From positions 1-35,207 of the forward strand of contig VGHJ01000029.1 of the NCBI GenBank assembly GCA_016868295.1: 35,207 nucleotides of DNA. Reading direction: 5' to 3'. The notes beneath the pieces are model-generated. The model searched no databases. It was not told where the DNA came from and saw only the letters and a program-made list of their open reading frames with translations. Origin of the DNA: Betaproteobacteria bacterium (GTDB lineage: Bacteria; Pseudomonadota; Gammaproteobacteria; Burkholderiales; Rhodocyclaceae). Shown here piece by piece: positions 1-35,207 of this stretch (its first letter is position 1; each line of letters starts with the position of its first letter). The position numbers and the translations under genes are program-made.

Positions 1-439
1 TGACACCGAGAGCAGCACCGTAGAAAATGCCGCCCGCCAGATCGCCGAGGCCGACCATGCCGCCGGCCTGGGTCCAGCGGAACGCCTCGGTACCGCTGGC
101 ACTCTCGCTGTTGCCCACCACGACCGAACCATCGGCGCTGACGCCGCTAGCAACACTGTGGAAAATGCCGCCCGCCAGATCGCCGAGGCCGACCATGCCG
201 CCGGCCTGGGTCCAGCGGAACGCTTCGGTGCCGCTGGCGCTTTCGCCGCGACCCACCACGACCGAACCGTCGGCGCTGGTGCCGTAAGCAATACTCTCGA
301 AATTGCCGCCCGCCAGATCGCCCAGCGGCGTAAAGCTCTGCGCCTGCACTGACGCCGAGAGCAGCGGCAAGGCGGCAGCCAATGCGAGAACGAGCGGGCG
401 CAGGCGAGGGCTGCGGTGTAGACGGATAGGGCGGTGCAT
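1..439 (-). CDS. HAF-repeat secreted protein, N-terminal part (runs off the left edge)
   Basis: Read on the minus strand, an ATG at 439-437 opens a frame that stays open to the window edge (146 codons seen). A good Shine-Dalgarno GGAGAT lies just upstream. The product begins with a basic N-terminus, a hydrophobic stretch and a likely signal-peptidase site at ASVQA/QS (about residue 33), so it is exported. The mature part is made of 46-residue repeats of the form GDLAGG...S.A.GVSADGSVVVG...SGTEAFRWTQAGGMVGL, which match the HAF repeat family of extracellular and autotransporter-like proteins. I see about two full repeats and part of a third. The function is unknown; proteins of this kind are often large and may carry an autotransporter or sorting domain at the C-terminus, which lies outside the window. 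The family call is fairly sure, the role is not. Confidence 0.8.
   Translation of the reverse strand, partial: MHRPIRLHRSPRLRPLVLALAAALPLLSASVQAQSFTPLGDLAGGNFESIAYGTSADGSVVVGRGESASGTEAFRWTQAGGMVGLGDLAGGIFHSVASGVSADGSVVVGNSESASGTEAFRWTQAGGMVGLGDLAGGIFYGAALGV
27..302 (-). repeat. 138-bp tandem repeats inside the HAF-repeat gene
   Basis: Two adjacent 138-bp units (27-164 and 165-302) are close to identical over their first 60 bases and diverge mainly over the stretch coding for the GVSADGSVVVGNSES part. A further partial unit lies on each side. 138 bp is exactly 46 codons, so gain or loss of a unit keeps the frame. Confidence 0.85.
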
Positions 440-453
440 GATTTTCATCTCCA

Positions 454-462
454 AAAAGTCAG
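454..462 (-). other. CTGACTTTT motif, copy 1
   Basis: Exact 9-mer on the minus strand, in the untranslated leader of the HAF-repeat gene, just before its Shine-Dalgarno. One of six exact copies in the window. Confidence 0.5.
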
Positions 463-501
463 CGCTGGCGGGCCGGCGCTCGTCAGCATTCTAGCGGGCA
501 T

Positions 502-532
502 TTTATAGTAGTGCCTTATGGATGGTGTCCAA
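502..532 (-). promoter_or_regulatory. candidate promoter of the HAF-repeat gene
   Basis: On the minus strand TTGGAC (532-527) is followed after 19 bases by TATAAA (507-502), about 65 bases before the start codon. The spacing is longer than ideal; a shifted -10 (ACTATA) would give 17. No other support. Confidence 0.3.
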
Positions 533-584
533 AACTCACCGCCGAGGCGCCACCCGCAGCACTTCGGTGCACTTCCGTGGGGAA

Positions 585-623
585 ACACCAAAAGAAAAGG
601 GCCCGGAGACTATCCGAGCCCTT
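585..623 (-). terminator. rho-independent terminator of ssrA
   Basis: On the minus strand AAGGGCTCGG (623-614), loop ATAGTCT and CCGGGCCCTT (606-597) form a 10-bp stem with one G-T pair, followed by TTTTCTTTTGG. It starts six bases after the CCA end of the tmRNA. Confidence 0.9.
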
Positions 624-628
624 GTGGT

Positions 629-989
629 TGGTGGAGGCGGCGGGAATCGAACCCGCGTCCGCAAGCCCTCTACAGGCAGTACTACATGCTTAGCCTGGTT
701 GTTTGATTTAACCCGGCACACGCCAACCGGCAGGCTGGTGCAAGGCGATCCGCTGAATTTTCGTGATCGGCCACGCGGCGGGGACGATCCTTAGCTGGTG
801 TGAATGACTCTGCTGCCGCTTGCGCGGCCCGGCCCGTCAGCAAACCGGTGCAGAGCTAGCCGGTATTAAGCGGCTAGAGCGAAACGCTCGTCGTTGGCGT
901 TTGTGGTTTTCCAGATGGATTTGCGAGGTGACTGGTCCTCGGCATGCACTGCACTGCTTCGCGACCCACGTCGAAGCCAGGTCGCCCCC
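629..989 (-). ncRNA. ssrA: transfer-messenger RNA (tmRNA)
   Basis: This RNA rescues stalled ribosomes together with SmpB: it acts first as alanine tRNA and then as a short message that adds a degradation tag. The 5' end GGGGGCGACCTGGCTTCGAC (989 downwards) pairs over 7 bp with CGCCTCC before the 3' ACCA (632-629), and the T-arm GGTTCGATTCCCGCC lies at about 640-656. The tag frame at 898-866 reads ANDERFALAA then TAA, the usual betaproteobacterial type. The 361-nt length is normal for this group. It is a one-piece tmRNA, with a terminator directly behind it. Upstream is a weak promoter candidate. It is encoded downstream of gph on the same strand. Confidence 0.97.
866..898 (-). other. ssrA: tmRNA tag-peptide frame (ANDERFALAA)
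   Basis: Ten codons from the resume codon GCC (898-896) to the stop TAA (868-866) encode ANDERFALAA. The C-terminal ALAA is the signal recognised by ClpXP and similar proteases. Confidence 0.95.
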
Positions 990-1056
990 GGATTCGGTGT
1001 GATGCGTTGCTGCCAGAAAGACCCTCGTCGTTCTGCGAAGTTCCCTCTGTGCGGTC

Positions 1057-1062
1057 ATTCTA
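1057..1062 (-). promoter_or_regulatory. candidate -10 box of ssrA
   Basis: TAGAAT on the minus strand between the gph stop and the tmRNA. It would start the transcript near 1050, so about 60 nt of leader would have to be cut off to give the mature 5' end at 989. No convincing -35 is seen. Confidence 0.35.
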
Positions 1063-1069
1063 GCATGCG

Positions 1070-1720
1070 CTATCGGAGCAGCCCGATAACGTCCGCCGGT
1101 GACTGGAGAATGGTGTCCGCGCCCCATTCTTCAAGGGGCAGATCGTCGCCGAGGTAGCCCCAGGCGGCGGCGACGGCGCCCATGCCGGCGGCGCGGGCGG
1201 CCTGCATGTCGCGCAGGTCGTCGCCGACGTACAGGCAGCGCGCGGGCTCGGCGCCGGCAATGGCGCAGGCGAGGAGAAGGGGGTCGGGCGCCGGCTTCGG
1301 CCGCGGAGAGGAATCGCCACTGACGATGCAAACGGCGCGTCGCATGAGGCCGAGCGCTTCCATGACCGGCAGGGTATAGCGGCTGGTCTTGTTGGTCACT
1401 ACGCCCCAGGCGATCCCTTGCACCTCCAGCCGATCGAGCAATGTGTCGATGCCCTCGAACAGTCGGGTTTCTACGCACAACGCTTCAGCGTAGTAGGCGA
1501 GGAAGCGCTGGTGCAGCGGGGCGTAGCGGTCGTCTCCCGGCGTGAGCCGGAAGCCGACGCCGAGCAGGCCGCGCACCCCCTTGGAGACATGCGGGCGGAT
1601 GGTTTCTGAGGGAAGCGGCGCGTGCCCGGCTTCGCTGCGCAGCCGGTTGAGTGCGGCGCCCAGATCGGCGGCGGTGTCGGCGAGCGTGCCGTCGAGGTCG
1701 AACAGTACGGCGTCAGTCAT
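1070..1720 (-). CDS. gph: phosphoglycolate phosphatase (HAD family)
   Basis: The 216-residue protein dephosphorylates 2-phosphoglycolate, a product of oxidative DNA damage repair (and of the oxygenase side-reaction of RuBisCO where that enzyme exists), in the cytoplasm. HAD motif I DLDGT is at residues 8-12 with nucleophile Asp8 and acid Asp10; the cap domain follows; motif II is VVTNKTS and motif IV is YVGDDLRDM. Length is normal for bacterial Gph. Its ATG overlaps the end of ubiG by eight bases (ATGACTGA), so the two are translationally coupled; the ubiG-gph pair is common in betaproteobacteria. Other HAD phosphatases are similar, so the substrate is inferred from family and context. Confidence 0.9.
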
Positions 1721-2426
1721 CGCGCCGCGTGCGCACCAGGTAGTTGACGTCGGTATCCGCCCCCAGGGCGTAGGTCTTGGCGAACGGGTTGTAGGTCATG
1801 CCGATCACCTCATCCACTGCCAGACCGGCCTCGCGGCAGTAGCGTGCCAGCTCGGCCGGACGGATGAACCTGGCGTAGTCGTGCGTGCCGCGCGGCAGCA
1901 GGTTGAGCACATACTCGGCGCCGATGACCGCGAAGAGATAGGACTTCGGGTTGCGGTTGATGGTGGAAAACAACACCGTTCCGCCTGGACGCACCAGCTG
2001 CGCGCAGGCGCGCACGGTGCTGGCGGGATCGGGGACATGTTCGAGCATTTCCATGCAAGTGACGACATCGAACGCGGCCGGCCGCTCGGCCGCGAATTCC
2101 TCGGCGGAACTCCTGCAATAATCGACCTGCTGTCCCGTTTCCAGGAGGTGCAGCCTGGCGACGCCCAGCGCCTTGTCGGAAAGATCGATGCCGGTCACCG
2201 TGCCGCCGCGTGCGGCCATCGATTCGGCGAGGATCCCGCCGCCGCAGCCGACATCGAGCACCTTCTTGCCGACGAGGCCGACGGTCCGGTCGATCCAGTC
2301 CAGGCGCAGCGGGTTGATTTGATGCAGCGGCCGGAATTCCGATTCGGGATCCCACCAGCGATGGGCGAGTTCGCTGAACTTGTCGAGTTCGGCCTGGTCT
2401 GCGTTGAGTTTGGTCACGTCGCTCAT
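1713..2426 (-). CDS. ubiG: ubiquinone biosynthesis O-methyltransferase
   Basis: UbiG carries out both O-methylations of ubiquinone synthesis with SAM. The 237-residue protein starts [10 protein letters not shown] and has the family signature [19 protein letters not shown] near residues 17-35, SAM motif [10 protein letters not shown] at about 57-64, and later [10 protein letters not shown] chose the ATG at 2426 because homology starts there; the frame stays open 52 codons further upstream but that part would read through the ompA terminator and looks non-coding. There is no clear Shine-Dalgarno. ubiG overlaps gph and lies just behind ompA, from which a strong terminator separates it, so it may depend on its own promoter or on read-through. 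Confidence 0.93.
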
Positions 2427-2440
2427 GAAACGAGGATGAA

Positions 2441-2470
2441 AAACAAAAAGCCCTGCTTGCGCAGGGCTTT
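2441..2470 (-). terminator. rho-independent terminator of ompA, before ubiG
   Basis: The stem AAAGCCCTGC/GCAGGGCTTT (2470-2461 with 2456-2447, loop GCAA on the minus strand) is followed on the minus strand by TTGTTTTT. On the plus strand it is followed by a short T run, so it may work both ways. Confidence 0.92.
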
Positions 2471-2488
2471 TCGCGGCGGAAGGCCGGG

Positions 2489-3148
2489 TTACTGCTTGGT
2501 GCCGATGACCTCGATCTCGACGCGACGATCGGGCTGCAGGCACTCGATGAGTTGCTTGGTCTTCTTCTCGCTCTTGCCGCACTTGTCGCCGGTGACGGAC
2601 TGCTTCTCGCCCTTGCCCTCGGTGTACACGCGGTTGGCCTCGACGCCCTTGCCGACCAGGTAGGCCTTGACGGCTTCGGCGCGCTTCTCGGAGAGCTTCT
2701 GGTTGTACTTGTCGGAGCCGATGCGGTCGGAGTGGCCGACAGCGATGATGACTTCCAGCTTCATGCCCTTGAGCTTGCCGGTGACATCATCCAGCTTGGC
2801 CTTCCCTTCGGGACGCAGCACGGCCTTGTCGAAGTCGAACAGGGCGTCGGCGGCCAGCGTCACCTTCTGCGCGGCGGGCTTTGGCGTGGCGGGCTTCGGC
2901 GTGGCGGCGGGGGGAGGTGCGGCAGGTTTCGGCGGCTCCGGCTTCTTCACCAGTTCCGGGTCGCACTCGGCGATGGCCATGGCGGGGGTCCAGCGCGTGG
3001 TCTTCCAGCACAGGCCGAAGCCGCTCTTGGCGACCGCGCCGCGCGTATCGAACAGATAGCCGTCGTTGTTCGGGGCCTGGGCCAGGGCGACGGAAGTACC
3101 CATGCCAAGCGTTACCAGCAGTGCGACCTTCGAAATTTGTTTGTTCAT
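2489..3148 (-). CDS. OmpA-family outer membrane protein
   Basis: A 219-residue exported protein that likely anchors the outer membrane to peptidoglycan. The signal peptide [23 protein letters not shown] ends at ALA/QA (about residue 23). A short N-terminal part ([20 protein letters not shown]) resembles the small OmpA-like proteins of betaproteobacteria. A Pro/Ala/Lys-rich linker follows (about 70-95), then the OmpA C-terminal domain from about 97 with [14 protein letters not shown], the peptidoglycan-binding type motif [24 protein letters not shown] and a C-terminal [10 protein letters not shown]. There is no room for an eight-strand barrel, so it is not classical OmpA. The start at 3148 has the Shine-Dalgarno GAGGGAG; an upstream in-frame ATG pair at 3214-3209 lacks one. 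Confidence 0.9.
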
Positions 3149-3200
3149 GTTCTCCCTCGTTGCGGTGCAAATGGAGTGGATGGGTTGCGGCGGAAACTTA

Positions 3201-3261
3201 ATTCTAACCATCATTCTAACGTTTGTTCCGGCCCATTAATTAAATCGGTAATGACGGTCAA
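3201..3261 (-). promoter_or_regulatory. candidate promoter region of the OmpA-family gene
   Basis: This AT-rich gap holds two direct TTAGAAT copies on the minus strand (3219-3213 and 3207-3201), either of which could be a -10, and a TTGACC at 3261-3256 that resembles a -35 box. I cannot decide which combination is used. Confidence 0.35.
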
Positions 3262-4571
3262 ACGATCAGTTTATTCTGCCACATTTTTATTGAGTCAAGC
3301 AATCTATCGTCATCGGCACCCCTCACGATACCGTTTTCGCACTGCAAAATACCGCCGACCCAGACGTGGCTGACGTGTTCCCGGCCTGCCGCATAGACCA
3401 GGTGGGAGACGGGGTTGAAGCAGGGAAGTGTCTCGATGGCGTCAAGCCGGACGGCGCACAGATCGGCGGCCTTGCCGACGACGATGGAGCCGATGTTGCG
3501 TTCCAGACCGAGTGCGGCAGCGCCGTTCAGCGTGGCCATGCGCAATAATTCATGAGCGTCCAGAATGGCGGCATCACCGCTGGACACCTTGGCCAACAAG
3601 CCGGCGTGGCGCATCTCCTGGAAAAGGTCGAGCCGGTTATTGCTGGCCGCACCGTCCGTTCCAAGCCCGATCTGCATGCCGCTCTTGACCAGTTTGGCGA
3701 TCGGGGCGACGCCACTGGCAAGCTTCATGTTTGAAGTCGGACAGTGCGCCACGGCACAACCGCTTTCCGCCAACAGCGCGATTTCCCGTTCCTCCAGATG
3801 CACGGCATGGACGCCGATCAGGCCCGGCCCGAGCAAGCCGAGCCGGTTCAGCCTGTCTATCGGCCTCGCGCCGTGCCGTTGCAGGCTCTCCTCGATCTCG
3901 CCTCGCGTCTCATGGAGGTGGATGTGAATCGGCAGGTCGAGTTGCGCCGCCAGTGTGGCGATGCGTTCGAAGGTCTTGTCGGCCACCGTATAGGGGGCAT
4001 GCGGGGCCATGCAGAACGACAGCAGCGGATTGCCCCGCAGCCGATCGCGTGCGGCAAGGCCTTTGCTCAGATAGTCGTCCGCGTCCGCGGCGTAGGCGGT
4101 GGGAAACTCGATGACTACCATGCCCAGCATGGCACGCATGCCGATCCTTCCCGCCGCCTCTGCCGCGGCCTCGGGGAAGAAATACATATCGCTGAAACAG
4201 GTAATGCCGCCGCGCAGCATCTCGGCGCAGGCAAGCAGGGTGCCGTCGCGAACGAAGGCGGGGGAGACGTGCTTCGCTTCGGCAGGCCAGATGCGGGTCT
4301 TCAGCCATTCCATCAGAGGCAGGTCGTCGGCGATGCCGCGCAGCAGCGCCATCGCGGCATGGGTATGCAGGTTGACCAGGCCTGGGATCAAAGCGTGGTT
4401 CGGCAGTCGCACGTGACTTGCCGGCATGTAGCGCCCGCCATCGGACGCGGGCAGCACATCGAGGATTCTGCCGTCAGAGACGGCCACGGCGTGCCCCTCG
4501 AGCACCGACCCGTGCGGCTCAACCGGGATGAGCCAGCGCGGCTCAATGAGCAGGTCTATCGCTTCTGGCAT
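3258..4571 (-). CDS. amidohydrolase, TRZ/ATZ family (likely 5'-methylthioadenosine / S-adenosylhomocysteine deaminase)
   Basis: A 437-residue cytosolic metal-dependent deaminase. Metal ligands HTH are at residues 69-71 (NLHTHAAMALLRG). Further ligands are in HIHLHET, GVHAVHLE and the aspartate of GTDGAASNNRLD. The C-terminal part closes the composite beta-sandwich domain also seen at the N-terminus (LLIEPRWLIPVEP). Members annotated mtaD deaminate MTA/SAH and related purines; older database names call them chlorohydrolases. It lies next to SAM-dependent UbiG, which releases SAH, and that fits a role in SAH clearing. I chose ATG 4571 because homology starts at MPEAIDLL; ATG 4592 is also possible. 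Substrate assignment is inference. Confidence 0.82.
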   Translation of the reverse strand: MPEAIDLLIEPRWLIPVEPHGSVLEGHAVAVSDGRILDVLPASDGGRYMPASHVRLPNHALIPGLVNLHTHAAMALLRGIADDLPLMEWLKTRIWPAEAKHVSPAFVRDGTLLACAEMLRGGITCFSDMYFFPEAAAEAAGRIGMRAMLGMVVIEFPTAYAADADDYLSKGLAARDRLRGNPLLSFCMAPHAPYTVADKTFERIATLAAQLDLPIHIHLHETRGEIEESLQRHGARPIDRLNRLGLLGPGLIGVHAVHLEEREIALLAESGCAVAHCPTSNMKLASGVAPIAKLVKSGMQIGLGTDGAASNNRLDLFQEMRHAGLLAKVSSGDAAILDAHELLRMATLNGAAALGLERNIGSIVVGKAADLCAVRLDAIETLPCFNPVSHLVYAAGREHVSHVWVGGILQCENGIVRGADDDRLLDSIKMWQNKLIV

Positions 4572-4592
4572 GGGTACGCCACCCGCCGTCAT

Positions 4593-4963
4593 GCGCAGGG
4601 TATTTCAGGCGGGCGGGATTATTTTTTCGAGCCCGGGACGTCAACCGCTACGCGGCGGCTCTCTGCCCGGGCGCTGGCGGCGGCAACCCCGAGGGCAATG
4701 GAGAAGATGGCTTGGGCAGGCATGGCGGTTTTCAAGGCTGCATCCTCAAAAGGTGGATTGTGGCGCCGATGTGCCGATCCTGACGACCGGCCGGAGGATT
4801 GAAGCACAAAACCCATGGGCCAACAACTTGTTGCAGGAATGGCAATTCGCGCGCTCGCGGGGCCGGGGGAAGACACTCTGTGCCTCCGCCCGAGGCCCTG
4901 GAGCATGATAAAATCCTCGTTTTTTCAGCGGGATCGTACGACCCGCCGCCGGCTGCTCAGTTC
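4593..4963. other. gap between the divergent amidohydrolase and gyrA
   Basis: I see no supported gene in these 371 bases. A minus-strand frame at 4619-4906 has no Shine-Dalgarno or recognisable domain. The right part holds a possible gyrA -10 (TAAAAT, 4909-4914). An imperfect hairpin GCGGG/CCCGC at 4928-4946, enclosing the palindrome TCGTACGA, lies 17 bases before the gyrA start. Confidence 0.5.
4909..4914 (+). promoter_or_regulatory. candidate -10 box of gyrA
   Basis: TAAAAT about 50 bases before the gyrA ATG, in the AT-richest part of the gap. No good -35 at the right distance. Confidence 0.3.
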
Positions 4964-7512
<2,549 letters not shown>

Positions 7513-7513
<1 letters not shown>

Positions 7514-8595
7514 TGGCACGAGTGTTCAATTTCAGCGCCGGCCCGGCAGCCCTGCCGGAGGCGGTTCTCAAGCAGGCGGCGGAGGAAATGCTCGACTGGC
7601 ACGGCAGCGGCCAGTCGGTCATGGAGATGAGCCACCGCGGCAAGGAATTCATGGGCATCGCCGCCCAGGCCGAGGCCGACCTGCGCGAGTTGATGGGCGT
7701 TCCGGCGAACTACAAGGTGCTGTTCCTGCAGGGCGGCGCCAGCCTGCAGTTCGCCATGATTCCCATCAACCTGCTGCACGGCAAGGCGAGCGCCGACTAT
7801 GTGCATACGGGCGAGTGGGCGAAGAAGGCGATCAAGGAAGCCAAGCAGTACTGCCAGGTGAATGTCGTCGCATCGAGCGAGGACAAGAACTTCAGCTACG
7901 CTCCGGCGCAGGCCGACTGGAAGCTCTCCAGGGACGCCGCCTATGTGCACTACACCGCCAACGAAACCATCGGCGGCGTCGAGTTCCACTGGCTGCCGCA
8001 AACAGGGGACGTGCCGCTGGTGTGCGACATGTCCTCGAACATCCTCTCCAAGCCGGTCGACGTTTCCAAGTACGGCCTGATCTATGCCGGCGCGCAGAAG
8101 AACATCGGCCCGGCCGGCCTGACCATCGTTATCGTGCGCGAGGAACTGATCGGCCAGGCGCTGCCGAAGACCCCGGTCATGCTCGACTACAAGACGCATG
8201 CCGAGAACGAGTCGATGTACAACACACCGCCCACTTACGGCATCTACATCGCCGGACTGGTATTCCAGTGGCTGAAGAAACAGGGCGGCCTGGCGGCGAT
8301 GGAGAAACACAACCGCGACAAGGCTGCGCTGCTGTATGCCTTCCTCGACCAGAGCAGGTTCTTCGTCAGCCCGGTGGCCCAGGCCGACCGCTCGCTCATG
8401 AACGTGCCGTTCACCCTGAAGAAGGCCGAACTCGACGAGGAGTTCCTCAAGGGCGCCAAGGCGCGCGGCATGATCCAGCTGAAGGGCCATCGCTCCGTCG
8501 GCGGCATGCGTGCCTCCATCTACAACGCGATGCCGGTCGAAGGCGTCAAGGCGCTGGTCGACTACATGAAGGAATTCGAGGCGAAGCATGGCTAA
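7513..8595 (+). CDS. serC: phosphoserine aminotransferase
   Basis: SerC turns 3-phosphohydroxypyruvate into phosphoserine with glutamate, and also acts in pyridoxal phosphate synthesis. The 360-residue protein has the typical start [17 protein letters not shown], the phosphate-binding GGASLQF (74-80), [10 protein letters not shown], and the PLP-binding Lys196 in [12 protein letters not shown]. Length is normal. The ATG overlaps the gyrA stop, and the end overlaps serA by eight bases (ATGGCTAA), so the run gyrA-serC-serA-pheA is translationally coupled. The paired SerC and SerA enzymes catalyse consecutive steps. Confidence 0.97.
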
Positions 8596-9766
8596 CAGCT
8601 ACAAGATCCTGGTGCTCAACCAGATTTCCCAGGCCGGCCTGAAGCGCCTGCCTTCCGAGCAATACACCGTCGGCAAGGATATCGCCGCGCCCGACGCCAT
8701 CCTGGTGCGCTCGGCCGACATGCACAAGCTGGACATCCCGGCCTCCGTGCGCGCCATCGGCCGTGCCGGCGCCGGCACCAACAACATCCCGGTGAAGGCG
8801 ATGAGCGCACGCGGCGTGCCGGTGTTCAACGCGCCGGGCGCCAACGCCAACGCGGTGAAGGAACTGGTCATCGCCGGCATGCTGCTGGCGGCGCGCAACC
8901 TGACCGGCGCCATGCGCTTCGTCTCGGCTCTCGATCCCAAGGATCCCGAGATGGAGAAAAAGGTCGAGGACGGCAAGAAGAACTTCGCCGGCTACGAACT
9001 GGCCGGCCACACGCTCGGCGTCATCGGCCTGGGCAAGATCGGCTGCCTGGTGGCAGACGCCGCCATCAAGCTCGGCATGAACGTCATGGGCTACGATCCG
9101 GAGATCACGGTGGATGCCGCCTGGAGCCTGCCCTCGCAGGTGAGGAAGGCGCACAGCGCGGCGGAAGTGTTGAAGAACGCCAACTTCGTCAGCCTGCACG
9201 TGCCGCTGGTCGATGCCACGAAGAAGATGGTGAACGCCCAGGCGCTGGAGCACGTCAGGCACGGCGCCGTCCTGCTCAACTTCTCGCGCGAGGGCGTGGT
9301 GGACGAGGCGGCGGTGCTGGCGGCGCTGGAGGCGAAGAAGCTCGGCTGCTACGTCTGCGACTTCCCCAGCGCGCACGTCAACAACCACCCGCACGTGATA
9401 GCCCTGCCGCATCTCGGCGCCTCGACGCGCGAAGCGGAAGACAACTGCGCGGCGATGGTGGCCGACCAGGTGCGCGACTACCTGGAGCACGGCAACGTGC
9501 AGAACGCGGTGAACTTCCCCGGCACCGTGATGCCGCGCGAGTCGGGCTTCCGCATCGCCATCGCCAACGCCAACGTGCCGAACATGGTCGGGCAGATCTC
9601 CACCGCCATGGCCAAGGCCAACCTCAACATCCACAACATGGTGAACAAATCGCGCGGCGACGTCGCCTACACCCTGGTGGACGTGGATAGTGCAGTGTCC
9701 CAGGCGGTGATCGATTCGATCGCCGGCATCGAGGGCGTGCTGACGGTGCGTTATCTGCCCGCATGA
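8588..9766 (+). CDS. serA: D-3-phosphoglycerate dehydrogenase with C-terminal ACT domain
   Basis: First step of serine synthesis: oxidation of 3-phosphoglycerate with NAD+. 392 residues: substrate-binding domain, NAD-binding GLGKIG at 147-152 inside the Rossmann domain, catalytic Arg in [11 protein letters not shown], catalytic His in ALPHLGAST, and an ACT domain from about 320 ([15 protein letters not shown]...) likely used for serine feedback. The segment that normally reads VFxxEP before the His is DFPSAH here, so the usual catalytic Glu is not in its normal place; this matches the short ACT-type subgroup also known from anaerobes. Placed between serC and pheA, overlapping both. The family call is firm. 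Confidence 0.92.
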
Positions 9767-10830
9767 GTGAAGAGCTGCAACGGCTCAGGGCAGAGATAGA
9801 CCGCCTCGACGAGGAGGTGCTGCAGCGCCTCTCCCGCCGCGCCGAGATCGCCCACGAGATCGGCCGCGTCAAGGGCGGTGCGGTGGTGTACCGGCCCGAG
9901 CGCGAGGCCCAGGTGCTGCGGCGCATCACCGCCCTCAACCCGGGGCCGCTCAGCGAAGGCACGGTCTGGCGCATCTTCCGCGAGATCATGTCTGCCTGTC
10001 TGGCGCTGGAACAGCCGCTGCGCATCGCTTATTTCGGCCCGGAGGGCACTTTCACCGAGAGCGCGGCGAAGAAGCACTTCGGCTCGGCGCCGAATTTCAC
10101 GGCCCTGGCCACCATCGACGAGGTGTTCCGCGCCGTCGAGTCGGGCAACGCCGACTACGGCGTCGTGCCGGTGGAGAACTCCACCGAGGGCGCCGTCGGG
10201 CGCACGCTCGACCTGCTGTTGCAGATGCCGATCAGGATCTGCGGCGAGGTGATGCTGCGCATCCACCAGCATCTGCTCTCCAAGGCCGAACGGCTCGAAG
10301 ACGCCAAGCGCCTCTATTCGCATGCCCAGTCGCTGGCGCAGTGCCACGAGTGGCTCAACCGCAACCTGCCCGCGCTCGCGCGCGTGCCGGTGGCGAGCAA
10401 CGCCGAGGCGGCGCGCATGGCCGCCGAGGACGCGGAGTCCTGCGCCATCGCCGGCGAGGCCGCCGCCCGCCGCTACGGGCTCAACAAGCTGGCGCACGAC
10501 ATCGAGGACGATCCCAACAACACGACGCGCTTCCTCGTCATCGGCATGCACGACGCCGGTCCGTCCGGGCGCGACAAGACCTCGCTCGTCTGCTCGGCGC
10601 AGAACAAGGCCGGCGCCGTCTATGGCCTGCTCGAGCCGCTCGCCCGCCACGGCGTGTCGATGAGCAAGTTCGAGTCGCGCCCCTCGCGCACCGGGCTGTG
10701 GGAGTATGTCTTCTATGTCGACGTCGACGGCCACCAGAGCGAGGAGCGCGTGGCGAACGCTTTCGACGAGCTGCGCAGCCGCGCCGCCTTCGTCAAGGTG
10801 CTCGGCTCCTACCCGTGCGCCGGCGCCTGA
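9763..10830 (+). CDS. pheA: bifunctional chorismate mutase / prephenate dehydratase (P-protein)
   Basis: Makes phenylpyruvate from chorismate by way of prephenate. In 355 residues: an AroQ-type chorismate mutase (about 1-85; RAEIDRLDEEVLQRLSRRAE, with IGRVKGG), a prephenate dehydratase domain (about 87-265; YFGPEGTFTE, and the catalytic T255-R256-F257 in NNTTRFLVIG) and an ACT domain (about 272-350) with the phenylalanine-sensing ESRPSR motif near 304-309. Its ATG overlaps the serA stop (ATGA). The stop codon lies in a small palindrome CCTGACTTTTTCAGG (10826-10840). Feedback inhibition by phenylalanine is expected from the ACT motif. Confidence 0.96.
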   Translation: MSEELQRLRAEIDRLDEEVLQRLSRRAEIAHEIGRVKGGAVVYRPEREAQVLRRITALNPGPLSEGTVWRIFREIMSACLALEQPLRIAYFGPEGTFTESAAKKHFGSAPNFTALATIDEVFRAVESGNADYGVVPVENSTEGAVGRTLDLLLQMPIRICGEVMLRIHQHLLSKAERLEDAKRLYSHAQSLAQCHEWLNRNLPALARVPVASNAEAARMAAEDAESCAIAGEAAARRYGLNKLAHDIEDDPNNTTRFLVIGMHDAGPSGRDKTSLVCSAQNKAGAVYGLLEPLARHGVSMSKFESRPSRTGLWEYVFYVDVDGHQSEERVANAFDELRSRAAFVKVLGSYPCAGA

Positions 10831-10835
10831 CTTTT
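10827..10835 (+). other. CTGACTTTT motif, copy 2
   Basis: Exact 9-mer overlapping the pheA stop codon. Together with the next bases it forms the palindrome CCTGA-CTTTT-TCAGG. Confidence 0.5.
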
Positions 10836-10883
10836 TCAGGAATTGATCCGGGAGAGGCCATTCACATTCACCTAGGGGGAACC

Positions 10884-11978
10884 ATGAGCATCGCCGAACT
10901 CGCACCATCCTATATTCGCGCCATCTCGCCCTACCAGCCGGGCAAGCCGATTACCCAACTGGCGCGCGAGATGGGCCTTCCCGTCGACAAGATCGTCAAG
11001 CTGGCCTCGAACGAGAACCCCCTCGGCATGAGTCCGCGCGCCCGTGCCGCCATGCAGGCGGCCATGGGCGGCCTCGAGCGCTATCCCGACCAGTTCGACC
11101 TGACCGCGGCGCTCGCCGAGCGGCTCGGCGTCGGCATGGACCAGATCGTGCTGGGCAACGGCTCGAACGACGTGCTCGACCTCGCCGCCCGCGTCTTCCT
11201 CGCGCCGGGCCGTTCCTCGGTGTTCTCGAAGCACGCCTTTGCCGTCTACCCGCTGGCGACCATGTCGGCCGGCGGCGAGTGCATCGTCGTGCCGGCGAAG
11301 CACTACGGCCACGACCTCGACGCCATGCGCGCGGCCATCCGCCCCGACACCCGCATCGTCTGGGTGGCCAACCCGAACAACCCGACCGGCAACTTCCTGC
11401 CCGGCGCCCAGGTGAAGGCATTCCTGCAGCAGGTGCCGAAGGACGTGGTGGTGGTGCTCGACGAGGCCTACAACGAGTACCTGCCGCCGGCCGACCGCGT
11501 CGACACCCTGGCCTGGGTGAAGGAATTCCCCAACCTCGTCATCACGCGCACCTTCTCGAAGATCCACGGCCTCGCCGGACTGCGCGTCGGCTATGCCGTC
11601 ACCACGGCCGAGATCGCCGACCTGATGCACCGCGTGCGCCAGCCCTTCAACGTGAACAACCTGGCGCTGGCCGGCGCCATTGCCGCGCTCGACGACCATG
11701 CCTTCATCGCCGAGAGCTACGACAACAACCGGCGCGGCATGGAGCAGATCGTGGCGGGCCTGAAGCGCTGCGGCCTCGAGCACATCCCCTCGCACGGCAA
11801 CTTCGTCACCTTCAAGGCGGGTGACGCGGCGAAGGTGAACCAGGCGCTGCTCAAGCAGGGCGTCATCGTGCGGCCGATCGGCGGCTACGCGCTGCCCGAG
11901 CACCTGCGCGTCACCATCGGCCTGGAAAGCGAGAACACGCGCTTTCTCGAGGCCCTGGACAAGGCGCTGGCCGGGTAA
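10884..11978 (+). CDS. hisC: histidinol-phosphate aminotransferase
   Basis: PLP enzyme of fold type I, 364 residues. It transfers the amino group to imidazole acetol phosphate; members of this subfamily beside tyrA and aroA often also act on aromatic keto acids, which would fit this operon. Seen: ASNENPLGMSP (41-51), NPNNPTGN (163-170), DEAYNEY (193-199), PLP Lys226 in TRTFSKIHGLAGLRVGYA. The ATG at 10884 has a good Shine-Dalgarno (AGGGGGA). The frame is open far upstream, overlapping pheA, but without homology. It ends four bases before tyrA. A second hisC copy in the genome's his operon would be expected and cannot be checked here. Confidence 0.93.
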   Translation: MSIAELAPSYIRAISPYQPGKPITQLAREMGLPVDKIVKLASNENPLGMSPRARAAMQAAMGGLERYPDQFDLTAALAERLGVGMDQIVLGNGSNDVLDLAARVFLAPGRSSVFSKHAFAVYPLATMSAGGECIVVPAKHYGHDLDAMRAAIRPDTRIVWVANPNNPTGNFLPGAQVKAFLQQVPKDVVVVLDEAYNEYLPPADRVDTLAWVKEFPNLVITRTFSKIHGLAGLRVGYAVTTAEIADLMHRVRQPFNVNNLALAGAIAALDDHAFIAESYDNNRRGMEQIVAGLKRCGLEHIPSHGNFVTFKAGDAAKVNQALLKQGVIVRPIGGYALPEHLRVTIGLESENTRFLEALDKALAG

Positions 11979-11982
11979 TTCC

Positions 11983-12861
11983 GTGGGTTTCCGCCTCGGC
12001 AAGATCGTCATCGTTGGCGTCGGCCTCATCGGCGGCTCCTTCGCCCTGGCCCTGAAAAAGGCCGGCGTGGCGGGCGAGGTGGTCGGCGTCGGCCGCAGCC
12101 AGGCCACGCTCGACGAGGCGCTGCGCCTGGGGCTGATCGACCGCGTCGGTGCCTGCGATGCGGCCACCCTGAAGGATGCCGATCTCGTCCTGCTTGCCAC
12201 GCCCGTCGGCCAGATGCCGGCGCTGATGCAGGCCATGGCGCCGCATCTCGGGCCGCAGACGGCCGTCACCGACGGCGGCAGCACCAAGGGCGACGTCGTC
12301 GCCGCAGTCCGCCAGTATTTGCCCAAGCACCTTTCGCATTTCGTGCCGGCCCACCCCATCGCCGGGGCGGAGAACAGCGGCGCCGCCGCGGCGAAGGCCG
12401 ATCTCTACGTCGAGCGCAAGGTGGTGCTGACGCCGCTGCCGGAAAATGTACCCGAGGCGGTCGAGCGCGTGCGCGCCGCCTGGGCGGCCTGCGGCGCCAC
12501 GGTGCACGAGATGGCGCCGGCACGGCACGACCGGGTCTTCGCCGCGGTGAGCCACCTGCCGCACCTGCTCTCCTTCGCCCTGGTGCATGATCTCGCCCGG
12601 CGCGAGAACCGCGAGGAATTCTTCCGCTTCGCCGCCAGCGGCTTCCGCGACTTCACGCGCATCGCCGCCAGCCATCCCGAGATGTGGCGCGACATCTGCA
12701 TTGCCAACAAGGCGGCGCTGCTCGGCGAACTGGAGCAGTACCAGCGCCAGTTGGACGAGTTGCGCCAGGCGCTCATCCAGGGCGACGCCGCCGCGCTGGA
12801 AGCCGTCTTCGACGAGGCGCGCACCGTGCGGCGCGCCTGGGCCGAGGGCAAGCTGTCCTGA
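11983..12861 (+). CDS. tyrA: prephenate dehydrogenase
   Basis: Oxidises prephenate (or arogenate) for tyrosine synthesis. 292 residues beginning at GTG: Rossmann motif GVGLIG at 12-17, [26 protein letters not shown], and the conserved [10 protein letters not shown] in the prephenate site. It lacks a fused chorismate mutase and an ACT domain, so it is the short stand-alone form. It starts four bases behind hisC, and its TGA shares a base with the next ATG (TGATG). Whether NAD or NADP is used cannot be told safely. Confidence 0.93.
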
Positions 12862-14813
12862 TGGAATACCTCGATCTCGCGCCGGCCGCTCATGCCGCGG
12901 GCACGGTGCGGCTGCCCGGCTCGAAGAGCCTCTCCAACCGCTTCCTGCTGCTCGCCGCCCTGGCCGAGGGCGTGACCGACATCCGCGATCTGCTCGCCTC
13001 CGACGACGTCGAGCGCATGCTCGGGGCCCTGAAGGCGCTCGGCATCGACTGGCGGCGCGGGGAGGGCAACGATTTCGTCGTGCGCGGCGCGGCAGGCGCC
13101 TTTCCGGTCAAGCAGGCCGAATTGTTCCTCGGCAATGCCGGCACGGCCTTCCGTCCGCTCACGGCGGCGCTGGCGCTCTCCAACGGCCACTATCGTCTGT
13201 CGGGCGTGCCGCGCATGCACGAGCGGCCGATCGGCGACCTCGTCGACGCCCTGCGCCGGATGGGCGCCGACATCCGCCACCTCGGCAACGAGGGTTTCCC
13301 GCCGCTGGAGATCCGCCCGGCGCCGATCCGCGCCGGCGGCCGAGTGACGGTGCGCGGCGAGGCCTCCAGCCAATTCCTCACCGCGCTCCTGATGGCGCTG
13401 CCGCTGACCGGCGCCGGCGCGACGGTGGAGGTGGCCGGCGAACTCATCTCGAAGCCCTACATCGACATCACGCTCAACCTGATGGCGCGCTTCGGCGTGG
13501 CCGTCGAGCGGGACGGCTGGCGCGCATTCCGCATCCCGGCCGGGGCGCGCTACCGCAGCCCGGGCACGGTGTTCGTCGAGGGCGATGCTTCCGCCGCCTC
13601 GTATTTCCTCGCCGCCGGGGCGATCGCCGGCGGTCCGGTGCGCGTCGAAGGCGTCGGGCGCGACAGCATCCAGGGCGACGTGCGTTTCGCCGAGGCGCTC
13701 GCCGCCATGGGCGCGCGCATCGACATGGGACCGAACTGGATCGAGGCGCGCGCGCCTGCGGGTGAGCGCCTGCGGGCCATCGAACTCGACTGCAACCACA
13801 TTCCGGACGCCGCCATGACCCTGGCGGTGGCGGCGCTGTTCGCCGAGGGCACGACTCGGCTCACCAACATCGCCAGCTGGCGGGTCAAGGAAACCGACCG
13901 CATCGCCGCCATGGCCGCCGAGCTGCGCAAGCTGGGCGCGACGGTGGAGGAGGGGGCGGATTTCATCGCCGTGTCGGGGAGACTGACTTTTCGGCCGGGC
14001 GTGGCCATCGACACCTACGACGACCATCGCATGGCGATGTGCTTCTCGCTCGCCTGCCTGGGCGGCGTGCCGGTGCGCATCAACGACCCGCAGTGCGTGA
14101 ACAAGACCTTCCCGGACTACTTCGAGCGCTTTTCCGGGCTGGTGGCGCCGGTGATCGCCATCGATGGCCCTTCGGCCTCGGGCAAGGGCACGGTGGCGGC
14201 CCTCGTGGCGGAAAGGCTGGGTTTTCACTATCTCGACAGCGGCGCCCTTTACCGTCTGGTGGCGCTGGCGGCCATCCGTGCCGGCGTGTCGCTGGAGGAC
14301 GGCGCGGCCCTGGCGCGCATCGCCGAGACCCTGCCGGCGCGTTTCGAAGGAGGCCGCATCCTGCTCGATGGCACGGATGCGACCGAGGCCATCCGCAGCG
14401 AGGCATGCTCTGCCGGATCCTCCAAGGTGGCCGCCTTCCCGGCCGTGCGGGCGGCCCTGCTCGACCGCCAGCGGGCCTACCGCCAGGCCCCGGGACTGGT
14501 CGCCGAGGGGCGCGACATGGGCTCGGTGGTCTTCCCCGGTGCCGCCCTCAAGGTATTCCTCACGGCGACGGCCGAAGCGCGCGCGGACCGGCGCTATAAA
14601 CAGTTGATCGACAAAGGAATGTCTGTTAGCATTGACACCCTTTTGCAGGATCTTCGCGAACGCGATGCGCGCGACAGCGCGCGGGCGGTCGCTCCCCTGC
14701 AGAAATGCGCGGATGCCGAACTGCTCGACACTACGGCCATGACGGTCGCAGAAGCCGTCGCCTGGGTGGTCGAACGGGCCCGGCAAGGTTTGCCGCAAAC
14801 CGCGGCGCCCTGA
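12861..14813 (+). CDS. aroA-cmk: fused 3-phosphoshikimate 1-carboxyvinyltransferase / cytidylate kinase
   Basis: One 650-residue frame joins two enzymes. Residues 1 to about 428 are EPSP synthase (shikimate pathway): [10 protein letters not shown] at 18-27, [26 protein letters not shown], the catalytic Asp in [17 protein letters not shown], and the C-terminal [11 protein letters not shown]. Residues from about 429 are CMP/dCMP kinase: [15 protein letters not shown]-loop at 431-444, [22 protein letters not shown], and [13 protein letters not shown]. No linker separates them: the usual stop and start codons are simply missing. I see no frame break. Fusions of this kind are known from some betaproteobacteria. 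The ATG overlaps the tyrA stop; an open frame upstream inside tyrA has no homology. Stand-alone aroA and cmk are adjacent in most relatives. Confidence 0.93.
13982..13990 (+). other. CTGACTTTT motif, copy 3
   Basis: Inside aroA, preceded by AGA (AGACTGACTTTTC). It encodes Leu-Thr-Phe with the rare-looking codons ACT and TTT in a gene that otherwise prefers ACC and TTC. Confidence 0.5.
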
Positions 14814-14878
14814 AGGGGGTGTCGCGGGCAAAGGTGCCTCGAAGCGCTTGGGCTTCGCGGTTGTGTTCAACTGACACG

Positions 14879-14909
14879 CCGACCGATTTCGGCCGGCTTT
14901 GGTTTTTTT
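14879..14909 (+). promoter_or_regulatory. hairpin plus T-run in the rpsA leader
   Basis: CCGACCG (14879-14885), loop ATTT and CGGCCGG (14890-14896) form a 7-bp stem with one A-C mismatch, followed by CTTTGGTTTTTTT. It ends 11 bases before the rpsA ATG. It could be a weak terminator/attenuator after aroA-cmk or part of the translational control region of rpsA. Confidence 0.5.
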
Positions 14910-14919
14910 CCAACAACTT

Positions 14920-16632
14920 ATGTCCATTGCAACTGCCACCCCGGCCGCCGGCCTGGAAAGTTTCGCTTCCCTCTTCGAAGAAAGCCTGTCCCGCCAGGAG
15001 ATGCGCGCGGGTGAAGTGATCACCGCGGAAGTCGTCCGCATCGACCAGAACTTCGTCGTCGTCAATGCCGGCCTCAAGTCGGAGAGCTTCATCGCGATCG
15101 ACGAATTCCGCAACGACCGCGGCGAGGTCGAAGTCAAGCCCGGCGACTACGTCAGCGTCGCCATCGAGATGCTCGAGGACGGCTACGGCGAGACCCGCCT
15201 GTCGCGCGAGAAGGCCAAGCGCATCGCCGCCTGGAACGACCTAGAGAAGGCCCTCAACGAGGGCGCCCTGGTCAAGGGCGTCATCAACGGCAAGGTGAAG
15301 GGCGGCCTCACCGTCATGACCAACGGCATCCGCGCCTTCCTGCCCGGCTCGCTGGTCGACGTGCGCCCGGTCAAGGACACCACGCCGTACGAGAACAAGG
15401 AATTCGAATTCAAGGTCATCAAGCTCGACCGCAAGCGCAACAACGTCGTCGTCTCGCGACGCGCCGTGCTCGAGGCCTCCGCCGGCGAGGAGCGCGAGGC
15501 GCTGCTCGCCAACCTGAAGGAAGGCACCGTCGTCAAGGGCATCGTCAAGAACATCACCGACTACGGTGCGTTCGTTGATCTGGGCGGCATCGACGGCCTG
15601 CTGCACATCACCGACCTGGCCTGGCGCCGCGTGCGCCACCCCTCCGAAGTGCTCAACGTGGGCGACGAGGTGCAGGCCAAGGTGCTCAAGTTCGACCAGG
15701 AGAAGAACCGCGTCTCCCTCGGCCTCAAGCAGCTCGGCGAGGACCCGTGGGTCGGCATCTCGCGCCGCTACCCGCAGGGCACGCGCCTCTTCGGCAAGGT
15801 CACCAACCTCACCGACTACGGCGCCTTCGTCGAGGTCGAGCAGGGCATCGAGGGCCTGGTGCACGTCTCCGAAATGGACTGGACCAACAAGAACGTGCAT
15901 CCCTCCAAGGTCGTCCAGCTGGGCGACGAGGTCGAGGTGATGATCCTCGAGATCGACGAGGACCGCCGCCGCATCTCGCTCGGCATGAAGCAGTGCATGC
16001 CGAACCCGTGGGACGAGTTCGCCATGAACCACAAGAAGGGCGACAAGGTGCGCGGCCAGATCAAGTCGATCACCGACTTCGGCATCTTCATCGGCCTGCC
16101 CGGCAACATCGACGGCCTGGTGCACCTCTCCGATCTGTCCTGGTCGACGCCCGGCGAGGAGGCCGTGCGCAACTTCAAGAAGGGCGACGAGGTCGAGGCC
16201 GTCGTGCTCGCCATCGACGTCGAGCGCGAGCGCATCTCGCTCGGCATCAAGCAGCTCGAGGGCGACCCGTTCACCAACTTCATCGCCACCCACGACAAGA
16301 ACAGCGTCGTGCGCGGCACGGTGAAGAGCGTGGATGCCAAGGGCGCCGTGGTGCAGTTGTCCGACGACATCGAGGGCTACCTGCGCGCCTCCGAGGCCGC
16401 GCGCGAGCGCGTCGAGGACCTGCGCACGATGCTCAAGGAAGGCGACGCCCTGGACGCCATGATCATCAACGTGGACCGCAAGTCGCGCTCGATCAACCTG
16501 TCGATCAAGGCCAAGGACCAGGCCGAGCAGAATGAGGCCATGCAGAAGCTGCAGAGCGAATCGTCCGCCTCGAGCGGCACGACCAACCTCGGCGCCCTGC
16601 TCAAGGCCAAACTCGGCAATCCCCAGCAATAA
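14920..16632 (+). CDS. rpsA: 30S ribosomal protein S1
   Basis: S1 helps the ribosome bind and unfold mRNA. The 570-residue protein has six S1 repeats; recurrent [43 protein letters not shown] and [22 protein letters not shown] mark repeats 3-5, with two degenerate ones at the N-terminus, as in gammaproteobacterial S1. I chose ATG 14920 ([22 protein letters not shown]) over an in-frame start seven codons earlier. As in E. coli rpsA there is no Shine-Dalgarno; the leader is pyrimidine-rich with a hairpin, which fits autogenous control, though this is inference. Followed directly by ihfB, the usual partner. Confidence 0.98.
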
Positions 16633-16647
16633 ACCATGCAGGCGAAC

Positions 16648-16932
16648 ATGACCAAGTCGGAACTCATCGCGAGACTGGCGGGGCGCTTTCCCCAGCTGGT
16701 CGCCAAGGATGCCGATTACGCGGTCAAGATGATTCTCGATGCCATGACCGCCGCGCTCACGCGCGGTGATCGCATCGAGATTCGCGGCTTCGGCAGCTTC
16801 GCGCTGAACTACAGGCCGCCGCGTACCGGACGCAACCCGAAATCTGGCGAGAAGGTGCAGGTGCCCGAGAAGTACGTGCCGCATTTCAAGGCGGGCAAGG
16901 AACTGCGCGAACGCGTCGACCAGGTCGAGTAA
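16648..16932 (+). CDS. ihfB: integration host factor subunit beta
   Basis: IHF-beta pairs with IHF-alpha to bend DNA at specific sites. The 94-residue form starts [17 protein letters not shown]; the DNA-binding arm [15 protein letters not shown] and the C-terminal [14 protein letters not shown] are typical of the family. An ATG four codons earlier (16636) gives 98 residues; neither has a strong Shine-Dalgarno, and I prefer the later one from family length. It follows rpsA by a few bases and is closed by a strong terminator. Confidence 0.95.
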
Positions 16933-16963
16933 CGCCGCGATTGCATCGGAAATCACGGAGGAT

Positions 16964-16997
16964 GGGGCGGCGTCGGGCGATGCCGCCCCTTTTTCTT
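16964..16997 (+). terminator. rho-independent terminator after ihfB
   Basis: GGGGCGGCGTC (16964-16974), loop GGGC and GATGCCGCCCC (16979-16989) form an 11-bp stem with one G-T pair, followed by TTTTTTCTT. It closes the rpsA-ihfB unit, so lapA probably has its own promoter, which I could not identify. Confidence 0.93.
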
Positions 16998-17005
16998 GAG
17001 CGACA

Positions 17006-17266
17006 ATGAAATACCTGATCTGGCTGCTGCGAGTCATCGTCTTCGTCATGCTGCTCGGCTTCGCCATCAAGAACAGCGGCGGCGTCACGGTGCGCTTCTT
17101 CTTCGACGCCGACTGGCAATTGCCCCTCGTCGCGGTCATGCTGATCTTCTTCGCCGCCGGCGCGGCGGTGGGCGTCACGGCGGCGCTGGGCAGCTACCTG
17201 CGCCAGCGCCGCGAGATCCTCGCCCTGAAGCGGCAGGCCGCGCGCTCCTCGTCCGGAGCGCCATGA
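17006..17266 (+). CDS. lapA: LapA family inner-membrane protein
   Basis: A small protein of 86 residues with two membrane helices (about 4-21 and 40-65) joined by the VRFFFDADWQLPLV segment typical of LapA (DUF1049). In E. coli LapA lies beside LapB in the same operon. LapB with FtsH controls the amount of LpxC and so LPS synthesis; the role of LapA itself is less clear. The tail is basic (RQRREILALKRQ), hence cytoplasmic. lapB follows 28 bases downstream. Confidence 0.88.
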   Translation: MKYLIWLLRVIVFVMLLGFAIKNSGGVTVRFFFDADWQLPLVAVMLIFFAAGAAVGVTAALGSYLRQRREILALKRQAARSSSGAP

Positions 17267-17294
17267 TGGCGCGGCGCGCGCGAAGGGGGCCGGA

Positions 17295-18473
17295 ATGATC
17301 GAATTCGAGCTCTGGTGGCTGCTGGCCGTCCCCCTCTTCTTCGCCCTGGGCTGGATGGCCGCGCGCGTGGACATCCGCCACGTCGTGCGCGAGTCGCGCG
17401 CCCTGCCGAAATCCTATTTCAAGGGGCTCAACTTCCTGCTCAACGAGCAGCCCGACAAGGCCATCGACGCCTTCCTCGAAGCCGCCAAGGTGGATTCGGA
17501 GACGGTCGAACTGCACTTCGCCATCGGCAATCTGTTCCGCCGTCGCGGCGAGACCGATCGCGCCATCCGCATGCACCAGAGCCTGGTCGAGCGCGAGGGG
17601 CTGCGCGAGGACCAGCGCCTGCAGGCGCTGGCCGAGCTGGGGCACGACTTCCTCAAGGCCGGCCTGCTCGACCGCGCCGAGGAAATCTTCCTGCGCCTGC
17701 GCGACACGGCGCGCGACGAGGAGGCGCTCACCTTCCTGCTCGAGATCTACCAGCAGGAGAAGGAATGGCGCAAGGCGATCGGCATCGCCCGGCAGCTGCC
17801 CGACCATTCCGGACACCTGTGGCAGAAGGAAATCGCCAACTTCTACTGCGAGCTGGCCTCGGCCGAGATCAACAACTCGCGTCCCCAGGAGGCGCTCGGC
17901 CTGCTCGAGGAGGCGCTGGCGACGCACCGCAAGTCGGTGCGGGCGACCATGCTCCTCGGCGACCTGCATGCCGTGGGCGGCGATCATGAGGCGGCGATCG
18001 AGGCCTGGAAGCGCATCGAGCAGCAGAATCCCGTCTATCTCTCTCTGGTGGCGGCCAAGCTGATGGAGGCCTACCGCAAGCTCGGGCGCAGCCGCGAGGG
18101 CCTGCAGCTCCTGCGCGGTTACCTGGAGCAGCATCCCTCGCTCGACATGCTCGATGCCGCTTTTCAGTGGACGCTGGAGGACGAGAGTCCGGAGGCGGCC
18201 TACCTGCTGGTGCGTGAGGAGCTGCGGCGCAACCCGACCCTGCTCGGCCTCGACAAGCTGCTCGAGGCGCAGGTCCTCGTGGCGCCGCCGGAGCGGCGTG
18301 CCGAGCTGGAACTGACGCGGAACCTGATCCACGGCCATACGCGAAAGGTGGCGCGCTACCGCTGCGACGGTTGCGGCTTCAAGGCGCGGCAGTTCTACTG
18401 GCGCTGCCCGGGGTGCGGCGCGTGGGAGAGCTACCCGCCGAAGCGCACGGAAGAATTCGACCTGACGCCATGA
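17295..18473 (+). CDS. lapB: LPS assembly protein B (TPR and rubredoxin-like domain)
   Basis: 392 residues: one N-terminal membrane helix (about 4-22), TPR repeats over residues 35-340 facing the cytoplasm, and a C-terminal rubredoxin-like metal site with two C-x-x-C pairs (YRCDGCGFKARQFYWRCPGC). In E. coli LapB (YciM) delivers LpxC to FtsH and is itself sensed by YejM/PbgA; it is a control point of LPS synthesis. It opens a run of LPS sugar genes (ugd, rfaE1, hldD), which fits. All metal-binding cysteines are present. The start ATG 17295 follows GGGGGCCGG. Behind it lies repeat element A. Confidence 0.94.
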   Translation: MIEFELWWLLAVPLFFALGWMAARVDIRHVVRESRALPKSYFKGLNFLLNEQPDKAIDAFLEAAKVDSETVELHFAIGNLFRRRGETDRAIRMHQSLVEREGLREDQRLQALAELGHDFLKAGLLDRAEEIFLRLRDTARDEEALTFLLEIYQQEKEWRKAIGIARQLPDHSGHLWQKEIANFYCELASAEINNSRPQEALGLLEEALATHRKSVRATMLLGDLHAVGGDHEAAIEAWKRIEQQNPVYLSLVAAKLMEAYRKLGRSREGLQLLRGYLEQHPSLDMLDAAFQWTLEDESPEAAYLLVREELRRNPTLLGLDKLLEAQVLVAPPERRAELELTRNLIHGHTRKVARYRCDGCGFKARQFYWRCPGCGAWESYPPKRTEEFDLTP

Positions 18474-18485
18474 GCATTTACGCCC

Positions 18486-18595
18486 CCATCCCCCCCGCCC
18501 CCCCTTCCCGAGGAAGGGGGGTGACGGTTGTTCAGCCACGGCGTGGCTTCCGGTTTGTTGACTTGCCGCTCTCTTGGGGCGGCCCGGCGAGAGCG
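18486..18595 (+). repeat. structured dispersed repeat, copy A
   Basis: About 110 bp filling the lapB-ugd gap, matching copy B at 24460-24564. Hairpin 1: CCCCCCTTCC/GGAAGGGGGG (18499-18508 with 18512-18521, loop CGA). Shared GTGACGGTTGTTC follows. Hairpin 2: AGCCAC/GTGGCT (18534-18539 with 18543-18548). Hairpin 3: CGCTCTC/GAGAGCG (18567-18573 with 18589-18595) around the 15-base loop TTGGGGCGGCCCGGC, identical in copy B although the stem arms differ. The last arm ends two bases before the ugd ATG. The element has no coding capacity of its own. It resembles REP-like palindromic elements in style, but I know no named family with this loop. Confidence 0.85.
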
Positions 18596-18597
18596 TC

Positions 18598-19923
18598 ATG
18601 AAGATCACCGTCATCGGCACCGGCTACGTCGGGCTCGTCAGCGGCGCCTGCCTCGCCGAGGTGGGCAACGACGTGCTGTGCCTCGACCTCGATGCGGAGA
18701 AGATCCGCATCCTCAACGCCGGCGGCATGCCCATCCACGAGCCGGGCCTGCAGGAGATGGTCGCGCGCAACCGCGCCGCCGGCCGCCTGCGTTTCGGCAC
18801 CGACGTCGCCGAGGCGGTGGCGCACGGCCTGCTGCAGTTCATCGCCGTCGGCACGCCGCCCGACGAGGACGGCTCGGCGGACCTGCAGTACGTCGTCGCC
18901 GCGGCGCGCTCGATCGGCCGCCACATGGACGGTTACAGGGCGATCGTGGACAAGTCGACCGTGCCGGTCGGCACGGCGGACAAGGTGCGCGCGGCGGTGG
19001 CCGAGGAACTGGCGGCGCGCGGCCTCAAGGCCGAGTTCAGCGTCGTCTCCAATCCGGAGTTCCTCAAGGAGGGTGCCGCGGTGGAGGACTTCATGCGTCC
19101 CGACCGCATCATCGTCGGCGCCGAGGAGGCGCGGGCGATCGACCTGATGCGCCAGCTCTATGCGCCCTTCCAGAGGAGCCACGAGCGCCTGATCGTCATG
19201 GACGTGCGCTCGGCCGAGCTGACCAAGTATGCCGCCAATGCCATGCTGGCCACCCGCATCTCCTTCATGAACGAGCTGGCCAACCTGGCCGAGAAGCTGG
19301 GCGCCGACATCGAGCAGGTGCGCCAGGGCATCGGCGCCGACCCGCGCATCGGCTACCAGTTCCTCTATCCCGGCTGCGGCTACGGCGGTTCCTGCTTTCC
19401 CAAGGACGTGCAGGCGCTCAACCGCACGGCGGCCGAGGCGGGCAGCGCGCTGCGCGTGCTGGCCGCGGTGGAGGCGGCCAACGAACACCAGAAGGGCGTG
19501 CTCGGCCGCAAGATCGTCGCCGCCTTCGGCGAGAACCTCGCCGGGCGCCGCTTCGCCCTGTGGGGCCTCGCCTTCAAGCCCAACACCGACGACATGCGCG
19601 AGGCGCCCAGCCGCACGGTCGTCGCCGACCTCCTGGCGCGCGGCGCCACGGTCTGCGCCTACGACCCCGTGGCGATGAGTGAAGCGCGCCGCGTCTTCGG
19701 CGCCGAGCCGCGCATCGTCTATGCCGCGTCGCCGATGGCTGCGCTCGACGAGGCCGACGCGCTGGTGATCGTCACCGAGTGGAAGGAGTTCAGGAGCCCC
19801 GATTTCGGCGAGATGAAGCGGCGCCTGAAGTCGCCGCGGGTCTTCGACGGCCGCAACCTCTACGACCCGGCGACGCTGCATGCGGCCGGCATCGACTACC
19901 ACGCGATAGGAAGGACGCAATGA
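18598..19923 (+). CDS. ugd: UDP-glucose 6-dehydrogenase
   Basis: Oxidises UDP-glucose to UDP-glucuronate with two NAD+, supplying uronic acid for LPS or exopolysaccharide. 441 residues: N-terminal NAD motif GTGYVG (7-12), [32 protein letters not shown], central helix with [20 protein letters not shown], nucleophile Cys266 in [12 protein letters not shown], and a C-terminal UDP-binding domain with [16 protein letters not shown] chose ATG 18598 because [12 protein letters not shown] is the normal family start; an earlier in-frame ATG at 18574 lies in the loop of repeat A. There is only a weak Shine-Dalgarno (GAGAG), and it lies in a hairpin arm of that repeat. The stop overlaps the next start (ATGA). 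Confidence 0.96.
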
Positions 19924-20858
19924 GCACGCTCACGCTGCCCGATACCGCCCGGGCGCGCATCCTCGTCGTCGGCGACGTCATGCTCGACCGCTACTGGTTC
20001 GGCGCGGTCGAGCGCATCTCGCCCGAGGCGCCGGTGCCGGTGGTCAAGGTCGAGCGCACCGAGGAGCGCCCCGGCGGCGCCGCCAACGTCGCGCGCAATT
20101 GCGCCGCGCTGGGCGCCAGGGTCTCCCTGCTCTCCGTCGTCGGCGCCGACGAGGCCGGCCAGGCGCTGTCGCGCCTGCTCGCCGCCGAAGGCATCGCCGC
20201 CAGCCTGCACGAGGACGCCGAGCTGTCGACCACCGTCAAGCTGCGCGTCGTCGGCCGCCAGCAGCAGCTGATGCGCATCGATTTCGAGCAGGCGCCGGCG
20301 CACGAGGTGCTGCGCGCCAAGCTCGCCGAGTACGAGCGGCAACTGCCCGATTGCGACGCGGTGATCCTGTCCGACTACGGCAAGGGCGGCCTCGCCCATA
20401 TCGGCGAGATGATCCGGCTGGCGCGCGCGGCGGGCAAACCGGTGCTGGCCGATCCCAAGGGCGAGGACTATGTCCGCTATGCCGGCGCCACGCTGCTCAC
20501 GCCCAACCGCGCCGAGCTGCGCCAGGTGGTCGGACGCTGGTCCGGCGAGGAGGATCTCCAGGCGCGCGCCGGCAAGCTCATGCGCGAACTGGGCCTGGCG
20601 GCCCTGCTGGTGACGCGCAGCGAGGAGGGCATGACCCTGTTCCGTGACGGCGAGACGGCGCACGAGCCGGCCCAGGCGCGGGAGGTTTATGATGTGAGCG
20701 GCGCCGGCGACACCGTCATCGCCACCCTGGCCGTCATGCTGGCGAGCGGGGCCGACCTGCGCGATGCCATGCGCCTGGCCAATCGCGCCGCCGGCATCGT
20801 CGTCGGCAAGCTCGGCACCGCCGTCGCGACGCTCGAGGAACTGCGCGCCGCCCTTTGA
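19920..20858 (+). CDS. rfaE1: D-glycero-beta-D-manno-heptose-7-phosphate kinase (RfaE domain I)
   Basis: Phosphorylates heptose 7-phosphate at C1 on the way to ADP-heptose for the LPS inner core. 312 residues of the PfkB/ribokinase fold: [11 protein letters not shown] near the start, [12 protein letters not shown] for substrate binding, [12 protein letters not shown], and the catalytic base Asp264 in [11 protein letters not shown]. The adenylyltransferase domain that E. coli HldE carries at its C-terminus is absent, so a separate rfaE2/hldC gene must exist outside the window. The ATG overlaps the ugd stop; hldD follows 16 bases later, so the ADP-heptose steps are grouped. Confidence 0.95.
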
Positions 20859-20874
20859 TCAACGGAAGAATGAC

Positions 20875-21882
20875 ATGTATACCATCGTGACCGGCGCCGC
20901 CGGGTTTATCGGCGCCAATCTGGTAAAGGCGCTCAATGCGCGCGGCGTCAGCGACATCATCGCCGTCGACAACCTGACGCAGGGCGACAAGTTCCGCAAC
21001 CTGGTCGACTGCGAGATCGCCGACTATCTCGACAAGCGGGAGTTCATCGAGGCGCTGGCAGCCGGGGACCTCGACGGCGCCGTCGAGGCCGTCCTGCACC
21101 AGGGCGCCTGCTCCGACACCATGGAGCACGACGGCCGCTACATGATGGACAACAACTACCGCTATTCGCTCGAGCTGCTCGACTTCTGCCTCGACCAGGA
21201 GGTGCCCTTCCTCTACGCCTCCTCGGCTTCGGTCTACGGCGGCGGGCGCGTCTTCCGCGAGTCGCGCGAGTTCGAGGCGCCGCTCAATGTCTACGGCTAC
21301 TCGAAGTTCCTTTTCGACCAGGCGGTGCGGCGCCGAATCGGGTCAAATGCGGCCCAGGCTAACTTATCCTCCCAGGTCGTCGGCTTCCGCTACTTCAACG
21401 TCTATGGCCCGCGCGAGAGCCACAAGGGGCGCATGGCCTCGGTGGCCTTCCACTTCTTCAACCAGTACCGGGCCGAGGGCAAGGTGAAGCTCTTCGAGGG
21501 CTGCGACGGCTACGGCAACGGCGAGCAGCGGCGCGACTTCATCCACGTCGACGACGTGGTGAAGGTGAACCTGCACTTCCTCGATTGCGGCGCCTCCGGC
21601 ATCTACAACGTCGGCACCGGGCGCGCGCAGACCTTCAACGATGTCGCCGTGGCGACGGTGAATGCCTGCCGCGCCGCGCAGGGCGAGGCGCCGCTGCCGC
21701 TGGCGGAACTGCGCAGCCGCGGCATGATCGAATACATCGCCTTCCCCGAAGCGCTGAAGGGCAAGTACCAGAGCTACACCGAGGCCGACGTCTCGCGGCT
21801 GCGCGAGGCCGGCTACGACGCGCCGTTCGCCACGGTGGAGGAAGGCGTCGCGCGCTACGTGCAGGAGAGGCTGAAGCCGTGA
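20875..21882 (+). CDS. hldD: ADP-L-glycero-D-manno-heptose-6-epimerase
   Basis: Last step of ADP-heptose synthesis: epimerisation at C6 using bound NADP. 335 residues of the extended SDR fold: GAAGFIG at 7-13, [27 protein letters not shown], the YxxxK pair Y140/K144, and [20 protein letters not shown]. Shine-Dalgarno GGAAG precedes ATG 20875. Odd point: between FLFDQAVRR and SQVVGFRYF the protein has GSNAAQANL, a few residues more than the E. coli enzyme, coded by an AT-richer stretch (about 21338-21372). The end overlaps the cysM GTG. Confidence 0.95.
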
Positions 21883-22778
21883 AACAGGTGATCGAGGACT
21901 TCGTTGGCAACACGCCCCTGGTGCGCCTGAAGCGCCTGCCCGGCGCCGACAACGAGCGCCGCGGCAACGTCATCCTGGCCAAGCTGGAGGGCAACAACCC
22001 GGCCGGCTCGGTGAAGGACCGGCCGGCGCTGTCGATGATCCTGCGCGCCGAGGCGCGCGGCGACATCAGGCCGGGCGACACCCTGATCGAGGCCACCAGC
22101 GGCAACACCGGCATCGCGCTGGCCATGGCGGCGACCATGCGCGGCTACCGCATGGTGCTGATCATGCCGGAGCATCTTTCCGTCGAGCGGCGCCAGACCA
22201 TGCGCGCCTTCGGCGCCGAGATCGTGCTGACCGCGCAGAAGGGCGGCATGGAGATGGCGCGCGACGTCGCCGACAAGATGGTGGCCGAAGGCAAGGGCAT
22301 CATGCTCGACCAGTTCGCCAATCACGACAATCCGCTTGCCCACTACGAAGGCACGGGCCCGGAGATCTGGCGCGACACGGACGGGAAACTCACCCACTTC
22401 GTCTCCAGCATGGGCACCACCGGCACCATCATGGGCTGCTCGCGCTTCTTCAAGGAAAAGAATCCGAAGATCGAGATCGTCGGCTGCCAGCCGGAGGAAG
22501 GCTCGCAGATCCCCGGCATCCGCAAGTGGCCGGAGGAATACCTGCCGAAGATCTACGACAGGCGCGGCGTGGACCGCCTCGAGTACGTCAGCCAGGCCGA
22601 CGCCGAGGAGATGACGCGGCGCATGGCGCGCGAGGAAGGCCTCTTCGCCGGCATCTCCTCGGGCGGCGCCATGGCGGTGGCCCTGCGCGTGGCCGGACAG
22701 GTGGAAAACGCCGTGATCGTCACCATCGTCTGCGACCGCGGCGACCGCTATCTGTCCACGGGCGTCTTCCCCGCCTGA
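21879..22778 (+). CDS. cysM: cysteine synthase B (O-acetylserine sulfhydrylase, CysM type)
   Basis: Makes cysteine from O-acetylserine and sulfide or thiosulfate with PLP. 299 residues from GTG 21879: PLP Lys46 in [11 protein letters not shown], the TSGNTG loop (about 70-75), [15 protein letters not shown], and the C-terminal ISSGGAM. CysM-type features are the GSVKDR motif and shorter length compared with CysK. GTG is favoured over upstream codons because homology starts at [13 protein letters not shown] and GGAGAGG lies ahead of it; the GTG overlaps the hldD stop. Neighbourhood with hldD is common in betaproteobacteria, but I see no functional link. Confidence 0.93.
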
Positions 22779-22791
22779 GCCACGATTGCGG

Positions 22792-24810
22792 ATGATCTTC
22801 CGCGCCGCCGTATTCCTCGGACTGACTTTTCTTGCGGCTCTGCCTTGCGGCGCGGCGCAACTCACCCTGTCCCTCGGTTCGATCCGCCATGCGGCCTTCG
22901 AGGCCGAAGGCGTGACGGTCTCAATGGATGCGGCGCGGCGCGGCGAGGCCGACATCCGCTTCGGCCGTCTGCTCGTCGCCGGCGCCGAGTACCGCGAGCT
23001 GAAGCTGCACTGCTCGGGCTTCTACTTCGACGGGCGCCGCCTCGACTGCCCGGAAGGAACCCTGCGCCGCGACGATGCGCGCGGCCGCGAGCGGCCGGCG
23101 CTGCCCTTCGCCTTCGCCTGGCGCGCCGACGGTTTTCTCGACTTCTCGCTGCGCGGCGTCGACGCCGTCGCCTTTTCGCCCCTCGTCAAGCGACTGCGCG
23201 GCTGGAAGCCGCAAGGCCGCATCGACCTGGCCCTGAGAGTGGACGGCGACCGGGCGAAGCTCGATCTGGCCGCGCACGACCTCGAGTTCGCCAGCCGCGA
23301 AGGCGACATTGCCGGCAAGGGCATTTCCTTCACCCTCGACGCCGCGGCCGAGAGGAGCGGCGACAACTGGCACTGGCGCGCCCGGCTCGACTGGCCGCAG
23401 GGCGAGTTGGTCCGCGCGCCCTGGCGGCGCACGGCCGGCGTGCGGCTCGAGGCAGAGGGCGATCTCAACCGGGAGATGCTGGAGGTTGACCTGGCGCGGC
23501 TCGACGTGGCCGGTTTCGGCGCCGTCAGTGCCGGACTGCGCTGGAGCCGCGAGCGCGGCGAGGCCACCGACTGGGGCTTCATCACCGAGCGCATCGACCT
23601 CTCGGTGGCCATGCGCGACTGGTTGCAGCCGTGGCTCACCTCGCTCGGCTTTCCCGAGTGGCAGGCCTCGGGGCATGCCCGCTTCTCCGCCGAATGGGCC
23701 GCCGGCGGATTGCGCCGCTTCTATGCCGGGCTGGAGGAAGCGGCGCTCGCGGACGGCACCGGCCACCTCGAGTTGAACGGGGTCAACGCTCGCATTCCCT
23801 GGGAGGCCGGGGTGCCGACCGAGGCCGAGATCGGCATTGCCAGCGGCCGGCTCGGCGACCTGCCGCTGGGCGGCTTCGCCCTGCCGCTGAAGATGGACGG
23901 CCACGAGGCGAAGGTGGAAGGCCTGGTGGCGCCGCTGCTCGACGGACGCCTGGTGGTCGATGAGCTGCGCCTGGCGAAAAGTCAGTCCGGCTGGCACGGC
24001 GAATTCGAAGGGGGCATCGAGGGCGTCTCCATGCCCAAGCTGTCGCGTGCCCTCAGGCTGCCGGCCATGGCGGGCAGCCTGACGGCGCGCATCCCGCGCA
24101 TCGCCTACGAGCAGGGGGTGCTCCATCTCGACGGCGCCCTCGGCATCGAAGTGTTCGACGGCGGCATCACGGTGCACCAGCTGCGCCTGCTCGACCCCTT
24201 CGGCAAGAACCGACGCTTCGTCGCCGACGTCACGGCGCGCAACCTCGACCTCGGCATGCTGACGCGGACGTTTTCCTTCGGCGCCATCGAGGGGCGCTTC
24301 GACGCCGATCTGCGCGAGCTGGAGATGCAGGGCTGGAAGCCGCTGCGCTTCGAGGCGCGCATCGGCAGCAGCCCGGGCGACTATCCGCGCAGTCTGAGCA
24401 TCGGCGCGCTGAAGGACATCACCGCGCTGGGCGAGGCCGGCTCGCCCGAGGTAGAACAACCATCCCTCCGCCCCCTTCCCGGGGAAGGGGGTGACGATTG
24501 TTCGCCGCGATGCGGCTCCAGGCCGCTGAAAGAGCCATCCTTGGGGCGGCCCGGCGGATGGCTCGCGCGCGCGCCGGAGCGTTCCGGCTTCAGCTTCGGC
24601 TATGCGCGCATCGGCCTCGGCTGCACGCTGAAAGACGGCGTCTGCCTGCTCGAGGGCGTCGAGCGCGAAGGCCAGGGCGTGGTGCTGATGCGCGGGGCCG
24701 GCGTGCCGTCGGTGAGGATCATCGGCTACAATCGGCATATCGACTGGGAGGCGCTGGTGGCGCGGATTCGCGAAGTCATCGCGGGCCGTCCCGGCGTCGT
24801 CATCGAATGA
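22792..24810 (+). CDS. YdbH-like AsmA-type envelope protein (lipid-transport family), with repeat B inside
   Basis: 672 residues. A signal peptide or N-terminal anchor MIFRAAVFLGLTFLAALPCGAA is followed by long alternating beta-strand sequence with amphipathic strands (LDLAAHDLEFASREGD, GRIDLALRVDG), as in AsmA/TamB-like proteins. No catalytic motif is seen. The C-terminus ends GVPSVRIIGYNRHIDWEALVARI. The call rests mainly on fold style and on the following 40-residue lipoprotein, which matches the E. coli ydbH-ynbE arrangement; E. coli YdbH and YnbE connect inner and outer membranes for lipid traffic. Residues about 557-591 are translated from repeat element B and look foreign (LRPLPGEGG, LGRPGG). 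The start could also be a TTG six bases upstream. Shine-Dalgarno is weak. Confidence 0.62.
   Translation: MIFRAAVFLGLTFLAALPCGAAQLTLSLGSIRHAAFEAEGVTVSMDAARRGEADIRFGRLLVAGAEYRELKLHCSGFYFDGRRLDCPEGTLRRDDARGRERPALPFAFAWRADGFLDFSLRGVDAVAFSPLVKRLRGWKPQGRIDLALRVDGDRAKLDLAAHDLEFASREGDIAGKGISFTLDAAAERSGDNWHWRARLDWPQGELVRAPWRRTAGVRLEAEGDLNREMLEVDLARLDVAGFGAVSAGLRWSRERGEATDWGFITERIDLSVAMRDWLQPWLTSLGFPEWQASGHARFSAEWAAGGLRRFYAGLEEAALADGTGHLELNGVNARIPWEAGVPTEAEIGIASGRLGDLPLGGFALPLKMDGHEAKVEGLVAPLLDGRLVVDELRLAKSQSGWHGEFEGGIEGVSMPKLSRALRLPAMAGSLTARIPRIAYEQGVLHLDGALGIEVFDGGITVHQLRLLDPFGKNRRFVADVTARNLDLGMLTRTFSFGAIEGRFDADLRELEMQGWKPLRFEARIGSSPGDYPRSLSIGALKDITALGEAGSPEVEQPSLRPLPGEGGDDCSPRCGSRPLKEPSLGRPGGWLARAPERSGFSFGYARIGLGCTLKDGVCLLEGVEREGQGVVLMRGAGVPSVRIIGYNRHIDWEALVARIREVIAGRPGVVIE
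22822..22830 (+). other. CTGACTTTT motif, copy 4
   Basis: Inside the signal-peptide part of the YdbH-like gene, as GGACTGACTTTTC; reads Gly-Leu-Thr-Phe. Confidence 0.5.
23977..23985 (-). other. CTGACTTTT motif, copy 5
   Basis: Minus-strand copy inside the YdbH-like gene, again as GGACTGACTTTTC. In the coding frame it reads Lys-Ser-Gln-Ser, so the protein does not explain it. Confidence 0.5.
24460..24564 (+). repeat. structured dispersed repeat, copy B (inside a gene)
   Basis: About 105 bp, partner of copy A at 18486-18595. Hairpin 1: CCCCCTTCC/GGAAGGGGG (24471-24479 with 24483-24491, loop CGG). Shared GTGACGATTGTTC. Hairpin 2: GCCGC/GCGGC (24504-24508 with 24512-24516, loop GAT). Hairpin 3: GAGCCATCC/GGATGGCTC (24532-24540 with 24556-24564), a perfect 9-bp stem around the same 15-base loop as in A. 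The reading frame of the host gene passes through without a stop. Confidence 0.85.
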
Positions 24811-24929
24811 AGAAAATCCTCTTTCTGGTTTCTATTCTTATTCTCGCCGGCTGCGTCAATCTGCACGTCCACTTCCCCGAGGCTCCGGCAAAGCCGGCGG
24901 AGCCGGCGCAGTCCGGAGCGGCCAAATGA
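24807..24929 (+). CDS. YnbE-like small lipoprotein
   Basis: 40 residues. Signal peptide MKKILFLVSILILAGC with the lipobox L-A-G-C: the mature protein starts at lipidated Cys16 and is only 25 residues long (VNLHVHFPEAPAKPAEPAQ...). The VNLHVHFPE segment and size fit YnbE-type outer-membrane lipoproteins that pair with YdbH. Its ATG overlaps the stop of the YdbH-like gene (ATGA), and its own stop overlaps the exonuclease start (ATGA), so it is coupled on both sides. The third E. coli partner YdbL is not next to it here. Confidence 0.72.
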   Translation: MKKILFLVSILILAGCVNLHVHFPEAPAKPAEPAQSGAAK

Positions 24930-25702
24930 CCCCCGTCCTCGCCTTCGACATCGAGACCATTCCCGACGTGGCGGGCATCCGCCAGCTCTACGCGCTGCCG
25001 GCCGATCTCTCCGACGCCGAAACGGCCGAGTTCGCCTTCCAGAAGCGGCGCGCGGCCACGGGCAACGACTTCCTGCCCCTGCATCTGCAGCGCGTCGTCG
25101 TCATCTCCTGTGCGCTCCGCGAGGGCGAGCGCTTCACCGTCTGGTCGCTGGCCGAGCCGAAGCTGAAGGAGGCCGAAATCGTCCAGCGCTTCTACGACGG
25201 CATCGAGAAGTTCACGCCGCAGCTCGTCTCCTGGAACGGCGGCGGCTTCGACCTGCCGGTGCTGCACTACCGCGGCCTCATCCACAACGTCGCCGCGCCG
25301 CGCTACTGGGACCAGGGGGAAGACGACCGCGACTTCAAGTGGAACAACTACATCAGCCGCTACCACTCGCGCCACCTCGACCTGATGGACCTGCTGGCGA
25401 TGTACCAGCCGCGCGCCAGCGCGCCGCTCGACGAACTGGCGAAGCTGATGGGCCTGCCCGGCAAGCTTGGCATGGACGGCTCTGCTGTCTGGGACGCCTG
25501 GCAGGAGGGGCGCATCGACGAGATCCGCGACTACTGCGAGACCGACGTGGTGAACACCTTCCTCGTGTGTCTCCGCTTCCAGCGCCTGCGCGGTGTGCTG
25601 ACGGAGAAGGAATACGAAGCCGAGGTCAATATGGTGCGCACGTCTTTGGTAAGTCTGAAGCAGCCGCACTGGCAGGCCTTCGTGGCCGCCTGGGATGCGT
25701 GA
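24926..25702 (+). CDS. PolB-like 3'-5' exonuclease (DEDDy)
   Basis: 258 residues, cytoplasmic. Exonuclease motifs are seen in order: FDIET with D8 and E10, SWNGGGFDLPVL with D109, and YCETD with Y203 and D207, which makes it a DEDDy-type nuclease like the proofreading domain of family-B polymerases but without a polymerase domain (predicted PolB-like 3'-5' exonuclease family). Substrate and role are unknown; DNA or RNA trimming is likely. It overlaps the lipoprotein stop by four bases but has no evident link to the envelope genes. The gene ends before an inverted repeat. Confidence 0.82.
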   Translation: MTPVLAFDIETIPDVAGIRQLYALPADLSDAETAEFAFQKRRAATGNDFLPLHLQRVVVISCALREGERFTVWSLAEPKLKEAEIVQRFYDGIEKFTPQLVSWNGGGFDLPVLHYRGLIHNVAAPRYWDQGEDDRDFKWNNYISRYHSRHLDLMDLLAMYQPRASAPLDELAKLMGLPGKLGMDGSAVWDAWQEGRIDEIRDYCETDVVNTFLVCLRFQRLRGVLTEKEYEAEVNMVRTSLVSLKQPHWQAFVAAWDA

Positions 25703-25732
25703 GATGAAAACCGAACACCAACCACTTTCGAT

Positions 25733-25813
25733 ACAGAGAGCACAGAGGCACAGAGGACACAGAGATTTATTTCGATTGCTTTTCTCTGCGCTCTCTGTGT
25801 TGAAAGCGCTTTC
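25733..25813. repeat. inverted repeat of the cacagag type with a GAAAGCGCTTTC palindrome
   Basis: Arm ACAGAGAGCACAGAG (25733-25747) pairs with CTCTGCGCTCTCTGT (25784-25798) at 14 of 15 bases; the left arm continues into imperfect CACAGAGG repeats. Right behind it is the perfect palindrome GAAAGCGCTTTC (25802-25813), ending 8 bases before the carbamoyltransferase ATG. AT-richer than its surroundings. Similar cacagag palindromes recur in many environmental genomes. Confidence 0.75.
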
Positions 25814-25821
25814 GCCCTGAC

Positions 25822-27549
25822 ATGCCACTGACCATCCTCGGCCTCTCCGGCTCGCTCTCGCACGATCCCTCCGCCGCGCTCTACATCGACGGCAAGCTCG
25901 TCGCCGCGGCGGAGGAGGAGCGCTTCATCCGCGACAAGCACGCCAAGGGCCGCATGCCGTTCGAGGCGGCGAAGTTCTGCCTCGACTTCGCCGGCATCAG
26001 GCCGGCCGAGGTCGACGCCGTGGCGATTCCCTTCGCGCCGATCAGCCTGATGGAGCCGGCGCGCTGGCACTACGCCAGGCGCTACTGGTACGCGCCGGAC
26101 CGGGCGCTCGATGCGCTCTTCAACGGCAACCGCCGCTACCGCCGCTACCGCGGCCGCATCCTCGACTGCCTGGCGCAGCTCGGCTTCGACCGGGACCGGG
26201 TCGACCTCGTGCCGGTCGAGCACCACCTGACCCACGCCTCCAGCGCCTACCACTGCTCGGGCTTCACGGAGAAGACCGCCATCCTCGGCATCGACGGCAA
26301 GGGCGAGTACGCGACGACCTTCTTCGGCTACGGCGAGAACGGCCGCATCCACAAGATCAAGGAGTTCTACGACCCGGATTCGCTCGGTGGCCTCTACGGC
26401 GCCCTCACCGAGTACCTCGGTTTCGAGATGCTCGACGGCGAGTACAAGGTGATGGGCATGGCGCCCTACGGCGACGCGAACCGCTACGACTTCTCGCGCC
26501 TGGCGAGGTTCGAGAACGGCGAGCTCGTCGTCAACACCGATTACGCCAACGTGATCGGCCTGCGCCGCTACAAGGAATACGGCAAGGGCTATTACTTCTC
26601 GCCCAAGCTGATCGACTGGCTCGGGCCACGCAGGGTGGGCGACATCGCCGACGATCCCTACATCCACTACGCGGCGAGCATGCAGAAGCTGTTCGAGGAC
26701 CTTGCCCTCGCCATGCTCGAGCACTACCTCGGCGACATCCTGCGCGAGACCGGGCGCCTGGCCTTCGCCGGCGGCGGCGCGCTCAACGTCAAGCTCAACC
26801 AGCGCATCATCGCGCGGCCCGACGTCAGGGAGCTGTTCGTGCAGCCGGCCTCGGGCGACTCCGGCACGGCGGTCGGCGCGGCGTCCTACGTTTCTGTGTC
26901 GCACGGCGTGCCGGTGGAGAAGATGGAGCACGTCTACCTCGGCCCGGCCTACACCAACGAAGAGGTCATTGCCGCCTGCGCGCGCCATTCGTCGAAGCCG
27001 GCCTGGCAGAAGATCGACCAGGTGCCGCAGCGCATCGCGCGGCTGCTTGCCGACGGCCAGCCGGTGGCCTGGTTCCAGGGGCGCATGGAATTCGGCCCGC
27101 GCGCGCTCGGCGGGCGCTCCATCCTCGGCTGCCCGAGCGTGCCCGGCGTGGCCGACCGCATCAACGAACAGATCAAGTTCCGCGAGCGCTGGCGGCCGTT
27201 CTGCCCCTCGATGCTCGACTCGGTCGGCCCGCAGATGCTGGGCTCCGACCACCCGGCGCCCTTCATGACCTTCACCTTCCCGGTGGCGGAGGGCTGGAAG
27301 GCGCGCGTGCCGGAAGTGGTGCACGAGGACGGCACGGCCCGCGCCCAGGTGCTGCGCCGCGAGTTCAACCCGCGCTACTACGAGCTGATGCAGGAGATGG
27401 AGAAGCTCACCGGCAACGGCGTCGTGCTCAACACCTCGCTCAACCGCCGCGGCGAGCCGATGATCTGCTCGCCGACCGACGCGCTGAACATGTTCTTCGG
27501 CTCCGACCTGCGCTTCCTGATCATGGAGGACGTGCTGGTCGCGAAGTGA
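25822..27549 (+). CDS. carbamoyltransferase (NodU/CmcH/TobZ family)
   Basis: 575 residues. Enzymes of this family use carbamoyl phosphate and ATP to put a carbamoyl group on a hydroxyl of a sugar, nodulation factor or antibiotic by way of carbamoyl adenylate. The N-terminal Kae1-like domain starts LGLSGSLSHDPSAAL and has the metal-binding VEHHLTHASSAYH (His134, 135, 138) and GIDGKGEYATT. The C-terminal YrdC-like domain has FQGRMEFGPRALGGRS (about 419-433) and VVLNTSLNRRGEP. Length and motifs are complete. In this place, before a methyltransferase and glycosyltransferases, a surface glycan is the likely acceptor; this is inference. The ATG follows directly after a palindrome, with no clear Shine-Dalgarno. 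Confidence 0.92.
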   Translation: MPLTILGLSGSLSHDPSAALYIDGKLVAAAEEERFIRDKHAKGRMPFEAAKFCLDFAGIRPAEVDAVAIPFAPISLMEPARWHYARRYWYAPDRALDALFNGNRRYRRYRGRILDCLAQLGFDRDRVDLVPVEHHLTHASSAYHCSGFTEKTAILGIDGKGEYATTFFGYGENGRIHKIKEFYDPDSLGGLYGALTEYLGFEMLDGEYKVMGMAPYGDANRYDFSRLARFENGELVVNTDYANVIGLRRYKEYGKGYYFSPKLIDWLGPRRVGDIADDPYIHYAASMQKLFEDLALAMLEHYLGDILRETGRLAFAGGGALNVKLNQRIIARPDVRELFVQPASGDSGTAVGAASYVSVSHGVPVEKMEHVYLGPAYTNEEVIAACARHSSKPAWQKIDQVPQRIARLLADGQPVAWFQGRMEFGPRALGGRSILGCPSVPGVADRINEQIKFRERWRPFCPSMLDSVGPQMLGSDHPAPFMTFTFPVAEGWKARVPEVVHEDGTARAQVLRREFNPRYYELMQEMEKLTGNGVVLNTSLNRRGEPMICSPTDALNMFFGSDLRFLIMEDVLVAK

Positions 27550-27565
27550 CGGCCGGTAATCACGC

Positions 27566-28204
27566 ATGAACGACCAGGAAATCGACGAATACTTCGCGAC
27601 GGCACGCCCCGAATTGGTCGCGTTTCTCAAGCCATTCGGCATTTTCGGCGCGGCGCTCGATATCGGATGTGCGTCCGGCAGGCTGGGGGAGGACCTGCTG
27701 CAGGCGGGAATTGTCAGGGCTTGCGACGGCATCGAGGTGCATGGCGAGGCGGCAAGACTGGCGAAATCCCGCTTGCGTCGGGTCTGGATCGGATCGCTCG
27801 AATCGGTGGCGGATGAAGTGCCTTGGCCTCACTACGATCTCATCGTTCTTGCCGATGTGCTGGAACATCTTGTCGACCCGTGGTCGGCTTTGCGGCGCGT
27901 GCATGCCCAAACCGCGTCGGAATGCCGCTTGCTCCTCAGCGTGCCGAACGTGCGGCACTACAAGGTGCTGCTGCCGTTGCTCTTCAGAGGGGAGTTCCGC
28001 TATACCGACGCCGGCATCATGGATCGCACTCACCTGCATTTCTTCACGCGGGATAGTCTGCAGGAGGCCGTCCATGAATGCGGCTGGACGGTTCGCGCCA
28101 TCGGCAGCCACATGAAGCGACGTTACCGACGTTGGTATATGCCGACGCGGCTGCTCGATCCCTTCGTTGCCGTGCAGACGCTTCTTCTGGTCGAGAAGCA
28201 GTGA
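27566..28204 (+). CDS. class I SAM-dependent methyltransferase
   Basis: 212 residues. Motif I is ALDIGCASGRLGEDL (about 30-43), the acidic strand end is GIEVHGEAAR, and motif IV is DLIVLADVLEHL with DVLEH at 97-101, as in Methyltransf_11/23 type enzymes. SVPNVRHYKVLLPLLFRGEFRYTDAGIMDRTHLHFFT matches methyltransferases found in O-antigen and exopolysaccharide clusters. The acceptor is unknown, probably a sugar or lipid-linked glycan. It starts 17 bases behind the carbamoyltransferase, and its stop overlaps the GTG of the next glycosyltransferase. Confidence 0.88.
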   Translation: MNDQEIDEYFATARPELVAFLKPFGIFGAALDIGCASGRLGEDLLQAGIVRACDGIEVHGEAARLAKSRLRRVWIGSLESVADEVPWPHYDLIVLADVLEHLVDPWSALRRVHAQTASECRLLLSVPNVRHYKVLLPLLFRGEFRYTDAGIMDRTHLHFFTRDSLQEAVHECGWTVRAIGSHMKRRYRRWYMPTRLLDPFVAVQTLLLVEKQ

Positions 28205-29115
28205 CGCACCCGCTCGTCAGTGTGGCGATTCCCGCCTATAACCACGCAGCCTACATCGAGGCCTGCCTCAATTCGGTTTGCGCGCAGACCTATCCCGAGC
28301 TGGAACTGGTGCTGATCGATGACGGATCGCGGGATGATACTTTCGAGATCGCCAAACGCTTTCTCGCGGAGCATGCAGGGCGCTTCCGCCGCATCGTGCT
28401 GGAGCGCCAGGAAAACAAAGGCGTAAGCGCCACGTCCAACGCATGCATCGTGGCGTGTCAGGGAGAGTGGGTGCACCTGCTGGGCTCCGATGACGTGCTC
28501 TATCCGGAAAAAATCACGCGCATCCAGCAGGCCATCGAAGACTGGCATTGTCCCGATTTGGTGCTGGTGCACGCCGATGTCCACATCATCGACCCGGAGG
28601 GGCAGCGGCATGCCCGCCAATCGAAGAAAGCACGCCCCGCAGCAGGAGTCGACCGCAAGGCATGGTATTGGCTGTTCATGGGCCGGCACTATATTTTCAA
28701 TCCAACGCTGGCCCTGAGGCGGGATGCATTTTTTTCAGTTGGCGGTTTCGATCCAAATCTGGTGCTCGAGGATATGGATTTCTGGTTGCGTCTGTCTGTT
28801 GGTTACGCCTTTGGAAGGGTGCCGGAGGTTCTGGCCGGCTATCGCAAACATCCGGCCAACGCTTCTCGCAGGCGGGTCAGCATGCTGGCGGCGCAGTTCC
28901 AGACTTACGCCAAGTTCCTTTCCTCGCATGGAAGTTTGATACCGGAAAAGGATCTCCAGAGACATTTTAGAACCCAACTCAAGCGGTTCTGGCGCCGGAC
29001 TCGAAAGCGCAGGCCTTGGCTGCTGCCGCTTGTAATCGCGGCTTGGGCCAAGAGTTATCTCAAGACGCCGCTGTCCGAGGATTATAGGCAAATCGGTGCA
29101 TTACTGGGCCGGTGA
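28201..29115 (+). CDS. glycosyltransferase family 2
   Basis: 304 residues from GTG 28201, which overlaps the methyltransferase stop. GT-A fold: SVAIPAYNHAAYIEACLNS, the nucleotide-sugar site LVLIDDGSRDD (D40, D41), the DxD-like HLLGSDDVL (D97, D98) and the acceptor-side EDMDFWLRL. The C-terminal tail is basic (RFWRRTRKRRPW) and may bind the membrane surface. The donor and acceptor cannot be told. The frame is open 41 codons upstream, but homology starts at PLVSVAIPAYN. The third quarter of the gene is less GC-rich than the preceding genes. Confidence 0.88.
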   Translation: MTHPLVSVAIPAYNHAAYIEACLNSVCAQTYPELELVLIDDGSRDDTFEIAKRFLAEHAGRFRRIVLERQENKGVSATSNACIVACQGEWVHLLGSDDVLYPEKITRIQQAIEDWHCPDLVLVHADVHIIDPEGQRHARQSKKARPAAGVDRKAWYWLFMGRHYIFNPTLALRRDAFFSVGGFDPNLVLEDMDFWLRLSVGYAFGRVPEVLAGYRKHPANASRRRVSMLAAQFQTYAKFLSSHGSLIPEKDLQRHFRTQLKRFWRRTRKRRPWLLPLVIAAWAKSYLKTPLSEDYRQIGALLGR

Positions 29116-29164
29116 GGGGTCTAACATACTGTTTTTCCTGTATCATTCGTCTTTTCGCTAGGCC

Positions 29165-29914
29165 ATGCAGACGCTCCCTTTATTTTCCATCGTCATCCCC
29201 GTCTACAACGAGGCGGAGAACATCGAGCCGATGGTGCGCGAGATCCAGGCCGCCTTCGCCGGCCGGGCGGAAGCCTACGAGGTGATCTTCGTCGATGACG
29301 CCAGCACGGACGACAGCCTCGCCGTGCTGCAGCGACTGACTTCCGAGGCGGGCGGCGTCGTGCGCAGCCTGCGCCATCGCCGCAACTTCGGCCAGAGCGC
29401 CGCGGTGGGCACCGGCTTCCGCGCCGCGCGCGGCGAGTGGATCGGCACGCTGGACGGCGACGGCCAGAACGATCCGGCCGACCTGCCGCACATGCTCGAC
29501 GAAGCGCGCCGGCTCGGCGTCGACTGCGTCACCGGCGTGCGCGCCAAGCGCCAGGACAACTTCATCCGCAAGCTCTCCTCGCGCGTCGGCAACGGCTTCC
29601 GCAACTGGGCGACGGGCGACCGCGTCACCGACAGCGGCTGCGGCGTGCGCGTCGTGCGCGCCGCCTGCACGCGCGAGCTGCCGGTGTTCAACGGCCTGCA
29701 CCGCTTCATGCCCACGCTGTTGCGCAGCAAGGGCTTCACGGTCGCCGAGTCCGCGGTGAACCATCGTCCGCGCCTGCGCGGCGTGTCGAAATACGGCGTG
29801 CACAACCGTCTCTGGCGCGGCATCCGCGACTGCTTCGGCGTGCGCTGGTTTTCCGCGCGTGCGGTGCCGGCCGAGCGTGTGGAGGGCGGCGCGGAGCAAG
29901 GGCCGGGAAGATGA
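29165..29914 (+). CDS. polyprenyl-phosphate sugar synthase (GT2, DPM1/ArnC-like)
   Basis: 249 residues. Motifs FSIVIPVYNEAENIEP, VDDASTDDS (44-47), NFGQSAAVGTGFRAARGEW, and LDGDGQNDPADLP (DGDG 97-100) are those of dolichyl/undecaprenyl-phosphate glycosyltransferases, which move a sugar from a nucleotide onto the lipid carrier at the inner face of the inner membrane. GVSKYGVHNRLWRGIRDCFGVRW near the end is also typical. There are no C-terminal membrane helices, unlike ArnC or GtrB, so it is the short peripheral form. The ATG follows a 49-base gap; the stop overlaps the next ATG (ATGA). With the following membrane proteins it forms a coupled unit. Confidence 0.85.
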   Translation: MQTLPLFSIVIPVYNEAENIEPMVREIQAAFAGRAEAYEVIFVDDASTDDSLAVLQRLTSEAGGVVRSLRHRRNFGQSAAVGTGFRAARGEWIGTLDGDGQNDPADLPHMLDEARRLGVDCVTGVRAKRQDNFIRKLSSRVGNGFRNWATGDRVTDSGCGVRVVRAACTRELPVFNGLHRFMPTLLRSKGFTVAESAVNHRPRLRGVSKYGVHNRLWRGIRDCFGVRWFSARAVPAERVEGGAEQGPGR

Positions 29915-30657
29915 GCCTGCAGGAGCGGGACGTCGGCAACGGCACCCATCCCATCCCGGAGGGGGCCGAGGACGAGATCGAACTGGAGTCGGTGGCGCCG
30001 GGCTTCAACAAGGAACTGCGCCGCCTTCTGATTCTCCTCACCGCTGCCGTCGCCGCTTTCGTTTTGCTCTATTTCACGCCCGTCGGTGCCATCGTCCGCG
30101 ACATCCACCAGTTGCGCGCCTTCCTCGCCGGCGAGGACTGGTGGGCCGAGACCGTCTATGTCCTGCTCGTCGTCGGGCTGGTCGCCATCGGTGCGCCGCG
30201 GCTGATTTTCTACGTCCTCGGCGGACTGGCCTTCGGCTTCTGGCAGGGCCTCCTGTTGGCGCAGGTCGGCGCCGCCATCGGCTCCTGGCTCACCTTCTGG
30301 GCGGTGCGCCATGGCGGGCGCGCCTGGGTCGAGCGCCATCTGGGCAGCCACCGCCTCTTCGGCCGCGCCTTCCGCGTGCGCTCCTCGGTGAAGGCGGTGG
30401 TGCTGATCCGCCAGCTGCCGCTCACCAGCGTCATGATCAACAGCGGGCTGGCGCTCTCCCAGGTCAGCGCCCGCGCCTTCCTCCTCGGCACCTTCATCGG
30501 CTATCTGCCGCAGGGCGTCATTGCCGCGCTGATCGGCAGCGGCGTCGTGGATGAAAAGGCAATGGAGGGGCTGGGCAAGCTGGCGGCGGCCGGCATCGTG
30601 CTGCTGCTCGGTGCCTTCATGCTGTGGCGCTGGCGCGGCAAGCGGACGGGCGGATGA
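29911..30657 (+). CDS. VTT-domain (TVP38/TMEM64, DedA-superfamily) membrane protein
   Basis: 248 residues. An acidic N-terminal tail of about 35 residues is followed by several membrane helices (about 38-56, 82-112, 114-133 and in the C-terminal third, ending near 243). The VTT signature is seen: APRLIFYVLGGLAFGFW, GAAIGSWLTFWAVRHGG, then IRQLPLTSVMINSGLA and GTFIGYLPQGVIAALIG. DedA/VTT proteins include lipid scramblases and the undecaprenyl-phosphate flippase UptA. Coupled by ATGA overlaps to a lipid-linked sugar synthase upstream and a GT-C enzyme downstream, it may move the carrier or the carrier-sugar across the membrane; this is inference. Confidence 0.85.
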   Translation: MSLQERDVGNGTHPIPEGAEDEIELESVAPGFNKELRRLLILLTAAVAAFVLLYFTPVGAIVRDIHQLRAFLAGEDWWAETVYVLLVVGLVAIGAPRLIFYVLGGLAFGFWQGLLLAQVGAAIGSWLTFWAVRHGGRAWVERHLGSHRLFGRAFRVRSSVKAVVLIRQLPLTSVMINSGLALSQVSARAFLLGTFIGYLPQGVIAALIGSGVVDEKAMEGLGKLAAAGIVLLLGAFMLWRWRGKRTGG

Positions 30658-32150
30658 GCCGGTCCGACCGGCAAGGCCGCCTGATCTGGGCCGCGCTGGT
30701 CGGCCTGCTGGTGCTGGCCTTCTACGCCATTCGCCTGACCGGCCCCTCGAACCTCGAGGCCGACGCGCAGGACCGCAACGTCGGCTACGTCATGGACGTC
30801 GTCTGGCAGGGCCACTGGCTGGTGCAGCAGGACATCCGCGGCCGCATCATGTCGAAGCCGCCGCTGCACACCTGGGTGGCTTCCGTCTTCGCCGAAATCG
30901 GCGGCATCAACCGCCTGACGCTGACCCTGCCGTCCATGCTGGCGGTGCTGGCCATGGCGCTGCTCGTGCTGCGCGTCGGGCGCGAACGCTACGGCCCGCT
31001 GGCGGGCGGGCTCGCCGCCCTCGCCGTGGTGCTGGCGCCGATGATGTCGAAACACATCGCGCTCGTGCGCACGGACGCGCTGTTCGCGCTGGCCGTCGCC
31101 CTCGGCGCCTTCACCGCCCATCGCGCCTGGGAACGCGGCGGCGGCTGGACATGGTTCTGGTTTTGGGCGGCCCTGGCCACCCTGATCAAGGGGCCGCTCG
31201 GCCTGGCGCTCGCCGCGATGGGCATGCTGGCCTGGTTCTGGGAACGGCGCAGCGATGCGGCCACACCGCTGCCCGGCGGTTCGCACTGGGCGGGCATCGG
31301 CGTCTTCCTGCTGCTGGTCCTGGGCTGGCTCGTGCCGGCCATCCTCTCGGCCGGGCAACCGCTCATCGACAAACTCTTTTTCCAGGAGCTGGTGGGCCAG
31401 GCCACCGGCATGGGCAAGGGCGGCTACCCGGGGCAGAACCTGCCCAGGCCGACACTGTATTTCCTCCTGCGCTTCCTGCCCTTCAGCCTGTTCGCGCTCT
31501 ACGCCCTGTGGCGCATCGTCCGCCATCCCGAGACCGATGCGGCCGCGCGGCGCTTCGAGCGCTTCCTCTTCTGCTGGATCGTCGGCGGCATCGTCCTCTT
31601 CTCGCTCGCCTCGCACCACCGCGGCGACTTGCTGCTGCCGCTGTGGCCGGCGGCGGCGCTGCTCGCCGGCCGCGAGATGGCGCGCCTCGCCGGCCGCGTC
31701 GGCCTGCGCCGGATCGGCGCCGTGCTGGCGGGACTGACTTTTTTCTTTCTCGGCGGTGCCTGGTGGTCGTACCATTCGAAGGCCATGCAGAAGAACGAGG
31801 AGGTGCGCTATACCCTGGCGGCGGAAGGTGCCGCGCGCGCGCTGGCGGCGAGCGGACTCGACGTGAAGCGCATATATCATCTCGACACGCCGGTGACGGT
31901 GCAACTGCGGTTGGGGACGTTCAGCGTGTGGCTGAACGAGGAGGAGGCTCTGCGGCTTGTCGGCGGAACCGAACCCGCCTACCTGGCGGTGGAGTCGCCG
32001 GAGGATTTTCCGCGCCTGTTCGGTCCCGGCGGCCCGGCGCTGCGGGAAGTCTTCCGCTGGCCCCATGGGGCCGGAGGCAAGGCGGCGCTGCGGGTGTTCG
32101 TGTCAGCCGGACAGGCTGACGGAACCGGATCGGACGGGAGGGGGCAATGA
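30654..32150 (+). CDS. GT-C membrane glycosyltransferase (ArnT/PMT-like, family 39)
   Basis: 498 residues with about eleven hydrophobic helices. The first periplasmic loop has the acidic SNLEADAQDRNVGYV followed by IMSKPPLHTWVAS (SKPPLHTW at 67-74), typical of ArnT-like enzymes that take a sugar from polyprenyl phosphate and put it on lipid A or another acceptor. The C-terminal part after about 375 is a soluble periplasmic domain (VKRIYHLDTPVTVQLRLGTFSVWLNEEEALRLV). The ATG at 30654 overlaps the preceding stop; the frame is open ten codons further up. The acceptor is unknown. Confidence 0.85.
   Translation: MSRSDRQGRLIWAALVGLLVLAFYAIRLTGPSNLEADAQDRNVGYVMDVVWQGHWLVQQDIRGRIMSKPPLHTWVASVFAEIGGINRLTLTLPSMLAVLAMALLVLRVGRERYGPLAGGLAALAVVLAPMMSKHIALVRTDALFALAVALGAFTAHRAWERGGGWTWFWFWAALATLIKGPLGLALAAMGMLAWFWERRSDAATPLPGGSHWAGIGVFLLLVLGWLVPAILSAGQPLIDKLFFQELVGQATGMGKGGYPGQNLPRPTLYFLLRFLPFSLFALYALWRIVRHPETDAAARRFERFLFCWIVGGIVLFSLASHHRGDLLLPLWPAAALLAGREMARLAGRVGLRRIGAVLAGLTFFFLGGAWWSYHSKAMQKNEEVRYTLAAEGAARALAASGLDVKRIYHLDTPVTVQLRLGTFSVWLNEEEALRLVGGTEPAYLAVESPEDFPRLFGPGGPALREVFRWPHGAGGKAALRVFVSAGQADGTGSDGRGQ
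31734..31742 (+). other. CTGACTTTT motif, copy 6
   Basis: Inside the ArnT-like gene as GGACTGACTTTTTTC, reading Gly-Leu-Thr-Phe-Phe in a membrane helix. Confidence 0.5.
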
Positions 32151-33607
32151 CAGCGAGGCTGACGGCGTGGGTGCAGGCGGTAGGCGCGGTGCGCACGGCT
32201 TTCTTCGTCAGCCTGCTGTTGTCCTGGGTTGCTCTCCAAGGTGCGCTGCTCAATCGCGACGGCATCCTATATGTCGACGTGGCGCGCGCCATGCTCGAAG
32301 AGGGGTTCCTGCTGCGGCATTCGGGTATCGACTGGCAGTTTCTCTCCCTGCTGATGGCCGGCCTGTCCGCCCTGACGGGGCTGGCGCCGGAGGCGGCCGG
32401 GCATTTCCTCAATGCCGTATTCCTGGCGGGCGCCTGCAGCCTTCTGGTGGCCATCACGCGGCAGCGGATGCCGGAAGCTGCATGGGCCGCCTGCCTGGTC
32501 GTACTGGCGATGCCGGCCTACAACGGCTACCGGGACATGCTGCTGCGCGAATACGGCTTCTGGTTTTTCTGCACGCTGGCCTTCTGGCTGGCGATGCGCT
32601 GGGAAGCATCCGGCCGCCAGCGCGACGCTTTGGCCTGCCAATTGGCGCTCGGCATCGCCGCACTGTTCCGCCTCGAGGCGGTGGTCCTCTACCCCGCGCT
32701 GATGCTCTGGCAGGTGTTTGCCGCACCGGCCGGGCAGCGTCTGCGGCGTGCGCTATCGATGGGCTGGTTGCCGCTCGCCGCAGCCGCGCTGGGGGCCATT
32801 CTCGTCGGCTCCGGCTTCATTGCCCTGCCCGGTCGGGTGAATTATTACCTCGAGGCCGCCAACCCGCTGCGCACCCTGCAAATCCTCAACGAAGCCGGCA
32901 GCAGGATGTCGGAGTTGGTTTTCAAGTACAAGTATTCACGGGAGGAGGCCGGCTACATCCTGTTCTTCGGCCTGCTGTCGGTGATCCCCGTAAAGTTTCT
33001 CACGCTGAGCGGGGTATTCGTCGCGCCGCTCGCCTATGGCTTCATGGTGCAGCCGGCACGCGCAGCGCTGGCACGCTGGCAGCCTCTGCCGTGGATTTTC
33101 CTGGCTTATCTGTTAGTGCTGGCCGCCTTTGTTACACACCAATTCTTTCTTGTCGGCCGTTATGTGAGCTTTCTCAACATGCTCGCGGTACCCGTGGTTG
33201 CCGTTGGTCTGGCACAGCTTATGAAGCGGTTTCCCGGCTGGCGCTGGCTGATCCTGGCGTTGGCCGTGATCACGCTGCTTGCAAACGTCGTATCCGTTTC
33301 GCCACGCAAGACGCATATTGTCGAGGCTGGACGCTGGCTTGGGGCAAATGTGTCGGAACGCCAGCAGGTTTGCCTGGTGAATTCCCGCATCGCATATTAT
33401 GCAAATTGGCCTACCAGTGGGATTGTGTTTGAAGATGCCCAACTCGACAGGTTGATCGCCGATCGGCGGTGCATCTGGACCGCAATTGAAACCAGAAAGA
33501 AAGAGAATCTTGCTGTCTGGCTGCAAGAACGGCGTCTGCAGGAAGTGCGGCGCTTCGTGAACGCTGCGGGTGAAGCCGTCGTCATCGCACGCAGGGAAGG
33601 AATGTAG
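32147..33607 (+). CDS. second GT-C-like membrane protein
   Basis: 486 residues, about ten to twelve membrane helices and a periplasmic C-terminus. The first loop has NRDGILYVDVARAMLEEG (about 36-53), an acidic motif in the place where GT-C transferases carry their catalytic Asp/Glu. Later loops include RDMLLREYGFWFF and FRLEAVVLYP. I recognise the fold (GT-39/83-like), not a specific family. The ATG overlaps the previous stop. Its last quarter (33100-33600) has clearly lower GC and more AT-ending codons than the block before it. Confidence 0.75.
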   Translation: MTARLTAWVQAVGAVRTAFFVSLLLSWVALQGALLNRDGILYVDVARAMLEEGFLLRHSGIDWQFLSLLMAGLSALTGLAPEAAGHFLNAVFLAGACSLLVAITRQRMPEAAWAACLVVLAMPAYNGYRDMLLREYGFWFFCTLAFWLAMRWEASGRQRDALACQLALGIAALFRLEAVVLYPALMLWQVFAAPAGQRLRRALSMGWLPLAAAALGAILVGSGFIALPGRVNYYLEAANPLRTLQILNEAGSRMSELVFKYKYSREEAGYILFFGLLSVIPVKFLTLSGVFVAPLAYGFMVQPARAALARWQPLPWIFLAYLLVLAAFVTHQFFLVGRYVSFLNMLAVPVVAVGLAQLMKRFPGWRWLILALAVITLLANVVSVSPRKTHIVEAGRWLGANVSERQQVCLVNSRIAYYANWPTSGIVFEDAQLDRLIADRRCIWTAIETRKKENLAVWLQERRLQEVRRFVNAAGEAVVIARREGM

Positions 33608-33627
33608 GCCGCTTCGCCCCGCAATCG

Positions 33628-34569
33628 ATGATGCCCGATACCGCCCCGCCCCCGGTTTTTCTCAGCATCGTCATTCCGACCCATGATTACGGCCATTTGC
33701 TGGGCAGGGCACTGGACTCCGTGCTCACCCAGTTGTCGGCAGATTGCGAATTGGTGGTGATCGATGATGGCTCTACCGACGGTACGTCGCAGTTGCTGGA
33801 GGAACGCCAGGCAGTGAATCCAGAGAGGTTTCGTTGGGTACGCCAGGCCAATGCGGGTGCGGCGGCGGCGCGCAATGCCGGAATTCGCCTGAGCCGAGGC
33901 GCCTACCTGCTGTTTCTCGATGCCGACGACGAACTGCTGCCTGGCGCACTCGATGCCGTGCGCGATGCGGTTCGCACCCATCCCCAGGCAAGCGTCATCG
34001 TCGGGGGACGCATCACCCGTCGGGACGACGGCCGCGAAAAATATCACCCCCCCCCGTTCATGCTGCCTTCCGATCCCTATACGAGACTCGGCGACTATCT
34101 CCTGCGCAAGAATGTCGGCATGAGCCACGGTTCAACCGTCGCAAGGCGGGATTTGATTCTGCAGCATCCCTATCCGGAGAGATTGCGAGGGAGAGAGGAC
34201 ATCCCTGTTTTTGCTCACCTTTTTGTCAATGGGGAATTCGTCTTCACCGACCACCCGATGGTGCGCATTCACAAGCATCAAGACAGCCTTCGTCATGTAA
34301 CGCACGTGTCTGATGCCCAAACGGTCGCGCTCGTAGACGAAATTTTTTCTGGTATGCCGGCCAGCTGCCAGTCGTTGCGCAACGCTTATGCCGCGCGCAG
34401 ATATCTGTCTCTCGTCAGGATCGCTTTGCGCGCGGGGGATGCTGCTGCAGCGTGGCAGTATTGGTGCCGGGCTGCGACGCTGGATGTCAAGCAGGTGTTG
34501 CGACCGGCCCAAATCCGAAAAACATTGAAGGCCGGCTTTGCCGCATTGTCGGCAAGAAAGCAGACTTGA
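33628..34569 (+). CDS. glycosyltransferase family 2
   Basis: 313 residues: LSIVIPTHDYGHLLGRALDSV, nucleotide-sugar site VVIDDGSTDGT (DDGS 46-49), ANAGAAAARNAGIRLSRGAYLLFLDADDE (DADD 98-101), and GREDIPVFAHLF as acceptor-side motif. Membership in GT2 is clear; donor and acceptor are not. Two adjacent ATG codons (33628, 33631) could both start it. Codon use is more AT-rich than in the upstream housekeeping genes, which suggests that the distal end of the glycan block is more variable or acquired. Confidence 0.87.
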   Translation: MMPDTAPPPVFLSIVIPTHDYGHLLGRALDSVLTQLSADCELVVIDDGSTDGTSQLLEERQAVNPERFRWVRQANAGAAAARNAGIRLSRGAYLLFLDADDELLPGALDAVRDAVRTHPQASVIVGGRITRRDDGREKYHPPPFMLPSDPYTRLGDYLLRKNVGMSHGSTVARRDLILQHPYPERLRGREDIPVFAHLFVNGEFVFTDHPMVRIHKHQDSLRHVTHVSDAQTVALVDEIFSGMPASCQSLRNAYAARRYLSLVRIALRAGDAAAAWQYWCRAATLDVKQVLRPAQIRKTLKAGFAALSARKQT

Positions 34570-34620
34570 GACTGATTGCGCAGGATGGTCGGCGGTTGCT
34601 GATGTCGGAGCAGGCGCCGC

Positions 34621-35097
34621 TTACTCACGGCGCAGCCAGATGCTGCCGCCGGGATTCTTCAGACAAAGAGGCATCCTCTCCTTGAAGAATGCCTCGTGGA
34701 AATGCTGCATGAAGGTGTTCATGAGGACAACGCGGAATGATGTATTGAACTGAAGGAAGGTTCGCAGCATGTATGCCTCGTTCCATGCCCTTCCCTTGAA
34801 TATCCACGCCTTCGGGTATTCGAATGGGTAAAAGATGTCGTGGAAATGAATGTAGACACCCTTGTTCAATCTCGGCAGGATGTCGAAAAATACCCTGTTC
34901 ACGTCGCTCCCCACCTTGCCGACATGGGTTGAATCGATAAAAAGTATGTCATTTGCCTCGAGCGCGGCGAACTCGTCCAATGGGACATCCTGAAGGCGAG
35001 AGGGAATGATCCTGCATCTGGCCTGATCCTCGCTTTTCAGCATTGACATCAGGAGCTTCGGGTAGGGCTCGATAAAGGTGTGAATCGCCCCGGCTTT
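34621..35097 (-). pseudogene. class I methyltransferase, C-terminal remnant cut by an IS
   Basis: On the minus strand about 158 codons of methyltransferase-like sequence end at TAA 34621. Seen: FIEPYPKLLMSML, the acidic ANDILFIDSTHVGKVGSDVNRVFFDILPRL, IHFHDIFYPFEYPKAWIFKG and a C-terminal GGSIWLRRE; this is the second half of a SAM-dependent methyltransferase of the Methyltransf_24 kind found in glycan clusters. The first half with the glycine-rich SAM motif is missing. The frame continues a few codons into the IS end, where a GTG could serve as start, but the product would lack the SAM site. Convergent with the preceding glycosyltransferase. Confidence 0.8.
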
Positions 35098-35101
35098 GGT
35101 A

Positions 35102-35143
35102 GACACCTCGAAGCCTTAAACTTGAGGCTATCAAGGAGGTGTC
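35102..35143 (+). promoter_or_regulatory. stem-loop at the IS end that covers the transposase ribosome site
   Basis: GACACCT (35102-35108) pairs with AGGTGTC (35137-35143), and inside it AGCCT (35112-35116) pairs with AGGCT (35125-35129). The outer right arm overlaps the AAGGAGGT Shine-Dalgarno of the transposase start. Confidence 0.6.
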
Positions 35144-35207
35144 ATGAGCGGCAATCGTTATCCGGAAGAATTCAAGATCGAGGCGGTCAAACAGGTTACG
35201 GAGCGGG
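35144..35207 (+). CDS. IS3-family transposase OrfA, N-terminal 21 residues
   Basis: The partial product MSGNRYPEEFKIEAVKQVTER is the start of the helix-turn-helix transposase (Transposase_8, IS3 OrfA). The family normally makes OrfAB by frameshifting; that region is outside the window. The perfect Shine-Dalgarno AAGGAGGT ends three bases before the ATG. Confidence 0.88.
   Translation, partial: MSGNRYPEEFKIEAVKQVTER

Follow-up and report, generated by a model that had tools for sequence, protein, structure and literature searches.

A probable non-autonomous mobile element with covarying stems, apparently tolerated in betaproteobacterial operons as translationally transparent DNA

Introduction

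The Beta-proteobacterial repeat element BRE (Hot et al. 2011, PMC3110155) is presented in the available text of that paper as a GC-rich chromosomal sequence of 75-91 bp. It is located between genes, sometimes inside them, and can form tandem runs; its hosts are Comamonadaceae, Bordetella and one Azoarcus (PMC3110155). In our literature search BRE was the one betaproteobacterial repeat of such a sort to be recognised, and the element treated below may be described in other papers. None of the taxon terms looked for is present in the available text of a REP survey (PMC12306157).

The sequence analysed here, referred to as the window, is the whole stretch of 35,207 nucleotides (positions 1-35,207) of contig VGHJ01000029.1 from a Betaproteobacteria bacterium (Rhodocyclaceae; assembly GCA_016868295.1). 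It contains two copies of an element, type A, that is probably a dispersed, non-autonomous piece of DNA with three hairpins and a length of about 105-125 bp. Type A is one among several types with a common terminal hairpin carrying the loop TTGGGGCGGCCCGGC.

The element and its two copies in the window

A preliminary description of this DNA had reported two copies with a constant loop of 15 bases and variable arms that pair. Both were found where it had placed them (Table 1), and the arms of hairpin 3 pair at 8 of 9 positions in copy 1 (GCCGCTCTC/GAGAGCGTC) and at 9 of 9 in copy 2 (GAGCCATCC/GGATGGCTC). The string GGGGGTGACGRTTGTTC has two exact occurrences in the window, and with up to 3 mismatches allowed two hits were obtained in 0 of 100 shuffles. 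The three-hairpin unit stands as described but its length does not, the true unit of copy 1 being longer and extending between two ATGA motifs. The loop is likewise constant in sequence, and in RNA folds it is itself predicted to form a small hairpin. Compared with shuffles, the RNA fold of copy 2 is exceptional (z -3.24) and that of copy 1 is not (z -0.88). The purine-rich 3′ arm of copy 1, GAGAGCGTC, ends at the ATG of ugd, and copy 2 adds a net gain of about 36 codons to its host frame relative to empty relatives.

Table 1. Features of the two type-A copies in the window (all on the + strand)
Feature	Position	Details
Left overlap	18470..18473	ATGA; TGA stop of lapB (17295-18473) overlapped by mini-ORF ATG
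Type-A copy 1	18474..18597	124 nt; same orientation as lapB and ugd
Bridging mini-ORF	18470..18601	43 aa
Hairpin 1 core, copy 1	18502..18518	CCCTTCC / GGAAGGG
Hairpin 2 with flanks, copy 1	18531..18551	TTCAGCCAC / GTGGCTTCC
Hairpin 3, copy 1	18565..18597	5′ arm 18565-18573, constant loop 18574-18588, 3′ arm 18589-18597
Right overlap	18598..18601	ATGA; ATG of ugd overlapped by mini-ORF TGA
ugd	18598..19923	nucleotide sugar dehydrogenase
Type-A copy 2	24451..24564	in frame within ORF 22786-24810; edges approximate
Hairpin 1, copy 2	24471..24491	CCCCCTTCC / GGAAGGGGG
Hairpin 2 with flanks, copy 2	24501..24519	TTCGCCGC / GCGGCTCC
Hairpin 3, copy 2	24532..24564	GAGCCATCC, loop 24541-24555, GGATGGCTC

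Copy number and stem pairing

Further copies exist in the genome, where a search of both strands yields 29 exact matches to the loop and none to a reversed-pattern control; the exact loop is found in 74 of 150 family genomes. When up to 2 mismatches are allowed, the own-genome count rises to 68 versus 41 for the control, so that only exact and one-mismatch matches are safe. Among 237 distinct copies of all types, some of which are orthologues and hence not independent, the arms of hairpin 3 vary yet pair. The 8-bp stem is paired at a fraction of 0.896 of positions, compared with 0.315-0.421 when the same stems are slid by 1-4 positions, and 7 or 8 of the 8 positions are paired in 198 copies. 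These copies comprise 123 different 8-base 3′ arms. Pairing ends sharply past position 8-9 (n=188 copies).

Copies as insertions

A same-genus relative lacks the element at 19 of the 20 sites queried, indicating that the copies are insertions; at the lapB-ugd site no insert is present in 7 of 12 other same-genus genomes read. Together with the further copies, the empty sites bear out the proposal of a dispersed mobile-type element with covarying stems. At 7 of the 19 sites the start/stop overlap is single in the empty relative and double in the filled site, with one on each side of the element. The doubled overlap is identical at loci L023, L024 and L027 and, ambiguously, at L025, and it has one base changed at L002, L003 and L014.

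Identical 4-base repeats that are single in the empty relative, at L023, L024, L027 and probably L025, would be expected of a DDE-type MITE with a 4-bp target duplication whose parent IS lies elsewhere or has been lost. This narrower form of the explanation preferred below is rather unlikely. The repeat at L025 is TCAC, and the junction varies among empty relatives, some of which already have TCAC twice; a second TCAT lies near the empty L027 site. The element has no convincing terminal inverted repeats: both ends are C-rich, and in 25 forward copies the best of 3 shifts gives a mean of 5.4 matches in 12. Its parent was not found. A duplication is absent at 10 of the 19 sites having an empty relative, and outside gene junctions a 4-base duplication is undetectable, with a 4-mer common to both sides in 23 of 80 copies (shuffled mean 17.8, maximum 26). 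Selection, rather than transposition, might therefore be the origin of the double overlap. Nor is there support for a longer target duplication that extends into the downstream gene, as positions following the ATGA match about as often as shuffled ones.

A scheme in which target DNA supplies the 3′ arm, with the 5′ arm as its inverted copy, is rejected in general by the empty relatives at six sites (L002, L003, L014, L023, L024 and L027), where no more than the final 3 bases of the arm are present. A stretch resembling the 3′ arm is present in an empty relative at L013 (6/9), L025 (7/9) and lapB-ugd (first 5 bases), and target DNA may thus contribute to the arm at these three sites.

Bridging frames between start/stop overlaps

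The overlaps have the form RTGA (ATGA or GTGA), in which a start and a stop codon overlap. Candidates for bridging were those type-A copies in which an RTGA lies 4-16 nt past the loop. An open frame runs from RTGA to RTGA in 47 of 59 forward candidates (12 have no bridge) versus 565 of 16641 background RTGA sites (3.4%), and it is such a frame by which copy 1 bridges lapB and ugd. Reversed copies have the bridge on the other strand in 20 of 44 cases and no bridge in 24. Where both overlaps were found, the overlap-to-overlap length is 107-128 in forward copies, in steps of 3 in 25 of 26, and 113-125 in reversed copies, in steps of 3 in 17 of 18. All three antisense frames of the reversed copies are mostly open (21, 27 and 27 of 27), so that for these copies openness is weak evidence and it is the frame length that tells. 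Copies off junctions also keep their length modulo 3 (27/32), and part of the regularity may therefore be due to descent.

A single open frame between two overlaps on the strand of the genes means that the stop of the upstream gene and the start of the downstream gene are both kept. As judged from the reading frames, a ribosome could initiate at the first overlap, translate through the element and terminate at the start codon that follows. A Shine-Dalgarno core (GGAG, GAGG or AGGA) lies in the 3′ arm of hairpin 3 in 30 of 36 copies in forward orientation, as against 0 of 27 in reversed orientation and 29 of 80 others. In the reversed orientation the left C-run reads as a Shine-Dalgarno core on the opposite strand, and with a looser core set a candidate core precedes the other-strand start in 16 of 19 reversed copies. 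In-frame insertion into protein genes of the kind known from Rickettsia palindromic elements (RPE) is seen for window copy 2 and, by net length, in two further genes, which we take to be hemW (net gain of 75 bases) and hrpA (105 bases). The earlier remark that the element is too small to code does not do justice to the many copies with frame-keeping bridges; no protein function is claimed for them.

DNA-level versus RNA-level stems

The 1896 stem positions of the 237 copies comprise 1699 Watson-Crick pairs, 36 G.T and 62 A.C, and C-G/G-C swaps are common at stem positions 6-8. With wobble pairs rare and no strand bias, the stems look as though they are kept at the DNA level. Arms of orthologous copies are mostly kept, or decayed by mismatches, and as to fast arm conversion there is only a single clear double change among them (hrpA, G000 versus G152).

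Three hairpins with paired yet variable stems, and the Shine-Dalgarno core that most forward copies have in their paired 3′ arm, could also point to a structured RNA cis-regulator kept for its fold. In such an RNA the 3′ arm would hide the next gene's Shine-Dalgarno sequence until the upstream ribosome opens it. Such a regulator is improbable given that the copies stand in both orientations to genes, beside very different genes and in frame inside genes. There is no transcript-sense G.U excess (hairpin 3 G.T:A.C is 8:7 in forward and 8:7 in reversed copies), and no Rfam match falls at the element, whether searched in the window (E up to 5) or at 12 loci (E up to 0.5). The structured RNA motif, one of two options in the preliminary description, is accordingly not favoured, and RNA-level selection gains no support from the wobble asymmetry test. 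A sub-threshold Rfam CRISPR match was noted in L028, away from the element.

Mobilisation

The other option had been movement as single-stranded DNA in the manner of REP/RAYT, for which the enzyme would be a Y1 HUH transposase. Hairpins, dispersed copies and some arrays fit this route, and Y1_Tnp matches occur in 75 of 150 family genomes, including 19 of the 30 that are element-rich (at least 5 copies). The latter proportion compares with 56 of 120 other genomes (Fisher p 0.15), and the 11 element-rich genomes without a match include G065 (58 copies) and G101 (35 copies). The match in G041 is only a fragment in a frame of 1257 residues. No copy lies beside the sole Y1_Tnp gene of the own genome, whose 2.2 kb locus is devoid of the loop and hairpin-1 strings searched. 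An IS200/IS605-type insertion is not known to leave a duplication, whereas overlaps are doubled at 7 of the 19 sites here, which further disfavours the route; overall it is decidedly improbable. CGTC precedes hairpin 1 on the other strand (GACG) in 96 of 160 copies and is replaced by other letters in 64. For the REP tag CGTC, frequent variants are TGTC and CCTC, according to the available text of PMC3733652.

That the open frames, alike and each with a start and a stop, make up a small protein gene family is most improbable, as the peptides of forward and reversed copies are unrelated and come from opposite strands, the 15-mer is constant as nucleotides even in another frame (window copy 2 reads LGRPG), and three mini-ORF peptides have no Pfam match, that of the window having none at E up to 1 in Pfam and none at E up to 0.1 in NCBIfam.

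A translationally transparent mobile element

The explanation that we consider probable is a non-autonomous mobile element which is tolerated in operons because it is translationally transparent. A transposition-like step, with the enzyme supplied in trans, would spread the element and duplicate about 4 bases; no mobilising enzyme was identified. Copies that break operons would be lost, while transparent ones, a putative natural analogue of bicistronic design, would persist and found new copies. The stems would stay paired mainly by a DNA-level process, either template switching at hairpins or a requirement that the DNA be folded in order to move, and RNA selection would not be the main keeper of pairing. 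Only tentatively can the claim be extended to a class of mobile DNA that spreads solely if translationally transparent. Such DNA would enter a 4-base stop/start overlap between operon genes, double it and bring its own ribosome site and bridging frame on whichever strand is transcribed; its stems, kept by template switching, would show RNA-like covariation without RNA selection.

If true, the element would represent a natural experiment on mobile DNA living in operons without polar effects, and would provide dozens of candidate natural couplers with filled and empty sites to compare. It would also be a clean case for asking whether compensatory hairpin change proves RNA function, and could account for some short predicted proteins in betaproteobacterial genomes.

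Comparison with known systems

The shorter type B, which has its loop in common with type A and occurs as tandem runs in G041, probably corresponds to the published BRE, to which it is matched by description only, from the available text. A type-B query matched 12 records of a plasmid collection (Burkholderia, Paraburkholderia, Variovorax, Acidovorax and Azoarcus); the match spans the loop in 10 records and covers over 80% of the query in none. Window copy 2, the sole query copy for type A, had no type-A match in the plasmid and phage collections; one viral contig has a composite pattern. By the same description, type A differs from BRE in being longer and in having different hairpins 1 and 2, and the available text of PMC3110155 says nothing of a loop sequence, of reading frames, of duplicated overlaps or of covariation.

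Like type A, the palindromic RPE (about 150 bp) insert in frame into genes for proteins and contain an open frame (PMC10969869, available text). Compared by description, type A differs in having, on either strand, the start/stop overlap of neighbouring genes as a favoured place. REP/BIME sequences with RAYT are also dispersed hairpins, at times inside genes (PMC3733652, available text), while type A has three hairpins, a constant 15-base loop, variable stems and doubled overlaps, and no link to a RAYT was found. The layout of type A resembles that of a synthetic nfORF translation booster, a short nonsense frame that has a ribosome site next to its stop and lies directly 5′ of a gene (PMC13255528, available text). 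In contrast to the booster, type A, known here from sequence alone, is natural and dispersed, and has the same layout in both orientations.

Copies and distribution

Both window copies agree on re-reading with the preliminary description, which had proposed a search of the genome for others. Such copies exist: GCA_016868295.1 holds 29 exact 15-base loops, 13 forward and 16 reverse, versus none for a reversed-pattern control. Within the family, 74 of 150 genomes contain the loop, against 4 with the reversed control, and 30 of the 150 are element-rich (at least 5 copies). Among 300 genomes drawn from the order, 42 have it. A phylum sample gave a match in 16 of 299 genomes; its 279 members outside the order yielded 6 single hits versus 12 control hits, no sign of the loop there. 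Assigned by pattern, 236 copies comprise 162 type A, 33 type B (a shorter relative with the same loop), 5 type C and 36 other. One genome, G041, carries 130 exact loops. Loops spaced about 60-84 bases apart form tandem runs at loci L058 and L312-L333 (G041) and at places in G360 and G392; the units of the G041 runs are type B.

Coordinates of the element copies and of other features
Feature	Position	Remark
Type A copy 1	18474-18597	lapB-ugd junction
Type A copy 2	about 24451-24564	in frame
ORF containing copy 2	22786-24810	
Tandem repeat	1-325	contig edge; 138-base unit, two complete copies plus a partial third
Region of the Y1 transposase (Y1_Tnp) gene	L060:1100-1960	only one in the own genome; between inverted copies of another repeat, containing GGGGACAGACCA

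Stem covariation

The arms beside the constant loop do covary, as first claimed from two copies. Among 188 copies a mean of 7.86 of 9 positions is paired. Exchanging arms between copies lowers this mean to 4.35, with 4.60 the highest value in 200 shuffles, and by position 10 pairing is no better than background. With all types pooled, the 237 distinct copies have 0.896 of the 8 stem positions paired, and their arms take 123 different 8-base sequences; sliding by 1-4 gives 0.34, 0.315, 0.421 and 0.343. Most positions of hairpins 1 and 2 are paired too, numbers that lean towards pairing because the stems were selected by best pairing. Wobble pairs are few (G.T 36 and A.C 62 of 1896 in the 237 copies over 8 positions) and favour neither transcript sense. 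C-G/G-C swaps, which have no G.U intermediate, are common at stem positions 6-8. Template switching during DNA replication is argued in PMC8794818 to be able to create and maintain stems.

Insertion sites and overlap duplication

Twenty own-genome sites were compared with 15 other genomes of the genus, and an element-free relative was read at 19; at L006 none of the relative loci read aligned, and the match search listed a contiguous hit in G121. Twelve of the 15 were read at lapB-ugd: G154 has the element, G010 is rearranged there, seven genomes hold a short native spacer in its place, and in three the sequence is longer and different. At the in-frame site, among 12 others read, the element is found in G161 and missing in 11.

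A single start/stop overlap in the empty state becomes two in the filled state at L023 and L024 (ATGA), L027 (TCAT, with a second TCAT near the empty site) and L025 (TCAC), the last being ambiguous because the junction differs among empty relatives. At L002, L003 and L014 the doubled overlap differs by a single base, and duplication is less clear at L010 and L013. Ten other sites show none relative to empty relatives, including lapB-ugd, where ATGA flanks the filled copy on both sides and empty relatives have no overlap. Copies outside junctions gave no duplication signal. At six sites the 9-base arm clearly belongs to the element; a stretch similar to it occurs in an empty relative at L013, L025 and lapB-ugd.

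At L149 the left end of the copy, ACCTAT, and the gene start ATGAGGACCTAT coincide, which produces a direct repeat of 11 bases, and microhomology at insertion is possible there. The same gene junctions hold different inserts in other species of the genus (L182, L191, L285, L286) and look like insertion hot spots. Other sequence is nested in the element at L284 (G010, grxC-like junction) and L279 (G121, ftsA/Q-like junction), as a second hairpin unit inside hairpin 1 and as about 24 bases in the constant loop; hairpin tips may therefore be targets themselves.

Reading frames across the element

In co-oriented copies the constant 15-mer mostly reads as (P/S)WGGPA. When a start codon lies exactly 9 bases past the loop (36 copies), that frame is open in 35 and the other two in 15 and 0; the antisense frames of 27 reversed copies, open in 21, 27 and 27, do not discriminate. 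Lengths vary among copies in which both overlaps were found, but the frame is kept by 25 of the 26 in forward orientation and by 17 of the 18 in reverse. Under a looser rule, a bridge of 75-135 nt, an open frame running from one RTGA (ATGA or GTGA) overlap to the other, spans 47 of the 59 type-A copies with an RTGA 4-16 nt past the loop; background RTGA sites at the same loci are bridged in 565 of 16641 cases (3.4%). Bridges occur in 20 of 44 cases on the antisense side and in 7 of 33 type-B copies, one of the seven spanning a tandem neighbour.

Proposed mechanism and related systems

A 4-base duplication landing on a 4-base overlap would leave both genes whole, and post-transposition selection can therefore explain the enrichment at overlaps. 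The element then usually supplies a Shine-Dalgarno core beside the new start, plus the bridging frame, and the ribosome would open stem 3 and reinitiate, as suggested by translational coupling as generally understood. A Y1_Tnp match is absent from 11 of the 30 element-rich genomes, so this domain does not seem to be needed.

The Beta-proteobacterial repeat element (BRE; PMC3110155), compared by description rather than sequence, is probably the shorter type B itself: the two share a short, GC-rich, tandem character and an occurrence in Acidovorax and Azoarcus. Frames, overlap duplication and stem covariation do not figure in the passages of PMC3110155 consulted. A synthetic counterpart of the proposed open-and-reinitiate step is described in PMC13255528.
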